Shown piece after piece: positions 1-64,000 of a stretch of DNA of 64,000 nucleotides. The stretch covers positions 124,001 to 188,000 of the forward strand of contig JAFGUF010000027.1 in the NCBI GenBank assembly GCA_016938675.1. Direction: 5' to 3'. The notes beneath the pieces are model-generated. The model worked only from the letters and a program-made list of their open reading frames with translations, was not told where the DNA came from and did not search any database. This DNA comes from Clostridia bacterium (GTDB lineage: Bacteria; Bacillota; Clostridia; Christensenellales; UMGS416). Position 1 is the first letter of the stretch, and each line of letters opens with the position of its first letter. The translations under genes and the position numbers were made by a program.

Positions 1-1
1 T

Positions 2-1414
2 GACCCCGAAAATATTGATGAATACATCGCAAGAGGCGGATATGAGGCTCTGGATAAAGTGCTCACATCAATGTCTAAAGAAGATGTAGTGAACACTCTT
101 CTTTCATCAGGATTAAGAGGCCGCGGCGGAGCAGGGTTTCCTACAGGCCTGAAGTGGAAATTCACCATGGCAGAGGCAGACCAGAAATACGTTGTATGCA
201 ATGCCGACGAAGGCGACCCCGGCGCGTTCATGAACCGCTCAGTTCTGGAAGGCGACCCACATGCACTTCTAGAAGCAATGGCAATTGCAGGGTATACAAT
301 AGGCGCAACTATTGGATACATTTATATAAGGGCTGAATACCCCTTGGCTGTGGAAAGGCTGAAAATAGCTATCAAGCAGGCAGAGGATAAGGGCCTTCTG
401 GGTAAAAATATCATGGGCTCTGGCGTTGACTTCACTATAGAGCTTCGTCTCGGCGCAGGCGCGTTTGTATGTGGAGAGGAAACAGCACTTATAGCCTCCA
501 TAGAAGGCGAAAGAGGAGAGCCAAGGCCAAAACCGCCATTCCCATCGCAAAGCGGCGTGTTCGGAAAGCCTACCGTAATAAATAATGTTGGTACCTTCGC
601 GAATATCCCGCAGATTATTGTTAAGGGCGTTGATTGGTTCAAATCCACCGGTACTGAAAAATCTTCAGGTACCAAGGTTTTCGCGCTCGGCGGAAAAATA
701 AGCAACCCCGGCCTTGTCGAAGTTCCAATGGGAACAACATTAAGAGACATCATATACAACATGGGCGGCGGAATACCAAACGGAAAGAAATTCAAGGCAG
801 CACAGACCGGCGGCCCCTCAGGCGGATGTATCCCTGTTGATCACATAGACACGCCAATAGATTATGACTCCCTTGCAGAGATAGGAACCATGATGGGTTC
901 AGGCGGACTTATCATAATGGACGAAGATAACTGCATGGTGGACATAGCAAGGTACTTTTTGGACTTTACTGTTGATGAAAGCTGCGGAAAATGTGTTCCA
1001 TGCCGCATAGGAACAAAGCGCATGCTCGAAATACTTGAAAGAATAACCACAAGTAAAGGAAAAGCTGACGATATATCAAAGCTCAAAGAACTTGGCAAAA
1101 ACATAAAGCTGACTGCACTCTGCGGATTGGGGCAGACAGCTCCTAATCCTGTGCTTTCAACTATACGGTACTTTGAACAGGAATATGAAACACACATAAA
1201 AGAGCATAAATGCCCGGCAGGCAGCTGCCAGGCTATGATTGCCTACTTCATTGAAGCTGAAAAATGTATCGGCTGTGGACTATGCGCAAGAAAATGCCCG
1301 GTTGACGCAATCAGCGGAGAGAAAAAGCAGCCTCACAAAATCGACAGATCGAAATGTATCAAATGTGGTGCATGTATGGAAGCCTGCCCCGTAGATGCGA
1401 TTTATAAAAGATAG
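2..1414 (+). CDS. hydB: NADH-binding subunit of [FeFe] hydrogenase (HydB/NuoF-like), 5' end outside window
   Basis: The frame is open from base 2, so the gene starts before the window; the GTG at 59 is internal. The protein matches the NuoF/HydB flavoprotein: a glycine-rich [17 protein letters not shown] loop, [23 protein letters not shown], then the [10 protein letters not shown] cluster motif. It ends in two ferredoxin CxxCxxCxxxCP clusters ([12 protein letters not shown] and [12 protein letters not shown]). This subunit passes electrons between NADH and the hydrogenase, and in trimeric enzymes it takes part in electron bifurcation with ferredoxin. hydA follows 17 bases downstream, so the two are one operon. 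An upstream thioredoxin-like HydC is expected but not visible. Family assignment is secure; bifurcation is inferred. Confidence 0.93.
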
Positions 1415-1431
1415 AAAGGATATGAATTGAA

Positions 1432-3159
1432 ATGGCAAAAATGGTATCTTTAACTATAGACGGCATCAATGTGGAAGTAGAAGAGGGAACTTCCGTATTA
1501 AAAGCTGCAAAAGATATAGGAATTATGATTCCTACCCTTTGTTACCTAAATGGTGTTAATTCATTCGGCGGCTGCCGCATATGCGTAGTTGACGCGGGAG
1601 CAAAAAGCCTGCTCGCATCCTGCACACTGCCGGCTGCAGAGGGAATGGTAATAAAGACCAATACAAAAGAAGTTCAGGAAGCCAGAAGGATGAACATGGA
1701 GTTGATTTTATCAAACCATGACAGAAGCTGCCTGACATGTGACAGAAACGGTAAATGCGAGCTGCAGGATACCGCTTTCCAGATGAATGTTGACGAAATA
1801 AGATTTGACGGCAAAGACACCAAGCATAAGCTGGACTTGTCTTCTCCTGCAATGGTCCGCGACCCCAACAAGTGCATACTATGCAGAAGGTGCGTTGCTG
1901 CCTGCGGAAGAGTGCAGGATATCGGCGTAATCGGGCCTACTGAAAGAGGATTCCGCACGATAGTTGAGCCTGCATTCAAGATGAGCCTTGGCGATGTAGC
2001 CTGCATCAACTGCGGACAGTGCCTGCAGGCTTGCCCGACGGGAGCAATCACCATAGTTGACGACACAAAAAAGGTATGGGATGCAATTGCTGACCCAAAT
2101 AAGCACGTAGTTGTACAGACTGCTCCGGCTGTTCGCGCAGCATTAGGCGAAGAATTCGGCCTGCCAATCGGAACATGCGTAACAGGCAAAATGGCCACTG
2201 CCCTTAAAAGGCTGGGATTCGACAGAGTGTTCGATACAGACTTTGCAGCTGACCTTACAATCATGGAAGAGGGTACTGAATTTATCGGAAGGCTGCAAAA
2301 TAATGGTGTTCTTCCGATGATTACATCCTGCTCTCCTGGCTGGATAAAGTTCATGGAGCACAATTATCATGATTTCCTGCCGAATATGTCCTCCTGCAAA
2401 AGCCCGCAGCAAATGATGGGGTCCGTAATCAAAAATTATTACGCGCCAAAGATGAATATACCAAGGGAGAATATTGTTTCTGTCTCTGTTATGCCCTGCT
2501 CAGCCAAGAAATTCGAAGCCGGACGGCCTGAATTCGGTGACGACGTGGACGTAGTAATAACGACTCAGGAACTTGGCAGAATGATAAGAATGGCCGGAAT
2601 AGATTTCGAAAGGCTACCTGATAGTGATTTCGATCCGCTATTAGGTGATTCCACCGGTGCTGCAGTAATATTCGGCGTAACAGGCGGTGTTATGGAAGCC
2701 GCTTTACGTACAGTATATGAAGTGCTGACAAAGGAAACATTAGAGCAGATTGAATTTGAAAGCATCCGCGGCATGGAAGGCCTGAAGGAGGCCACCGTAA
2801 AAATCAATGACCTAGATGTAAAAATAGCAGTAGCTCATGGAACAGCAAACGCAAGAAAACTGCTCGATTCAATAAGAAGCGGCGAAAAGGAATATCACTT
2901 TATAGAGATTATGGCCTGCCCGGGCGGCTGCATAAACGGCGGCGGACAGCCGCTGGTAGACAGCGAAATAAAGCTGAAAACAAATGTGGTTAAGCAGCGT
3001 GCAAAGGCACTCTACTCAGAAGACAGAGGCAAAGCACTGAGAAAATCCCACGAAAATCCATCTGTTCAGCAGGTATATAAGGATTGGCTGGGCGAGCCCG
3101 GCGGACATAAATCCCATGAGTTCCTGCACACAAAATATGTAGAGAGAGATTTATATTAA
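1432..3159 (+). CDS. hydA: [FeFe] hydrogenase catalytic subunit
   Basis: 575 residues with the full modular layout of an NADH-linked HydA. There is a [2Fe-2S] domain (C37, C48, C51, C64), a His-Cys cluster (H96, C100, C103, C109), two [4Fe-4S] clusters (C148-C158 and C191-C201) and the H-cluster domain. Loop L2 is MPCSAKKFEA (C356) and L3 is IEIMACPGGCINGGGQP (C496, C500), followed by the small-subunit-like tail. L1 reads TSCSPGW (residues 298-304) where many enzymes have TSCCPGW. It reversibly reduces protons to H2 in the cytoplasm, with HydB feeding electrons from NADH. An AAAGGA SD lies 10 bases before the ATG. Maturases HydE/F/G are not in the window. Confidence 0.95.
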   Translation: MAKMVSLTIDGINVEVEEGTSVLKAAKDIGIMIPTLCYLNGVNSFGGCRICVVDAGAKSLLASCTLPAAEGMVIKTNTKEVQEARRMNMELILSNHDRSCLTCDRNGKCELQDTAFQMNVDEIRFDGKDTKHKLDLSSPAMVRDPNKCILCRRCVAACGRVQDIGVIGPTERGFRTIVEPAFKMSLGDVACINCGQCLQACPTGAITIVDDTKKVWDAIADPNKHVVVQTAPAVRAALGEEFGLPIGTCVTGKMATALKRLGFDRVFDTDFAADLTIMEEGTEFIGRLQNNGVLPMITSCSPGWIKFMEHNYHDFLPNMSSCKSPQQMMGSVIKNYYAPKMNIPRENIVSVSVMPCSAKKFEAGRPEFGDDVDVVITTQELGRMIRMAGIDFERLPDSDFDPLLGDSTGAAVIFGVTGGVMEAALRTVYEVLTKETLEQIEFESIRGMEGLKEATVKINDLDVKIAVAHGTANARKLLDSIRSGEKEYHFIEIMACPGGCINGGGQPLVDSEIKLKTNVVKQRAKALYSEDRGKALRKSHENPSVQQVYKDWLGEPGGHKSHEFLHTKYVERDLY

Positions 3160-3169
3160 TATAAACAAC

Positions 3170-3198
3170 AAAAAACCGTTCATATGAACGGTTTTTTT
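3170..3198. terminator. Bidirectional rho-independent terminator between hydA and the subtilase gene
   Basis: A-tract, ACCGTT stem, CATATG centre, AACGGT stem and a T-run. It is a perfect inverted repeat flanked by A and T runs, so it can stop transcription from both converging genes. Confidence 0.85.
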
Positions 3199-3217
3199 GA
3201 TTATTCTACTAATTTAA

Positions 3218-4588
3218 TTATGGAAGCATATCAAGCACTGCCTGTGCGTCAACCAGGCCTGCGCCTGTTGCATCACTGCCCCATGATATCTCATAATAAG
3301 TGCCGCCCAGGCCGTCTAAAATAGTTCTTGTGCCGGCATCAAGATTGATAGCTGAATCTTCCAGATACTCTTCCGCCATCTCAGCAGTAAGTGCGGGATA
3401 TTTTTCGGCCATTAAGGCAACAACTCCTGCAACATGCGGGCTAGCCATTGATGTTCCTCCGAGGAAATAGTAGCTTGTCTGGCCGCTGTTTACCTGATAC
3501 GGGCCAACTATCCATGATCCCGGTGCAGCAACATCTAAGTCCTGTCCGGCAAGCTCTCTGCTTGAGAAGTCTGTAATATAGAAATCATCCGGATTGATAG
3601 GCTCTGCAACATCTGTTGTGTACCACCAAGCGCTTCCAAGTTCCCATTCACCAACATAGCCTGATGCCGCTACAGATATAACTGGCTCATAGGCACCGGG
3701 ATATCCCATTCCGGCTTCGCCTTCGTTTCCGGCAGCCGCTACAATTATTACACCGGCTTCAATGGCTCTGTCAATTGCTGCTTTTTCCAATACGTCCAGC
3801 TCCGGTCCGCCAAGGCTCATATTGATGATTACCGGGTAGTCTGCCAATGGGCCTTCTTTTAGTTCTGCAACGTAGGTTATTCCTCTGGCTATTACTGAGG
3901 ACCAGCCTGATCCGTTCTGGTTAAGCACTTTAACCGGTATTATTGTTACATTGGGTGCGACTCCGTTTACAGGAGTTCCACTCAGGCTATATCCGATAAT
4001 TGTGCTGGTTACGTGTGTTCCGTGTGAATCTTGGTCATGTTCCCATTTGTTTGGCTGGTCAGATACTGTTCCGTTTTCACCACCGCCACCGCCGAAGCTG
4101 ATAGCATATTCTTCTGCTATTCTTTCCTCAGGGAAGTACTGTCTCCATGAATCGACAAGTCCGGTATCAAGAACCGCAACATACACACCCTCGCCGCTTT
4201 GTGCGACAGTCCTGTTGTCAAATCCGTAGTCGGTTACATTTACAGCGTCCAGATCCCATGTGCTTAACCCGTCAATCATTGTGTCGGCAAGCACTGTGTC
4301 AATAGGCGCTCCCTTGCGTTCTGCATCGGGATTGGCTGCCGCTACGTACGGAAGATTCTTAATTGCGGATAATTCATCTGCTTTGATCTTCATCGTCAGT
4401 GCATCAATTTCATAAATTACATCGTTGACTTTGCCGTACGCCTTCAGCTCCGAGAGTATTTCATCTGTGACGCTTGTATTCAGCAGAATATTTACTCCGA
4501 TTGAGCTGTTATCGCTAGCAGCAAATACAGGGATTGTCATTACGCACAGCATGGCTGCCGCAAGTACAAAAACAATAATTTTCTTCAT
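3218..4588 (-). CDS. Secreted subtilisin-like serine protease (S8 family)
   Basis: 456 residues from the ATG at 4588, chosen because GAGGTG sits just upstream and the protein then opens with a typical Sec signal (MKK, hydrophobic core, cleavage near VFA-AS at 23). A propeptide-like region covers about 30-90. The catalytic triad is visible: D141 in AVLDTG, H189 in DSHGTHV, S380 in GGTSMASPHVAG, with the oxyanion N288 in AAAGNEG. It degrades extracellular protein. No cell-wall anchor is present, so release is expected. It converges on hydA and shares its terminator; the 4856 gene is divergent. Substrate unknown. Confidence 0.93.
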   Translation of the reverse strand: MKKIIVFVLAAAMLCVMTIPVFAASDNSSIGVNILLNTSVTDEILSELKAYGKVNDVIYEIDALTMKIKADELSAIKNLPYVAAANPDAERKGAPIDTVLADTMIDGLSTWDLDAVNVTDYGFDNRTVAQSGEGVYVAVLDTGLVDSWRQYFPEERIAEEYAISFGGGGGENGTVSDQPNKWEHDQDSHGTHVTSTIIGYSLSGTPVNGVAPNVTIIPVKVLNQNGSGWSSVIARGITYVAELKEGPLADYPVIINMSLGGPELDVLEKAAIDRAIEAGVIIVAAAGNEGEAGMGYPGAYEPVISVAASGYVGEWELGSAWWYTTDVAEPINPDDFYITDFSSRELAGQDLDVAAPGSWIVGPYQVNSGQTSYYFLGGTSMASPHVAGVVALMAEKYPALTAEMAEEYLEDSAINLDAGTRTILDGLGGTYYEISWGSDATGAGLVDAQAVLDMLP

Positions 4589-4840
4589 TTTTTTCACCTC
4601 TTCGTGTTTATATATTGGCAACATGATACCATATATAAACATTAAAGGCAACTATTCTATAGGTTGGAAATGATACGTTTTAATATTGATTTTCTCTTCA
4701 AATAGAGGGCTCAACGCTTATACATATTGATTTTTTTACCCTTTCGTAGTATTATGATGGCATAATGGGTGTGTAGATCACAGCGCAGCTTAACACAAAT
4801 GTAAATATTTCATAACATTATTTTAATTTTTGTTTGCCTG

Positions 4841-4852
4841 TGCTATAATGAG
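4841..4852 (+). promoter_or_regulatory. Extended -10 promoter directly before the start codon
   Basis: TGCTATAATGAG contains a perfect TATAAT (4844-4849) with the TGn extension; no good -35 is seen. Only 6 bases separate it from the ATG at 4856, so the expected transcript start falls on the start codon. The same 12-mer occurs at 11709 and 17062. Confidence 0.7.
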
Positions 4853-4855
4853 GGC

Positions 4856-6697
4856 ATGAATGAAATGGATAGCAGAAATAAAAAAGAATCAGATATTCTT
4901 CAAGTTATATTAAAACCTTTTTTAACAGCGGGTTATGCGGTTATGCTTATTTTTGGGCTGGCATATTATGCTGTGTACTTTCTGGTTATTAAACTATTCC
5001 GTAAAGAAAATTATTACGGAGATTTAAAAGGATTTAAACAGGGCATAAAAGCAATAGTTTTTTCCGATACTATTGTTGCACACAGAAATGCAGTTAAGCA
5101 GACCATAAAGGCTCGTAAGACCCGCAAACTGAGCGCGGAATATCTTGAGAGACCCAATACAAGGGTATATAAAGGCTCTAGGCCAACAACACGCGAAGAA
5201 CAAAAGCAGATGGAAGCCGCACCTGAAAAGAAAAATTTCTTTTTCAAAAGGCTTTTGTCATATGCAGGCATCTTCTTTTTAAACAAAGAACTAAGAATGC
5301 AAAAAGCCGCAGAAATAGACAGCAAGTATCCGCCGAGAAAGCCAAAAGTAAAGTCAGCATTATCCTATAGTGAGGCAAAAGTGGCTATCGGCGCTAGAAC
5401 TCTGCATCCTGTTGCAGCACTGTCTCCTGAAGAAATGGAAAAAGCCCAGAAAAGGCACCTTATTCAAAAAAGGCTTATGACGGCGTCTATTTCTCTTCTT
5501 TCTGTCTGTGCTTTGGTTTTTGTAGGCGCACTGGCATATGCCCAGGAATTGCCTGCAGGCCTCAATTTCATATCGCCGAAGCCGACAGCTGACCTCTTTC
5601 AGCAAACGGTGCCTTTAGCAGACACCAGCGCATGCGAAGTTTATCCTGAATTAGAGCAGGATCTATATCTGGCCTATCCGGATTCTCCTGAAAATGATGC
5701 TCTGTTGCAGCAGGAAACAGTTACTGCTTCCGCAGCATTGAATATTGAATCAAACGCAGACGCAACTGAAGTATCCGGCGCAATAACGACTGCTCCTAAA
5801 ATATATAAAATCGGAGATGAAGACCCGGAAATAGCAAAAATACAGTCCCGTTTGATGGAACTGCACTATATGAAGTCTGCAGATGTAACGAACTATTACG
5901 GAAAAAACACTGCCTATGCTATGGAATATTTCCAAAGGCAGCATGGCCTCCAGGTAGACGGCTCAACCGGCGCAGAAACACTCGCCGTGCTGTATTCAGC
6001 CGAAGCTCAGGAATACAAAGTGGATGAAGGTGCCGAGGGCACAGATGTTGAAGAAATACAAAAAAGGCTCTATGACCTGCGTTATCTTTCTTCAAAGTCA
6101 TATATAACCGGCTTCTTCGGCTCAATAACTAAATCCGCCGTAAAGGATTTTCAGTCTACAAACGGCTTATCTCCCGACGGAATAGTAGGATACTACACTT
6201 ACAATAAGCTTTTCAGCTCATCAGCCAAAAGGAACTCGACCAGTAGCTCTTCATCGTCATCTTCTTCAAGCGGTTCCTCTGGCGGCTCATCGGTTACGGG
6301 CAGCGGCTCCGCATCTGATATTGTAGCCGTTGCGAAATCCTTATATAACCAGGGCTATGTATATGTATGGGGTGGCAAAAGCCCAAGCGTAGGAGGATTT
6401 GACTGCTCCGGCTTTGTATACTATGTTCTTAATCAGGCGGGAATAAGAACCGGTTATCTGGATACTTCTGCCTGGGCAACAACAAGCAAGTATACATCCA
6501 TTACGAATATGAATGACGTAAAGCCAGGCGATGTGTTGGTATTTAGCAGTGGGCACGTCGGCATATACATAGGCGACGGAAAAATGATACACAGCACCAG
6601 CAAAGGCGACAGTGACCCAGGTGGAATATACATAGACAATTTCTTTACTGATTACAGAAAGAGCGTATGGGTTTGGGCAAAGAGAGTTGCGCCTTAA
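4856..6697 (+). CDS. Membrane-anchored NlpC/P60 peptidoglycan hydrolase with two PG-binding domains
   Basis: 613 residues. A hydrophobic stretch near 18-40 and a second at about 210-232 (before an AYA site) suggest membrane anchoring. Two peptidoglycan-binding type 1 repeats follow (about 318-378 and 392-452), each with the EIQxRLxxLxY...A..FQ...GL..DG pattern. A serine-rich linker precedes a C-terminal NlpC/P60 domain with C517 (FDCSGFV), H567 (SGHVGIY) and H579. The family cleaves D-gamma-glutamyl-diaminopimelate or related stem-peptide bonds in cell-wall turnover. An alternative ATG at 4865 lies 10 bases after GAGGG. The fused charged N-terminal half (45-205) is unassigned. Confidence 0.88.
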   Translation: MNEMDSRNKKESDILQVILKPFLTAGYAVMLIFGLAYYAVYFLVIKLFRKENYYGDLKGFKQGIKAIVFSDTIVAHRNAVKQTIKARKTRKLSAEYLERPNTRVYKGSRPTTREEQKQMEAAPEKKNFFFKRLLSYAGIFFLNKELRMQKAAEIDSKYPPRKPKVKSALSYSEAKVAIGARTLHPVAALSPEEMEKAQKRHLIQKRLMTASISLLSVCALVFVGALAYAQELPAGLNFISPKPTADLFQQTVPLADTSACEVYPELEQDLYLAYPDSPENDALLQQETVTASAALNIESNADATEVSGAITTAPKIYKIGDEDPEIAKIQSRLMELHYMKSADVTNYYGKNTAYAMEYFQRQHGLQVDGSTGAETLAVLYSAEAQEYKVDEGAEGTDVEEIQKRLYDLRYLSSKSYITGFFGSITKSAVKDFQSTNGLSPDGIVGYYTYNKLFSSSAKRNSTSSSSSSSSSSGSSGGSSVTGSGSASDIVAVAKSLYNQGYVYVWGGKSPSVGGFDCSGFVYYVLNQAGIRTGYLDTSAWATTSKYTSITNMNDVKPGDVLVFSSGHVGIYIGDGKMIHSTSKGDSDPGGIYIDNFFTDYRKSVWVWAKRVAP

Positions 6698-6722
6698 TAA
6701 TAAACTATTAAATCATGATATT

Positions 6723-6753
6723 AAAAACGGCTGAGCAATTCAGCCGTTTTTTT
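6723..6753. terminator. Bidirectional terminator between the NlpC/P60 gene and the 6759-8966 gene
   Basis: AAAAACGGCTGA, short loop, TCAGCCGTTTTTTT: a perfect 7-base-pair core flanked by A and T runs between two converging genes. Confidence 0.88.
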
Positions 6754-6758
6754 GTTTG

Positions 6759-8966
6759 CTAATCTTTTGTGTAATACAATATCTCATTGTACGGATAAGC
6801 CTGGTTTCCTCTTGCTATGTAAGTGTAGATTAATTCATTAAAAACGGCTGCAAATGGCGCAGTGCACGTAAAGCTGAATGCATTCATGCATCCTTCATCT
6901 TTCATTACCTTTGCCAGAGCGTATTGAGTCAGCCCTCTGTTTATGTCGGTCTCTCCCGCAACAACTATCGAAACATAATGCCCCTGTGATACCATGCCTA
7001 TCGCGCTTCTTCCTGCTGCTATTTCTCCCGCCGATGACGCATCTGTTGTTATCTGATAATTATCCACTATAATTACTCCCTGCGAAAAAACATGCTCTAT
7101 ATTAGCAGAAAGTATTTCCTCTGCGGGAACTGAGCTTGCCTTCCTGTAAACATAGAACATTCCGTCAGAATTATATACGTATACATCTGCGTTGAGGTAC
7201 GCTCCTGCTTCGTCAACTACGGAAGCACCGCTATATAAAGATGATTGCCCGGGAACAGCCCAAGTGTACCCTGAAACATCACTTAAAGCAACAGCTCCTT
7301 CTTTGTTTGCTGAGCTAAGCCATCTATAATCATCAGTATAAATATGAGATACAAGCACCATGGTGTCATAGCCTTCAAAATATTTCTTTTCGGTTCTAAT
7401 ATCTATAGATGAATCTGTATATATAAATACCTCATCCTCGGATATTTTGGTTTCTGTTTCAGAGAAGTATTCTCTTTCCTTCAATATTTCCTGCTGATTT
7501 TCATTAAGGACGTTTGTGTTTATATTCGGAAACTCTATTGTGTGCTTTATTCTCATATTCTCCGCTGTTATTGATATTCCATCTTTGGAGTCAAGTACTA
7601 TTAATTCCTCCTGATAGCATATTCCAAGCGGCACATAAGATATTTTATTGTTTTCTGACAAATATGTATTCCTGAAAGTTACAATATCACGAACCTTTAT
7701 GCACTCCTGCTGATAATTCCCTAGTGCAGTCAGAATAACGCTGTCGTTTATCTTGCCGTAGTATTTGTATATATCCCCTGCATAGATCTGCGAATTAGCG
7801 GCGGCGCCATCCGTAACCTTTTCCTGATACATATATTCATATCTTCCGTTTGAGTCATAGTATGCTATATTAATGTCGCCATAATCATAATAGTGCATAT
7901 TGATTCCCTGTGCTATAAGCTCAATATTGCCATCACTATATAAATATTGAGAGTTCATATTGTTTTCACTATTGTGCGTGGTAAAGAATATGCCTTCTTC
8001 TGTCATCTGCATTTCTATTATTTCGTAATCGCTGCTTACTAGTACTTCTTCATCCTGAAAATAGATATCCGTTTTTACGATGCCTTTTGATTTGGAAATA
8101 ACATAGAACTGATCCTGATAACTTATAAGGTATGTGTAGTCGCAATCCGTAAGCTTAATTATGTCTGTGCCATCTGTGGTCATTCTGCATATAATGTTGT
8201 TCCCGCCCTCATCGTTTAGCAGGCCGTTTTGCTCCACAAGAAAAAACATGTAATCTCCAATTATATTAATATTGGATATCTCTGTGCCGTTCTCGCCTGA
8301 TATAATAGGAATTGCAAAAATATCATAAGTAGAAGAGTTTATTTTAAATATGCAGTTCGCTCCATTTAATTTGTATGGAATAAATATATAGTTTCTTTGG
8401 GATCCTGTCGCGTTGGGGTAGGGCGACCTGCCGTAGTGTCCCTCGTCCTTTGCCTGTGCCCATACAGAAAGGTACTCCTCGTTTTCCCTTATATACTTTT
8501 GTGCGGTTTCGTAATTATCATCATAGGTAAGAACATCGTAAAAGCACTCAACTGCTTTTTCAAACTCTTTATTTTGATAATACTGCATTCCTTCGTTGAA
8601 AATGTAATTTGACTGGATGAGGTTTTCATAATATACTATCTCATCGCTTATAGTCTTGCTGTCGTATCCGGTATCATAAAATGAGTAAAGCAAATCAAGC
8701 GCTTCCTGGGTGGTGTCTAGCTTTTTCGCCTCGCTAAGCAGAGAATCGGCGTGATTTTCCAAGCTTATATTATAATTTGCTTTAAGAGTGCTCGAAGATT
8801 CATCATACATCTGCTTTGCCTGTTGATAATTGCGCTCCTTCAGAAGCAAATTGAATTCATTCAGCTGAGTATAGAAATCACTCTGTGACTGGTGCGTTTT
8901 TATGGTTATATATACCGGAACTGCAATTATTGCAATTACTATTATTAAAATAAATATCTTTTTCAT
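6759..8966 (-). CDS. Membrane-anchored protein with propeller-like region and degenerate phosphodiester-glycosidase (NAGPA-like) C-terminus
   Basis: 735 residues. An N-terminal hydrophobic anchor (about 3-21) is followed by helical, TPR-like segments to about 180. A long region of repeated Y/D-rich strands (about 185-490) resembles the beta-propellers of DUF5050-type proteins. From about 560 the sequence follows the NAGPA/DUF2233 pattern: YVYNSDGMFYVYR, VFSQGVIIVDN (626-636), AAGRSAIGM (650-658). Where active members carry a conserved N-x-D-G-G-G-S-S motif, this protein has FSFTCTAPFAA (696-706), so catalysis is probably lost. Function is unknown; an extracellular sugar-phosphate-binding role is a guess. 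It appears to be a single-gene unit with its own promoter. Confidence 0.7.
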   Translation of the reverse strand: MKKIFILIIVIAIIAVPVYITIKTHQSQSDFYTQLNEFNLLLKERNYQQAKQMYDESSSTLKANYNISLENHADSLLSEAKKLDTTQEALDLLYSFYDTGYDSKTISDEIVYYENLIQSNYIFNEGMQYYQNKEFEKAVECFYDVLTYDDNYETAQKYIRENEEYLSVWAQAKDEGHYGRSPYPNATGSQRNYIFIPYKLNGANCIFKINSSTYDIFAIPIISGENGTEISNINIIGDYMFFLVEQNGLLNDEGGNNIICRMTTDGTDIIKLTDCDYTYLISYQDQFYVISKSKGIVKTDIYFQDEEVLVSSDYEIIEMQMTEEGIFFTTHNSENNMNSQYLYSDGNIELIAQGINMHYYDYGDINIAYYDSNGRYEYMYQEKVTDGAAANSQIYAGDIYKYYGKINDSVILTALGNYQQECIKVRDIVTFRNTYLSENNKISYVPLGICYQEELIVLDSKDGISITAENMRIKHTIEFPNINTNVLNENQQEILKEREYFSETETKISEDEVFIYTDSSIDIRTEKKYFEGYDTMVLVSHIYTDDYRWLSSANKEGAVALSDVSGYTWAVPGQSSLYSGASVVDEAGAYLNADVYVYNSDGMFYVYRKASSVPAEEILSANIEHVFSQGVIIVDNYQITTDASSAGEIAAGRSAIGMVSQGHYVSIVVAGETDINRGLTQYALAKVMKDEGCMNAFSFTCTAPFAAVFNELIYTYIARGNQAYPYNEILYYTKD

Positions 8967-8974
8967 ATAATGAG

Positions 8975-8983
8975 ATTATAACA
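8975..8983 (-). promoter_or_regulatory. Extended -10 promoter 8 bases before the start codon
   Basis: On the minus strand TGTTATAAT is followed by CTCATTAT and then ATG. It is a perfect TATAAT with a TGn extension and no SD sequence between it and the start, another leaderless-type arrangement. Confidence 0.6.
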
Positions 8984-9049
8984 TATTTGCTTTTTAATAA
9001 CTATATATAATGCTCTTAAGTGTTTACCATAATTGCTGTTTATTATGAT

Positions 9050-9087
9050 AAAGGGGCTGCTCAGCTAAAAGCCAACTAACCCCTTTT
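9050..9087 (-). terminator. Probable terminator downstream of mutS2
   Basis: On the minus strand AAAGGGG pairs with CCCCTTT across a 23-base loop that can itself fold. The trailing U-run is weak (TTTATCAT), so confidence is moderate. Confidence 0.45.
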
Positions 9088-9089
9088 CA

Positions 9090-11033
9090 CTATTCGCGAA
9101 TTTTTATAATCAAATCCGGATCATGCTTTTTGTCCATTTTGTGTCTTGCTTTTCTGTTCTCCACAGTGTCAAATACTATACTCATGTCATAATCTTCCGG
9201 GTACAGTTCCTCCGCTTTAACCATCAGCTTTATTCTTTTATGGTTGATCAGCTGCTTTTCCTTTTTTATCATTACTCCGAATTCGCCCTTGGCGTTTGCT
9301 TTCTGATAGATTACCCCCATTTCTTTATCCGGGTAGACGATTACTGAGTCTCCGACAGTGAATTTGTTTTCCAGTTCCTTTTGCTTTTCAATTTTGTCAT
9401 CCTTTATTTGTATTGATTCATTCAGGAAAACTTTCTCCTGTTGTTTTTCTGGATAATCATTAAGCAAATCTTCACTATATTCTGTTTTAGCTTTTTCATT
9501 TTTCTCCAATGTATAGGCTGCTTCGTATGCCCGCTTTATCATCCTTTGAGGAAGCCCAAGCCGTTTTGCTATATACAATGCGCAGCTCTCGCCCGCTTCG
9601 CCAATCTCCAAAGTATACAGCGGCTTCATGTTTTCTCTGTCAAACTCCATCCGCGCATTTACAAAGCCCTGTTTGCTGGCAGCAAAGTGCTTTATCTCCG
9701 GATAATGTGTTGTAGCAAGCAACATGCATTTCTTCGTCGCAAGTTCTTCGAGTATTGCTACTGCAATGCCCATGCCTTCTGCCGGATCTGTGCCGGAGCC
9801 TAATTCATCCAATATAACCAGCGACTGATCATCCGCCCTTTTTATTATCTCAATAATGTTGGTTATATGTGATGAGAAGGTAGACAAATTCTCAGTTATG
9901 CTCTGGCCGTCTCCTATATCACATAGCACCATATTATGCATTGTGAATACTGCCTGCTCTGCGGGTATATGCAGGCCGCACTGAGTCATCAGCGAAAATA
10001 GCCCAACTGTTTTGAGCACCACTGTTTTTCCTCCTGTGTTTGGCCCTGTTATAATGACACATCTTCTTGCTTCGCCGTTCATTTCAAAATTCAGAGGAAC
10101 TACATCATCCTCATCTATAAAAGGATGTCGTCCTCCTTTAATGGATATATGCCGGCTTGTAACTATCTCTGCGGGAATACCATTCAATTTAAGGCTTAGC
10201 TTTGCCTTGGCAAAGATAAAATCAAGCGTTTCCATTGCCTCGATGTTTATTTTTATTGTCATCATTTGACTTTCTACTTTTTCAGTCAAGTCACATAGAA
10301 TTCTCCTTATTTCATTTTCTTCTTCAATCTTTAATATATCCATTTTGCTATTAAGCGCAGCTACAGAGGCAGGCTCGATAAAATATGTTGCTTTGCTTCC
10401 AGACATATCAATAATATTTCCCTTTATCTTGTTTTTATACTGTGCCTTCACAGGCAGAGTATAATGCCCGTTTTTAAATGAAATAAAGTTTTCACTCAAG
10501 TACTGCCTGTTGCTGCTTAAAGATTGATTTACTTTATCTTTTATCTGTTCTTCCGTATTTATTATTTTTCTTCTTATGCCAGCAAGCTGCGCGGACGCTC
10601 TGTCGTCCACACCTTCTCCCCTTATACTGGATGCTATTTCGTCATGCAGTGTTTCAATTGCGTCTATTGAGCCGCTATAGGAGGAAACCTCCGGCGCGGC
10701 GTATTCACATTTTTTAAGATAGGCTTTCATTCGCCTACACGCCGCCAGAAACTGCGCAACATAATTCAGGTCAGAAGGTGAAAGCACAGAATACTGCTCA
10801 ACCTGTATCAGCGCTTTGCTAAGATTCGTTATTACTGCAAGAGGCGGATTGCCTGCTGTTTCTATTATTTTCTTACCCTGTGATGTCTGCTCCATGTGCA
10901 TAAGCACGTCAGTTTCTTTCATGTACGGCTTTAGCTCGCGAATCTTATCTTTTATATTTTCGCTCATTGCCATATCCGCGAGCATATCAAGAATTTTATC
11001 AAATTCCAGTGTACTATTTGTTTTAGTGTTCAT
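9090..11033 (-). CDS. mutS2: MutS2-family DNA-binding ATPase lacking the Smr domain
   Basis: 647 residues from the ATG at 11033, which has GGGAG 8 bases upstream; the frame extends further but overlaps a leader hairpin. The order is typical of MutS2: helical clamp/lever region, Walker A GPNTGGKT, then the Walker B/signature region LVILDELGSGTDPAEG, and ATTHYPEIK. After the coiled-coil and a short beta segment the protein ends (AEELYPEDYDMS...), where canonical MutS2 (about 780 residues) would continue into an Smr nuclease domain. MutS2 suppresses recombination and, in some bacteria, acts on stalled or collided ribosomes. This may be a naturally short subfamily; no break in the frame is visible. 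Confidence 0.88.
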   Translation of the reverse strand: MNTKTNSTLEFDKILDMLADMAMSENIKDKIRELKPYMKETDVLMHMEQTSQGKKIIETAGNPPLAVITNLSKALIQVEQYSVLSPSDLNYVAQFLAACRRMKAYLKKCEYAAPEVSSYSGSIDAIETLHDEIASSIRGEGVDDRASAQLAGIRRKIINTEEQIKDKVNQSLSSNRQYLSENFISFKNGHYTLPVKAQYKNKIKGNIIDMSGSKATYFIEPASVAALNSKMDILKIEEENEIRRILCDLTEKVESQMMTIKINIEAMETLDFIFAKAKLSLKLNGIPAEIVTSRHISIKGGRHPFIDEDDVVPLNFEMNGEARRCVIITGPNTGGKTVVLKTVGLFSLMTQCGLHIPAEQAVFTMHNMVLCDIGDGQSITENLSTFSSHITNIIEIIKRADDQSLVILDELGSGTDPAEGMGIAVAILEELATKKCMLLATTHYPEIKHFAASKQGFVNARMEFDRENMKPLYTLEIGEAGESCALYIAKRLGLPQRMIKRAYEAAYTLEKNEKAKTEYSEDLLNDYPEKQQEKVFLNESIQIKDDKIEKQKELENKFTVGDSVIVYPDKEMGVIYQKANAKGEFGVMIKKEKQLINHKRIKLMVKAEELYPEDYDMSIVFDTVENRKARHKMDKKHDPDLIIKIRE

Positions 11034-11087
11034 TTCTTTCTCCCTGTCTTTTTTGTTTGTTTTGGCTGGTATTAATCCCAAAAATAA

Positions 11088-11137
11088 TGCCCGTTTAAGA
11101 CGTACCGCACAAAAGTGCCTACTTTCCTCAACGGGCA
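11088..11137 (-). ncRNA. Structured leader element of mutS2 (unknown motif)
   Basis: On the minus strand TGCCCGTT (11137-11130) pairs perfectly with AACGGGCA (11095-11088). Inside is a GCAC-TTTT-GTGC hairpin flanked by GAGGAAAGTAG and GGTACGTCTTA. This compact nested fold sits between the upstream terminator and the mutS2 start codon. I do not recognise the motif. Confidence 0.4.
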
Positions 11138-11153
11138 AAATGAAACCATAAAA

Positions 11154-11180
11154 CTAAAAAAGCACAGCTCCCGCTATGCT
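11154..11180 (-). terminator. Rho-independent terminator of the small RNA
   Basis: Minus strand: AGCATAGC / GCTGTGCT stem (one G-U pair), GGGA loop, then TTTTTTTAG. Confidence 0.8.
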
Positions 11181-11358
11181 GAAATAACATTCTTTAAAAG
11201 AAATAGTTTTACATTATTTTAAGCAAATTGAAAGGTAACGTCCTCTAAGCACGCATATAGTAAGCCTGCCTTACGCTTAGCATGCCAAAGAGCAATTATT
11301 AGATTATCTAGTTTTTCCTTTCGGAACCGATAACATAAAAGTACCTTCCTTTTTCATC
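11155..11358 (-). ncRNA. Strongly promoted, terminated small RNA of unknown family
   Basis: About 204 nt, from the start predicted by the promoter at 11365-11393 to a terminator hairpin at 11161-11180 (AGCATAGC, GGGA loop, GCTGTGCT) followed by U. It has no credible ORF. Folding by eye gives a closing helix (GGAAGGTAC with GTTACCTTTC) and an arm with GTTATC/GATAAT. A long symmetric hairpin pairs CTCT/AGAG, GCATGC/GCGTGC and GTAAG/CTTAC with matched internal loops. It does not fit T-box, SAM, FMN, TPP or lysine riboswitch signatures that I know. It could be an independent small RNA or an attenuator upstream of mutS2. Confidence 0.55.
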
Positions 11359-11364
11359 AACGTG

Positions 11365-11393
11365 ATTATATCAAAGGCTGTAATAAATGTCAA
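11365..11393 (-). promoter_or_regulatory. Perfect consensus sigma-A promoter
   Basis: On the minus strand TTGACA (11393-11388), 17-base spacer, TATAAT (11370-11365). Both hexamers are perfect, implying very strong transcription of the adjacent RNA. Confidence 0.88.
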
Positions 11394-11443
11394 TCCAGTA
11401 AACAACACTTCAAATTCAACATATATAAATTCATCAAAATGCA

Positions 11444-11471
11444 TTGACTTATATTTTCATTCTATTATAAT
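11444..11471 (+). promoter_or_regulatory. Sigma-A promoter for the 41-residue ORF
   Basis: TTGACT (11444-11449), 16-base spacer, TATAAT (11466-11471). It is divergent from the promoter at 11365-11393. Confidence 0.8.
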
Positions 11472-11498
11472 AAAACTACACAAAACAGGAGAATGAAA

Positions 11499-11624
11499 AT
11501 GGCAAAGAAACAGATAAAACGTCATGAGAAAAGAAAAAGAGGTTATAGGATAGTAGTAGGCGTTCTGGCGGCCGCCCTTATCCTTACTACTTTACTGGCA
11601 ATTGTTGGGCAGGCTATACGCTAA
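11499..11624 (+). CDS. Small basic single-pass membrane protein, 41 residues
   Basis: A short ORF with its own promoter and an AGGAG SD 7 bases before the ATG. It starts MAKKQIKRHEKRKRGY, a strongly basic stretch, followed by one hydrophobic helix (about residues 18-38: IVVGVLAAALILTTLLAIVG) and ends QAIR. The positive-inside rule predicts a cytoplasmic N-terminus. It lies just upstream of secG. No family recognised; it resembles other tiny basic membrane proteins of Firmicutes in general character only. Confidence 0.72.
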   Translation: MAKKQIKRHEKRKRGYRIVVGVLAAALILTTLLAIVGQAIR

Positions 11625-11687
11625 AAACCCAGATAAACAGTGATTTTAGCGGCTTACTATGCATAAAGATTTCAATGAAAATTTATC

Positions 11688-11720
11688 TTGCCTATTTAAA
11701 GGCTAATGTGCTATAATGAG
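11688..11720 (+). promoter_or_regulatory. secG promoter
   Basis: TTGCCT (11688-11693), 18-base spacer, extended -10 TGCTATAAT (11709-11717), then GAG. It gives a leader of about 58 bases before secG. Confidence 0.75.
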
Positions 11721-11740
11721 CATTGTCTGAAAATCCATAG

Positions 11741-11765
11741 GTTGTAATTTCGAGGGTATTACAAC
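11741..11765 (+). promoter_or_regulatory. Hairpin in the secG leader
   Basis: GTTGTAAT (11741-11748) pairs perfectly with ATTACAAC (11758-11765) around a 9-base loop, ending 16 bases before the secG ATG. There is no U-run, so it is an mRNA structure and not a terminator. Confidence 0.55.
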
Positions 11766-11781
11766 TGCGAAAGGTAGAGAA

Positions 11782-12027
11782 ATGAACGTATTAAATATAG
11801 CATTATACATTTTAGTTGCATTGGATGCAGTATTTCTGATTGCTGTTGTATTAATGCAGGAAGGCCAGACCGGCGGATTAATGGGCATGGTCGGCGGAGA
11901 ATCAGAATACGGAGCTTTTTCAAAGCGCACAAGAGCAGCAAGGCTGAAGACTTACACAAAGGTATCTGCCGGAATATTGATGGCATTATTGATAGGTCTT
12001 ACAGTTCTCCAGAAACTGATGTCATAA
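11782..12027 (+). CDS. secG: Preprotein translocase subunit SecG
   Basis: 81 residues with the family's two membrane helices (about 6-25 and 59-78). Between them is the conserved MQEGQTGGLMGMVGG loop followed by ...GAFSKRTRAA..L...T. SecG joins SecYE in the membrane and stimulates SecA-driven protein export. rpmE follows 57 bases after its stop. Confidence 0.95.
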   Translation: MNVLNIALYILVALDAVFLIAVVLMQEGQTGGLMGMVGGESEYGAFSKRTRAARLKTYTKVSAGILMALLIGLTVLQKLMS

Positions 12028-12084
12028 GCAGGTTGTAGTTAAAAATTTTAGGACAAAAAGCCAATAGTAAGGCAGGTGAATAAG

Positions 12085-12282
12085 ATGAAGCAGGGAATCC
12101 ATCCAAATTACATGAAATCCGTAGTTAAATGCGCATGCGGTGAGACTTTCGAAACTATTTCTAACAAAGAAGAAATAAAGGTAGAAATCTGCTCCAAGTG
12201 CCACCCTTTCTATACAGGAAAGCAAAAGCTGGTAGATACAGGCGGACGTGTAGACCGTTTCAAAAACCGCTACGGAATGTAA
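12085..12282 (+). CDS. rpmE: 50S ribosomal protein L31 (zinc-binding type)
   Basis: 65 residues from the ATG at 12085, which has AGGTG 6 bases upstream; the reading frame is open a few codons earlier but MKQGIHPNY is the family start. Zinc ligands C16, C18, C36 and C39 are all present, so this is the C+ (zinc) form. It is located between secG and a terminator. Confidence 0.95.
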
Positions 12283-12306
12283 ATATGAATTTAATGGTGC
12301 AATAAT

Positions 12307-12337
12307 GCAGGACGTATTCTCTCGTTCTGCTTTTTTG
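12307..12337 (+). terminator. Terminator after rpmE
   Basis: GCAGGACG / CGTTCTGC stem (one G-U pair) around an 8-base loop, followed by TTTTTT. Confidence 0.85.
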
Positions 12338-12381
12338 CTTATTTATAGGGCAAATCACAAAGAACGCAAAGGTAAAAAATA

Positions 12382-13569
12382 ATGAAAAATAAAGCAGATG
12401 ATAAAACAAAGCTTCCAAGCATCGGCGGACAAGCCGTAATGGAAGGCGTAATGATGAGAAACGGAGCGGCGACGGCAATTGCTATCCGTAAATCTGAAAA
12501 AGTATATTCAATAAAAAAATATGGTTTAGACAAAAAGGCAAAAGAAAAGCCGTGGTATAAAAAATGGATATTTATCAGAGGTGTCACAAACTTCATTGAT
12601 ATTATGAAGCTAGGTGTCACTTCACTTAATGATTCTGTCCAGATGCTCGGCCTGGAAGAGGAAGAACCCGGCAAATTCGAAAAATGGCTGGCCGAAAAAA
12701 CAGGCAAAGACATCATGGATATTGCTATGAGCGTTGCAATATTTCTTGGTATTGGTTTTGCAGTAGTGCTTTTTATTATCTTGCCAAACCTGATAACTTC
12801 CTGGATAGGCAGCAATATAGACAATTCTTTCCTTGTAAACCTGCTTGAAGGTTTAGTAAGAATATTGATATTTATCGGCTATATTACTGCAATATCTCAA
12901 ATGAAGGATATTAAAAGATTTTTCGGCTTCCATGGCGCGGAGCATAAGACAATAAACGCATTCGAAGCAGGAGACAAGCTTACAATTGAAAACGTGCAGA
13001 AGTACACGACAAAGCACCCGCGCTGCGGAACATCGTTCTTAGTCTTTATCATGCTTATTTCAGTAATTGTATTCTCATTTACAGGCTGGGAAGGCCAGCA
13101 ATGGTGGGAAAGAATAATCATGCGGATACTTTTGCTTCCGGTTGTTGCTTCCATATCCTATGAGCTTCTTATGGGGCTGGCTGACAAAAACGGACTATTA
13201 GTAAGAATACTCCGCTGGCCAGGAATGCAGGTGCAGAAACTGACAACAAAAGAGCCTGATGACGGAATGGTTGCGGCGGCAATTATATCATCACTTACAG
13301 TAATGAGCGACGAATTATTTGATCGGTATGCTCCCGAGGAATTCCTTCATGTTAGCCCAAGATACCGAAAAGAGGCCTCTTCAGATGAAGAAGATGCCTA
13401 CGAAGAATTAACAGAGGATAATGGTGCAGCGCTACAGGAAAAACCGGAATATACAATAATAGATTTTGAAGCGGATCAGAAAAAGGAAAAAAAGCCCGTA
13501 AAGCAACCCGCAGAAGATGAGCCTTCAGATAAAAACGATGAAGATACATCAACTGATCAATCATTATGA
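12382..13569 (+). CDS. DUF1385 (YqhQ-like) membrane protein
   Basis: 395 residues. It has the family opening IGGQAVMEGVMMRNG (about 14-28), then four or so membrane helices (about 120-150, 158-178, 213-235, 245-262), and the conserved FHGAEHKTINAFEAG segment between helices. A long acidic, low-complexity tail (about 325-395) is an extension. DUF1385 proteins are widespread in Firmicutes and usually lie next to prmC and prfA, as here; their biochemical role is not settled. AAAGGT serves as SD. The 3' end overlaps prmC by 32 bases. Confidence 0.9.
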   Translation: MKNKADDKTKLPSIGGQAVMEGVMMRNGAATAIAIRKSEKVYSIKKYGLDKKAKEKPWYKKWIFIRGVTNFIDIMKLGVTSLNDSVQMLGLEEEEPGKFEKWLAEKTGKDIMDIAMSVAIFLGIGFAVVLFIILPNLITSWIGSNIDNSFLVNLLEGLVRILIFIGYITAISQMKDIKRFFGFHGAEHKTINAFEAGDKLTIENVQKYTTKHPRCGTSFLVFIMLISVIVFSFTGWEGQQWWERIIMRILLLPVVASISYELLMGLADKNGLLVRILRWPGMQVQKLTTKEPDDGMVAAAIISSLTVMSDELFDRYAPEEFLHVSPRYRKEASSDEEDAYEELTEDNGAALQEKPEYTIIDFEADQKKEKKPVKQPAEDEPSDKNDEDTSTDQSL

Positions 13570-14344
13570 TGGATTAAATCCAAATGACATTATTCTTTTG
13601 CTGGAGCATACGCTGAGCGCCTCCTATAGTTCATTGATTCTTTCAAGTGACATAACTTTTACAAAAGAGCAGGAGGCTGCCTTCACAAACGGAATAAGAA
13701 GATTGATGAAAAATGAGCCAATACAATATATTTTAGGTGAGTGGGACTTCATAGACTTAAAGCTTAAAGTTGATAAAAGAGCACTAATCCCTCGCCCGGA
13801 AACAGAGATATTGGCACTTGAAGGCGCGGATATAGCAAAGAAATTTTCTAACCCGAAAATCCTGGATGCAGGGTGCGGAACAGGGTGCATAGGCCTATAT
13901 ATCAAGCATGCTGTGCCCGAGGCCAGCCTTACGCTATGTGATATATCGAATGGCGCTATCTCCTTAGCCAGGGAAAACGCTGAGCTGCATAATCTGGATG
14001 TACGCTTTAAACTAAAGGATCTTAAACAAATTGAGGAAACCTATGACATTATAGTATCCAATCCTCCCTACATAACCAGTGAGGATATGAAACACCTTGA
14101 CAGCTCTGTTATCAACTATGAACCAGCGAACGCTCTATTCGGCGGCGAGGACGGGCTGGAATTCTACAGAATATTATCCGGGCTGCACAGAAACATGAAC
14201 CGCGGCGGATATATAGCAGTGGAAATAGGAATAAATCAGTCTGAGCAGGTAATTAAACTATTTAGCGATAATTTCATAGATATTAATGTACTGAATGACT
14301 TCGCAGGAATAGCAAGAGTAATAACTGCAAAGAAAAAAAACTAA
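13538..14344 (+). CDS. prmC: Release factor glutamine N5-methyltransferase
   Basis: 268 residues from the ATG at 13538 ([12 protein letters not shown]); an upstream in-frame ATG at 13517 is also possible. The SAM-binding motif [12 protein letters not shown] and the catalytic NPPY tetrapeptide ([11 protein letters not shown]) are clear. It methylates the Gln of the GGQ motif in release factors, and prfA follows directly. The start lies inside the DUF1385 gene, implying translational coupling; no good SD is visible. Confidence 0.94.
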
Positions 14345-14369
14345 TCTTTACAAGAATGGATTGATAGAC

Positions 14370-15437
14370 ATGTTTACAGAAAAGGTAAAAAGCATTAAAT
14401 CAGCATATGATGAACTGACCCAGTTTTTGTCCCAGCCTGACGCTATGGATGACCAGGACAAATGGAGGGAATCCTTAAAAAAGCAAGCAGAGCTTGCGCC
14501 TATTGTGGAAAAAATTGATGAATATCTCAGAGCACAGAAAGAACTGAATGAAATAGATGATATCTTAAACTCTGATGATAAAGAAATGATAGAACTCGCG
14601 AAAGAAGAGCTGAACCCGCTTAAGGAAAAATCGCAGAGCCTAGAAGAAGAAATTAAAGTATTGCTGATTCCAAAAGATGAAAATGACGATAAGAACGTTG
14701 TTCTAGAAATCAGGGCAGGAACGGGCGGGGAAGAAGCGGCGCTGTTTGGCATGGTTCTTCTGAGAATGTATATGTATTACGCCGAAAAAAACAAATGGAC
14801 AGCAGAAATTATGGATATATCAGAAACTGATATCGGTGGCTGCAAAGAAGCAACTGTGCTTATTTCCGGCAGAAATGTATATTCGCGTCTTAAGTTTGAA
14901 TCCGGCGGCCACCGGGTGCAGCGAGTCCCGGAAACTGAATCCGGCGGCAGAATACACACCAGTGCGGCAACCGTAGTTATTATGCCCGAGGCCGAAGATG
15001 TTGACTATGACATTAATCCTGCGGATTTGCGCATAGACACATATAGAGCCAGCGGAGCGGGCGGACAGCACGTAAACAAAACATCATCCGCTATAAGAAT
15101 TATCCATGAACCTACAGGTATAATGGTTACCTGCCAGGATGAAAAAAGCCAGACCAAGAATAAGGCAAAGGCCATGCGCGTATTAAAAACGAGAATCATG
15201 GATATGCTGGAAGGCGAAAAAAACCAAGAGAGGGCTGCTGAGAGAAAGGGCCTAGTCGGCTCAGGAGACAGGTCGGGCAGGATAAGAACCTATAACTATC
15301 CGCAAGGGCGAGTAACCGACCATAGAATCAACCTGACATTATACAAATTGGATGCTGTGCTGCAGGGAGACCTAGACGAAATAATTGAAGCCCTGATTAT
15401 CGAGGACAGGCAGGCGCGGATGGAAGGAAACGAATAA
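14370..15437 (+). CDS. prfA: Peptide chain release factor 1
   Basis: 355 residues from the ATG at 14370 (a TTG at 14361 is the alternative). The stop-codon recognition region [15 protein letters not shown] carries the RF1-type PxT motif, and the peptidyl-transferase motif is [10 protein letters not shown]. It terminates translation at UAA and UAG. It is coupled to prmC, its modifying enzyme, and followed by a strong terminator. Confidence 0.96.
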
Positions 15438-15462
15438 TCATATAAATTTAATATAAATTAAC

Positions 15463-15494
15463 AGAGCGTAAAGTTTTTTACGCTCTTTCTTTTT
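15463..15494 (+). terminator. Terminator after prfA
   Basis: AGAGCGTAAA / TTTACGCTCT stem, 4-base loop, followed by a T-rich run. Confidence 0.88.
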
Positions 15495-15729
15495 AAATAA
15501 ATATATAAACAATGTAAATTCTCAATCTTATTAAATAAAAATAATGCAATAATATCTAAAATATAGTAAAATCATTATTGAAAATCTTGATTAGTACATT
15601 ACAGGTTTAAGTATATATAATGGCTTGCCGCAAAGATTCAGCTTCATCTGTTAATCGCATCATTATAATAAAGGAACTCAATAGTAAATTTATATATAAA
15701 AAATTAATCTTTCAGGAGGTATAATTTAT

Positions 15730-16818
15730 ATGAATTTGTGTGCTAAGTGCGGCAGCCCTCTGCCGCCTGAATCAAAGTTCTGCAACATTTGCGGTGCTCC
15801 CGTTTCTGCCCCAGTAAACCAACCAGTCGAAAACTCCTCAGACAAAATGCTGAATTGCAAAAGCTGCGGCGCAGAGCTGCCTGTTGATTCCCTTTTCTGC
15901 GGGCAATGCGGCGCTAAAACAGCTGAAGACTCCGTTTCTGATAAACCTTCTGAAGTTATCGGCAAGGTTCGCTGTGCTTCCTGCGGCAGCATCGTCAGCC
16001 TTTCAGAAAAGGCGTGTGAAAAATGCGGCAAGCCCGCAATGGAGATGCACGAATATCTAGAAACGCTTACCTCACTTCGAAAAGTACGGAAAATAAGAAA
16101 CGGACGTGCATGGGGATTATTTTTCATAATATTATTTCTGCTTCTGCCTGCAATTACCTTGCTTTACCCATTAATCCGCTATCCCTCTGAGTCAATACAT
16201 AATGGTGGTTTTACAGTTTTTTCTGCTTTTCTTTTTCTTTTAATTGTTTCTCTTTTAATAAGAAGCGGAAAACTAAAAAAGAAGCTTTCTAATGCCGGAA
16301 TATCGAAAAATCAATACACCCAATTACTTCAAAAGTGCGAAACTATACCTAGTGCTTTTTTTGAGCAAATCCCTGATGAACCAAAAAAAACCTATGTTGC
16401 ATCTCCTCCTCTGCAGCCTACGCGCGTACCTGAAAAGAAAAAATCCGGTAAGGGTGCAGGGGTATTGTTTGTTTTCGCTGCTCTTGTTATGGTTTTTGTA
16501 GTTATGCTATCATTTGGAATAAATCCGCTTTCATTGATTGGGGGGGACATCTCTGGCCGCTGGGTATCCTATGACAGCTACAGCTCCGGCGGCATGACAA
16601 CAGAAAGCAATATAGCTATCTATTTCCACAACGGCAAGGCATATATAGGCGATGCGGCGTATTCAAATTCTGAGCTTGCGTCTGGAAAAGCACAGACAAT
16701 ATCTACATACTATGTGATTCCCGGAAAACTAGTGCTTAACAGAAACGGAAAAACATATTCATATAAGTATGACGGGAAGTATATCTATATGGGCAGCAGA
16801 AAGCTGCATCATAGCTGA
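15730..16818 (+). CDS. Zinc-ribbon membrane protein
   Basis: 362 residues. The N-terminus has three CxxC...CxxC zinc ribbons (CAKCG...CNICG, CKSCG...CGQCG, CASCG...CEKCG; about 4-102). Two membrane helices lie near 130-150 and 160-178, a third near 240-262. The C-terminal 100 residues form a beta-rich, probably external domain (SGRWVSYDSYSSGG...). An AGGAGGT SD lies 8 bases before the ATG. It is a family of unknown function common in Clostridia; the ribbons suggest a regulatory or protein-interaction role. Its upstream region (15495-15729) is AT-rich with no convincing promoter. Confidence 0.8.
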   Translation: MNLCAKCGSPLPPESKFCNICGAPVSAPVNQPVENSSDKMLNCKSCGAELPVDSLFCGQCGAKTAEDSVSDKPSEVIGKVRCASCGSIVSLSEKACEKCGKPAMEMHEYLETLTSLRKVRKIRNGRAWGLFFIILFLLLPAITLLYPLIRYPSESIHNGGFTVFSAFLFLLIVSLLIRSGKLKKKLSNAGISKNQYTQLLQKCETIPSAFFEQIPDEPKKTYVASPPLQPTRVPEKKKSGKGAGVLFVFAALVMVFVVMLSFGINPLSLIGGDISGRWVSYDSYSSGGMTTESNIAIYFHNGKAYIGDAAYSNSELASGKAQTISTYYVIPGKLVLNRNGKTYSYKYDGKYIYMGSRKLHHS

Positions 16819-16850
16819 ATAAAGCTGTAGTTGAAAGATAACATGCAGAT

Positions 16851-16965
16851 TGAGGAGAAATCCCATATAACCACTATATGGCAAAAGGCATACAACCGTA
16901 ACTCTGGTAATTTGCGAAGTGAGATGAAAGTCAGAAGTCAGCTGATGTTTATCGGCGTCAGCGGA
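16851..16965 (+). other. Structured intergenic region, possible riboswitch relic
   Basis: The segment holds a perfect hairpin (CCATATA at 16863 / TATATGG at 16875) and a second stem (GCTGATG at 16941 / CGTCAGC at 16956). Between them lie ACAACCGTAACTCTGG and AAGTCAGAAGTC, loosely like parts of a cobalamin riboswitch core. No B12-type box or terminator is clear. An overlapping short frame (about 16843-17019) has no recognisable product. It lies between the zinc-ribbon and TPR genes. Confidence 0.2.
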
Positions 16966-17061
16966 ATAGACAGATATGAAATTTATTTTATTGAATCTGC
17001 AAAAGTGAAAAATCCATAGCAAATATTTTACATATATTTTTTATTTTTGCTGTGCAAAACA

Positions 17062-17073
17062 TGCTATAATGAG
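17062..17073 (+). promoter_or_regulatory. Extended -10 promoter directly before the TPR gene start
   Basis: TGCTATAATGAG again, with TATAAT at 17065-17070 and only TCA between it and the ATG at 17077. The spacing is identical to that at 4841-4858, and there is no SD. Confidence 0.7.
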
Positions 17074-17076
17074 TCA

Positions 17077-19080
17077 ATGGATAAAAGGCTAGAAAGAACT
17101 TATAAAAAAATTAAGAAAAAAGGCGAAAGTGCAGTCCTTGCGGATAAATTTGAGGAAGGCCTTAAATTCTACAATGACGCACTTCCTATGTGCGGAAGCA
17201 TTTATGGCATAAAGCATGTTGAAACAGCCGATTTATACAACAAAATAGGCGTAGTATATCTTAATTTAGGAAAGTATTCTGCGTGCACAGAATGGCTTAT
17301 AAAATCAAGAGATATCTACATAGAGCTTAATGAACTCCATCATGCAGGGCTTGCAAGCGTTTATGGCAATCTTGGGGTTCTAAATAGAAAACTCGGCAAT
17401 AATGATGCTGCCCTTAAAAACTATCTCCTTTCAAAGGAGATAAGAGAAGAGAGAAAGAAAAGGCCCGGCAAGGATGTTGCCCGAATTTACCTGAACATAG
17501 GCAATCTATACATTAATAAAAAAGATTATGACCTTGCCCTGCAGTGGTGCAATAAAGCATATGATATCCTTAAGAAAAAAATATTTGATAAAAACAAATA
17601 TGATTATGCCTCTGTCTGCAACAGCATTGCATTTATTCATCAAAAAACAAATAGCCATGAATCGGCATTAAAATATTATATAAAGTCAATTAAAATCGCT
17701 GAATCCGATATAAAAACAACAAAAAATCTGCTGATTACTATTTACGGAAATATCAGCGGCATTTACCGCGAAAAAAGCACCTTCCGTGAATCTATGAAAT
17801 ATCAAATGAAAGCCCTCGATTTATTTAAACAAGTATACAGTGACGAACACCCCAAACTCGCTGACATATATAGCGAAATGGGATCAACATATTTCAGGCA
17901 AAGTGAATTCGATAAAGCAGCTGAGTATGCACTTAAAGCTGCTAAAATACGAGAGAAGTTTTTAGGAGAAACTCATATTTTGACTGCGCTTGCCTATTCA
18001 AACGCGGGTCTATATACAATACAAACTGAAAACTATCAGTCTGGTTTTAAATACTATGATACCGCCATGTCTATCTATGGCAAATTATATGGAGAAGACT
18101 CTGAAGAATACTTCTCCGCCTGCGAACGCATAGCCCGAACATGCTATAAGGCAAAGCTATATGAGCACTGCGCAGAAATATACGAACGTATACTTAACGG
18201 ACGGATTAAGTTGCAGGGAGAAGATAATGAAAAAGTAGCCAGCCTTTACTACAATATTGGGCAGTGCTATGACAAAATCGGCTCAGAATATGCTGTTATG
18301 TGGCATGAAAAATGCGCCTCACTTTATGCTGATATATTGGGCAGTAATAATCGCGTTACAATTAACGCTCAGGTTATAGCGGCGGATATTTGCTACAAAT
18401 TTGAAAAATACGAACAAGGCCTTAGCTGGTACAATAAAATATTCGCGGCAATTGAAATCAATGAAAACACCAATTTCGATCTTCTGCTTCATTTATACCT
18501 AGGGAAAACTGCGATATTCAATAAAACATCAAAAACACCCGAAGCAATAACAACATTTAAGGATGCCCTTTCGGTATTTAATAGCTTTGAAACGAGTGAC
18601 AAATCCAAATTAACCCTTTCATATAATCTTGCCTTTGCCTGCTCTGAAAACAAGGATTATTCTGACGCCTTAGCATACTTTGCGTCAGCACTAAACCTGA
18701 TCGGTGAACCTGCAGAAGAAAACACTGAAATCTATTCGCTTATCTGCCGTGAGGTGGCATTAATTCATTTGCATATCTATGCTGATTATTCGGCATCTGC
18801 GGAATATTTTGAAAAAAGCATTTCATGTTATAAAAACACTCATGCAGATACGCCTGAACTGGCACAATTATATAAGGATGCTGCCTTTCCATACTTTAAG
18901 CTGGGGGATTATGATGTAGCTCAAAACTATTGTTATAAAGCATTGGATATCCTACTTAAAAATTACGATGAAACCCATGAAAAAGTATTAGAAGTAAAAT
19001 CAATATTGAATCGCATATTAAATCAGAAAAATAACATTCAGTTTAGTGAAGATGCAAACGAGACTTCTATCATTCAGTAA
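17077..19080 (+). CDS. Tetratricopeptide repeat protein (kinesin-light-chain-like TPR array)
   Basis: 667 residues from the ATG at 17077; an earlier TTG at 17047 would run through the -10 box and is unlikely. The whole protein is a string of about 13-14 TPRs of 40-42 residues, with recurring Y.N.G..Y...G....A..Y...A..I patterns (for example IYLNIGNLYINKKDYDLALQWCNKAYDI). There is no signal peptide or membrane segment, so it is cytoplasmic. TPR arrays mediate protein-protein contacts; the partner is unknown. In the same frame after the TAA, 33 more sense codons follow before the next stop. Confidence 0.85.
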   Translation: MDKRLERTYKKIKKKGESAVLADKFEEGLKFYNDALPMCGSIYGIKHVETADLYNKIGVVYLNLGKYSACTEWLIKSRDIYIELNELHHAGLASVYGNLGVLNRKLGNNDAALKNYLLSKEIREERKKRPGKDVARIYLNIGNLYINKKDYDLALQWCNKAYDILKKKIFDKNKYDYASVCNSIAFIHQKTNSHESALKYYIKSIKIAESDIKTTKNLLITIYGNISGIYREKSTFRESMKYQMKALDLFKQVYSDEHPKLADIYSEMGSTYFRQSEFDKAAEYALKAAKIREKFLGETHILTALAYSNAGLYTIQTENYQSGFKYYDTAMSIYGKLYGEDSEEYFSACERIARTCYKAKLYEHCAEIYERILNGRIKLQGEDNEKVASLYYNIGQCYDKIGSEYAVMWHEKCASLYADILGSNNRVTINAQVIAADICYKFEKYEQGLSWYNKIFAAIEINENTNFDLLLHLYLGKTAIFNKTSKTPEAITTFKDALSVFNSFETSDKSKLTLSYNLAFACSENKDYSDALAYFASALNLIGEPAEENTEIYSLICREVALIHLHIYADYSASAEYFEKSISCYKNTHADTPELAQLYKDAAFPYFKLGDYDVAQNYCYKALDILLKNYDETHEKVLEVKSILNRILNQKNNIQFSEDANETSIIQ

Positions 19081-19438
19081 TTCTTTACAATTATCAATCT
19101 AGACAGCATAATTGATATGGATAGATATCATAAATTCAAGGCTGCCATGCTTAAGGAATTGAACACTCTGGCTGAGCAATAGCTGCCGTTTGCTATATAT
19201 TAAGCCCTTGCACATATATACATATTTCACAATAAACTCATTAAATTATTTGCTTTTTTCATCATTGCCTTTAAATAACATTTGTGCTAAAATGTTGCGA
19301 TAAAGGAATCTAAATATTCATGTTCCTTTACGCTCCCATTGTGGTTGTTTCATAAATATATCTAAAAAAAATATATATTAGCAGTCTTTGTTCTTTTTTT
19401 ACAATTGATAAAGCCTGCAATCAAGGAGAATTATAAAA
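19081..19438 (+). promoter_or_regulatory. Intergenic region with promoter and 5' hairpin leader
   Basis: There is no gene, apart from a possible in-frame remnant after the TPR stop (19081-19182). A promoter is clear: TTGCCT (19265-19270), 17-base spacer, TAAAAT (19288-19293) with TGn. The predicted transcript opens at once with the hairpin TAAAGGAA (19301-19308) / TTCCTTTA (19323-19330) and has a leader of about 139 bases before the next gene. Confidence 0.65.
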
Positions 19439-21292
19439 ATGGCCGGTGTTTTGACTGTAATTACAATACCTTTTCTGTCTGTAACTCTTTCTGCTTTAGC
19501 GCTATGTGTTATATTTAATAAGCAATTATACGAGACATTACTTCCAACTATTTTTAGCATAATATCCTTATTGTATATAGGATATATATTGAATATGCTT
19601 ATTATTGCAAAATTTGTTGTTGTTGCAGTTTCTATAGGGTTGTTTATTATCGCATTAATATATTTGCTGACAAATCAGACCAAAAGAATTTTTATACGAA
19701 GCATAATTTTTTCTCCTGCAATGCTGATTTACTTGGGGCTTACTATCCTTTTCGTATACTTTTCAAAAGATAACTTGGTCGGCCTTTGGGATGAACTACG
19801 GCTATGGGGTGCATACCCAAAAGCTCTTTACACGACCAGTTCACTTCAGCTTGGAAATGATGCAATGATTTATCCTATTATGCAGTCTTATCCTCCTGCA
19901 ATGCCTCTTTTGGGCTATTTCTTCACTAAATTTTCTAATACATTCAATGAAAGTGTGCTGTTTTTTGTATATTCATTTCTAGGCCTTGCACTGCTTCTGC
20001 CATTTACAAAATACCTTAAATGGAGCAAATGGTATAACATATTATTCTTTGCCTTTATCATTGTTTTCATGCCCCATTTGGTCTATATTCTTGATTTTGA
20101 TTATGCATATTATTATCAAAGCCTATTTATTGATTGTACCCTTGGCATTGCCTTTGGTTATAGCATTATAAAAGCCAAAGATTCAGCATACAAAGATAAT
20201 TTTGAAACCTACTCATTTTTTGTTCTGCTTTTCTGTTTATCTTTATTGAAAGACTCCGGCATCTTTTTCGCCTTTGTAGCACTGCTGGTTAGCATAATAA
20301 ACTATTTTAAATTCAAAGAATCCAAAAAAGTCAAATCCTTTATTCTTAGAGCAAGCATATCCGGTATTGCTATTTTGTTTGCTTATCTATCATGGCACCT
20401 GACTCTTAGTAGATATAATATTACTAACCACATAAAGTTATCAGGAACTACTTCTTTATTATCCGTACTTAAATTCTTAGTCAAAATTATTGTAGGAAAT
20501 AAAGTTTATTTAGCAGTTATACTCGTAGCTGTCGTTTCCTTAATAGTATATAAGTATATTCTCTATCGAATGGACCCAAGCGAGAGAAAAACTAAGCTAT
20601 GGTTTGCAATTATTCAAATTACATCATATGTAGTTTTTGTACTTGGTTATCTGGCGATTTTCGCAAACAGAATAATTGAGGTTCAGCTTCCAAGCATAAC
20701 GCGCTATATGGGAACTTTAGTTGTTTGCGAATTGTACTGTTTAATATCAATATTAATTGAAAAGTATAAAAATAAGGACTTTTATGAATATATCTCGTCT
20801 TTAGTGAAGTCTAATCGTTCCCGAGCAAAATATATTGCTGCGATTTCTATGTCCTGCATATTATTGATAGCTTCAATACTTCTTATAAACAATTTCAGGA
20901 AATACGATTCAGGGGTCTATGCTGAAGCATCTCAGATTGAAGAACACATTGTATCCCAGGTAGAAGGTAATGATGATGAAATGCAAAACATATTTTACAT
21001 TACTCAGGGGGATGTAGGTTCAGCAGCTATTTTGCATCATCGACTATATTTTAATCTGATTGATCATAATATTCGTATAGCGAATTTTTACTCCGAAATA
21101 AATGTATTGCATCTCACACATAGCGAATTCCTTGACCTTCTTATAACTATGGATATTGATTATATTTATATTCATGATTCAAGCGATGAATTCGTCAATC
21201 TTTTTGGAGATCTCTTTTCCGATTATTTGTCTCCGGATTCCTGTGATTTGATTTTTGAGCTGGATAGTGAATCTTTGGATATAAAATATTGA
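19439..21292 (+). CDS. Polytopic membrane protein, probable GT-C-like glycosyltransferase
   Basis: 617 residues with about 11-12 membrane helices. Between the third and fourth helices is a loop FSKDNLVGLWDELRLWGAYPKALY, resembling the acidic-motif loop of lipid-dependent GT-C glycosyltransferases. A soluble C-terminal segment of about 120 residues follows. An AAGGAG SD lies 8 bases upstream. Such proteins use polyprenyl-phosphate sugars to decorate cell-surface molecules. No neighbouring polysaccharide genes support this, so the activity is an inference from topology and one loop. Confidence 0.55.
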   Translation: MAGVLTVITIPFLSVTLSALALCVIFNKQLYETLLPTIFSIISLLYIGYILNMLIIAKFVVVAVSIGLFIIALIYLLTNQTKRIFIRSIIFSPAMLIYLGLTILFVYFSKDNLVGLWDELRLWGAYPKALYTTSSLQLGNDAMIYPIMQSYPPAMPLLGYFFTKFSNTFNESVLFFVYSFLGLALLLPFTKYLKWSKWYNILFFAFIIVFMPHLVYILDFDYAYYYQSLFIDCTLGIAFGYSIIKAKDSAYKDNFETYSFFVLLFCLSLLKDSGIFFAFVALLVSIINYFKFKESKKVKSFILRASISGIAILFAYLSWHLTLSRYNITNHIKLSGTTSLLSVLKFLVKIIVGNKVYLAVILVAVVSLIVYKYILYRMDPSERKTKLWFAIIQITSYVVFVLGYLAIFANRIIEVQLPSITRYMGTLVVCELYCLISILIEKYKNKDFYEYISSLVKSNRSRAKYIAAISMSCILLIASILLINNFRKYDSGVYAEASQIEEHIVSQVEGNDDEMQNIFYITQGDVGSAAILHHRLYFNLIDHNIRIANFYSEINVLHLTHSEFLDLLITMDIDYIYIHDSSDEFVNLFGDLFSDYLSPDSCDLIFELDSESLDIKY

Positions 21293-21349
21293 CCCGGAAT
21301 AAATGAGCACTCTTATTTCACTCAAGCTTACCGATATCCTCTTAAATTA

Positions 21350-21378
21350 TTGACTTTTATACCCCCGTATGGTACACT
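21350..21378 (+). promoter_or_regulatory. rplU promoter
   Basis: TTGACT (21350-21355), 17-base spacer, TACACT (21373-21378). The predicted start is near 21385. Confidence 0.85.
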
Positions 21379-21384
21379 ATTTCG

Positions 21385-21480
21385 GCAAGCCGCTCGGGCA
21401 GGGTACATAAGATGCTGACAAAAGCACACCCTGAATATCTGATTTTTCAGTCTCCGGCGAGCCCTAATAAAAAGGAGTAA
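21385..21480 (+). ncRNA. Ribosomal protein L21 leader
   Basis: A 96-base leader of rplU. Long-range pairing GCTCG (21392) with CGAGC (21458) encloses a stem AGGGT/ACCCT and a small CTGATTTTTCAG hairpin, ending just before the AAGGAG SD. Position and layout match the L21 leader family of Firmicutes, through which L21 is thought to control its own operon. The assignment rests on synteny and folding by eye. Confidence 0.6.
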
Positions 21481-21486
21481 GCAAAA

Positions 21487-21807
21487 ATGTACGCAATCAT
21501 AGCATCAGGCGGAAAGCAGCATAAAGTCTCAGTTGGTGAAACTGTTTATGTTGAAAAACTGGATGTAGCCGAAGGTAAAAAAGTATCTTTTGATACATTA
21601 ATGTATTCCGACGGCAAAAAAGTTCAAATCGGAACACCGCTTGTAAAGGGTGTAACAGTTGAGGGCAAAGTACTTAAGCAGGTACGCGGCAAGAAGGTCA
21701 TCGTATTCAAGTACAAGCCAAAGAAGAACATTCGCAAAAAGCAAGGACACCGCCAAAATTATACGGCTGTTGAAATAACAGGTATAAAAACAGCGGAAGT
21801 CAAGTAA
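21487..21807 (+). CDS. rplU: 50S ribosomal protein L21
   Basis: 106 residues, full family length, beginning [18 protein letters not shown] and ending with the conserved [19 protein letters not shown]. It binds 23S rRNA in the large subunit. rpmA follows after 11 bases, and the ysxB/prp gene that normally lies between them in Firmicutes is absent. Confidence 0.97.
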
Positions 21808-21818
21808 GGAGGATTATA

Positions 21819-22079
21819 ATGGCACATAAGAAAGGCGTTGGTTCATCCAAAAACGGCCGCGAGAGCGAGAGCAAGCGACTGGGAACAAAATGCGGAGATG
21901 GACAATTTGTCACAGGCGGCAGCATTATAGTCCGTCAGCGCGGAACAAAGATTCATCCAGGCACTAACGTAGGCATCGGCGGAGATGATACATTATTTGC
22001 AACTATTGATGGACGCGTAAAATTTGAGCGTAAAGACAAAAAGCGCAAGCAAGTCAGCGTTTATCCTGTCGCTCAGTAA
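21819..22079 (+). CDS. rpmA: 50S ribosomal protein L27, without the cleavable N-terminal extension
   Basis: 86 residues starting [16 protein letters not shown], the form seen in Gram-negative bacteria. Most Firmicutes encode an extra N-terminal peptide that is removed by the protease Prp to expose this tail at the peptidyl-transferase centre. Here neither the extension nor prp is present. GGAGG is the SD, and a terminator follows. Confidence 0.97.
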
Positions 22080-22100
22080 GAGTACATCACAGAAATCAAA

Positions 22101-22128
22101 AAAACACGGCAGCCGCTGTGTTTTTTTA
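22101..22128 (+). terminator. Terminator after rpmA
   Basis: ACACGGC / GCTGTGT stem, AGCC loop, seven T residues; A-rich on the 5' side. Confidence 0.87.
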
Positions 22129-22186
22129 ATGCTTTTATAAATGGAAATGGTATAATACAGAGAATAAATTAATATTGGGGTATACT

Positions 22187-23119
22187 ATGAAATTGAGAAA
22201 AGTTGAATTTATTGAATTTGAATCAAAGGGCGTAATAACACAGAAAACCTGGCTGGTAATTATGATGGCCGCCATGGTTTACTATGCCTACACAATGATA
22301 ATTTCTTTCATTTCGCTTTTTGCGATGATAATAAAAAATCCAGGCGCGTTGGCAAACGGTATGCAGCTTCTGGAGTCTGATGGTTTCAAAATACTTTATC
22401 TGTTCCTTACTGCAATAGGAATACTAATAGCATTACTATATGTGCGGTTTATGGAAAGGCGCTCGCTTACTTCAACCGGAATAACAAAAGAAAAACTATC
22501 TAAAAATTACTTCAGCGGCTATCTTATTGGTATTTTAATGATTTCTTTGCCTGTTGCCGTGCTGGCATTATTCAAAGGAAGCATTGAGATCAGTGATTCC
22601 TTTGACTATACTCTTATTCTGCTCTGCTTCTTTGGATTTCTTGTTCAGGGCGCATCAGAGGAAATAATGATGAGAGGATACATTCTTACATCCCTTGCAA
22701 AGACCGCAGGGCTTATCTGGGCTGTAGTTATTACTTCCTTCGGCTTTGCTGCGCTGCACCTATTGAACCCCAATATGGGAGTGCTGCCGTTTGCCAATCT
22801 GGTTCTGTTTGGCCTTTTTGCCGCATTTTTGTTTTTACGTACAGGAAACATATGGACTATAAGCGCGCTGCACTCCGCTTGGAATTTCTTCCAAGGTAAT
22901 GTTTTTGGCATCGAGGTAAGCGGGCAGGTGTTCGGCGGCAGCCTGCTTAAAGTGACTTCCGCTGCTCCTGCCATATTATCCGGCGGCGACTTTGGGCTTG
23001 AAGGCGGATTGATAGTGACCATTATTCTTATATTATCTACTTTGCTAGTTTTGTTCGCCGGCAAAAGCAAGCTGGTAATAGGTTCTGGTACCCATGAATC
23101 CGACTTGGTCGGGCAATAA
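22187..23119 (+). CDS. CPBP-family intramembrane metalloprotease (CAAX protease-like)
   Basis: 310 residues from the ATG at 22187. Eight or so membrane helices carry the family motifs: EEIMMRG (EExxxR), FAALHL (FxxxH) and HSAWNF (HxxxN). CPBP proteins are membrane glutamic-type proteases related to Rce1; in Gram-positive bacteria they are linked to bacteriocin immunity or maturation and to surface-protein control. No bacteriocin gene is nearby. A GGGG SD lies upstream. Confidence 0.88.
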   Translation: MKLRKVEFIEFESKGVITQKTWLVIMMAAMVYYAYTMIISFISLFAMIIKNPGALANGMQLLESDGFKILYLFLTAIGILIALLYVRFMERRSLTSTGITKEKLSKNYFSGYLIGILMISLPVAVLALFKGSIEISDSFDYTLILLCFFGFLVQGASEEIMMRGYILTSLAKTAGLIWAVVITSFGFAALHLLNPNMGVLPFANLVLFGLFAAFLFLRTGNIWTISALHSAWNFFQGNVFGIEVSGQVFGGSLLKVTSAAPAILSGGDFGLEGGLIVTIILILSTLLVLFAGKSKLVIGSGTHESDLVGQ

Positions 23120-23159
23120 AAACATCCTAAATCAATAAAATTACTGCAAGGACTACTTT

Positions 23160-24545
23160 ATGATAAAAGCACTAAAGCTCTCTCCCAAAGGAGAGACTAA
23201 GGATTTTCTATCCATATTATTTAAGCTTTCACTGCCTGTTATATTTCAGAACGTGCTTCATTCGTTTGTAAATCTGGTTGATACTATAATGGTGGAATCA
23301 TTAGGCGATGTTGCGATTGGTGCGGTTGGCCTGGGAAATCAGATATATTTCATTATTCATCTGATAATTTTCGGTGTGGCAAGCGGTGTTTCCGTATTCA
23401 TTGCACAATACTGGGGCTCTCAAGATATTAAGGGCATTCATAAATCAATGGGTATAGGCATATCAATATTATTACCTGTTACACTTGCCGCAATGCTATT
23501 TGTAATTGCCAAACCACAGACAGTGCTAAGCCTGTTTACATCCCAGCCGGAGCTTCTGGAAGAGGGCGCAAAATATTTGAGAGTTGTATCAGCTTCATAT
23601 GTCTTTTCCGGCATTACGATGATACTGGGCCAATCTTTACGAAGCACAGAAAATGTGCGTACTCCGTTTTTTTCAACCGCAATGTCCTTGATACTGAATG
23701 TCGTACTCAATTACATTTTGATCTATGGAAAACTTGGCTTCCCTGCTATGGGCATAATAGGAGCGGGGCTTGCAACGTCAATATCCCGTATCATTGAAAC
23801 CATCATACTGCTCGCAATCATATATACTAAAGGTTCTCCTGCAGCACTGAAAATTAAAACCGCTTTTTCTTTTTCAGGTGATTTTATCAAGCGCTTTATT
23901 AAGACATCGTCTTTTGTAATAATAACTGAGACATTATGGGGATTTGGAACAACTCTATTTTTTGCGGCATACGGGCGTGTTGCCGGCGGCATCGAAACCG
24001 AAGTCGTAGCGGCAGTTAATGTGTCCAAAACCATAGAAAATCTCGTGTTGGTTTTTTACTGGGGATTTGCTGCTGCCAGCGCTGTGACTGTAGGAAAGCT
24101 TATCGGGCAGCAGACATTTGATAAGGCGCGCAGGTATGCATACAGATTTATTATAACCGGCTTAATTACTGGGCTAGTTCTTGGTATCGCGCTGTATTTT
24201 ATCAGTTTTCCCATTCTGTCACTATTTAAGGATATTTCGCAAAGCGCAAAAGACTATGCAAGATTGTATATATCGCTGTTTTCTGTGTTCCTTTTCCTAC
24301 GCGGTTCATGTGCCATTACAACTGTAGGGGTGCTGCGAAGCGGCGGGGATACTGTGGTTGCCATGCTTATTGATGTTGTTCCGCTTTATGTGATAATTCT
24401 TCCTGCAATGTTCTATGCTACTATTGTACTTAAGGCAGCTCCTGTATATTTGTTTTTAATAGCAATGAGCTACGACCTGCTAAGGTTTGTGCCCTCTATG
24501 GCTCGCATACTGGGGGATAAGTGGATGAAGAATGTGGTTGATTAA
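23160..24545 (+). CDS. MATE-family multidrug/sodium antiporter
   Basis: 461 residues, 12 predicted membrane helices in two homologous halves. It starts with the family signature SLPVIFQNVLHSFVNLVDTIMV and has the typical MILGQSLRSTENVRTPF and GVLRSGGDT segments. It exports cationic compounds using an ion gradient; the substrate cannot be read from sequence. AAGGA is the SD. A poly-G tract and a phosphatase gene follow. Confidence 0.92.
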   Translation: MIKALKLSPKGETKDFLSILFKLSLPVIFQNVLHSFVNLVDTIMVESLGDVAIGAVGLGNQIYFIIHLIIFGVASGVSVFIAQYWGSQDIKGIHKSMGIGISILLPVTLAAMLFVIAKPQTVLSLFTSQPELLEEGAKYLRVVSASYVFSGITMILGQSLRSTENVRTPFFSTAMSLILNVVLNYILIYGKLGFPAMGIIGAGLATSISRIIETIILLAIIYTKGSPAALKIKTAFSFSGDFIKRFIKTSSFVIITETLWGFGTTLFFAAYGRVAGGIETEVVAAVNVSKTIENLVLVFYWGFAAASAVTVGKLIGQQTFDKARRYAYRFIITGLITGLVLGIALYFISFPILSLFKDISQSAKDYARLYISLFSVFLFLRGSCAITTVGVLRSGGDTVVAMLIDVVPLYVIILPAMFYATIVLKAAPVYLFLIAMSYDLLRFVPSMARILGDKWMKNVVD

Positions 24546-24578
24546 GCAGCAAAGAATAGTCAATAAAAAAGCAGTATT

Positions 24579-24596
24579 AAAAAAAGGGGGGGGGGG
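24579..24596 (+). repeat. A7-G11 homopolymer tract
   Basis: Seven A followed by eleven G, ending 10 bases before the ATG at 24607, so it forms the only SD-like sequence for that gene. It is a slip-prone tract that could vary in length between cells, or an assembly artefact. Confidence 0.85.
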
Positions 24597-24606
24597 TAAA
24601 TATTTT

Positions 24607-25179
24607 ATGTCAAGGGTATGCATTGTGCGGCATGGTGAATCTGAGTGGAATAAAGAAAAACGCCTGCAAGGCAGCGCGGATATACCGCTAAATGACACAG
24701 GCCGAGAGCAAGCAAGGCAAATAGGGCAGTTTTTGGGCGAATTGAAATGGGATAAAATAATCACCAGCCCTTTGGTCCGCGCAAAGGAGACTGCAGAAAT
24801 AATCGCAAAAGTTATTAACATTCCATCGGTTTTTGTGGATAAAAAACTATCTGAACGCAATTACGGCAAAGCTGAAGGTATGGCATTGGACGAAGTACGC
24901 AAAAAATATCCAGACAGAAACTATGATGGTGCAGAAGAGTGGGATTCTTTGCAGGAAAGAGTTTTTTCATCTATTATTTCTCACGCAAGAGAAAACAGCG
25001 GTAAAAATATTATATTGGTTTCCCACGGTGCAGCGATTAATTCCATGCTTTTTACTCTCTCAGGTGGTAAATTCGGCTCCGGTATCACACGGCTTCATAA
25101 CTGCTGCGTAAATATGCTTTCATTTGACGGCGAGCATTTTGAAATAGAGTACTATAATAAAAAGGTATACGATGACTAA
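24607..25179 (+). CDS. Histidine phosphatase family protein (phosphoglycerate-mutase-like)
   Basis: 190 residues from the ATG at 24607 (MSRVCIVRHGESEWN). The frame is open upstream but passes through the poly-G tract. The catalytic RHG motif is at 8-10, the second conserved His is in LVSHGAAI, and SERNYGKAEG carries the conserved acidic residue. The family includes GpmB/CobC-type phosphatases; the substrate is unknown. It overlaps the next gene by 8 bases. Confidence 0.88.
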   Translation: MSRVCIVRHGESEWNKEKRLQGSADIPLNDTGREQARQIGQFLGELKWDKIITSPLVRAKETAEIIAKVINIPSVFVDKKLSERNYGKAEGMALDEVRKKYPDRNYDGAEEWDSLQERVFSSIISHARENSGKNIILVSHGAAINSMLFTLSGGKFGSGITRLHNCCVNMLSFDGEHFEIEYYNKKVYDD

Positions 25180-25939
25180 CAAAGAAATATTAAAAATAGC
25201 TATGATGCAATCTGCCATAGACAGCAGCTGCCATGCACAGGATTTTACATTAAATACTAACAAAGTTGTTATTTCTTCTGCTGCTTCAGGTGCACGCAGA
25301 TATTTATCGCTGCCTTTTGATTGCGATCTTACATCCTACGGCAATAATATTGTTGCGTCTGTTTCGCCCGAATTAGTTAATATAGTTGAGCAATATATCA
25401 ACAAGTATGCCGTGGAGCACTGCTTTGAGACTCCCAATATGCATATGCTAGATGAAGAATTGAAAAAGCACGGTTTGAGCGTTTGCTTTATGGCTGAGTA
25501 TTTCTTGCCTGATGCAGAAAAACTGATGCCTTTAATATGTGAATATCCAACCCAGATTTTAAATCCTAAAGATTTTGAATCACTTTATCTGCCTCAATGG
25601 AGCAATGCATTGTGCGAAAGTCGCAAGCACTTAGACGTGTTGGCAATCGGCGCATATGATAACAATAAATTAATCGGATTAGCTGGCTGCTCTGCCGACT
25701 GCGAAACCATGTGGCAAATTGGCGTAGATGTTCTGCCAGAATATAGAAAAGCTGGAGTAGCCTCTGCACTCACCAGCCAACTGGCTGTAGAAATTCTCAA
25801 GAGAGGTATTGTGCCTTTCTATTGCTGCGCGTGGTCAAATATCAAATCTGTAAGAAATGCGATTAGGAGCGGATTTAAGCCGGCATGGGTGCAGATGACG
25901 GCAAAGAGCATAAACTTTATAGACAAGATGAATAAATAG
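25172..25939 (+). CDS. GNAT-family N-acetyltransferase
   Basis: 255 residues. The C-terminal half has the acetyl-CoA site: IGVDVLPEYRKAGVASALTSQLAVE (V-x-P-x-x-R-x-x-G-x-G/A), then a strand and SVRNAIRSGFKPAW. The N-terminal 120 residues are unassigned. It is translationally coupled to the phosphatase gene. Substrate unknown. Confidence 0.82.
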   Translation: MTNKEILKIAMMQSAIDSSCHAQDFTLNTNKVVISSAASGARRYLSLPFDCDLTSYGNNIVASVSPELVNIVEQYINKYAVEHCFETPNMHMLDEELKKHGLSVCFMAEYFLPDAEKLMPLICEYPTQILNPKDFESLYLPQWSNALCESRKHLDVLAIGAYDNNKLIGLAGCSADCETMWQIGVDVLPEYRKAGVASALTSQLAVEILKRGIVPFYCCAWSNIKSVRNAIRSGFKPAWVQMTAKSINFIDKMNK

Positions 25940-25993
25940 CTAAGTACTATTAAGTAAGTCCCGAAGCATATAATCGTTATTTTGAAATTGATG

Positions 25994-26024
25994 TTGACAA
26001 TGCCCCAAGGGAACAGTATATACT
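25994..26024 (+). promoter_or_regulatory. MerR-type promoter with 19-base spacer
   Basis: TTGACA (25994-25999) and TATACT (26019-26024) are separated by 19 bases holding a partial dyad (CCC-AA-GGG). Overlong spacers with a central dyad are the hallmark of promoters that MerR proteins untwist. The gene it serves encodes a MerR protein. Confidence 0.75.
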
Positions 26025-26050
26025 CAAAATATCAACTTCAGGAGGCCATT

Positions 26051-26911
26051 ATGAAAATCAGCGAAGTCTCAAAAATTACAGGACTTACAAAAAAAGCTAT
26101 CAGATATTATGAGATGAAAGGATTAATCACTCCGGCCGAGGATGAAGCCGGACACAAAAACTACACTAACGATATAGCAGACTCGCTTCAGCTAATAGCA
26201 TTCCTGCGAAATTTGGATATGTCAGTTCAGGATATAGTTTCTTATCTTGCTGCTGCTGACAAAAGCAAAGTACTAAATCAACATATATCTAGCATCAATT
26301 ACAAGATAGTGCAATTTAAAAATATAAAGGACCTTACAGTCTCTTTATTGGAAAACCCAAGTAATTATAAATCCCTTAACATGGAATTGGAAAGGGTGAA
26401 TCGCTCGAATACTGACTACTTATTAAATAAACTTAAAAAATTATTTCCTACTGCTTTCGGCGAATATATCATTGTTCATTTTAGAGAGTATTTAGCAGAA
26501 CCCGTAGATTCTATAGAAAAGAATGAAGCTCTAAATAAAATTGTTTCCTTTTTAGATGAATTTGATGAGTCGCCCATTCAGGAACATATTGATATGCTGC
26601 TAAATGCGATTACTAAAGAGGAAATGGCAGATATAAGCTATGATCTCGATTATTCAATGAAAAATCTGAATATTAATTTAGATAACCAGGATGAAGTGAA
26701 AAAATTCAGAATGTTTATACAGGCGTCTAAGGAAAAGATGAATGTTTCCCTAAAAAATTACCCTGATATAGCTAAGGCAAACAAAGCTGTGCTGGCATAT
26801 CTTTCAGAAGTAGGGTACAAAGAGCATTTTATAGATAATCTAAGAATTTTAAGTCCTAAATATGATCAATATTTAGCATATTTTGAGAATCTCAGCAATA
26901 TACTTCAATAA
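26051..26911 (+). CDS. MerR-family transcriptional regulator
   Basis: 286 residues from the ATG at 26051, which has a GGAGG SD. The N-terminal winged helix MKISEVSKITGLTKKAIRYYEMKGLI is diagnostic, followed by the coiled-coil dimerisation helix (about 80-115). The remaining 170 residues are helical, without the Cys ligands of metal sensors, so an organic ligand or another signal is more likely. The promoter with a 19-base spacer suggests autoregulation. The MATE pump upstream is a possible target but is not adjacent to this promoter. Confidence 0.88.
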   Translation: MKISEVSKITGLTKKAIRYYEMKGLITPAEDEAGHKNYTNDIADSLQLIAFLRNLDMSVQDIVSYLAAADKSKVLNQHISSINYKIVQFKNIKDLTVSLLENPSNYKSLNMELERVNRSNTDYLLNKLKKLFPTAFGEYIIVHFREYLAEPVDSIEKNEALNKIVSFLDEFDESPIQEHIDMLLNAITKEEMADISYDLDYSMKNLNINLDNQDEVKKFRMFIQASKEKMNVSLKNYPDIAKANKAVLAYLSEVGYKEHFIDNLRILSPKYDQYLAYFENLSNILQ

Positions 26912-26942
26912 TATTATCAACATTAATAATCTATTCCTAAAT

Positions 26943-27632
26943 CTATATCCTCAGCACCACATTCTCGCAATACTTTTCACATCTTTTCGCATATTCTTGC
27001 AAATAATCCTCGCTGTGAGGCTTTATATTGGCCCTGAATCGGTCGCGTTCCCGTAGGGTTAATGGCTTGTTATACTGCTGTATGGCGTACCTAGCGAGTT
27101 TTGGAAGCCCTGCAAGTGTGTTAAGCATTTCATCGGCATTTAGCTGTGGAATCATCGTTGTTCTTATCTCATATGAAATACCGGATTGAACAATATACGT
27201 TATGGTATTATTTACCATATTTCCATCTGCCGTCCCTTCGCATATTTGAGGATATTTTTCAAACGGCGCTTTCAGGTCAACGGCGATATAGTCAATCAGT
27301 TTATTTTGAATCAGGTATTTAACTGCATCTGTATTGCTGCCGTTTGTATCCAGCTTTACGCTGTATCCGTAAGGCTTAATCCTGCCGATAAATTCTGCCA
27401 AGTCTTTTTGCAGCGTTGGCTCTCCTCCGCTTATTACAAAACCCTTAATAATTCCCGCTCGCTTTTCAGCGAAATCTATTACCTCGTCGGTGTCAATTAT
27501 TCTGCTGCCATCTAATATCTCCCTGTTGTGACAGTAGAAACAATCATAGTTACAGTACGAAGTAAAAACTGCAATTGAAACCATCCCCGGATAATCAACC
27601 ATTGAACTTTTTTGTATCCCTGCTATTTTCAT
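26943..27632 (-). CDS. Radical-SAM activating enzyme (anaerobic ribonucleotide reductase activase-like)
   Basis: 229 residues from the ATG at 27632. The radical-SAM cluster motif is CNYDCFYCHNRE (CxxxCxxC), preceded by SSMVDYPGMVSIAVFT, a typical start for NrdG-like and pyruvate-formate-lyase-activating proteins. FVISGGEPTLQ is the SAM-binding GGEP motif. It would generate a glycyl radical on a partner enzyme. No nrdD or glycyl-radical enzyme is in the window, so the partner is open. Confidence 0.85.
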   Translation of the reverse strand: MKIAGIQKSSMVDYPGMVSIAVFTSYCNYDCFYCHNREILDGSRIIDTDEVIDFAEKRAGIIKGFVISGGEPTLQKDLAEFIGRIKPYGYSVKLDTNGSNTDAVKYLIQNKLIDYIAVDLKAPFEKYPQICEGTADGNMVNNTITYIVQSGISYEIRTTMIPQLNADEMLNTLAGLPKLARYAIQQYNKPLTLRERDRFRANIKPHSEDYLQEYAKRCEKYCENVVLRI

Positions 27633-27762
27633 CAATTTAGTGCCTTCTGTTTTATCTTTTTTTTTTACATTATATCAAAGCAGTAAGCAATAATACAACA
27701 TATAAAAACAAAAGTCATTATAATATGATATAATCTTCTCATATAAAACAGGAGCTAATAAT

Positions 27763-28536
27763 ATGGATAGAGAATTTATTAAAGACTGGACAGAAAAGCT
27801 AAAAGATACTATTACGCTGCATAATCAAATACAACACATTGATTTTTCATTGGAGCAACTGCATCCAATAGCAATAGTCAAAAACAAGACTTTCTACATT
27901 TTCGACTATAACCGTACAAAAGAAATCTATGAGCTGGTTTATGAAAAGCAGCTGCCGGATATTCAGATACCTGAAAAAGTGCTGGCAAGCTTTCCCTTGG
28001 ATTTCTACAACGGAAAGCCTGCTGCAGTAATCAGCGAGGACGCGCTAGAATCATTGGAAAAGCGAATTTTTATATTCCATGAGTTTGTTCACTGCTTTCA
28101 GTATAACAACGGTGAACAAGAGATAAAAGAAACTTTAGGAATCTACAAAACATATAAAAATGAAAATAATCATATGTGGGAAATCAATCACCCCTTTCCA
28201 TATGAAGATAATGATTTTGCAAAAACTGTTGTTTCGCTTAGCGAGCATTACAAAGCAGCAGACGAGAAAAGCATCATCAGTTCCTATAAAACATTGAAAG
28301 ATATTCTCTCTGATTATGAATATTTGATATGGCAGGAATGGAAAGAAGGGTACGCGCGTTTTGTAGAAAACAATATTCGCAGCTTTCTAAAAATCACCTT
28401 AAATGACACCCCCAAAGCCAAACCCTTTGACCGGTCTCTTTTTTACTGGACAGGAAGCCATCATATCGATTTCTTAAAAAACATTCAGAAAAAACATTTT
28501 TCTTCGCTTAGTGATTTGTTTAACCTTATGCTTTGA
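27763..28536 (+). CDS. Putative gluzincin-like zinc metallopeptidase of unknown family
   Basis: 257 residues, no signal peptide or membrane helix. It has FHEFVHCFQ with H106, E107 and H110 (HExxH zinc motif) and, 85 residues later, KEGYARFVE, where E195 fits the third ligand of gluzincins (EGxAxxxE). I do not recognise the family. AGGAG is the SD. The zinc-peptidase call is an inference from these two motifs and their spacing. Confidence 0.55.
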   Translation: MDREFIKDWTEKLKDTITLHNQIQHIDFSLEQLHPIAIVKNKTFYIFDYNRTKEIYELVYEKQLPDIQIPEKVLASFPLDFYNGKPAAVISEDALESLEKRIFIFHEFVHCFQYNNGEQEIKETLGIYKTYKNENNHMWEINHPFPYEDNDFAKTVVSLSEHYKAADEKSIISSYKTLKDILSDYEYLIWQEWKEGYARFVENNIRSFLKITLNDTPKAKPFDRSLFYWTGSHHIDFLKNIQKKHFSSLSDLFNLML

Positions 28537-28572
28537 AATTAATAAGAACATTTTAAAAAGAAAGATTGTTTT

Positions 28573-29175
28573 ATGGAGATAAAAGAAGTATATAAAAACA
28601 GAAGATCCGTGCGAAAATTTAAAGACACGGAAATAGATGAGGACATTATAAATGAGCTTTTATTTGCCGCGAACTCAGCACCCTGTACCGATACATGCAA
28701 TTATTTCTTTGGCGTCATAAGGGACTCCGTGGTAAAGCATCAAATAGGGGAGGCGACAATTTATGCAAATTGGGTAGCAGATGCACCTGTTATTTTCGTA
28801 TGCTGCTCCAATATCCAATTTGACCTTAAAAACGAAACTGCTGAAAGCTACGCAATGCAGGGCATGACAGCTCGTTACGGAAAGGAAACTGTCGACTTCT
28901 TAATAGGCACTGAAAACAGAAAAAGCGCAAAAACCTTGATGCAGGCATCTCCTGCCTATATCGCCGCGCAGCATATAATATTATCTGCAGTGTCAATGGG
29001 GTTTCGAGGCTGCCTTGTGGATTTTATAAATTTGGAGAAAATCAACAAGATTCTTGGCTTGCCGGATAATATAACATGCGAGCTTCTTGTGCCCATTGGG
29101 TATCCTGATGAAACTCCGATACCTATTAAGACAAATGAAAAGAAAAATGTATTTTATGATAAATGGGATAAATAG
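28573..29175 (+). CDS. Nitroreductase-family FMN oxidoreductase
   Basis: 200 residues, full family length. The N-terminal RRSVRKF FMN-phosphate motif and SAPCTDTCNYFF, plus the C-terminal GYPDETPIP, are typical. It reduces nitro-compounds, quinones or similar acceptors with NAD(P)H. It lies 36 bases after the metallopeptidase gene. Confidence 0.88.
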   Translation: MEIKEVYKNRRSVRKFKDTEIDEDIINELLFAANSAPCTDTCNYFFGVIRDSVVKHQIGEATIYANWVADAPVIFVCCSNIQFDLKNETAESYAMQGMTARYGKETVDFLIGTENRKSAKTLMQASPAYIAAQHIILSAVSMGFRGCLVDFINLEKINKILGLPDNITCELLVPIGYPDETPIPIKTNEKKNVFYDKWDK

Positions 29176-29368
29176 AGCATATTTCTTCCGACTAAGCGCT
29201 CTTTATATTTGCGTTAATATGCTGGCATCTTTTCCATGGGCTATTCCTTATGGTAAGAAAGAAATTGATTTTATGCTCGATATGATTCAGCAGGCTATGA
29301 GCTGGTATGATGACATGAACCTTTATATACTCAAACGGTACACAGATAATAAAGGAATAAACCTATGA
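29156..29368 (+). pseudogene. Short ORF or gene remnant coupled to the downstream reductase
   Basis: A 70-residue frame whose better-ordered part is MLASFPWAIPYGKKEIDFMLDMIQQAMSWYDDMN... at its C-terminal end. The stop overlaps the next start as ATGA, as for a real upstream operon gene, but it lacks a clear start or SD and overlaps the nitroreductase 3' end. It looks like the C-terminal piece of a lost longer protein. Family not recognised. Confidence 0.4.
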
Positions 29369-30162
29369 AAGTTTTGATTATCGGTGCAAGCGGATTTCTA
29401 GGCAGTACTTTATATAAAAAATTCACTCAAAATGGTGCGGTTGTTATAGGAACATTTAATAGCAATCAGATTGATGCTAAGCAAATTAAAATGAACCTAT
29501 TTAACTTATCAGACATTGAGAGGGTTCTTTTAGAGTCTATACCCGATGTAATAGTCTGGGCTGTCTGCGATTATGAGAACGAGAATAGGCTAACAGATAT
29601 CGGAATAAAGTACATTCTAAATTGTATAAATAATTCTATTAAATTTGTTTACATATCCACAACTATATCTGAAGGACCGCTTCAAAGAGAAACTGTAAAC
29701 CCAGTCTACAGAACAGAAGATATGTATTTGTATAAATACGTAAACGGTAAAATTGACGGTGAAAAGCTGGTAAAAGCCCATAAAAACCACATAATTGTGC
29801 GACCAGGCTCAATATACGGCGTAGACGGATACAACCGCCTAGACACAAGAACAGCAACAATAAAGGAAAAAATCGAAAATAAAATTCCATATGTTCGCGC
29901 AGATAATCTTGTTACTTCTTTTGTAAATGTTAATGATTTAGCAAAAGCTATAGTTGAGTTAATTGATATGAATTTTATCGGCACAATTAATATTGCTGGC
30001 GATATTCCCGTAAGCCATTACTATTTCAGCAAAAAGAGAGCTGAGTCTTTAGGCTTGGATACAAACTATATAACTGCTGAAACAAAAGATACAGCATATG
30101 AATATTCATTAGATACAACAAATCAAAGGAATTTGCTACAAACAAATATACAAAATCTATAA
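29365..30162 (+). CDS. NAD(P)-dependent sugar epimerase/reductase (RmlD-like)
   Basis: 265 residues. The Rossmann start is MKVLIIGASGFLGSTLYKKF (GxxGxxG). YKYVNGK supplies the catalytic YxxxK pattern of extended short-chain dehydrogenases, and VRPGSIYG is also typical. It resembles dTDP-4-dehydrorhamnose reductases in length and motifs, but no rhamnose cluster is near. The stop codon overlaps a parS site. Confidence 0.8.
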   Translation: MKVLIIGASGFLGSTLYKKFTQNGAVVIGTFNSNQIDAKQIKMNLFNLSDIERVLLESIPDVIVWAVCDYENENRLTDIGIKYILNCINNSIKFVYISTTISEGPLQRETVNPVYRTEDMYLYKYVNGKIDGEKLVKAHKNHIIVRPGSIYGVDGYNRLDTRTATIKEKIENKIPYVRADNLVTSFVNVNDLAKAIVELIDMNFIGTINIAGDIPVSHYYFSKKRAESLGLDTNYITAETKDTAYEYSLDTTNQRNLLQTNIQNL

Positions 30163-30182
30163 ATGTTTCACGTGAAACATTT
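30161..30182. promoter_or_regulatory. parS site 1
   Basis: A 22-base perfect palindrome around the ParB consensus TGTTTCACGTGAAACA (30164-30179). It begins within the stop codon of the preceding gene and lies about 6 kb from oriC. Confidence 0.95.
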
Positions 30183-30187
30183 ATATC

Positions 30188-30723
30188 TTATTTTCTGTTT
30201 ATCCATTCTATAATTTCAGTACATGTTTCTTTCGGCTTTTTTCCCTTTGTATAGACAATTAATTTTGCCAGCTTTGCATTGCATTCATTTTCAATAAAAA
30301 TATTATTATACTCAAACTTGTTTCTTTTATATAGAATATCAATTGATTCTTTATTGTCAGAAGAGGGCAGTATTAAAACAACATTATCAATAGGTTTCAG
30401 GTTTTCTTCAACTTTTTTAAATAGTTCTTTATCATCATATACAGATTGGCCTGCGCCAAAGTCTATAATATGACCTTTATATTTTTCTAAAATAATTCCT
30501 ACTGATTCTGCTTCAAAGGGTTTCCAATATTCATACAATCCCAAGAATCCTTTTTCGTCCATAAGCTTTTCAGCAAGATTAAAATCATAGCCAGTTTACT
30601 ATATGTATTCCATCGCTCATCATCCAGGCTTGCGCGAGGTATATTTAATTTCTTTGCAATCAATTTGGCAATAGTTGTTTTGCCTGCACCGACCGGCCCT
30701 ATTAAAATAACGGTTTTACTCAT
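30188..30723 (-). pseudogene. P-loop kinase (shikimate-kinase-like), frameshifted
   Basis: The N-terminal part (30723 leftwards) reads MSKTVILIGPVGAGKTTIAKLIA, with a Walker A motif and SLDDERW. Near 30595-30600 the frame must shift by -1 to continue as YDFNLAEKLMDEKGFLGLYEYW and on to ...IIDFGAGQSVYDD...LILPSS..., ending at 30188. Together this makes about 178 residues of one nucleotide-kinase-like protein. A one-base deletion (or a sequencing error) explains the break. I see no slippery heptamer. Confidence 0.75.
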
Positions 30724-30765
30724 GCAGTCTCCATTCTTAAGATTATTGCTCTTACTTTACTATAC

Positions 30766-30794
30766 AACAAAGGACTATCCATTGGATAGCCCTT
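30766..30794 (-). terminator. Terminator after tRNA-Arg
   Basis: On the minus strand AAGGGCTATCC pairs with GGATAGTCCTT (one mismatch) around a 3-base loop, then TTGTTGT, directly after the tRNA 3' end. Confidence 0.7.
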
Positions 30795-30795
30795 A

Positions 30796-30872
30796 TGGCG
30801 TTCCCGAGGTGATTCGAACACCCGACCTGCCGCTTAGGAGGCGGCCGCTCTATCCTGCTGAGCTACGGAAAC
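30796..30872 (-). tRNA. tRNA-Arg (anticodon CCU)
   Basis: 77 bases on the minus strand, with CCA encoded. The acceptor stem is GTTTCCG / CGGGAAC, the D arm GCTCAGCAGGATAGAGC, the anticodon stem GCCGC / GCGGC with loop CTCCTAA, and the T arm GTTCGAATC. It reads AGG arginine codons. Confidence 0.97.
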
Positions 30873-30955
30873 ATATTTGATTTATACGGAGCATAAATCG
30901 CAGTATTTATGATATAATACTTTCAAATAATAATCAAGGTTTTTTTGAGGTAAAT

Positions 30956-31930
30956 ATGAATTGGAAAAAGTTAAAAATATACTGTACCCCTGAGGCAGTG
31001 GAGATATTAAGCGCCGTCCTTTTGGATAACGGCATTACAGGGTTTATAATCAATGACCCAAATACCATAGATGAAATCTATAATGCAGAACATTCACACT
31101 GGGCATATATTGACGATAATCTGGAAGACTACAAGAGTATTGACACCAGTGTGGAAATATATTTCCCTGAAGACCAGCAGGGCAGAGAAAGCCTTTTAAA
31201 TGTTCAGTCAGCAGTGAATTCATTAAAAACTCAGGATTTTGGCTTTGACCTCGGTTCGCTCGAATTCGAATATGACGAAGCAGATGATAAGCTTTGGCTC
31301 AATGATTGGAAGAAATACTTTAAACCAATAAAAATAGGGGAAACGTTTTATATAAAGCCATCATGGGAAACAATAGATGAAAAGCACGACAGATATGTAA
31401 TTGAGATGGATCCTGCTAATTCCTTTGGCTCCGGGACACACGCCACTACGCAGCTGTGCCTTGAGGCTTTCGAGAAAATATACGACAAATCAAAGAATAT
31501 TACTGTGCTGGATTTGGGCTGCGGCAGCGGTATACTTGGAATAGGCGCTGCTCTTTCTGGTGTTAAGAACATTACATTTGCTGATATCGACCTGCACTGC
31601 ACACAGACAGCAAAAGAAAACGCGATAAACAATAATCTGAATATAGACAATTTAAGATTCGTGTGTGGCAATATCTTAACAAATAATAATCTGATTGAAG
31701 AAATCGGAACCAAAAAATATGACATCGTTTTTGCAAATATAATGGCAGAAATCCTTATTGAGATGTCGCCGGTTCTTGAAAAGTTTCTTAAAGAAAAAGG
31801 ATATATAATACTTTCAGGAATAATCACGCAACGGCTGGAAGCCGTAAAGGCGGCCTTCACAAACGAGGGTTACGATATAATATCTGTTGATATAAAGGAT
31901 GACTGGTGCGCAGTAGTAGTGCAGAAATAA
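30956..31930 (+). CDS. prmA: Ribosomal protein L11 methyltransferase
   Basis: 324 residues. DPANSFGSGTHATTQL and VLDLGCGSGILGI (SAM motif I) followed by FANIMAEILIEM identify PrmA, which trimethylates L11. A GAGG SD lies 5 bases before the ATG; a TATAAT at about 30912 is a likely -10. Its stop is followed at once by parS site 2, then mtaB. Confidence 0.94.
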   Translation: MNWKKLKIYCTPEAVEILSAVLLDNGITGFIINDPNTIDEIYNAEHSHWAYIDDNLEDYKSIDTSVEIYFPEDQQGRESLLNVQSAVNSLKTQDFGFDLGSLEFEYDEADDKLWLNDWKKYFKPIKIGETFYIKPSWETIDEKHDRYVIEMDPANSFGSGTHATTQLCLEAFEKIYDKSKNITVLDLGCGSGILGIGAALSGVKNITFADIDLHCTQTAKENAINNNLNIDNLRFVCGNILTNNNLIEEIGTKKYDIVFANIMAEILIEMSPVLEKFLKEKGYIILSGIITQRLEAVKAAFTNEGYDIISVDIKDDWCAVVVQK

Positions 31931-31948
31931 TGTTTCACGTGAAACATT
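31929..31948. promoter_or_regulatory. parS site 2
   Basis: TGTTTCACGTGAAACA (31931-31946) within a 20-base palindrome starting at the prmA stop codon, about 4.3 kb from oriC and 1.4 kb from parA. Confidence 0.95.
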
Positions 31949-31993
31949 TCAATATTCTTCATCTGCAAAAAAATGAATTAATAGAAAGACTAT

Positions 31994-33298
31994 ATGGATA
32001 TAAAATCAAAACAAAAAACTGTGGCGGCCCATACAATAGGCTGCAAAGTTAATCAGTATGACACTCAGGCCATGCTTGAAATATTTGAGCAGCGGGGTTA
32101 TAAAGTCGTGGATTTTTCAGAACCAGCGGATGTATACCTTGTAAATACCTGCACCGTCACATCAACCGCCGATAAAAAATCCCGGCAAATGCTGAGGCAG
32201 GCGAAGCAAAATAAAGACTGCGTTGTAATTGCTGCGGGATGCTACTCACAGAGAATGCAGGAAGACATATATGAATACTGCGACATAGCAATAGGAACAG
32301 CGGACAGAAACCAGATTGCCGATATGGTGGAAGAGTATCTTGAAAACAACTGCCGTACAGAAGAAAGCGTTATACATAACCATCTGAATAAAGACGCACC
32401 TTATGAACAGCTTTTCGTTACCAAACTTGAAGGCCATACAAGAGCACATATGAAGATACAGGAAGGCTGCAATAACCGATGCGCGTACTGTATTATCCCA
32501 TCTGTCCGAGGATCAATACGTTCACGCACCCTTGAAGATATTAAAAAGGAGGCGGCCGCACTGCACAAGAATAACTGCAAGGAAGTTGTGCTTACAGGGA
32601 TAAACCTGTCCAGCTACGGCAAAGACCAGTCGGGCAAGCCTACTCTTTATGATGTAGTTAAAACAATTGAAGCAGAAAATATCCCAAGAATACGCTTAGG
32701 CTCCATTGACCCCGGAACATTTCAGTCAACTCCGCAGCTGCTTGAAAACATATCTGCGCTGTGCCCGCAGTTTCATATCTCGCTGCAAAGCGGCTGTGAC
32801 AAAACATTGAAATCCATGAACAGGTGGTATACAACAGAAAAGTATTTAAAGGAAGTGGACTTCATCAGAAGCTTTATTCCTGATGCTGCAATTACAACGG
32901 ATATCATTGTCGGCTTCCCGGGGGAAACAGAAGCCGATTTTAGTGAGACATTAGCCTTTGTAGAAAAAGTTCAATTCTCACGCATACACGTCTTTCCTTT
33001 CTCACCCCGCCCGAATACCAAAGCATATGACATGAAAGCCAAAGTGCCTAAGGCAGAAAAAAATAAAAGAGTACATCAGCTGATAGATCTGGGAGAAAAA
33101 TTGGAACAGGAATATATGAAAAAATTTATAGGAAAAACCGTCAGCGTTTTATTTGAGACCAACAAAGGAAATATTTACACTGGATATTCAAAGGAATATA
33201 TTCCGGTAAATACATCTAGCCCTTCGGACATAAAAACTCAACTAATAAATGTAAAAATTGCTGAACTTGGAAATGGCTATTTACTGGGTCAAATATGA
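31994..33298 (+). CDS. mtaB: tRNA (N6-threonylcarbamoyladenosine) methylthiotransferase
   Basis: 434 residues. The N-terminal UPF0004 domain begins HTIGCKVNQYDTQAM, with later Cys in NTCTVT and AAGCYSQ. The radical-SAM motif is CNNRCAYCIIP and the TRAM region is at the C-terminus. The GCKVNQYD start separates MtaB from MiaB. It makes ms2t6A at position 37 of ANN-decoding tRNAs. Pairing with prmA is common in Firmicutes. Confidence 0.92.
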   Translation: MDIKSKQKTVAAHTIGCKVNQYDTQAMLEIFEQRGYKVVDFSEPADVYLVNTCTVTSTADKKSRQMLRQAKQNKDCVVIAAGCYSQRMQEDIYEYCDIAIGTADRNQIADMVEEYLENNCRTEESVIHNHLNKDAPYEQLFVTKLEGHTRAHMKIQEGCNNRCAYCIIPSVRGSIRSRTLEDIKKEAAALHKNNCKEVVLTGINLSSYGKDQSGKPTLYDVVKTIEAENIPRIRLGSIDPGTFQSTPQLLENISALCPQFHISLQSGCDKTLKSMNRWYTTEKYLKEVDFIRSFIPDAAITTDIIVGFPGETEADFSETLAFVEKVQFSRIHVFPFSPRPNTKAYDMKAKVPKAEKNKRVHQLIDLGEKLEQEYMKKFIGKTVSVLFETNKGNIYTGYSKEYIPVNTSSPSDIKTQLINVKIAELGNGYLLGQI

Positions 33299-33316
33299 AA
33301 ACTCAAAAACATAGTC

Positions 33317-33345
33317 TTTCCTTTTATGAAAATCTTTTGTATAAT
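33317..33345 (+). promoter_or_regulatory. parA promoter
   Basis: TTTCCT (33317-33322), 17-base spacer, TATAAT (33340-33345), 38 bases before the parA start. Confidence 0.7.
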
Positions 33346-33383
33346 ATATTTGCTATTTTAAAAAGTGAAAGGACGTAAATAAC

Positions 33384-34154
33384 TTGTCAAAGGTAATTGC
33401 GGTTGTAAACCAAAAAGGGGGAGTTGGAAAGACCACAACTTCTGTAAATTTATGCGCTTGTATAGCAACATTGGGTCACAAAGTCCTGCTTATCGATATT
33501 GACCCTCAGTCGAACTCAACAAGCGGCATTGGCATAAATAAAGCAAAAATTAAGAATTCCATTTATGATGTTATAATAAACGGTTCGTCTATAAAAGACT
33601 GTTACATGAAAACCATGCTGGATAATCTTACAATTGTTCCTTCAGCGCCTGAGCTCTCCGGCGCGGAGGTTGAGCTGGTTACTGTAATATCGCGGGAAAC
33701 AAAGCTAAAGGAAGCTTTGGAAGAAGTAAGGGGTGACTTTGAATATATATTCATTGACTGCCCTCCTTCATTAGGTCTATTAACAATCAATGCACTTACG
33801 GCGTCTGATAACCTGTTGGTTCCCATCCAATGCGAGTACTACGCAATGGAAGGCCTAGCGCAGCTGATCAATTCTGTGCGCCTTGTTAGACAGCACCTTA
33901 ACCCTTCATTAAATTTTGAAGGCGTTCTGCTAACAATGTACGACAGCAGAACAAATTTGTCCGATCAGGTAATGATCGAAGTTAAAAAGCATTTTAAGGA
34001 AAAAGTGTATAAAACTGTTATTCCGAGAAATGTAAGGCTAAGTGAAGCTCCGAGCTATGGATTGCCCATCACTTTGTATGACCCCGCCTGCACAGGAGCA
34101 AAGGCCTATCATTCACTGGCCAATGAATTCCTGTCTCAAAACAGCAGGGGGTAA
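33384..34154 (+). CDS. parA: Chromosome partitioning ATPase ParA/Soj
   Basis: 256 residues from a TTG start at 33384, preceded by AAAGGA; no ATG fits. The deviant Walker A motif KGGVGKTT and FIDCPPSLG identify the ParA/MinD superfamily. It works with ParB and parS in origin segregation. It lies 2 bases from parB and 2.8 kb from dnaA. Confidence 0.96.
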   Translation: MSKVIAVVNQKGGVGKTTTSVNLCACIATLGHKVLLIDIDPQSNSTSGIGINKAKIKNSIYDVIINGSSIKDCYMKTMLDNLTIVPSAPELSGAEVELVTVISRETKLKEALEEVRGDFEYIFIDCPPSLGLLTINALTASDNLLVPIQCEYYAMEGLAQLINSVRLVRQHLNPSLNFEGVLLTMYDSRTNLSDQVMIEVKKHFKEKVYKTVIPRNVRLSEAPSYGLPITLYDPACTGAKAYHSLANEFLSQNSRG

Positions 34155-34156
34155 TA

Positions 34157-35047
34157 ATGAGCGATAACAAAAACAGAGGATTAGGAAAAGGTCTGGATGC
34201 GCTCTTTGGTTCGTCGGAAACATATGATACTCCGCTTTCTGTAAACGGAGAAAGCAAAAAAGACATTTCAAAAGTTCCCATGCATCTGATTGACCGCAAT
34301 TTAGGCCAGCCTCGCCAAGTATTCGATGAAAAGAAGCTTAACGATCTCGCCGATTCAATCAAGATACATGGCGTACTTCAGCCAATTCTTTTATCAGAAA
34401 AAAACGGCCGCTATCTGCTTGTCGCGGGAGAGAGAAGATGGCGCGCATCCAAAATTGCCGGATTGAAAGAAATCCCTGCTTTGATAAAGGATCTGTCCCC
34501 TGTTGAAATATCCCAGATAGCACTAATAGAAAACCTTCAGAGGGACGACTTGAATCCCATTGAAGAAGCACAGGGAATGAAAAATCTGATGTCTGAATAC
34601 GGACTCACGCAGGAAGAGGTAGCAAAGGCCTTAAGCAAAAGCAGGCCCGCCGTTGCCAACACGTTGCGCCTTCTTGCCCTTCCTGAATATATTATAAAGC
34701 ACATTACTGACGGCGAGCTCTCTGCTGGGCACGGCAGGTGCCTTGTGGGAATAAATAACGAGACCCTACGCAAAAAACTATGTGACAAGACAATAAACGA
34801 AAATCTCAATGTACGGCAGCTGGAAAATCTGGTTAAGGCATCATCCAACTCAGAAGAAAAACAAGAAACTAAAAAACCGGAAAAATCTTATCCCGAAATA
34901 AAGGAGTTTCAGGAAACCTTGCAGAAAAATATCGGCATGAAGGTTGATATAAAGGGTTCTCTGGAGACAGGCAAGATAACCATAAGCTATACCAAAAGAC
35001 AGGAGCTTGAAGATTTTTACGAAATGGCAAAGAAGATCAAAAGATAA
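34157..35047 (+). CDS. parB: Chromosome partitioning protein ParB/Spo0J
   Basis: 296 residues. The N-terminal RGLGKGLDALFG, the CTP-binding box II GERRWRASK, ALIENLQRDDLNPIEEA and the helix-turn-helix LTQEEVAKALSKSRPAVANTLRLL are all present. It loads at parS and slides as a CTP-dependent clamp. The two parS sites in this window match its expected target. Confidence 0.96.
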   Translation: MSDNKNRGLGKGLDALFGSSETYDTPLSVNGESKKDISKVPMHLIDRNLGQPRQVFDEKKLNDLADSIKIHGVLQPILLSEKNGRYLLVAGERRWRASKIAGLKEIPALIKDLSPVEISQIALIENLQRDDLNPIEEAQGMKNLMSEYGLTQEEVAKALSKSRPAVANTLRLLALPEYIIKHITDGELSAGHGRCLVGINNETLRKKLCDKTINENLNVRQLENLVKASSNSEEKQETKKPEKSYPEIKEFQETLQKNIGMKVDIKGSLETGKITISYTKRQELEDFYEMAKKIKR

Positions 35048-35056
35048 GGATAGAAA

Positions 35057-35809
35057 ATGAAAATAAAAATCACATCCAAAGAAATAGGAAAAATGGTCGA
35101 TTACGCGGTGCTTAAACCGCAGGTTACAAAGGAAGAATTAACTGCACTGCTTGACGTAGCTATAGAGTACGGCACAGGCACAGTATGCGTAAGGCCAAGC
35201 GATACGCCGTTTGTTAAGGAATATATAAAGGGAAAAGATGTTAAGCTTACCTCTGTTGTGGGATTTCCCCACGGTACAACCCTAACCTCTGCAAAGCTGG
35301 CCGAAACTAAAGAAATGCTCGAAATCGGCTGCGAAGAGCTGGATATGGTTCTTAATATCGCTCAGCTTAAATCCGGCAATTACGAAGCAGTATACGCGGA
35401 TATAAAGGCTGTCAATGATTTAATAAAAGAAAGCGGAAAGCTTTCAAAAGTAATTTTTGAAACATGCTATTTAACTGATGATGAAATAGTCAAAGCCTGC
35501 GAGATATGCATAAAGGCCGGTGTTGATTATGTAAAAACATCAACAGGCTTCGGTAGTGGAGGAGCAACAATACATGCGCTGAAAATAATGCGCGCGAATA
35601 CTCCGGAAACAATGGGCGTTAAAGCCTCCGGCGGAATCAGAACATTAGAGCACGCCCTTAGCGCGATAAGCGTAGGTGCCAGAAGGCTTGGCACATCCTC
35701 AATAAAGGATATTGTAGAAAAAGCAAAAAAAATAGAGCGCTCTAATCCTGAAAGTTTATTTTATGAAACCGACACAGAAAACATTAATGAATTGGGTGAC
35801 GGATATTAA
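35057..35809 (+). CDS. deoC: Deoxyribose-phosphate aldolase
   Basis: 250 residues, class I aldolase. The Schiff-base lysine is in YVKTSTGFGSGGAT; the second Lys is in GVKASGGIRT. It splits 2-deoxyribose-5-phosphate into acetaldehyde and glyceraldehyde-3-phosphate. It lies between parB (9 bases upstream) and oriC, an unusual place for it. Confidence 0.95.
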   Translation: MKIKITSKEIGKMVDYAVLKPQVTKEELTALLDVAIEYGTGTVCVRPSDTPFVKEYIKGKDVKLTSVVGFPHGTTLTSAKLAETKEMLEIGCEELDMVLNIAQLKSGNYEAVYADIKAVNDLIKESGKLSKVIFETCYLTDDEIVKACEICIKAGVDYVKTSTGFGSGGATIHALKIMRANTPETMGVKASGGIRTLEHALSAISVGARRLGTSSIKDIVEKAKKIERSNPESLFYETDTENINELGDGY

Positions 35810-35835
35810 AACCACTGAATAAACACATAGAAAAT

Positions 35836-35876
35836 GAGAGTAAATTTATAAATATAAATTCTGCTCTCTTTTTTTA
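35836..35876 (+). terminator. Terminator after deoC
   Basis: GAGAG / CTCTC outer stem with AT-rich inner pairing (AATTTA/TAAATT), followed by seven T residues. Confidence 0.75.
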
Positions 35877-35929
35877 AAATTCATAAAAAAAATATTTTCT
35901 TTTTTCCAAAAAAGTAAATCAACATATGC

Positions 35930-36225
35930 TATGCCATACTAATCGTAATACAACATTTGGTAGTTGCAAAAAAAGTTATCCACAAATCCACAATTTTTTT
36001 ACTTTGTTCTCAACATGTGTGGATAACTGACTAAAAAAACCTATTTACTTTTGCATTTATATCTGTTAATATATATTTTGTTCACAATTTATTAAATTTT
36101 ACTTATTAATAACCCTGTGATATATGTGGATAACTTTCAATTGATGGTGATATCTGTTTTTTGGTTTTATGTTGAAAAGCATTAAGTCCGCATATTAATT
36201 TATTGATACATTTAGGGGATTTGAG
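35930..36225. other. Chromosomal replication origin region (oriC)
   Basis: This AT-rich region before dnaA holds three perfect DnaA boxes: TTATCCACA at 35976-35984, and TGTGGATAA at 36018-36026 and 36125-36133. Runs of A and T between and after them suit an unwinding element. A second AT-rich region between dnaA and dnaN (37564-37764) has no perfect box. Position next to dnaA and parAB supports the call. Confidence 0.85.
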
Positions 36226-37563
36226 ATGCTGGATATTAATGAAAAACAAAACACAGACTGGATTGAAGCAAAAGACTTAATTCAAGAAGAAATACCTTCT
36301 TCGGTCAGCTATCAAACATGGATAAAGCCATTGACATTCGTTAAATTAGTTAACGGTACATTATATTTAAAAGCTCAGAATAGTTTTCAAAAAAACTTTT
36401 TGATAAATAACTATATCCCCCTTATTGAAAATGCATTCTCAAAAGTTACAAACAAACCTTGTCATGTTGAAATAATACTTGAGTATTCAGAGATAGACGG
36501 ATCTGAGGGAGGCAGCGATACCCAGCCTACAAATCCGCTTATGCTAAACCCGAATTATACTTTTGATACATTTGTTATAGGCAACTCAAACAGATTTGCC
36601 CATGCTGCATGCTTAGGCGCGGCAGAATCACCCGGAGTAGCATATAATCCGCTGTTTTTATATGGCGGTGTTGGCCTAGGAAAAACCCACCTTATGCATG
36701 CTATCGGCCATTTCGTTAGAAATCACTCGCAGAACACTACAGTTATGTATATTTCAAGTGAGAATTTTACAAATGAATTAATCAAGTCTATTCAAAGAAA
36801 CAAGATGGACGAATTCAGAAAGAAATACAGAAATGTTGATGTACTGCTGATAGATGATATTCAATTCATTTCAAAAAAAGAAAGAACCCAGGAAGAATTC
36901 TTCCATACTTTCAATGATCTTTATGAATCACAGAAACAAATAATCATATCTTCTGACAAACCGCCTCAGGAAATTGAGCAGTTGGAAGAACGGCTGCGTT
37001 CCAGATTTGAATGGGGCCTGATTGCTGATATTCAGCCGCCGGATTTAGAAACAAGAATTGCAATACTAAGGGAAAAGGCAGCAACTAAAGGATACCCTAA
37101 TATAGACCATAAAATACATGAATACATTGCAACAAAATCCGTAAGCAACATAAGAAAGCTGGAAGGTGCACTGACAAAAGTTATCACTTTCGCGGAATTT
37201 TCCAAAAAGGAAATCACGCTTGCGCTGGCCGCAGAGTCACTAAAAGATTACCTTAAAGAAAATTCCATACAGCAGGTCACTCCGGAATCTATTATAGAAG
37301 CCGTATGCAACAGATTTTCTCTTACGACAGAGCAGCTTTGTTCCAGAAGGCGAAGTAAGGACATAGCATACCCAAGGCAGTTATGTATGTACTTAATGCG
37401 TGAACTTACGGACCTTTCTCTGCACGACATCGGAAATATTCTAGGCGGCAGAGACCATACTACAGTGCTTTACGCTTTCAGGATAGTATCAGAACAATCT
37501 GCAGATGACAATGAACTGCGTTTGATGCTTGCAGACCTTACTAAAAAAATTCGAGGAAACTGA
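36226..37563 (+). CDS. dnaA: Chromosomal replication initiator DnaA
   Basis: 445 residues. Domain I is at the N-terminus, then the NYTFDTFVIGNSNRFAHAA start of domain III, Walker A GGVGLGKTHL, Walker B LLIDDIQF, and the domain IV box-binding signature GGRDHTTV. It binds the DnaA boxes upstream. An AGGGG SD precedes the ATG. Confidence 0.98.
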   Translation: MLDINEKQNTDWIEAKDLIQEEIPSSVSYQTWIKPLTFVKLVNGTLYLKAQNSFQKNFLINNYIPLIENAFSKVTNKPCHVEIILEYSEIDGSEGGSDTQPTNPLMLNPNYTFDTFVIGNSNRFAHAACLGAAESPGVAYNPLFLYGGVGLGKTHLMHAIGHFVRNHSQNTTVMYISSENFTNELIKSIQRNKMDEFRKKYRNVDVLLIDDIQFISKKERTQEEFFHTFNDLYESQKQIIISSDKPPQEIEQLEERLRSRFEWGLIADIQPPDLETRIAILREKAATKGYPNIDHKIHEYIATKSVSNIRKLEGALTKVITFAEFSKKEITLALAAESLKDYLKENSIQQVTPESIIEAVCNRFSLTTEQLCSRRRSKDIAYPRQLCMYLMRELTDLSLHDIGNILGGRDHTTVLYAFRIVSEQSADDNELRLMLADLTKKIRGN

Positions 37564-37764
37564 TTTTATCAACATAAATAAAGGTGATTGTTTATAAAAA
37601 ATAATAACTATCGTGGTTATTAAGGCAGATATATACATCAAAAATGTACTGTTTTATATGTATTAGGCATCTTATTAACTCTATAAACATAGCTTATTAT
37701 TACTACTATTATATAGTATAATTATAATAGTAAGCAACAGCTCAAAAACCAAGGAGATGAAAAA
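37564..37764 (+). other. dnaA-dnaN spacer, very AT-rich with an inverted repeat
   Basis: 201 bases, no gene. An imperfect inverted repeat at 37700-37733 (TTACTACTATTATA ... TATAATAGTAA) contains TATAAT sequences and may be the dnaN promoter or part of a bipartite origin. No perfect DnaA box was seen here. Confidence 0.4.
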
Positions 37765-38865
37765 ATGAAATTTACATGTGAAAAAGAAAAGTTATATAAC
37801 GGACTGGCAATCGTTACAAAGGCAATTGCTGCGAGAACTACCCATAAATCCTTAGAAGGCATATTAATAGAAACATACGACAATATGCTTAAGCTTACAT
37901 GCACAGATATGACAATAGGTATTGAAACAAAAGTACCTGCAAAAATAGCACAGGAAGGCAAGGCTTTGGTTCAGGGCAGGATATTCAGTGAATTTGTAAG
38001 GAAGCTTCCTGAAGGTGAAATTAAATTTACCTTTGAGGATTTTAATGTCCATATAGATTATGGCTATTCATCAACAAATCTTCAGACATTAGATTATGCA
38101 GAATTTCCTATTATCCCAACTGTTGAGCAGGCAGAAGAGATATTAATTAAGGAAGACAAGCTTCGATCAATGATTTCTACAACCGTTTTTTCAGCGGCAG
38201 TTGAGGAGTCAAGGCCGGTGCTCACTGGTGCATTGCTGGATATAAAAGGCGAAGAAGTAAAAATAGTATGCCTAGATGGATATAGGCTGGCTCTTGCAAA
38301 TGAAAAACTTGGCGCTGATTACGGCGACGTAAGCATAATAATACCTGCAAAGACTTTGGTTGAAGTACAAAAATTATTAATTAGCAGCGGAACTGTAAAA
38401 ATCTATATAAACGAATCACATGTTCAGTTCATAATAAATGATACAAAAATTATATCAAGGCTTATTGAAGGCGAATTTATAAGATATGAAAACATTATTC
38501 CTAAGGAATGGGATACACAGATAAAAGTTGATGTAGATGAGCTTTCAATGTCATTGGACAGAATATCAACAATAGCAAATGAAGAAGGAAACAATACTGT
38601 AAAAATGTCCATTTATGAAGACAAACTAAGTATGAGCACTGAGACATCATTAGGAAACATTCATGAAGAACTTGATATTAACATAAACGGAAAAAACCTG
38701 GACATAACATTTAATATAAGGTATATATCTGATGTGCTCAAGCATCTGGATTCCGATGTAGAATTATTATATTTTTCCTTTACGCAGAGTTCAAATCCAT
38801 GTGTAATTACCCCAGTTGAAAACAAGGATTTCATATATTTAGTTCTGCCTATAAGAATGTATTGA
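37765..38865 (+). CDS. dnaN: DNA polymerase III beta sliding clamp
   Basis: 366 residues, standard length, three repeated clamp domains. It begins MKFTCEKEKLYNGLAIVTKAIAARTT and ends with the conserved YLVLPIRMY. The ring tethers polymerase to DNA. AAGGAG is the SD. recF follows after 17 bases; the small S4-domain gene (yaaA) often found between them is missing. Confidence 0.97.
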   Translation: MKFTCEKEKLYNGLAIVTKAIAARTTHKSLEGILIETYDNMLKLTCTDMTIGIETKVPAKIAQEGKALVQGRIFSEFVRKLPEGEIKFTFEDFNVHIDYGYSSTNLQTLDYAEFPIIPTVEQAEEILIKEDKLRSMISTTVFSAAVEESRPVLTGALLDIKGEEVKIVCLDGYRLALANEKLGADYGDVSIIIPAKTLVEVQKLLISSGTVKIYINESHVQFIINDTKIISRLIEGEFIRYENIIPKEWDTQIKVDVDELSMSLDRISTIANEEGNNTVKMSIYEDKLSMSTETSLGNIHEELDININGKNLDITFNIRYISDVLKHLDSDVELLYFSFTQSSNPCVITPVENKDFIYLVLPIRMY

Positions 38866-38882
38866 TAAATTAAGGATAATGT

Positions 38883-39980
38883 ATGATATTAAAAAGTATA
38901 TCATATACCAATATAAGAAACCTTCAGAATACTGTCTTAATACCTTCTGAAAATATTACTGTATTTACAGGAGAAAATGCGCAGGGAAAGACAAACATCC
39001 TTGAAGGTATTCATATTTGCTGTACAGGTAGAAGCCACAGGACAAGCAAAGACAATGAAGTGATAAAAATTGGCAAAGAAATGGCTTATCTGGATATACA
39101 GTGCCAGAAGAGAGACGGAATTCACAGGGTAGAAATAGCTCTTAAAAATCAGAACAGAAAAGCAATATCAATAAACGGATATCCCGCAAAGAGACTGGGC
39201 GAGCTTATGGGGCAGATAAACTGCGTTATGTTTTCACCTGAGGATTTATCACTTATTACATCAGGGCCGCAGTACCGAAGAAAATTTATAGACATTGCCT
39301 TGTCGCAGATAAATCCTAAATATTTTTATGCACTTCAGAATTATCAGAAAGTTATTGCTCAAAGAAATAATTTACTCAAAAGTTTAAGCACCAGTAATAA
39401 AAATATAGATACCTTGTCTGTATGGGATGAGCAGCTTTGTGATTATGGCAGCCAGATATATATATTAAGGAAAGAATTCATTGAAAATATAAATAAGAAG
39501 TGCAGCCAGATTCATTCACATATAAGCGGCGGAAGAGAAAATCTTTCAATATTATTTATGAGTAATATAAAAGGCAGCACTGCAGGGGAAGCATACGAAG
39601 TATTTTTAAACTTACTCAAAAAAAACCATGCAGTAGATATAAGAAGGCAGATAACGCAGATCGGAATACACAGAGATGATATTAAGCTTATGCTGGATGA
39701 TATTGACGTTAGAACCCAAGGGTCTCAGGGACAGAAAAGGACTACGGCGCTTTCATTGAAGTTTTCAGAAATCGAAATTATGAAGGAATATTCCGGCGAG
39801 CTTCCAGTGCTTTTGCTTGATGATGTATTTTCAGAGCTTGATAAAAACAGAAGAAAGTGGCTGCTGAAATATATAAAAGATATTCAGACCTTTATAACAT
39901 GTGTGGATATTGAGAGCACGGCGCTTCAAAATGAAGAAAATATTAAAATAGTAAAAGTTGTAGAAGGAAAACTGCAGTAA
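38883..39980 (+). CDS. recF: DNA replication and repair protein RecF
   Basis: 365 residues. Walker A is GENAQGKTNILEGI, the signature is GSQGQKRTTALSLKF and Walker B is LPVLLLDDVFSELD. It loads RecA at single-strand gaps. It is in the classic dnaA-dnaN-recF order, but ispE follows where gyrB would be expected. Confidence 0.95.
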   Translation: MILKSISYTNIRNLQNTVLIPSENITVFTGENAQGKTNILEGIHICCTGRSHRTSKDNEVIKIGKEMAYLDIQCQKRDGIHRVEIALKNQNRKAISINGYPAKRLGELMGQINCVMFSPEDLSLITSGPQYRRKFIDIALSQINPKYFYALQNYQKVIAQRNNLLKSLSTSNKNIDTLSVWDEQLCDYGSQIYILRKEFIENINKKCSQIHSHISGGRENLSILFMSNIKGSTAGEAYEVFLNLLKKNHAVDIRRQITQIGIHRDDIKLMLDDIDVRTQGSQGQKRTTALSLKFSEIEIMKEYSGELPVLLLDDVFSELDKNRRKWLLKYIKDIQTFITCVDIESTALQNEENIKIVKVVEGKLQ

Positions 39981-39993
39981 AAAGGAAAATTAA

Positions 39994-40869
39994 ATGTCAG
40001 TTATATTTGTAAAAACTAGCGCAAAGCTCAACCTTTCATTAAATGTTTTGGGGACTCTGGAAAATAAATATCATGATCTTGATATGGTAATTTGCCCTAT
40101 ATCAATGCATGATGAAATAACCATTGAAAAAGCCAACAAAGGAATACATTTATCCTGCACTGACAAAGAAATAGAAAATGACAGCAATCTGGTATACAGA
40201 GCAGCGCAGAAAATACTTGAGTATACCTCAACTGATGCAGGAGTTAAAATACATCTTAACAAAAGAATATGGAAGCAGGCAGGCCTTGGCGGCGGCAGCG
40301 CAAACGCAGCCGGAGTCCTGATGGGGATTAATGAACTTTACGAATTGAATTTAAGCAAAAATCAGCTTGCAGATATGGGCGTTTCTCTTGGAGCTGATGT
40401 TCCTCTTTTTTTAAACAACGGGATTACCCGGGTACAGGGAATAGGTGAAAGAGTGGAATACTATAATTTTGATACCAAGCTGTTTTTTGTTATCGTTCAG
40501 GGAGAGCAGGGGCTTTCAACACAGGAAGTTTTCAGGCTGTATGACAGCAACCCGTGCAGAAGAAGGACAGACAATGAGATTATAATAAAGGCAGTGCAGC
40601 AAAATGACATAGGAGTTTTGGCGAAAAACATGCATAACTGCCTTCAGCAGACTGCTATGGTGCTAAATGATACAATACTTAACGCAATAGATTATCTTAA
40701 ACGCTTCGGCGCAGAAAATGCAATGATGACAGGAAGCGGCTCAGCTGTTTATGGAATATTTACGGATAAAGAAATTGCGCATCAGGCCGAAAATACATTA
40801 AAAACTGAGTTTAAAAATTGCTTTTTGGCAGTATCAGAAAAAGAATATATAACAATTCAGAAACTTTAG
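39994..40869 (+). CDS. ispE: 4-diphosphocytidyl-2-C-methyl-D-erythritol kinase
   Basis: 291 residues, GHMP kinase. SAKLNLSLNVLG at the N-terminus and the ATP loop AGLGGGSANAAGVL are diagnostic. It is a step of the non-mevalonate isoprenoid pathway, so this organism probably makes isoprenoids by the MEP route. It is 13 bases after recF. Confidence 0.93.
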   Translation: MSVIFVKTSAKLNLSLNVLGTLENKYHDLDMVICPISMHDEITIEKANKGIHLSCTDKEIENDSNLVYRAAQKILEYTSTDAGVKIHLNKRIWKQAGLGGGSANAAGVLMGINELYELNLSKNQLADMGVSLGADVPLFLNNGITRVQGIGERVEYYNFDTKLFFVIVQGEQGLSTQEVFRLYDSNPCRRRTDNEIIIKAVQQNDIGVLAKNMHNCLQQTAMVLNDTILNAIDYLKRFGAENAMMTGSGSAVYGIFTDKEIAHQAENTLKTEFKNCFLAVSEKEYITIQKL

Positions 40870-40876
40870 GTATATA

Positions 40877-40916
40877 CGAAAATTTGTTTGCTATAAACAA
40901 TGATATATGCTATTAT
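40877..40916 (+). promoter_or_regulatory. recA promoter with LexA-like box
   Basis: TTGCTA (40888-40893), 17-base spacer, TATTAT (40911-40916) with TGn. Overlapping the -35 is CGAAAATTTGTTTG (40877-40890), which matches the Gram-positive LexA box CGAACRNRYGTTYG at 12 of 14 positions. SOS control is likely. Confidence 0.65.
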
Positions 40917-40955
40917 GATTTTAAGTTATTTCGTTATTGAAAGGAATATAAAAGT

Positions 40956-42032
40956 ATGGCCAAGAAAACAGCACCAATTGAAAATGTAAAAAATGAAGAT
41001 AAATTAAAAGCCATCGAAGCGGCTGTTAAAGGAATAGAAAAAGAATTCGGAAAAGGCGCCCTGATGAAGCTGGGCGATGCTGCTGCAATGGAAATAGAGG
41101 TTTTTCCCACAGGTGCATTAACGCTTGATATTGCTTTGGGAGTAGGCGGAATTCCGAGAGGCAGAATAGTTGAAGTTTTCGGCCCAGAATCATCGGGAAA
41201 GACAACAGTTGCCCTACACATGGTAGCAGAGGTACAGAATCTTGGAGGATACGCGGCCTTTATTGACGCGGAACACGCACTGGATCCAACCTATGCTAAG
41301 GCTTTGGGCGTTAATATTGATGACTTATACGTTTCTCAGCCTGATACTGGTGAGCAGGCATTGGAAATATGCGATATGCTGGTGCGCTCAAGCGCTTTTG
41401 ACATTATAGTTATCGACTCCGTTGCGGCTCTTGTTCCAAAGGTAGAAATCGAAGGCGAAATGGGAGACACACATGTCGGACTTCAGGCCAGGCTGATGGC
41501 ACAAGCTCTTAGGAAGCTGGCAGGTATAGTAAACAAGACACACACCACAGTAATATTTATAAATCAGCTTCGAATGAAGATAGGAGTAATGTTTGGTAAT
41601 CCTGAAACTACTCCGGGCGGAAGAGCACTGAAATTCTATTCATCCGTACGGCTTGATGTTAGAAAAATAGAAACAATTAAAAAGGGTACCGATGTAGTAG
41701 GCTCCCGTACAAGGATAAAAGTGGTTAAAAACAAGGTTGCGCCTCCATTTAAGCAGGCTGAGTTTGACATTATGTATGGAGAAGGCATATCTAAAGAAGG
41801 ATGTATACTGGACTTGGCAGTAGAATATGACATAGTACGTAAATCAGGAACATGGTTCTCATACGGTGAAGACAGAATAGGGCAGGGAAAAGTAAATGCC
41901 GCAGAATTTTTAAAAGAGCATACAGACATCAGGGATGAAATTGAAGAGAAGATAAGGGTAGTCTCAGTAAAGAAACCTGACCTGCAGCCGGACGATGAAG
42001 ACGAAAACGAAATAAGCGATTTACTGGATTAA
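40956..42032 (+). CDS. recA: Recombinase RecA
   Basis: 358 residues. Walker A is [33 protein letters not shown] and [21 protein letters not shown] are standard RecA sequence. The acidic C-terminus is present. It promotes strand exchange and LexA cleavage. Proximity to the origin and its place after ispE are unusual. Confidence 0.98.
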
Positions 42033-42090
42033 TAAAACCAGATATGGTTTTTAGAGCGCTTTAGCATGAGCAAACTCATATTGTGAAAGG

Positions 42091-42125
42091 AACCTCTTAA
42101 TGATATACTATTAAGAGGTTTTTAA
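42091..42125 (+). terminator. Terminator after recA
   Basis: AACCTCTTAAT / ATTAAGAGGTT perfect 11-base-pair stem, 8-base loop, T-run. Confidence 0.88.
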
Positions 42126-42143
42126 TATAAAAAGAAAAGGCAG

Positions 42144-42165
42144 TGCCCTGTCGCAAGCAAGGGCA
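42144..42165 (+). promoter_or_regulatory. Hairpin over the SD of the flippase gene
   Basis: TGCCCT (42144-42149) pairs perfectly with AGGGCA (42160-42165). AGGG is the only SD-like sequence before the ATG at 42176, so the stem could hide the ribosome binding site. Confidence 0.45.
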
Positions 42166-42175
42166 GAATGAACAT

Positions 42176-43792
42176 ATGAATTCAACAAAAAAGAGTTTTA
42201 TAAGAGGGGCGGCCATACTTGGCGCAACCGGCTTTTTGGTTAAGCTTATAGGCGTATTATACAGAATTCCACTTAACAATATCTTAAGTTCCGGCGGTGC
42301 GGGAATATATTTTAAGGCCTATCCAATTTACACATACCTGCTTACTTTGTCTACTGCAGGTCTGCCTCCGACAATTGCAAAGCTTGTGGCCGAAAAGGTG
42401 GCCGTCGGAGACCATGCAGGAGCAAAGAAAATATTCAAGATTTCCTTTAGCTTAATGGCGATTTTGGGATTAACATTATCCGTACTTTTATTTTTGTTCA
42501 GTGAGCAGTTTTCTACACTGGTTAATGAACCGTTGGCGAGGTTTTCTATCGCGCTCATAGCCCCGGCTATTGTACTGGTTTCAGTAATGGCTGCAATAAG
42601 AGGGTATTTTCAGGGTCTTCAGAACATGATACCTACTGCGGTGTCGCAGATTGCTGAGCAGGTTGGAAAAATAATATTCGGAATAACACTGGCTATTCTA
42701 CTGACTCCTAAAGGAATAGAATATGGCGCGGCTGGAGCAATAGGCGGCGTAGTAATATCTGAAATTATCGGATTGTTGGTAGTAATATTCTTTTACATAA
42801 GAAAAGCGCCAAAAATTGATAAACACTTGAAATCGGATATATCCTCAAAAGAAATACTTAAAAAAATTGCTTCAATCGCTCTTCCGATACTTTTAGGCGC
42901 ATCAATTATGCCTCTCATCCAATTTATAGATGCTTCTCTTATTACAGTAAGATTGGAATCAATAGGGTATGAGCACGAAATAGCAAGGCAGCAATTCGGG
43001 TTGTTTGCAGGCTTTGTAAACACGCTCATTAATGTCCCAGGGTCAATATCGCTGGCTTTTTGCGTGTCAATGGTGCCTGCTGCCGCTGATGCAATTGCGC
43101 GGAAGGACAATAATCTGTTGAATAAAAATATTAATCTGGGTTACCGTCTTTCCTTGCTGGTTTCCGTTCCTTCTGCCGTGGGGCTTTTTGTATTAGCAGG
43201 GCCAATCATGAATTTATTGTACAGCGGAGAGTTTGTTCAAAATCCTGAAAATTACTATATAGCTCTAAACCTTCTTAAAGTAATATCAGGAGGCATTATA
43301 TTTCTGTCTATTCTGCAGACGTTTAACGGACTGCTTCAGGGTATGGGAAAGGTATTTGTCCCTGTTATCGCTCTTTCTTCAGGCGCAGTTACAAAAGTGA
43401 TTTTAAGTTATTTTTTGATAGGTACGCCTTTTTTCAATATTTACGGAGCCCCTATATCTACGTTTGCATGCTATGTTGTTGCGGCAACAATTGACATAAT
43501 AGTAGTTAAAAAGCTCACGAAAGCAAAGCTTAGCCAAAATTGGTTTAATGTAAAGATTGCTCTTGCGTCCGGCCTTATGGGTGCTGTAGTGTGGTTCAGC
43601 CATGCACAGATAATGAAAATTACAGGAACGAAGATTGCAACGTTGCTTGCAGTCGCAATAGGAGTTGTTGTTTTTATTATAGGCCTTGTAGCATTCAAGG
43701 TTCTAAAAAAAGAGGAGATGAACGCAATTCCCGGCGGGAAAAAGTTGGCTAAACTTTACAGACTGATATGGGAGAGAAAAACAAATGAATAA
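42176..43792 (+). CDS. SpoVB/MurJ-type lipid flippase (MOP superfamily)
   Basis: 538 residues from the ATG at 42176. Fourteen or so membrane helices; begins FIRGAAILGATGFLVKLIGVLYRIPLNNI, as in SpoVB/YabM/YtgP. These proteins flip lipid II or related polyprenyl precursors; SpoVB serves spore cortex synthesis, but homologues also occur in non-sporulating Clostridia, so sporulation cannot be concluded. It overlaps mazG by 8 bases; the pair matches yabM-yabN of Bacillus. Confidence 0.9.
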   Translation: MNSTKKSFIRGAAILGATGFLVKLIGVLYRIPLNNILSSGGAGIYFKAYPIYTYLLTLSTAGLPPTIAKLVAEKVAVGDHAGAKKIFKISFSLMAILGLTLSVLLFLFSEQFSTLVNEPLARFSIALIAPAIVLVSVMAAIRGYFQGLQNMIPTAVSQIAEQVGKIIFGITLAILLTPKGIEYGAAGAIGGVVISEIIGLLVVIFFYIRKAPKIDKHLKSDISSKEILKKIASIALPILLGASIMPLIQFIDASLITVRLESIGYEHEIARQQFGLFAGFVNTLINVPGSISLAFCVSMVPAAADAIARKDNNLLNKNINLGYRLSLLVSVPSAVGLFVLAGPIMNLLYSGEFVQNPENYYIALNLLKVISGGIIFLSILQTFNGLLQGMGKVFVPVIALSSGAVTKVILSYFLIGTPFFNIYGAPISTFACYVVAATIDIIVVKKLTKAKLSQNWFNVKIALASGLMGAVVWFSHAQIMKITGTKIATLLAVAIGVVVFIIGLVAFKVLKKEEMNAIPGGKKLAKLYRLIWERKTNE

Positions 43793-45224
43793 AATCACAA
43801 TATTAGGGCTGGGCCCGGATGATATCACATTGCTGACAGTAACGGCTAATGAAATGCTGCAAAGCGGAAAAAGAATAATATTCAGAACCCATATATGCGG
43901 CGCAGCAGAGTATCTTGCAGAGAAAAATATTAAAATAGAGAGCTGCGACTTTATCTATGAAACGGCAGAAGATTTTGATGCATTGGACAAAAGTATAGCA
44001 GAGCACATAATAAAATTGGCAAAAGAAGAGGATATAATATATGCAGTGCCCGGAAGCGGTATCTATGGTGATGGCAGTGTGGATATGATATGCTCAATGT
44101 ATAAGAACACTGAGATCATTGCCGGTGTTTCCGCGGGTGAATATATGTTGGCGAAGCATCTGCCTCATGGTGTGAGCGAGGGTATTGTTAAAATTCCGGC
44201 ATCCGTTTTAAGTGATGCGGTAATCAACACACGGCTTCCTATGATAATAACCTCTCTTGATGACCAGTACACACTGACTGAAATAAAAATTGTGCTTTCA
44301 GAGAAATATTCAGATGAGCACCCCGTTACTTTAATTAACGAAAACGACAAAAAGGACATAATGCTTTTTGAAATTGACAGAGGCCACAATGTAAGCCATA
44401 CGTCCATATTATATATCTCACCTAAAAAAAATGATGAAAAATATGACTTGTATGATTTGCTAAAAATATTCAGAAGGCTTCGTTCGCCGGGCGGGTGTCC
44501 GTGGGACAGAGAACAGGACCACAAAAGCCTTAAAAGACACCTTATTGAGGAATGTGCTGAGGTGCTGGATGCAATAGACAAAAATGACATGAACGAGCTT
44601 ATGGATGAACTTGGTGACGTTCTGCTGCAAGTCATGTTCCATTCTGTAATAGCAGAAGAAAGAGGAGATTTTGATATATACTCAGTAATTGAAAATCTTA
44701 GCAATAAGCTGATTGTCCGTCACCCTCATGTGTTTGGTAATGTGGATGTAAACAATTCAGAAGAAGTGCTGCATAACTGGGACGAGATCAAGAAAAAGCA
44801 GCGCAATAATAAATCTGAAGCTGAAATAATGAAGAAATATCCTAAAAACTTAAATGCTCTGATTCGCGCTCAGAAGGTGCAGGAGAGGGCGGCCAAAGTA
44901 GGATTCGACTGGGATAGCATGGAAGGCGTAATTGACAAGATAAGAGAAGAGCTTGATGAAGTTATAGTTGAGTATAAGCAAAACAACGAGCAGAATTTAA
45001 GGGAAGAGCTGGGAGATTTATTATTTGCGGTTGTTAACATGTGCAGGATGTATGATATGCTTTCAGAGTTTGTTCTGAATGAATCAACTAATAAGTTCAT
45101 AGATAGATTTGAAACCATGGAAAAAGACATAAAATCCGAAAATTTGAGCTTTTCAGAGCTTTCACTAGAGCAGATGGATATATTTTGGGAAAATGCAAAA
45201 AATAAGGCAGAAAAAACTGAATAA
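43785..45224 (+). CDS. mazG: Tetrapyrrole-methylase/MazG fusion protein (YabN-like)
   Basis: 479 residues. The N-terminal 210 form a SAM-dependent tetrapyrrole-methylase-like domain (ITILGLGPDDITLLT; VPGSGIYGDGS). The C-terminal part is MazG nucleotide pyrophosphohydrolase (LRSPGGCPWDREQDHKSLKRH; EECAEVLDAI; DELGDVLLQV) with a second MazG-like repeat (REELGDLLFAVVN). It hydrolyses aberrant NTPs; the role of the methylase part is unknown. Coupled to the flippase gene. Confidence 0.93.
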   Translation: MNKITILGLGPDDITLLTVTANEMLQSGKRIIFRTHICGAAEYLAEKNIKIESCDFIYETAEDFDALDKSIAEHIIKLAKEEDIIYAVPGSGIYGDGSVDMICSMYKNTEIIAGVSAGEYMLAKHLPHGVSEGIVKIPASVLSDAVINTRLPMIITSLDDQYTLTEIKIVLSEKYSDEHPVTLINENDKKDIMLFEIDRGHNVSHTSILYISPKKNDEKYDLYDLLKIFRRLRSPGGCPWDREQDHKSLKRHLIEECAEVLDAIDKNDMNELMDELGDVLLQVMFHSVIAEERGDFDIYSVIENLSNKLIVRHPHVFGNVDVNNSEEVLHNWDEIKKKQRNNKSEAEIMKKYPKNLNALIRAQKVQERAAKVGFDWDSMEGVIDKIREELDEVIVEYKQNNEQNLREELGDLLFAVVNMCRMYDMLSEFVLNESTNKFIDRFETMEKDIKSENLSFSELSLEQMDIFWENAKNKAEKTE

Positions 45225-45229
45225 AATGC

Positions 45230-45258
45230 TTGCAAATCATAAAAACAATGTGTAAAAT
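45230..45258 (+). promoter_or_regulatory. hup promoter
   Basis: TTGCAA (45230-45235), 17-base spacer, TAAAAT (45253-45258), 53 bases before the HU start. Confidence 0.75.
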
Positions 45259-45311
45259 AGGTAAGGCAGCAAAAGCAGAACATAGCGCTCTGCAAAAAAA
45301 GGAGGACTATA

Positions 45312-45584
45312 ATGAACAAAAACGAATTGGCTGTAGCCATTGCTGAAAAGGCAGAACTGACAAAGAAGGACGCAGAAAAATTTTTGTCAGCATTCAATGA
45401 GGTAGTTATCGAAGCTCTTAAGAAAGACGAAAAAGTACAATTAGTTGGCTTTGGAACTTTTGAAAAGAAACATACACCTGCACGTGAAGGATTTAACCCT
45501 TCAACAAAAGAGAAAATCAAAATCGCTGCATCAAATAAGCCGGCATTTAAGGCCGGAAAAGCATTCAAGGATGCATTGAACTAA
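45312..45584 (+). CDS. hup: DNA-binding protein HU
   Basis: 90 residues, exact family length. MNKNELAVAIAEKAELTKKDAEKFLSAF, VQLVGFGTFEKKHTPAREGFNPSTKEKIKIAASNKPAFKAGKAFKDAL are standard HU segments with the Pro at the arm tip replaced within FNPST. It is a nucleoid protein. AGGAGG is the SD. It is a monocistronic unit with its own promoter and terminator. Confidence 0.97.
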   Translation: MNKNELAVAIAEKAELTKKDAEKFLSAFNEVVIEALKKDEKVQLVGFGTFEKKHTPAREGFNPSTKEKIKIAASNKPAFKAGKAFKDALN

Positions 45585-45593
45585 TTATTTGTT

Positions 45594-45640
45594 CTAAAAA
45601 TAAGAGGCTGCCTTATACAAAGGGACAGCCTCTTTATTTT
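45594..45640. terminator. Bidirectional terminator between hup and the amidase gene
   Basis: AAATAAGAGGCTG ... CAGCCTCTTTATTT, a long stem flanked by A and T runs between converging genes. Confidence 0.85.
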
Positions 45641-46478
45641 ATTTAATTTTTTTTCCGTTCATATTTATTTGATATAAATCTGTTCTTCTATGCTTAAGCA
45701 TTGGGAACTCATCACGTATTTTATCAACATAGCCTAAATCAATATCCACTATAAGAATGCCGGGTTTTTCATCAAGCTGGCCTATTATCTCGCCCCAAGG
45801 TGAAACGGCAATTGAATGGCCATATGAAACGTAGCCAGCGGTATTGTCTCTTGCAGGCGCTGCGCCTATTAAATACACCTGATTTTCAAAAGCCCTGCAC
45901 CGAAAATTGAATTCCCAATGAGCCGGCCCGGAAGTCATATTGAAAGCGGCAGGCAAAAATACAACCTTAGCACCTGATATGGAGAGGATTCTTGTGTATT
46001 CAGGAAACCGAACATCGTAGCATATGCCAGCGCCAAAAAGGCCAAGCTTCGTATCGAAAAGAGTAGCCTCGTTTCCGGGAGAAAGGGTTAAGGATTCCAT
46101 AAAGTGTATTCCGCCCTCTACATTGACATCATATAAATGCATTTTTCTGTGCTTGCCTATAAGCCATCCGTTTTCATCAAAAATATATGATGTATTATAA
46201 ATTTTTCCTTTATCCTCTTCAGGGATTGATCCGCCTACTAATATAATGTGGTTTTCGGCGGCAGCGCTTTGGAGGGCTTTGAATGTTTTTCCGCCCTGGC
46301 TTTCGGCATATATCGGAAAGTTTTCTGTTTGGTAAGGGCAATTGAACATTTCCGGCAGACACACTACATCAGCGCCTTGCTCCGCTGCCGACGCTATCAT
46401 AGACAGTGCTGTATCAATGTTTTCATCAATTTTATCAACAACCGGCATTTGAATAATGCCCGCTTTAAAATTACTCAT
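45639..46478 (-). CDS. Nitrilase-superfamily omega-amidase (Nit2-like)
   Basis: 279 residues from the ATG at 46478, with GGGGGAT upstream. The Glu-Lys-Cys triad is visible: LPEMFNCPY, GKHRKMHLYD and GAGICYDVRFPEYTR. The extra sequence features fit omega-amidases, which hydrolyse alpha-ketoglutaramate and ketosuccinamate. Substrate not proven. Confidence 0.87.
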   Translation of the reverse strand: MSNFKAGIIQMPVVDKIDENIDTALSMIASAAEQGADVVCLPEMFNCPYQTENFPIYAESQGGKTFKALQSAAAENHIILVGGSIPEEDKGKIYNTSYIFDENGWLIGKHRKMHLYDVNVEGGIHFMESLTLSPGNEATLFDTKLGLFGAGICYDVRFPEYTRILSISGAKVVFLPAAFNMTSGPAHWEFNFRCRAFENQVYLIGAAPARDNTAGYVSYGHSIAVSPWGEIIGQLDEKPGILIVDIDLGYVDKIRDEFPMLKHRRTDLYQINMNGKKIK

Positions 46479-46504
46479 ATAACTATCCCCCAAAAAATAA
46501 GAGC

Positions 46505-46522
46505 AGATAATCAGGATTATCT
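46505..46522 (-). terminator. Possible terminator between the PBP operon and the amidase gene
   Basis: AGATAAT / ATTATCT stem with a 4-base loop, followed on the minus strand by TGCTCTTATTTTTT. The stem is short and AT-rich, so it may leak. Confidence 0.35.
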
Positions 46523-46606
46523 ACCCAGAGTTTACTACTTTTAATATTTCATTTCAATATATGAGAGCAGAGACATTCATTTAATAATATTTAGAGTATT
46601 TTTTCT

Positions 46607-47974
46607 TTAATATCCAATTAAATATGCATGCTCAAGAATACTTTTTCCAATAATGGCTGAAACATTTTCATCCACATATGACTGCTCGGTTATCACGCAG
46701 ATAACAAGAGGGTGCAAAGGGTCGTCTATGTAGCCCATATACCACGCGTTAGGATAGAGGCTGTTATCAACTGATGAGATAGCTGTTCCCTCCGTTCCGA
46801 ATATGCTGATATTAGATGATTCAATTTTTTCAGCATTCAAGCTCATTAGATGTTTTAGGAATTGATCAGTATCATCGGATAATACCCTTGACCCGCTTTT
46901 GTGATTTATTTCTTTGCTATCTATAGATTTTATGAGAACCGGCGACATCATTTTGCCGTCATTGGCGACTGCTCCTAAAATCATGGACATATGAAGGGGA
47001 GATACTATATCTTCATGCTGGCCGATAGCTGCATAGGCAAAGGCGGCGGCTTCTTCCTTTGGAGATACACTGATGCTTGAAGGATATAGCTCAATATCCG
47101 AGTATGACAGCTTTTTATTAAAACGCAGCTGCTCAGCAAATGATGTGAGCTTTTTTGCACCTAGCTCTACGCCTAAATCAGCAAAAAATACACTGCATGA
47201 ATTTTGAAAAGCATAGTCAAGGTTCATATTGCCATGAGCTGAGCTGCACTGCAGGATTTCGTTGTCTATATTGTAGCTTCCGCTGCATGTATATTGGCGA
47301 TTTGAGACAGCATCAATGTTTTCGTATGCAGCACCAGCTGTTATTAAATAGAATAATGAGCCGGGTGCATATTGTCCCTGGATTGCTCGGTTTACAAAAG
47401 CATCTTCCTGCATGTAATAGCTTAAATTCTCTATTACGCTTTGCGGGTCAAAAGCCGGCGTGGAAACCATGCATAAAATTTCACCCGTTGTGTAATCCTG
47501 AACTACAACTGCGCCGGAATAATCTTTTAATAAATCATATGCAAACAAATTAAGACGGTAGTCAACTGTAAGGTCAATATCTTTGCCCGCTTTTTCAGTT
47601 TGCCTTATAGTCCTGCTTAATGTAGAAAGAAATGATTCATTGCTGTTTAAAAGTATGGAAGCATACTGAATTTCAGCACCAGTCGGGCAGTAGCCATATG
47701 TGTCTCCGATAAGGTGGGAGACTGAATTTCTCGCAGTTTCACTGCTGCTGTATGTTCGCTCGCCCTCTTCATAGCCCGCTAGAAGTATGCCGTTAGTATC
47801 ATATATACTTCCTATTTCAACGGACTGCCTGAGTTCTTTGAGCCTTTTGTTATAAGGTGAGTTGATCAGTTTGTCCGACTGGCTTAAGTTTATTAGAAAC
47901 GCCACTAGTACAGCAGCGAACAAGACCATTATTACTACAGAAGCTTTTATAATATTTTTTTGTATCTGGTTCAT
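46607..47974 (-). CDS. Class B penicillin-binding-protein homologue with degenerate active site (pseudoenzyme)
   Basis: 455 residues. One N-terminal membrane helix (about 10-30), a small pedestal region, then a transpeptidase-like domain. The fold-specific sequence is clear: GAVVVQDYTTGEILCMVSTPAFDP, AIQGQYAPGS, NAWYMGYIDDP. All three catalytic motifs are altered. SxxK reads S206-L-F-Y209; SxN reads S259-C-S261; the K-T/S-G motif reads T394-E-G396. It should not acylate penicillin or cross-link peptides. It overlaps the FtsW gene by 4 bases (ATGA), so it is co-translated with a SEDS glycosyltransferase and may serve as its regulatory partner. No frameshift is seen, which argues for a maintained protein. 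Confidence 0.85.
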   Translation of the reverse strand: MNQIQKNIIKASVVIMVLFAAVLVAFLINLSQSDKLINSPYNKRLKELRQSVEIGSIYDTNGILLAGYEEGERTYSSSETARNSVSHLIGDTYGYCPTGAEIQYASILLNSNESFLSTLSRTIRQTEKAGKDIDLTVDYRLNLFAYDLLKDYSGAVVVQDYTTGEILCMVSTPAFDPQSVIENLSYYMQEDAFVNRAIQGQYAPGSLFYLITAGAAYENIDAVSNRQYTCSGSYNIDNEILQCSSAHGNMNLDYAFQNSCSVFFADLGVELGAKKLTSFAEQLRFNKKLSYSDIELYPSSISVSPKEEAAAFAYAAIGQHEDIVSPLHMSMILGAVANDGKMMSPVLIKSIDSKEINHKSGSRVLSDDTDQFLKHLMSLNAEKIESSNISIFGTEGTAISSVDNSLYPNAWYMGYIDDPLHPLVICVITEQSYVDENVSAIIGKSILEHAYLIGY

Positions 47975-49206
47975 GCATCTTCCTCCTTAAGTTCTTCCGC
48001 GGAATTTTTGGATCCGACAGATAGAATAATTCCTGCAAGGACAAAGGAAATGATTATGGATGATCCCCCATAGGAGACAAAAGGAAGTGTAATTCCTGTC
48101 AATGGCATAATCCTTAGAATACCACCCAATATAATAAAGGTCTGAACAGAAAGAAGCGCTGTTGAGCCAAACGCTATTAGAGCATAAAAAGAATCATTTT
48201 GCTTCAGCGCAATTTTTATTCCTTCATATGCGATTATCACGTAGAAGCCAATAATCAAAAGCCCCATTATGATGCCCATTTCTTCATTAATAGCAGTAAA
48301 TATATAGTCTGTTTCATAGGCAGGCACATATCGAGGCGAACCTATGCCAAGCCCAGAGCCGAAAGCGCCTCCGGACACCATAGAGATAAGGCCTTGTATT
48401 ATCTGATACCCTCTGTCATTTGGGTCTGACCAAGGATGCAGCCATGCATCCACTCTAACCTGTACATGGGAGAAAAGAAAATAGCTGATATATGCAGCCA
48501 GAACAAAGGCTCCGAATGCGGAAAGAGTAAGCCAGGCGGAATTTTTTCCGGCGTAAAAGATAAACAAAAACACAATAAAATAGAGCAATGCTGCGCCAAG
48601 GTCGTTGGCAAGAACTAAAAGCAGTATGCTTATCATTGTAAAAATAACGCCAAGCACATAAACATAAAATTTTCTTTTTTTGCAGAAAACACTGCTTACA
48701 GCCAAAACAAGAAAAATCTTAACGAATTCTGAAGGCTGAAGAGATATGCCAAGGGAATCAAGCTTTATCCAGTTTTGTGCGCCGCCTACGACTGATCCGA
48801 AAACAAAGGTTATGAGCAGAAGCGTTAAACCAGTGCCCATATATAAAAAGTATCTGTTATCTATATTTTTAAGTTTTGCAAGCACTTTTGCCGTCACAAA
48901 CATTAGTGAAAATCCAAGTGCAACCCATATCATCTGCTTTATTCCCAAATCCGGCTCTAGCCTATAGAGAATAATCAGAGACACAGCACACAGCATATTG
49001 ACAGCTATGACTATTGGCCTGTTAACCTCCGCAAAAAAAGCATTGATGATTATGTACTGAGTAAATAGCAAAAGCACAGCCGCAAGGCTGAAAAGCAGAG
49101 CACGTGCGTCAAACTGAGAATTTCTGAATGCGAGCAGTGCATACCCGACTATATAAAAAATAGCAATTTCGCTGAAATGGAGCCTGTGTTTGCTCGTATT
49201 AAACAT
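47971..49206 (-). CDS. SEDS-family peptidoglycan glycosyltransferase (FtsW/RodA-like)
   Basis: 411 residues from the ATG at 49206, which overlaps the end of the FHA gene by 8 bases. About 10 membrane helices. The SEDS signatures are intact: LQPSEFVKI, WSDPNDRGYQIIQGL, SGLGIGSPRYVPAYETDYIFTAINEE (catalytic-type Asp in ETDYIF), and the final LPFVSYGGSS. It polymerises lipid II, normally with a class B PBP; here that partner is the altered protein directly downstream. The FHA-FtsW-PBP order is known from Actinobacteria and Clostridia. Confidence 0.92.
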   Translation of the reverse strand: MFNTSKHRLHFSEIAIFYIVGYALLAFRNSQFDARALLFSLAAVLLLFTQYIIINAFFAEVNRPIVIAVNMLCAVSLIILYRLEPDLGIKQMIWVALGFSLMFVTAKVLAKLKNIDNRYFLYMGTGLTLLLITFVFGSVVGGAQNWIKLDSLGISLQPSEFVKIFLVLAVSSVFCKKRKFYVYVLGVIFTMISILLLVLANDLGAALLYFIVFLFIFYAGKNSAWLTLSAFGAFVLAAYISYFLFSHVQVRVDAWLHPWSDPNDRGYQIIQGLISMVSGGAFGSGLGIGSPRYVPAYETDYIFTAINEEMGIIMGLLIIGFYVIIAYEGIKIALKQNDSFYALIAFGSTALLSVQTFIILGGILRIMPLTGITLPFVSYGGSSIIISFVLAGIILSVGSKNSAEELKEEDA

Positions 49207-49630
49207 TTTGTGCCTCTTCCATTTCAGTAGAGAGCATAAATACCATGCTTTCTTTACCGAAAGATATAACATCTTTATCCGTGAGTAAGGTTCTGTCGTC
49301 TATGAACTGCTTGTTTAAATATACTTTTGTGTCTTTATATGGGATTATCACCCATTCGCCACAGTCTTCAAGTATTCTTAAATGATATCTTTTTACAAAA
49401 GGAGAGTTTATGACGATATTGCATTTTTTTGAGCGCCCGATAATGCTTTCGTGGCGAAGGTCAAAAATTGCTTTTCCTCTATTCCACTTTAAAGATGCTG
49501 GATTTAATGGTTTTTTTGACTGAGCGGCTTTTCGTATTTCAAGCAGTGCAGCTACAAAAATGAGAAAACAGACAAGAATTAAAATATATCTGCCTATCAT
49601 TGCAAGCAGAATGTATATATGTGTTTCCAT
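49199..49630 (-). CDS. Membrane-anchored FHA-domain protein
   Basis: 143 residues from the ATG at 49630 (an ATG at 49666 is also possible; neither has a clear SD). A membrane helix at about 5-30 is followed by an FHA domain: IIGRSKKCNIVINSPFVKRYHLRI, then VYLNKQFIDDRTLLTDKDVISFG. FHA domains bind phosphothreonine. This suggests that the FtsW-PBP pair is regulated by a Ser/Thr kinase, though none is encoded in this window. Confidence 0.85.
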   Translation of the reverse strand: METHIYILLAMIGRYILILVCFLIFVAALLEIRKAAQSKKPLNPASLKWNRGKAIFDLRHESIIGRSKKCNIVINSPFVKRYHLRILEDCGEWVIIPYKDTKVYLNKQFIDDRTLLTDKDVISFGKESMVFMLSTEMEEAQNV

Positions 49631-49750
49631 GCTATTATAATAATACATTTTGCATTTTTTTGCCATATATTATTTTATTTTAAATTGACTATTTTAATAT
49701 CATACATTATTATGTTTTAGTAAACCAAAAATACTATTTAAGGAAAATAT

Positions 49751-50641
49751 ATGAATAAAGCAAAATTTTACTTTTTAGCGGCCCTAGTAATTGCAGTATC
49801 TTTTCTTTCAGGCTGCAGCGATAATGTGCAGCAGCCTGAAAACCCAGAAGTGCGGGAAGATGTGGAGATTGTAGTGGCTGCACTTGAGCAAAAAGACAGT
49901 GAATTCTTGTATAATACATATTTCAATTACATGGACAAAGAAAAGTTCAACGAAGAATTGGATGGATTGTTTGATATTATTCATGGAGAGATTACTAATA
50001 TTAGATTTTATAATACGGATTCAGAATCCAATTATCCGCTGAATAATGACAGTGACAGAACATATCAAATGAACGCAATATACATAGTAGATACCACTAA
50101 AAGCACATATATGTTAACCATGAACTATAGCAGCACAGACAGCATAAACTACGTACTTTCCGGTTTTTCTATTTCTGACAATGCTAATTTTGTGGTGAAC
50201 TCCAGATATGATGATTATAATACAATGGCTTGGATATTATTTATACTGAACTTTATATCATATGGAATAATGATAGTTGCGTTTATATTGTGCATGAAAA
50301 CAAGAATAAATAGACAAGTGCTATGGACAATATTAATTCTGATTCAAACAGGATTTACAATTACTATTTTCCCCAATAATTTTAATATATCTACTCAGTT
50401 TATATGGTTACTGGGCATAAGTAGACATTTAGTATATGCTCACGGAGGAACTCATACAACAGTTGTGTTCCATGTTTTTGCTGCGGTGTTCCTAGTAGTA
50501 AGAAAATCGCTTCATGCACAGTTTCTAAAAGAAGAGGAGCTGGCAAAGAAATTTATAGAGGAATCAAAAAAACAAACTATAAACAACGATATAAATAAAG
50601 AGAAAACAGAAGAAACTGTAAAACCTAAAAACGAGGAATAA
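49751..50641 (+). CDS. Lipoprotein with DUF5104/DUF3887-like domain and C-terminal membrane helices
   Basis: 296 residues. Signal peptide with lipobox FLSGC (Cys near 22), then a region rich in VVAALEQKDSEFLYN...F, resembling small NTF2-like domains found in Clostridial lipoproteins. Three membrane helices follow (about 160-182, 190-208, 222-250) and a charged C-terminal tail. Combining a lipid-modified N-terminus with a polytopic C-terminus is unusual. Function unknown. AAGGAA is the SD. Confidence 0.6.
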   Translation: MNKAKFYFLAALVIAVSFLSGCSDNVQQPENPEVREDVEIVVAALEQKDSEFLYNTYFNYMDKEKFNEELDGLFDIIHGEITNIRFYNTDSESNYPLNNDSDRTYQMNAIYIVDTTKSTYMLTMNYSSTDSINYVLSGFSISDNANFVVNSRYDDYNTMAWILFILNFISYGIMIVAFILCMKTRINRQVLWTILILIQTGFTITIFPNNFNISTQFIWLLGISRHLVYAHGGTHTTVVFHVFAAVFLVVRKSLHAQFLKEEELAKKFIEESKKQTINNDINKEKTEETVKPKNEE

Positions 50642-50660
50642 ATTATAAGGAAAAAGCCGC

Positions 50661-50689
50661 TTGCTCAAATTAAGCCTATATTGTATAAT
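50661..50689 (+). promoter_or_regulatory. SRP RNA promoter
   Basis: TTGCTC (50661-50666), 17-base spacer, TATAAT (50684-50689), about 45 bases before the conserved RNA body. Confidence 0.78.
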
Positions 50690-50737
50690 GATGAAACAAA
50701 ACTGCGCTGGTATTTGGCGCAGATAATAGAAGTATAT

Positions 50738-50848
50738 GTGTTGAGTGCCGGAACTCGTGCAACTGTGCCTTGTGAACCATGTCAGGTCCGGAAGGAAGCA
50801 GCATTAAGCGATGTGCATGGTGTGCCGCGGGCCTCTCTGGCATGAGCT
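50738..50848 (+). ncRNA. ffs: Signal recognition particle RNA (small type)
   Basis: The universal domain IV core is intact: GTCAGGTCCGGAAGGAAGCA inside AACCATG...GCATTAAGC. The 5' GTGCCGG pairs with the 3' CTGGCAT to close the rod. The RNA scaffolds Ffh for co-translational membrane targeting. Ends are approximate; a CTGCGC/GCGCAG hairpin just upstream (about 50702-50722) may be part of the transcript. Confidence 0.92.
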
Positions 50849-50884
50849 TATACGGATATTGTCTGCATCAAGTACCAGCGTTTT

Positions 50885-51790
50885 CTATGGATTGGAAAAA
50901 AGCGCTTGGTCATCGCCCTGAAGCGGAGTTATCAGACGCGCTTGTATAACCAGTCTTTCATCATCCGGCCCGTTTGTACAGGTTGAAAGGGTGAGTATTC
51001 TGTCTTCAGGGGATATTACAGTATTGTTATTGTTATAGTAGCTTTTATATACGCACTGCGTCATCAGATTAACAAAATCATCATCTGTATCAAAATATGT
51101 CTGTATATAGTAAAAATCTATTGTAGTTATAAAAACATTGATAACTTCCCATTCAAGCTCCTGATAGAGCGTATCATATCTTATTATAAGGTGGTCATCA
51201 AAAAAGGATTTCTTAAGATACATATCAAGCTGACCAAACATAGAGCCGTTTTTCATATTATGTCCGTATATTATTGTATGGCGGTCTGACGCATCTATTG
51301 AATTGCGACTGTCTAAGAATATGGATCCGGCTTTGCTGCTTTCTCCGTCAGGGCCTAAATCTATGTATAGAAGCGGCTGCGCCGGGTCATCACTTTGAAC
51401 TACCGGGTAATCAACCTTAATATTATCAATGCTTATCCAGCCAACTATATCAGGATAAATATCTCTGTATTCCGCGTACTTTTCTAGAACTGGCACAGGA
51501 GTGGGCGTAGCTGGCAGAGCAGAGGAAAAAGGTGTAGGCACTGGTTCAAATACTGATGTTGAAGGAAGAGAAGCGGAAACAGCCTCATTTTGCGGACGCA
51601 CGAAAAATGACCAGTAAAGTAAAACTGAAAGGCACACCAACAGAACAGAAAGCATAGAAGCAATAAGAACTTGCCTTTTTCTGTTTAATGTCTGCTCGGA
51701 CGAATTTTCTTTTACTAAGTAGTTTTCACGCATATACTGCTCTTTGTTTAAAGAGGCAGCATCAAAATCATTTTTCTTATTTTTTGGCAT
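50885..51790 (-). CDS. srtB: Class B sortase
   Basis: 301 residues. A cytoplasmic N-terminus, one membrane helix (about 47-68), a Pro/Thr-rich spacer, then the sortase barrel. Catalytic residues: His in IIYGHNMKNGSMFG, C271 in TLSTC, and an Arg in DDERLVIQAR (R279 or R285). The GHNM and TLSTCT forms are typical of class B, which anchors haem-acquisition or pilus proteins. No LPXTG/NPQTN substrate is visible in the window. AAAGGAA is the SD. Confidence 0.92.
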   Translation of the reverse strand: MPKNKKNDFDAASLNKEQYMRENYLVKENSSEQTLNRKRQVLIASMLSVLLVCLSVLLYWSFFVRPQNEAVSASLPSTSVFEPVPTPFSSALPATPTPVPVLEKYAEYRDIYPDIVGWISIDNIKVDYPVVQSDDPAQPLLYIDLGPDGESSKAGSIFLDSRNSIDASDRHTIIYGHNMKNGSMFGQLDMYLKKSFFDDHLIIRYDTLYQELEWEVINVFITTIDFYYIQTYFDTDDDFVNLMTQCVYKSYYNNNNTVISPEDRILTLSTCTNGPDDERLVIQARLITPLQGDDQALFSNP

Positions 51791-51887
51791 ATTCTTTCCT
51801 TTGCTTATAACATTATAGAATATTTTTTATTGTGAAACAAGAAGTATTAGTAAGTATTGATTTATATTTAATATTCTTTTTATAAAT

Positions 51888-51913
51888 ATAAAAAAACCTC
51901 CCGTAGGAGGCTT
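51888..51913 (-). terminator. Terminator after yebC
   Basis: On the minus strand GCCTCC-TACG-GGAGGT followed by TTTTTT. Confidence 0.85.
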
Positions 51914-51932
51914 AAATATTCATCAATATATA

Positions 51933-52658
51933 TTATAGAAAAACTCCGTTATGATATACATTTTGTACATCATCATCGTCTTCCATCATATCCAGCATTT
52001 TATTTATACTTTCACTAAGTTCTTCGTCTATATCAACAGTATTTTGCGGAATTCTCTGTATTTCAGCGCCTAGTAGCTCAATTCCATGCTTCTCCAGCTC
52101 ATCACGCACAGCGGAGAACTGTGAGGGGTCTGTAATGATTTCATAAATATCATCATTATCAATAAAATCCTCAGCACCGGCTTCCAAAGCGAGCATCATC
52201 AGTTCATCCTCTTTAATTGCATCTGATTTTTCCACAGCAATGGAGCCTTTCCTGTCAAACATCCAGTTGACGCATCCGGTGGCACCTAAAGAGCCTCCGT
52301 TTTTATCAAAATAGAAACGAACGTTAGAGGCTGTGCGGTTTTTATTATCGGTCATTGCTTCCACTATAACGGCAACGCCGCCCGGGCCATAACCTTCATA
52401 CATTATTTCTTCGTAGTTTACGTCGTCATTTTCCCCGGCAGCTTTTTTTATAACCCTGCTTACGTTATCATTGGGCATATTATTTGCTTTTGCCTTTGCT
52501 ATGGCATCCCTTAGGCGTGAGTTCATATCCGGGTCAGCGCCTCCCATTTTGACGGCTACCATTATTTCGCGCCCTATTTTAGTGAATATTTTTCCCTTGG
52601 CTGCATCCGCTTTGCCTTTTTTATGTTTTATTGTTGACCACTTGGAATGTCCTGACAT
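51933..52658 (-). CDS. yebC: YebC/PmpR-family protein
   Basis: 241 residues, standard length. It starts [27 protein letters not shown] and contains [23 protein letters not shown]. Members have been described as DNA-binding regulators and, more recently, as translation factors relieving stalls at proline-rich stretches. Promoter at 52727-52755, own terminator. Confidence 0.96.
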
Positions 52659-52726
52659 TGTTATACCATTAAGTTTATTAAACTTTCCCTTTCTGTCTGT
52701 TATAAAATAAGTTTATTACAAAAAAG

Positions 52727-52755
52727 ATTTTAACATATAAACATTTTATAGACAA
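52727..52755 (-). promoter_or_regulatory. yebC promoter
   Basis: On the minus strand TTGTCT (52755-52750), 17-base spacer, TAAAAT (52732-52727). Confidence 0.7.
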
Positions 52756-52945
52756 GGAGCATAAGAAATTTGCCGGGTTTTTACATGCCTGCATGCGGAT
52801 ATCTTCTATTTGTGGCTGTTGTATTCTAGGTAGCACCGAAAAAGGCAAAGCCACTGCACATATAATATCTTGGCATCCGTGCGCTCGTTTATGCCGGCAG
52901 TACGAAAAGCTTTGCTTAGCTGCCTCCTTGTGAATGCTCTTTTCA
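52750..52945 (+). ncRNA. Candidate structured RNA with 6S-like architecture
   Basis: No ORF of note in the 314 bases between yebC and the Nudix gene, but strong long-range pairing. ACAAGGAG (52752) pairs with CTCCTTGT (52924), then TTGCCGG (52770) with CCGGCAG, TGCGGAT with ATCCGTG, and an apical GTGGCT/AGCCAC hairpin. A small AAGC-TTT-GCTT hairpin lies on the 3' side of the unpaired middle. A rod of about 190 bases with a central bubble and a 3'-side hairpin is the layout of 6S RNA. No strong promoter or terminator was found, and the strand is uncertain. Confidence 0.4.
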
Positions 52946-52972
52946 AACAGGAGTGCGTATAATTAGACAGGT

Positions 52973-53491
52973 TTAATATATAAACGAACCTTTTGCGTTA
53001 CGCATATCAAAAAGCGCTGTAATCAGGCTTTTATAATATGGGATAAAGCTGCCCGCATCAATCATTTCAAAAATTGTCTTTATATCCGCCCATTTTGCAT
53101 TCTGCACTTCCTCTTTTTGCAGCACAAGGCTTTCTATAGGCGTGCTATGCTCTATGCAGTAGTAGTCAGTAAAGCCTCTTTCAAAGCCCACAGAAATAAT
53201 TGGCCGTTTATCTGAAAAGTCAATAGCTATGCCCATCTCCTCAAAAAGCTCTCTTTGTGCGGCTTGGCTGCTTGTTTCGCCGGATACTGCACTCCCGGCT
53301 GCCGTTATGTCCCACATCCCCGGCCAGCCGTCTTTATCTTTCTGTCTTTGTTGTATCAGCATCTGCCCTTCATTATTGAAAATACATACGCCGACTACAA
53401 GATGGTATTCACCCTTTTCTATTTCTTCGCCGCGGATTTTATATTGGCCGGTTTTTTGCATATTAACATCATATATATCCCATTTTTCCAT
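52973..53491 (-). CDS. Nudix hydrolase
   Basis: 172 residues from the ATG at 53491 (AAGGAT SD); the longer open frame overlaps the esterase gene. The Nudix box is GSAVSGETSSQAAQRELFEEMGI (Gx5Ex7REUxEExGU). It begins MEKWDIYDVN, as in isopentenyl-diphosphate-isomerase-like Nudix proteins. Substrate unknown. It follows the esterase gene by 19 bases, probably in the same operon. Confidence 0.9.
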   Translation of the reverse strand: MEKWDIYDVNMQKTGQYKIRGEEIEKGEYHLVVGVCIFNNEGQMLIQQRQKDKDGWPGMWDITAAGSAVSGETSSQAAQRELFEEMGIAIDFSDKRPIISVGFERGFTDYYCIEHSTPIESLVLQKEEVQNAKWADIKTIFEMIDAGSFIPYYKSLITALFDMRNAKGSFIY

Positions 53492-53510
53492 AAAAATATC
53501 CTTATTAATT

Positions 53511-54458
53511 TTATTGATAAAGGCTAAAAAACTCCCATATAATATCCTGAGCGTTAATCTCTGACGGCTTGTCAACGATATAATCTTTCGAAGGCCAGTA
53601 ATGCGCCCAGCCTGAGTATTCAATATACCACACTTGAGCTTCGCTTTCCGTGCTTGAATAGTATGTCGCTGTAACATTTTTAGTGAGCTTTTTAGTTTCT
53701 TTTTGAGAGCATTTGTTTATCCCGGCCCAGAATTCAATTATCTGTTTGGCAGAAAGGCCGGGTTTAAATGCGGAAAGATAGTCAGAACCGTCAATAGGCA
53801 CTACCAGGTCAGCTGTGCCATGAATATGACATACAGGAACAGGATTTGAAGGCGAATGCTCAAGCCATTTGACGGCATTAAATTCATTTGGATTGTAGCT
53901 TTTCCAGGAATATTCGCTAATGAGCCCCGATACAGAAGCAACTGCGCGGAATACATCAGGCCTCTCACATGCAAGGGTATATGCCATGTAACCGCCGTTA
54001 GAAAAGCCAACCGCGAATATCCTGTTTTTGTCGGCTTGATACTCATCAGCAATATAGAGAGCCAGTTCAGAAATAAAGCCGACATCATCCGTTGTGCTCA
54101 ATGGTATTCGCGCATTCCAGTGGGAATAATCGGTGAAAGGCTCGTTTGTCCCTTTAGGGTAACACATTATGAATTTATTTTCTTCTGCAAGCTTGTCCCA
54201 GCCGAAATTATTCTTGAACGTCCAAGGTGAACTGGTAAATCCATGCATACCAACCACAATTGGTGCGTTCATCGGCAGATTATCAGGTATATAGATGATA
54301 TACTCGCGTGTTACACCGTTATGCATAAATGTTTCAGTAAAAGTACCGCTTAGTGCAGGCGGCGTAAAATAATCCTCATTTTTTTCTAAAGTCCCGCACG
54401 AAGCAAAGAGGCATACAATAGCAAATAATAATATAAAGCACAACAATTTTTTTTTCAT
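53511..54458 (-). CDS. Secreted lipoprotein esterase (polyhydroxybutyrate-depolymerase/LpqC-like)
   Basis: 315 residues. Signal peptide with lipobox FASC (Cys 21). Alpha/beta-hydrolase fold: PIVVGMHGFTSSPWTF, nucleophile in VGFSNGGYMAY (GxSxG), acid region HIHGTADLVVPIDG, and a late His in GWAHYWPS. The family cleaves polyester or feruloyl esters outside the cell. Substrate unknown. Confidence 0.83.
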   Translation of the reverse strand: MKKKLLCFILLFAIVCLFASCGTLEKNEDYFTPPALSGTFTETFMHNGVTREYIIYIPDNLPMNAPIVVGMHGFTSSPWTFKNNFGWDKLAEENKFIMCYPKGTNEPFTDYSHWNARIPLSTTDDVGFISELALYIADEYQADKNRIFAVGFSNGGYMAYTLACERPDVFRAVASVSGLISEYSWKSYNPNEFNAVKWLEHSPSNPVPVCHIHGTADLVVPIDGSDYLSAFKPGLSAKQIIEFWAGINKCSQKETKKLTKNVTATYYSSTESEAQVWYIEYSGWAHYWPSKDYIVDKPSEINAQDIIWEFFSLYQ

Positions 54459-54644
54459 AATTCAGCCTTTTTCCATCCAATAAAAGGATACCTAAGTAGT
54501 TTACATTCTATTTAAACATTTTTCAACTGAATAGGTTTTCTTTGAGCAGAAAAAGCAAAAAATCTAAAAAAAATTCATTTTTTATTATTTGACACATATG
54601 GGGGCATGATATATATTAATATTAGCCGTAAGGGAGGGATGCAT

Positions 54645-55787
54645 ATGAGAGAAAGAGTATTAATGGATATACTAAAGTGGCCGGTTGCCGTTTGGATGAA
54701 AACAGTTTTTCATACTGAAGTAATAAGAAATGACTTAGATAAAAACGAAGGCCCGGCTATTTTTCTAGGGAATCATGTAACCTTTGAAGATGCTATCATG
54801 GCAATATTATACACCAATCGCCCAATTAGCTTTCTGGCAGCAAGAATAAACTATGATAATCCGTTTAAGAAAGTAATATTCGACTTATTCAGGATTGTTC
54901 CCTTCACTAAGGGCGAAATGGACATAAAGGCAATTAAAGAACTTAAGAGGCTTATAGATAAGGGGCGTTCTGTGGGTCTTTATCCGGAGGGCGGCAGAAC
55001 ATGGGACGGGAGCAATATATATATCATCGAATCCATATCAAATCTTATCAAGCTTTTAAAAGTGCCCGTTTATTATATTGATCTGCGGGGATTTTATCTG
55101 GTAAAGCCAAGATGGGCAAAGAAATACAGAAAAGGCAAAACAACAATGGGCATAGTAAAGGTTCTTGATAAAGATCAAGTAAAGAAGCTAAGCAGTGATG
55201 AAGTGCTGACAGAGATAAAGAAGTCGCTTACATACAATGAATACGAAAGACAGAGAGAAAATAAAGTAGCATATAGGGGCAAGGACCTGGCAGAAAGCAT
55301 AGAGAAAGTAATATTTAAATGCCCAAATTGCATGGCAGTCAATTCACATACATCAAAAGGCGAGGAATTCTGGTGCAAAGAATGCGGCAAGAAATACACA
55401 GTAGATGAAGTGGGCTTTATACACGGAAGCGAACAGTTCGACAATCTGCACAGCTGGAATGTATGGCAGCGGCAGTTCATAGATGAAATCTATGAAAATA
55501 ACCTGCCGTTTGCAAATGAAGATGTGAAGCTGACTATGGTTGAAAACAATAGACTTAAAAAAAGAAAAAGCAGCTTTATCATAGATAAGGACGGCGTCAG
55601 ATTGGGGGATATTTATATACCTGCAGATAAGGTCTCAAGTCCTAATATAGTATTTACGAATGTAGTTGAGTTCTTTTCAGACAAAATAAAATACAGATTA
55701 AAAATGGATCCCAAAAAACACATGTCCATTACTTTGGCAGAGCATATGCTAAGGAAAATGGTTGAAGTTAATTTAAAAACGGAATAA
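54645..55787 (+). CDS. PlsC-type acyltransferase with C-terminal zinc ribbon
   Basis: 380 residues from the ATG at 54645, which lies 6 bases after GGGAGGG. H44-x4-D49 in NHVTFED and E115 in PEGGRTW are the acyltransferase motifs of 1-acyl-glycerol-3-phosphate acyltransferases. After about 200 residues comes a CPNC...CKEC zinc ribbon (about 220-245) and a further 130-residue domain not seen in housekeeping PlsC. It likely acts on membrane lipids; the extension's role is unknown. Confidence 0.82.
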   Translation: MRERVLMDILKWPVAVWMKTVFHTEVIRNDLDKNEGPAIFLGNHVTFEDAIMAILYTNRPISFLAARINYDNPFKKVIFDLFRIVPFTKGEMDIKAIKELKRLIDKGRSVGLYPEGGRTWDGSNIYIIESISNLIKLLKVPVYYIDLRGFYLVKPRWAKKYRKGKTTMGIVKVLDKDQVKKLSSDEVLTEIKKSLTYNEYERQRENKVAYRGKDLAESIEKVIFKCPNCMAVNSHTSKGEEFWCKECGKKYTVDEVGFIHGSEQFDNLHSWNVWQRQFIDEIYENNLPFANEDVKLTMVENNRLKKRKSSFIIDKDGVRLGDIYIPADKVSSPNIVFTNVVEFFSDKIKYRLKMDPKKHMSITLAEHMLRKMVEVNLKTE

Positions 55788-55810
55788 TAAATAGAAGGGT
55801 TAAATATAAA

Positions 55811-56827
55811 ATGGTAAAAATAGAAGAAAAAAATTATAAGGAATTCGGTAAGTGCGTACGCATTTACAACGAAACAGCAGAGATTTTTGTAACACTGGAC
55901 TTTGGTCCGAGGATAATTAAATACGCGCTGCTTGACAAGCCGAACGTATTCTGCGAGCATTTTTCAGATGAACCTTCAATGAAGGAAACCGGATGGAAAA
56001 TATACGGCGGACACAGGCTCTGGCATTCTCCGGAAGCCGTTCCAAGAACCTATGAAGCGGATAATGAAAAAATAGACTATATGCCTATTGAAAACGGCAT
56101 ACAGATAAGATGCTCAATAGAGAAAACAACAGGATTGCAAAAGCACATGATTATAATCCTTTCGGAAGAAACAGCTGAGACGGCAGTTATCCATTCTGTT
56201 GCTAACCGCGGAGTATGGCCAGTAGAATATGCAGTATGGGCGCTCTCCGTTATGGCAGAAGGCGGCACAGAAGTAATCCCCTGCAACACGGAAGATACAG
56301 GACTTTTACACAACAGAAGCATGAGCCTTTGGCCATATACAAAAATGACGGATAAAAGAGTATTCTGGGGAGATAAATTCATTACATTGAAGCAGACCCC
56401 GGGAGCAAAAGATGCATTTAAAATAGGTACAACCAATAATAACGGCTGGGCAGCATACTTTAATAATGGATATGCATTTGTAAAAAGGTATGCACATTTT
56501 GAAGGGGAAGATTACCCGGACAATAATGTCAGCTTTGAAACCTATACAAATGATTTTATGCTGGAGATTGAGACACTTAGCCCGTTAATGAAAGTTGGCC
56601 CAGGCGAAATGCTGGAGCACATTGAAGTATGGAATTTGACGCCGGATGTTGAAGTACCGGAAAACAATGATGAATCTATTCAGAAGGCCATAGATAAACT
56701 GAACATCCCAGCCTCTTTAGTTGATGATGGCTGTGGCTGTGGAGACGACGGCTGCGGCTGCGGAGATGACTGCGATTGCGAAGACGGACATCATCATCAC
56801 CATGGCGATGGCTGTGACTGCTGCTAA
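55811..56827 (+). CDS. Galactose-mutarotase-like (DUF4380-type) protein with Cys/His-rich metal-binding tail
   Basis: 338 residues. The main body (1-300) is beta-rich with FGPRIIKYAL, GGHRLWHSPE and NRGVWPVEYAVWALS, matching the DUF4380/aldose-epimerase-like superfamily. The last 33 residues (306-338) hold nine Cys in CGC, CGC, CDC and CDCC groups, five consecutive His and many Asp/Gly. This strongly suggests metal binding. There is no signal peptide. It follows the acyltransferase by 23 bases, so the two are probably one operon. Confidence 0.72.
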   Translation: MVKIEEKNYKEFGKCVRIYNETAEIFVTLDFGPRIIKYALLDKPNVFCEHFSDEPSMKETGWKIYGGHRLWHSPEAVPRTYEADNEKIDYMPIENGIQIRCSIEKTTGLQKHMIIILSEETAETAVIHSVANRGVWPVEYAVWALSVMAEGGTEVIPCNTEDTGLLHNRSMSLWPYTKMTDKRVFWGDKFITLKQTPGAKDAFKIGTTNNNGWAAYFNNGYAFVKRYAHFEGEDYPDNNVSFETYTNDFMLEIETLSPLMKVGPGEMLEHIEVWNLTPDVEVPENNDESIQKAIDKLNIPASLVDDGCGCGDDGCGCGDDCDCEDGHHHHHGDGCDCC

Positions 56828-56845
56828 ACGGCAAAGAAAAAACAC

Positions 56846-56877
56846 AATTTAAGGACTGTTTTATCAGTCCTTAAATT
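56846..56877. terminator. Inverted repeat between 55811 and 56918 genes
   Basis: AATTTAAGGACTG / CAGTCCTTAAATT, a perfect 13-base-pair stem with a 6-base loop. The 3' flank is TATAATT and not a T-run, so termination is plausible but not certain. Confidence 0.6.
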
Positions 56878-56917
56878 ATAATTGGAGAAAAATCACTTCG
56901 GAGAACAATTAAACTAG

Positions 56918-57784
56918 ATGAATGATATTACAAAAGCCTACAATAATGCGAAAAAGGTGAAAATAGACGACAAAAGCAGATTCGCAATAATGAGTGATGT
57001 GCACAGGGGTACAGGCGGAAAATCCGATGATTTTTTAAAGAATAAAGATTTGTTTATGTTCGCTCTGAAAAATTATTATGATGAGGAATACGCCTATATC
57101 GAGCTGGGAGACGGCGAAGAATTGTGGGAAAACAGGCGAATAGGCAAAATAATTAACACACACATAGATGTATATACACTTCTTAAGAAATTCCATGAGC
57201 GAGATATGCTGTATTTGGTTTTTGGCAATCACGATATGGATAGACAGAACAAGAAATTTGTTGAGGACAACCTGCAAAGGTATTATGACGACGAGTGCAA
57301 ATCCTGCAAGGAGCTGTTTGCAGGAATTGATATATACGAATCGATCATAATGAACCACAAAGATTTTGAAGGTGACATTTTTCTGCTGCACGGGCATCAG
57401 GCAGATTATTTCAATAACAAACTTTGGTATTTGGCTAGATTTCTTTTAAGAGTGCTGTGGAAGCCTTTGGAACAGCTGGGCGTACAGGACCCTACAAGGC
57501 CGGCAAAGGCATACAAAAAGAAAAGAGCCGTCGAAAAGAAGCTGACAGAATGGATCATAGAAAATAAAAAGCTTCTTATAGCCGGCCATACTCACAAGCC
57601 AATATTTTCGGACTTTGATGTTCCTCCCTATTTCAATGATGGGTGCTGCGTGGCAAAAAGCGGCATAACTGCGATAGAGATAGACAAAGGGAATATTATG
57701 CTGGTCAAATGGAAAAGGAATGAATCAGAAATAATAAAGGAAATAATAGCAGGGCCGGAGAAGCTGAAAAAATATTTTGAATAG
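56918..57784 (+). CDS. Calcineurin-like metallophosphoesterase (LpxH-like fold)
   Basis: 288 residues. Five metal-binding blocks are visible: IMSDVHRG, ELGDGEELWE, FGNHDMD, LLHGHQAD and IAGHTHKP. The overall order resembles UDP-2,3-diacylglucosamine hydrolases, but a Gram-positive-type cell would not need LpxH, so the substrate is unknown. A weak SD (CGGAGA) lies 13 bases upstream. Confidence 0.88.
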   Translation: MNDITKAYNNAKKVKIDDKSRFAIMSDVHRGTGGKSDDFLKNKDLFMFALKNYYDEEYAYIELGDGEELWENRRIGKIINTHIDVYTLLKKFHERDMLYLVFGNHDMDRQNKKFVEDNLQRYYDDECKSCKELFAGIDIYESIIMNHKDFEGDIFLLHGHQADYFNNKLWYLARFLLRVLWKPLEQLGVQDPTRPAKAYKKKRAVEKKLTEWIIENKKLLIAGHTHKPIFSDFDVPPYFNDGCCVAKSGITAIEIDKGNIMLVKWKRNESEIIKEIIAGPEKLKKYFE

Positions 57785-57789
57785 AAACA

Positions 57790-57815
57790 CAAAAAAGGCC
57801 GTAAAGGCCTTTTTG
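57790..57815. terminator. Bidirectional terminator
   Basis: AAAAAAGGCC-GTAAA-GGCCTTTTT between converging genes. Confidence 0.87.
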
Positions 57816-57828
57816 CTTGAAACAATTA

Positions 57829-58539
57829 TTATAGATTCAGATTGATGCCGCCGCTTGAATTTGCAGTAGGAAGGAATCTCGATACCGCCTTAGCGACGTT
57901 AGGAATTGTAAGCGTCTGCAGCCAGATGTCTCCGGGGCCAGTTACTGTGGCAAGAAGCAATCCCTCACCGCCGAGAGCTATGTTTTTAAAGCCCTTAACC
58001 ATTGTAATCTCAGTATTAATAGAAGGCGATTGTATAGCGAGATGGCCAGGGTCTATGACCAATTGCTGGCCCGGTTCTAGCGAATATTTAATTGCTGAGC
58101 CGTCAATCTCTAGGAAGACCCAGCCGGGGCCGGTGTATTTTTGCATGATAAATCCTTCACCTCCAAAAAGCCCGACTCCAAGTTTTTTACGTATATGTAC
58201 AGATACTGTTACAGAAGATTCTGCACAAAGGAACGCGCCCTTTTGCGCCACCAGCTCCTCACCGGGAGCAAGCTGCTTTGCAAATATTTCGCCCGGGAAT
58301 GATGAGGCACAGGCCATAAGAGCGGGATTCCCAGAATTGTTTGTATAGGTATTTAAGAACACTGATTCGCCAGAGGCTGCCCTTCCTATTCCCTTCAGAA
58401 GCCCGCCTTTCATATTGGTATCCATTGTAAGGTTTGGTGTCATCCAGCTCATAGCGCCTCTTTCCGTTATCAGAGCTTCGCCAGCTTCTAATGTAATTAA
58501 AGCCACAGGGAGGTTGCCCCCTTGTATAGTATGCTTCAT
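57829..58539 (-). CDS. AIM24/TIGR00266-family protein
   Basis: 236 residues. It begins HTIQGGNLPVALITLEAGEALITERGAMSWM and has repeated glycine-rich segments (LFGGEGFIMQKYTGPGWVFLE; LGGEGLLLATVTGPGDIWLQT), a three-sided beta barrel typical of this family. There is no signal peptide. Bacterial function is unknown; the mitochondrial relative affects membrane structure. Confidence 0.88.
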   Translation of the reverse strand: MKHTIQGGNLPVALITLEAGEALITERGAMSWMTPNLTMDTNMKGGLLKGIGRAASGESVFLNTYTNNSGNPALMACASSFPGEIFAKQLAPGEELVAQKGAFLCAESSVTVSVHIRKKLGVGLFGGEGFIMQKYTGPGWVFLEIDGSAIKYSLEPGQQLVIDPGHLAIQSPSINTEITMVKGFKNIALGGEGLLLATVTGPGDIWLQTLTIPNVAKAVSRFLPTANSSGGINLNL

Positions 58540-58740
58540 AATTTACCCCTTTCAGTTATATTAATATAAATTGATTATACACTATGTTTATACAAAAAGA
58601 GAACGGGTGAAACATTAAAAAAAATAATTAACCAGAAAATAATATTTTTCTACTCAATTTTCTATTAAAGAATAATTGTGTTTAAAATTTTTAAATTATA
58701 TGATATATTAATATCACGCTATATGCATAAATATGTTTTA

Positions 58741-58760
58741 TAGCCTTAGATTTAAGGCTA
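58741..58760 (+). promoter_or_regulatory. Hairpin in the serS leader
   Basis: TAGCCTTA / TAAGGCTA perfect 8-base-pair stem with a 4-base loop, ending 23 bases before the serS ATG. No T-box signature is visible in 58540-58783. Confidence 0.5.
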
Positions 58761-58783
58761 AATATAAATTTTCAGGTGATAAA

Positions 58784-60049
58784 ATGCTAGACATCAAAAA
58801 AATTAGGGAAAACCCAGAAGAAGTAAAAAAAGCCCTGCTTAAGCGTAACTATAAGGTGGATTTCAATGTGCTGCTCGAACTGGACGAGGAGAGAAAAAAG
58901 CTGATTACGGAAGTAGAAGAGCTGAAAGCGCAAAGAAACAAAGCAAGCAAAGATGTAGGCCAGATTAAAAGGGATGGCGGAGACGCATCACATCTTTTTG
59001 ATGAGATGAAAAAAGCCTCCGATAAAATAAAGGAACTGGACATAAAGGCCGCAGAAGTTGACAATAAAGTAAAGGAATTTGTTGAAGCACTTCCTAATCT
59101 TCCCGATGATGATGTAGTAGCGGGAGGCAAGGAAAACAATCAGGTAGTAAAAACATTTGGTAAAAAGCCGGAGTTTGGCTTTGAAGCGAAAAACCATGTG
59201 GACCTTGCTACTAATTTAAAGCTAATTGATTATGAAAGAGGAGTGAAGCTGGGCGGAAATGGATTCTGGCTTTATTCAGGAATGGGCGCTCAGATAGAGT
59301 GGGCTCTCCTAAATTACTTCGTTTCCGAACATATTAAGGACGGATACGAGTTTATTCTTCCTCCTCACATGCTGAACTATGAATGCGGCTATGGCGCAGG
59401 ACAGTTTCCTAAATTTGAAGAGGACGTCTTCAGGCTTCAGGGTGACAGATTTATGTTTATGCTGCCTACTGCGGAAACAGCACTAATTAACTTGTACAGA
59501 GATGAGATCCTATCCGGAGAAGAGCTGCCTAAAAGATTGTTTGCATACACCCCATGCTATAGGAGAGAAGCGGGAAGCTACCGTGCCAATGAAAGAGGGA
59601 TGATAAGAGGGCATCAATTCAATAAAGTAGAGATGTTCGCCTTTACAAAGCCGGAAGAAAGCGATGCACTTCAGAAAGAACTAATAGATAAAGCGTGCAG
59701 GCTTGTTGAAGGGCTTGGGCTTCATTATCAGCTTACAAAGCTGGCTGCAGGCGATGTTTCCGCATCGATGGCAAGCACATATGATATAGAGATATGGATG
59801 CCGTCCATGAATGAGTATAAGGAGGTTTCTTCTGTTTCTAATGCCCGCGACTATCAGGCAAGAAGGGCAGCATTGCGCTTTAAGAGAAAAGGCGAGAAGA
59901 AGACAGAGCTTATGCATACGCTTAATGGCTCCGGGCTAGCTACCAGCAGGCTTCTGCCCGCAATACTTGAGCAGAACCAGCAGGCTGACGGCAGCGTAAT
60001 AGTGCCTGAAGTACTTCGAAAGTATATTGGTATTGATATAATAAAATAA
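58784..60049 (+). CDS. serS: Serine--tRNA ligase
   Basis: 421 residues from the ATG at 58784 (AGGTGA SD 5 bases upstream). The N-terminal coiled-coil arm (about 28-100) is followed by class II motifs: motif 2 YRREAGSYRANERGMIRGHQF and motif 3 NGSGLATSRLLPAILEQ. It charges tRNA-Ser. It converges on serA-serC, which make serine. Confidence 0.96.
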   Translation: MLDIKKIRENPEEVKKALLKRNYKVDFNVLLELDEERKKLITEVEELKAQRNKASKDVGQIKRDGGDASHLFDEMKKASDKIKELDIKAAEVDNKVKEFVEALPNLPDDDVVAGGKENNQVVKTFGKKPEFGFEAKNHVDLATNLKLIDYERGVKLGGNGFWLYSGMGAQIEWALLNYFVSEHIKDGYEFILPPHMLNYECGYGAGQFPKFEEDVFRLQGDRFMFMLPTAETALINLYRDEILSGEELPKRLFAYTPCYRREAGSYRANERGMIRGHQFNKVEMFAFTKPEESDALQKELIDKACRLVEGLGLHYQLTKLAAGDVSASMASTYDIEIWMPSMNEYKEVSSVSNARDYQARRAALRFKRKGEKKTELMHTLNGSGLATSRLLPAILEQNQQADGSVIVPEVLRKYIGIDIIK

Positions 60050-60071
60050 CTGAATATATTAGTTTACATTT

Positions 60072-60112
60072 AAAAGAGCCCTCAGTTTATATTCTGCTGA
60101 AGGCTCTTTTAT
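60072..60112 (+). terminator. Terminator after serS
   Basis: AAAAGAGCC-TCAG / CTGA-GGCTCTTTT stem with flanking A and T runs. Confidence 0.85.
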
Positions 60113-60162
60113 TAATCATTTAATCCGGCTTTTACTGCTGAAATATATGCCCGGGAAACGAG

Positions 60163-60185
60163 TTATCCACATCCTTTGTGGATAA
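60163..60185. other. Inverted pair of perfect DnaA boxes
   Basis: TTATCCACA (60163-60171), 5 bases, TGTGGATAA (60177-60185), between the ends of serS and serA, about 24 kb from dnaA. It is not followed by a T-run. It could titrate or recharge DnaA, or be a chance hairpin. Confidence 0.6.
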
Positions 60186-60202
60186 TGTTAATAACAATTC
60201 CT

Positions 60203-61363
60203 TTATAAAGAACGGACTTTTATTATGCCGTCTATTTGTTCTAGTGCCGAAACACATTCTCTGCTGGGACTGTCATCAAGGTCTAAAATTGTGTATGCCA
60301 ATGCGTCTCTGGACTTGTTTATCATGTTGGATATATTGTGGTTTTCGTCCGCGAGCTTCTGGGTAATCTGGCCGACCATGTTTGTAACATTTTTATGTAG
60401 TATCGCCAGCCGGTATTCCCCCGAACGCGGCTGTGAGCAGTCAGGATAATTTACGGAGTTTCTAATGTTTCCGTCTTCCAAATAGTCTTTTATCTGCTTT
60501 GCTGCCATTTCAGCGCAATTTTCTTCCGATTCCTTTGTTGACGCGCCAAGGTGAGGAATTGAAATTACGTTTTTCACGTCAAGGAGCTCTTCGCTTGGGA
60601 AGTCGGTTACATATTTAGCTATCTTGCCGCTTTCTAGTGCTTCAATTACTGCCTTTGTATCCACCAGCTCGCCCCTTGCAAAGTTAAGGATTACTACACC
60701 GTCTTTGCATTTATTTATTGTCTGCTTGTTTATCATGCCCTTTGTTTTATCCAAGAGCGGAACATGCAATGATATAAAATCACTTTCGGAGTATATTTCA
60801 TCTAGGCTTATTCCCCTGTTGACAGAGCGGGAAAGGCTCAAGGCTGCCTCCACTGTCATAAATGGATCATAGCCGGTTACGTCCATATCCAGCGCTACCG
60901 CAGCGTTTGCCACCATAGCACCTATAGCGCCTATGCCTATAATGCCAAGCTTTTTACCGGATATTTCACTGCCTGCAAAGTCCTTTTTACCTTTTTCTAC
61001 TGCTTTGGCGACATTTTCGCTGCCTTTCAATTGCTGTGTCCAGGCTATTCCGTCGTATATGCCTCTGGCAGATAAAAGCATACCGCATATAACAAGCTCT
61101 TTTACTCCGTTTGCATTGGCTCCGGGAGTATTGAAAACAACTATGCCGCTTTGAGCGTATTCATCATAGGGAATGTTGTTATAGCCAGCGCCGGCTCTTG
61201 CTACGCACAGAAGATTATCATTTTTCTTATATTCATGCATTGATGCCGAACGAACGAGGATTCCTTCGGGGCTTTCTTCAGCATCCGATATGGAATAATT
61301 GCTCTGAGGAAGGTATTTTTTAACTATATCTGAAATAGGATTAAGTGTCTTTATTTTATACAT
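60203..61363 (-). CDS. serA: D-3-phosphoglycerate dehydrogenase
   Basis: 386 residues, short form with a C-terminal ACT domain (about 315-386: YRLAILHKNVTNMVGQITQKLA). The NAD fold is GKKLGIIGIGAIGAMVANAA; the catalytic Arg is in NFARGELVD and the His in PHLGAST. It is the first step of serine synthesis. Its start overlaps the serC stop by one base (TAATG). Confidence 0.94.
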   Translation of the reverse strand: MYKIKTLNPISDIVKKYLPQSNYSISDAEESPEGILVRSASMHEYKKNDNLLCVARAGAGYNNIPYDEYAQSGIVVFNTPGANANGVKELVICGMLLSARGIYDGIAWTQQLKGSENVAKAVEKGKKDFAGSEISGKKLGIIGIGAIGAMVANAAVALDMDVTGYDPFMTVEAALSLSRSVNRGISLDEIYSESDFISLHVPLLDKTKGMINKQTINKCKDGVVILNFARGELVDTKAVIEALESGKIAKYVTDFPSEELLDVKNVISIPHLGASTKESEENCAEMAAKQIKDYLEDGNIRNSVNYPDCSQPRSGEYRLAILHKNVTNMVGQITQKLADENHNISNMINKSRDALAYTILDLDDSPSRECVSALEQIDGIIKVRSL

Positions 61364-62433
61364 TAATTTTTCCTTTCGAAGTCAGCCATAAATTGCGCCA
61401 GTTTTTCAGCTCCTTCTTTTGGCATGGCGTTGTACATACTCGCACGTATTCCGCCGACAGAGCGGTGTCCTTTGATATTAACAAGGCCAATACTGCCTGC
61501 TTCGGATACGAACTTCTGCGTTAGCTCTTCATTAGGAAGAGTAAAAGTAACGTTCATTATGGAACGAAACTCCTTTTTGGCAACCGGTGTGTAGAAAGAT
61601 GAACTGTCAAGGGCGTCATACACCAAGGCTGCTTTTTCCTTGTTTCTTTGATGCGCTCCCTTCACTCCGCCGTTTCTCAGCATATACTCAAAGTTGAGCA
61701 TTGCAATATATATGGCGTATGTGCAGGGGGTATTTAGCATGGAGCCGGTCTTAGCAAGCTCAGAATAATTAAGCATCAAAGGAGTGATTCCCAAAGGATT
61801 CTCAAGCAAGCTCTTTTTAATGATTACTACAGTGAGGCCAGCAGGTCCGATGTTTTTCTGCGCACCGGCATACACTAATCCAAATTTACTTATATCTCTT
61901 TCAACGCCGCATATTTCAGAGGACATATCAGCAACGAGCGCTACTTTGCCTGTTTTCGGAAGTGAAGGATAAGATGTACCGAAGATTGTATTGTTTGACG
62001 TGATATGAAGATAGGCAGCATCCTGATCTATTTCATATTCAGTAGGAACATATGAATAGTTATCTGCTTTTGAAGACGCGATGACGGAAACATCAGCATA
62101 TCTTTTGGCTTCTTTAATAGCCTTGGAGGCAAAAGCGCCGCTATCTATATAAAGGCACTTTTTTCCGCCTGAAAGGTTCATTGGAACTGCAGAAAACTGT
62201 GTGGTAGCTCCTCCCTGTAAAAAGAGCACTTCGTAATCATCAGAGATATTAAGAAGCTGTTTAAAAAGTGACTGTGCAGTGTCAAAAATTTCTTGATATA
62301 CTTTTGACCTGTGACTCATTTCCATTACGCTCATGCCGGAATCCTTATAGCAAAGCATTTGTTCCTGTGCTTGTTTCAGGACTTCTTCGGGAAGAACCGA
62401 GGGGCCGGCAGAAAAATTGAAAACTCTGTTCAT
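61363..62433 (-). CDS. serC: Phosphoserine aminotransferase
   Basis: 356 residues. FNFSAGPSVLPEEVL at the N-terminus, the PLP lysine in YAGAQKNIGPAG, and NVKGHRSVGGIRASMYNA near the end. It is the second step of serine synthesis. It is the first gene of the serC-serA operon; serB is not in the window. Confidence 0.96.
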   Translation of the reverse strand: MNRVFNFSAGPSVLPEEVLKQAQEQMLCYKDSGMSVMEMSHRSKVYQEIFDTAQSLFKQLLNISDDYEVLFLQGGATTQFSAVPMNLSGGKKCLYIDSGAFASKAIKEAKRYADVSVIASSKADNYSYVPTEYEIDQDAAYLHITSNNTIFGTSYPSLPKTGKVALVADMSSEICGVERDISKFGLVYAGAQKNIGPAGLTVVIIKKSLLENPLGITPLMLNYSELAKTGSMLNTPCTYAIYIAMLNFEYMLRNGGVKGAHQRNKEKAALVYDALDSSSFYTPVAKKEFRSIMNVTFTLPNEELTQKFVSEAGSIGLVNIKGHRSVGGIRASMYNAMPKEGAEKLAQFMADFERKN

Positions 62434-62693
62434 AATATTTTCCCTTTTCTAAATTATTTAAAAACTAACAGCAATACTGCTGATTTTTACAATTGAAAGT
62501 AAAATTGGTTATTGTCAGTTTTGATTAATATACATTATATAAAATATTATACAGTATTACAAGAAATATAATCTTTTTGCGATATATATTTGCTTTTAAA
62601 TTATAATAAGCTGTGATATTATATTTTAAGGTAAAACAAACGAAAATTAGAGATTTTTCTGGGGAGCGTTTTTTGATTAGAAGGATAATGTAT

Positions 62694-63011
62694 ATGAGAA
62701 AGCCAAGAATAGAATTCTTTAATGAAAAGCTATTGCTTAATTTCGATACCATGATAGGCGGACGAAAAATAAAAAGAGACATTACTGTATTTCACAAAGA
62801 GATTCAGTCTATTACAATTGAATACTGTAATGAAAGGGCTAACTTCAAAGACTATCAATCTGAGAGAATAATAATTCGCACAAAAAAAATCAGCAGCCCG
62901 ATTATATATTACGGAATAAAGGAATTTAACTGGTACGATAACTACAAAGCAGGAATAAGGAAATTCGCTATTGACAATAATATTAGTCTGACAGATAAAG
63001 TCTTAACCTGA
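62694..63011 (+). CDS. Small hypothetical protein
   Basis: 105 residues from the ATG at 62694 (AAGGA 9 bases upstream; an ATG at 62688 is also possible). Basic, beta-rich composition (IEFFNEKLLLNFDTMIGGRKIKRDI...), no signal or membrane segment; resembles small PH-like or DUF families but I do not recognise it. Its 3' end overlaps the convergent transporter gene by 9 bases. Confidence 0.5.
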   Translation: MRKPRIEFFNEKLLLNFDTMIGGRKIKRDITVFHKEIQSITIEYCNERANFKDYQSERIIIRTKKISSPIIYYGIKEFNWYDNYKAGIRKFAIDNNISLTDKVLT

Positions 63012-63872
63012 TAATTTGACGGACTTTGCTTTGCGGTATTCAAGATATGTGTTAAGCAGCTGTGCGAGTAATATAAGCGACATTCCAAAGAACGCGTAAA
63101 CAGTAGGCTTTTCGCTCAGAAGGATGAACACCCAAATAGGGTTTAGAACAGGCTCTATCAAAGTTAATATGCTGGCATCTAAAGATGTCACTTTTTTTCT
63201 GCCTTCATAAAAGAACACATATGATATTCCAATCTGAACAATTCCCAGAATTGCAAGGCAGAGAATGCTCTTTAAATCTGTAGGGTAGAGCACATTTTTC
63301 CACGGAACTACTATTGCCGCAAAAGGAACTATTAGAATGTTTAGCAGAGCAGTCAGCCCTATTCCGCTTATTCCGTAGTCAAAGCCAAAAAGGTAAATAA
63401 CAAAAGCGAAGGCTATTCCGCTGACCAGCGCAAGCAGATTTCCTGACATGTTGCTGCCCGTTACAGGCTCCAGCAGAAAAGAAATAATACCCAGCAGTAT
63501 CAAAATCATAGGAACAACTTTCCTTGTATCAAGCTTTTTTCTGTAGAGCCAGAGGCCAAGAAATAGAAAAAGCGGCGAGGAATACTGTATAGCGATGGCG
63601 TTGGCGGCAGCAGTCAGCTTTGTTGATATAACGAATGTCGTTAAGCATGTACTGTAGCTTAAGCTTAAGAAGATAAGTTTCTTTATGTTTTTGATCTTTT
63701 TAAATCGTATAAAAGGAGAAAGAAAAACTCCGGCGATTGCGCTTCGGCCTAATGCGATAAAGGCAGGGCTTGCATCAATATTTTTAATTAAAAAACCGCC
63801 CATACTCCATATGACCGCTGCAATAAATATATATAGTCTGCCTAGATTTTTTTCTCTTGTTTCATTGTTCAT
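63003..63872 (-). CDS. EamA/DMT-family transporter
   Basis: 289 residues from the ATG at 63872. Ten membrane helices in two EamA repeats; IAAVIWSMGGFLIKNI and the second-repeat start are typical. It exports or imports small metabolites; substrate unknown. It has no SD; a good -10 lies 7 bases before the start. Confidence 0.88.
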   Translation of the reverse strand: MNNETREKNLGRLYIFIAAVIWSMGGFLIKNIDASPAFIALGRSAIAGVFLSPFIRFKKIKNIKKLIFLSLSYSTCLTTFVISTKLTAAANAIAIQYSSPLFLFLGLWLYRKKLDTRKVVPMILILLGIISFLLEPVTGSNMSGNLLALVSGIAFAFVIYLFGFDYGISGIGLTALLNILIVPFAAIVVPWKNVLYPTDLKSILCLAILGIVQIGISYVFFYEGRKKVTSLDASILTLIEPVLNPIWVFILLSEKPTVYAFFGMSLILLAQLLNTYLEYRKAKSVKLSG

Positions 63873-63879
63873 TTCAGCG

Positions 63880-63908
63880 ATTATATCATGTGCAGTGCCT
63901 TTGCGCAA
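63880..63908 (-). promoter_or_regulatory. Promoter of the DMT transporter gene, leaderless type
   Basis: On the minus strand TTGCGC (63908-63903), 17-base spacer, TATAAT (63885-63880), then 7 bases (CGCTGAA) and the ATG. Confidence 0.75.
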
Positions 63909-63912
63909 TATA

Positions 63913-63941
63913 TTGAAAGAGCTATTTTAATTTGATATACT
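63913..63941 (+). promoter_or_regulatory. Promoter of the gene starting at 63976
   Basis: TTGAAA (63913-63918), 17-base spacer, TATACT (63936-63941), divergent from the transporter promoter. Confidence 0.78.
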
Positions 63942-63975
63942 AATATTGCACGCGTCATGGAAAAGAGGAAACAAA

Positions 63976-64000
63976 ATGAATAAAAAAATTACAATAATTG
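63976..64000 (+). CDS. Start of a further gene, cut by the window end
   Basis: AGAGGAA followed by ATG and the codons for MNKKITII. Own promoter upstream. Too short to assign. Confidence 0.65.

Follow-up and report, generated by a model that had tools for sequence, protein, structure and literature searches.

The window, i.e., the 64,000-nucleotide stretch of DNA from a Clostridia bacterium analysed here, carries on its minus strand three adjacent and co-oriented genes, which encode an FHA-domain protein, an intact SEDS glycosyltransferase of the FtsW/RodA family, and a PbpA-type class B penicillin-binding protein (PBP) that is predicted to be catalytically dead. The PBP gene (46607..47974, minus strand, 455 aa) overlaps the SEDS gene (47971..49206, minus strand, 411 aa, ATG at 49206) by 4 bases at 47971-47974 (ATGA), and the SEDS gene in turn overlaps the FHA gene (49199..49666, minus strand, stop at 49199) by 8 bases, as the original prediction had described. 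The FHA protein has an N-terminal hydrophobic helix, and its upstream ATG at 49666 gives a product of 155 aa, while the ATG at 49630 is internal and gives 143 aa. These three genes are common to the window and two genomes of the same family, with different flanking genes, and the gene-neighbourhood comparison with relatives revealed no gene in common beyond FHA-SEDS-PBP. In the window, a DUF5104 gene (49751-50641, plus strand) is divergent from the operon and is adjoined by a class B sortase gene (50885-51790, minus strand).

The reading frame of the PBP is unbroken over 455 codons with no stop, and comprises a transmembrane (TM) helix at residues 2-31, a pedestal reaching to about residue 131, and a full-length PF00905 transpeptidase domain at residues 154-448 (121.9 bits). 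All three catalytic sites are changed, as the original prediction had read them. The SxxK site (47348..47359, minus strand) reads S206-L-F-Y209, with Ser206 kept and Lys209 replaced by Tyr; the SxN site (47192..47200, minus strand) reads S259-C-S261, with Asn261 replaced by Ser; and the KTG(T) site (46784..46795, minus strand) reads (G393)-T394-E395-G396-T397, with Lys394 replaced by Thr and Thr395 by Glu. The leading Ser is retained in both SxxK and SxN, as is the Gly of KTG, and relative to its homologues the protein shows a gap of approximately 5-7 residues immediately before the KTG strand. The AlphaFold model is confident (pLDDT 93.1, pTM 0.90) and includes the N-terminal helix at 2-31; the nearest solved folds are a PBP of A. 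parvulum (Z 47.9) and PbpA of M. tuberculosis (3upo, Z 46.5), a shared fold which alone says nothing of function. The protein has the class B PBP architecture, with a single TM helix, pedestal, and PF00905 fold, and lacks the SxxK/SxN/KTG set that belongs to it. Sequencing error was ruled out as the source of these changes by the in-frame substitutions at separate sites and by the dead FtsI proteins found in several independent genomes, described below.

Acylation in known PBPs requires the Lys of SxxK and the Lys of KTG. From these replacements we infer that the PBP is enzymatically inactive and does not bind penicillin, with Ser206 still present. It is conceivable that some altered catalysis, such as carboxypeptidase activity or slow acylation, persists with the general-base residues replaced, given that the nucleophile Ser206 is retained along with Ser259 and the Gly of KTG; this is very improbable, as the SxxK Lys, the SxN Asn, and both the Lys and Thr of KTG are all replaced, and G379-T380 is lost together with a short deletion.

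To place these replacements among relatives, 233 distinct sequences were aligned, i.e., the window PBP and 232 from order- and class-level genomes and GTDB contigs. The results showed that all three motifs (SxxK/SxN/K[TS]G) were kept in 230 of the 232 homologues; in the remaining two, contig ends cut the sequence before KTG and the other two motifs were kept, so that motif loss in the alignment is confined to the window PBP. Of the first 153 loci, 151 had a SEDS gene in the same locus. Across 61 genomes belonging to the order of the window's genome, the best homologues were 32-38% identical to the window PBP, and no relative above 38% identity was found in the genome contigs, in the family-level search, or in IMG/VR. 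Because the PBPs of the other operons in the family (genomes G001 and G005) and the homologues of the order have intact motifs, catalysis is read as ancestral, with its predicted loss on the window's branch, and an operon family that is inactive as a whole was ruled out. The original prediction had counted orthologues with intact motifs as evidence against itself and had looked to shared replacements as evidence in its favour; the orthologues do retain the motifs and none of the 232 shares the replacements, which shows only that it is this lineage that would have lost catalysis.

The SEDS partner of the PBP is intact by sequence. The SEDS protein (PF01098, 237 bits) departs at none of approximately 34 conserved columns, and its essential Asp, in ETDYIF (48307..48309, minus strand; residue 322 when counted along the long reading frame), aligns with the catalytic Asp of RodA structures, the same residue that was mutated in the RodA structure 6bas, in agreement with the intact partner originally described. 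The FHA protein fared differently. Its domain keeps GR and the His, and the SxxH motif reads KRYH, with Lys in place of the phosphate-contacting Ser that, along with GR and S-x-x-H, marks phosphothreonine-binding FHA domains. This Ser is kept in only 10 of the 42 operon FHA proteins aligned. Canonical phosphothreonine reading by the operon FHA is unlikely on this evidence, and the suggested control of the PBP through it was dropped as the main mechanism, since the contacting Ser is replaced both in this operon and in the majority of members of the order. The gene is kept despite this loss, and the FHA domain may bind something else. Three Ser/Thr kinase genes are present in the window's genome.

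We then considered whether the PBP is maintained or decaying. A reading in which it is an early pseudogene in a dispensable operon, its frame open by chance, draws on several observations: the operon was detected in 3 of the 8 genomes of the window's family and was not found in the other five, mostly incomplete assemblies, in which it may be dispensable; no terminal branch in the PBP tree is longer than that of the window protein; and the losses in residues 376-455 go beyond the catalytic residues. At the 44 columns conserved at 95% or more, the window PBP departs at 8 (K209Y, N261S, G379L, T380N, K394T, T395E, G435D, and A443G). At the 85% threshold, the columns lost were 0 of 15 in the TM/pedestal part, 3 of 40 in residues 132-375, and 10 of 18 in residues 376-455, the last being enriched in losses in comparison to the rest of the protein (Fisher P 1.4e-5). 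The ratio of window to sister branch lengths on fixed trees was 3.05 for the PBP in comparison to 3.15 for the SEDS partner; because these are about equal, the whole lineage appears to be fast, and residues 376-455 on the KTG side, with a ratio of 8.35, are the sole specially accelerated segment. To arrive at the four catalytic codons takes no fewer than 6 nucleotide changes, spread over 12 sites, and under neutral substitution the best joint probability of these changes and of a stop-free frame was 1.8e-6, with indels ignored. Neutral decay is rejected, and neither the broken frame nor the neutral rate of a pseudogene was found. Purifying selection on the PBP is suggested by indirect tests, namely the rate scaling, the conserved columns, and the open frame. 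With the TM and pedestal columns intact, a confident fold, and a rate that tracks that of its partner, the early-pseudogene reading is improbable, and the protein appears to be kept, as the original prediction had held.

The window's genome contains three SEDS proteins and six PF00905 proteins; one of the latter, on contig C21, appears as two hits. The motifs are kept in a PBP2 beside a SEDS gene on contig C21, in a MecA_N-type PBP on contig 3, and in two class A PBPs. The sole dcw-cluster copy of FtsI/SpoVD (L001, G000:C2:60881-63139) reads SAFE/SCS/ISGN, i.e., all three motifs are lost, and it retains its PASTA and PBP-dimer domains; the cluster also has a SEDS gene and, downstream, ftsA and ftsZ as judged from N-terminal sequence only. 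Of the three class B PBPs linked to a SEDS gene in this genome, two hence look dead. Four YkuD L,D-transpeptidases and two Spo0A-like proteins are also encoded there.

The same change was found across the order. Among 95 dcw FtsI/SpoVD sequences sampled, 81 were intact and 14 were flagged, one of which (L354) was truncated only. In the window's family, dead FtsI was found in three genomes (SAFE/SCS/ISGN, SIFR/SCN/MSST, and TSFG/SCN/LPGI). Family f31 contains a seven-species clade with dead FtsI (L399, L400, L403-L406, and L350; for example NIFG/HCS/ISGS, SIFG/HCS/LSGS, and AIFS/QCV/LTAA), as well as genome G239 with QAYG/NCG/YTGV, and G017 of family f11 reads SLFK/NCD/LSGL. FtsI of G027 is partly changed (STLE/SCN/KTGT). 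Counted among these sequences are two losses separate from that of the clade (L401 and L412) and one partial loss (L372), all in other lineages of the order. On the tree, dead FtsI arose about five separate times. For the two closest pairs in the seven-species clade, dN/dS was 0.053 and 0.059 by NG86 and 0.062 and 0.047 by YN00, values which are rough as dS exceeds 1 and is near saturation; dead FtsI in the clade is under strong purifying selection, which further argues against the early-pseudogene reading of the window PBP. Complete genomes, 2.56 and 2.97 Mb in size, are among those of the clade. The phenomenon is broader than the original prediction saw: the idea of one dedicated operon that separates glycan polymerisation from cross-linking was too narrow in scope, with the dcw FtsI of the same genome also dead and the change recurring across the order.

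Of the 13 genomes whose FtsI is dead or partly changed, 12 had MecA_N proteins, in comparison to 38 of the 67 remaining genomes, almost all of which have an intact FtsI (Fisher P 0.025, uncorrected for phylogeny), an association that is weak given shared ancestry. The one exception, G002, is 68% complete; it has a MecA-like PBP that is truncated and in which the motifs are intact. In the MecA-type PBPs, SxxK and SDN were intact where read, with KTG often lying outside the stretch. In four genomes that are 96-99% complete (G010, G083, G100, and G116), a search at E 1e-25 matched no dcw FtsI/SpoVD. The FHA-operon PBP is present in at least G010 and G116 and might take on the division role in them.

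Taken together, our preferred reading, to which we assign a probability of about 0.7, is that the window PBP is a pseudo-transpeptidase which activates its SEDS partner, with cross-linking carried out in trans by another enzyme. We infer this role because the protein keeps the parts that activation needs and has lost parts that it does not. Contacts between the pedestal and ECL4 of the SEDS protein, together with TM contacts, are known from RodA-PBP2 and FtsW-FtsI, and the kept TM and pedestal columns are consistent with a SEDS-activating role. The PBP would have given up its D,D-transpeptidase and penicillin-binding chemistry, with the membrane helix, the pedestal, and the general fold retained; it would bind the operon SEDS polymerase and activate it allosterically through the pedestal-ECL4 and TM contacts; and the glycan made by the pair would be cross-linked in trans, most likely by the MecA-type class B PBP on contig 3, although the two class A PBPs and the four YkuD L,D-transpeptidases are candidates as well. 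The suggestion that the PBP acts only as an activator is accordingly still the best reading of a protein predicted to be inactive, seemingly maintained, and partnered with an intact SEDS protein.

The fold could instead be kept for another purpose, with the protein serving as a sensor of peptidoglycan stems or beta-lactams, or as a competitive inhibitor of the SEDS pair. A transpeptidase cleft that retains Ser206 and Ser259 would suit such a function, and in C. difficile a catalytic mutant of PBP3 is worse than the deletion, for which competition with SpoVD was raised by the authors as one possibility (PMC12713402). Yet the 4-base translational coupling to the SEDS gene and the retention of all TM and pedestal columns favour a partner role, and the strongest relaxation lies in the cleft-lining KTG-side segment, unlike what a preserved ligand site would show, which makes a sensor or inhibitor unlikely.

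The activator reading may extend further. Across the order, SEDS-cognate class B PBPs including FtsI may repeatedly have become pure pseudoenzyme activators, with division cross-linking passed to a MecA-type PBP, and two of the three SEDS pairs in the window's genome may be run in this way, which would divide polymerisation and cross-linking between different proteins in nature; we consider the chances of this wider proposal to be evenly balanced. Engineered mutants had already shown that some SEDS partners divide cells without transpeptidase activity of their own. Natural lineages without PBP catalysis, if real, would indicate that activation is the one function a class B PBP cannot give up, and would suggest how MecA/PBP5-type enzymes could come to take over division cross-linking in evolution, a takeover that bears on the intrinsic beta-lactam tolerance of gut anaerobes. 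With complete genomes available in the dead-FtsI clade, cultured strains may permit direct tests. In the open-access literature searched, to which this statement is confined, we came across no account of a natural loss of catalysis in FtsI or in a SEDS-partner PBP.

Among known systems, the locus resembles the actinobacterial RodA-PbpA locus (fhaB-pstP-rodA-pbpA-pknA-pknB), in which a PbpA-type PBP is likewise directly downstream of the SEDS gene with FHA upstream. The window operon differs in being without a kinase or phosphatase and in the loss of the phosphothreonine Ser from its FHA protein, and M. tuberculosis PbpA (3upo), solved as an acyl-enzyme, keeps catalysis, which the window PBP is predicted to have lost. 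SEDS activation operates through the pedestal-ECL4 interface (PMC8078798). PBP2B of B. subtilis with the S309A change supports division but renders PBP3 (PbpC), a MecA_N PBP, essential (PMC5656894), i.e., a dead class B PBP likewise has a structural role while a MecA_N-type PBP transpeptidates; that protein is an engineered point mutant, whereas the window case is natural, has lost three motifs, and involves an accessory SEDS pair in addition to FtsI. In C. difficile, asymmetric division by way of SpoVE persists with the S311A form of SpoVD (PMC12713402), so that there too SEDS-driven septation is supported by a class B PBP in part without its catalysis, but wild-type SpoVD and PBP3 keep catalysis, which is needed at other stages, unlike what is predicted for the window PBP. 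In MRSA, transpeptidation by the division PBP1 is reported not to be crucial when the MecA PBP (PBP2a) is present (PMC9426605); that arrangement combines an acquired resistance gene and an engineered mutation, unlike the apparently evolved pseudoenzyme here. By analogy with these systems, the window PBP may be regarded as a natural counterpart of the engineered, catalytically dead class B PBPs.
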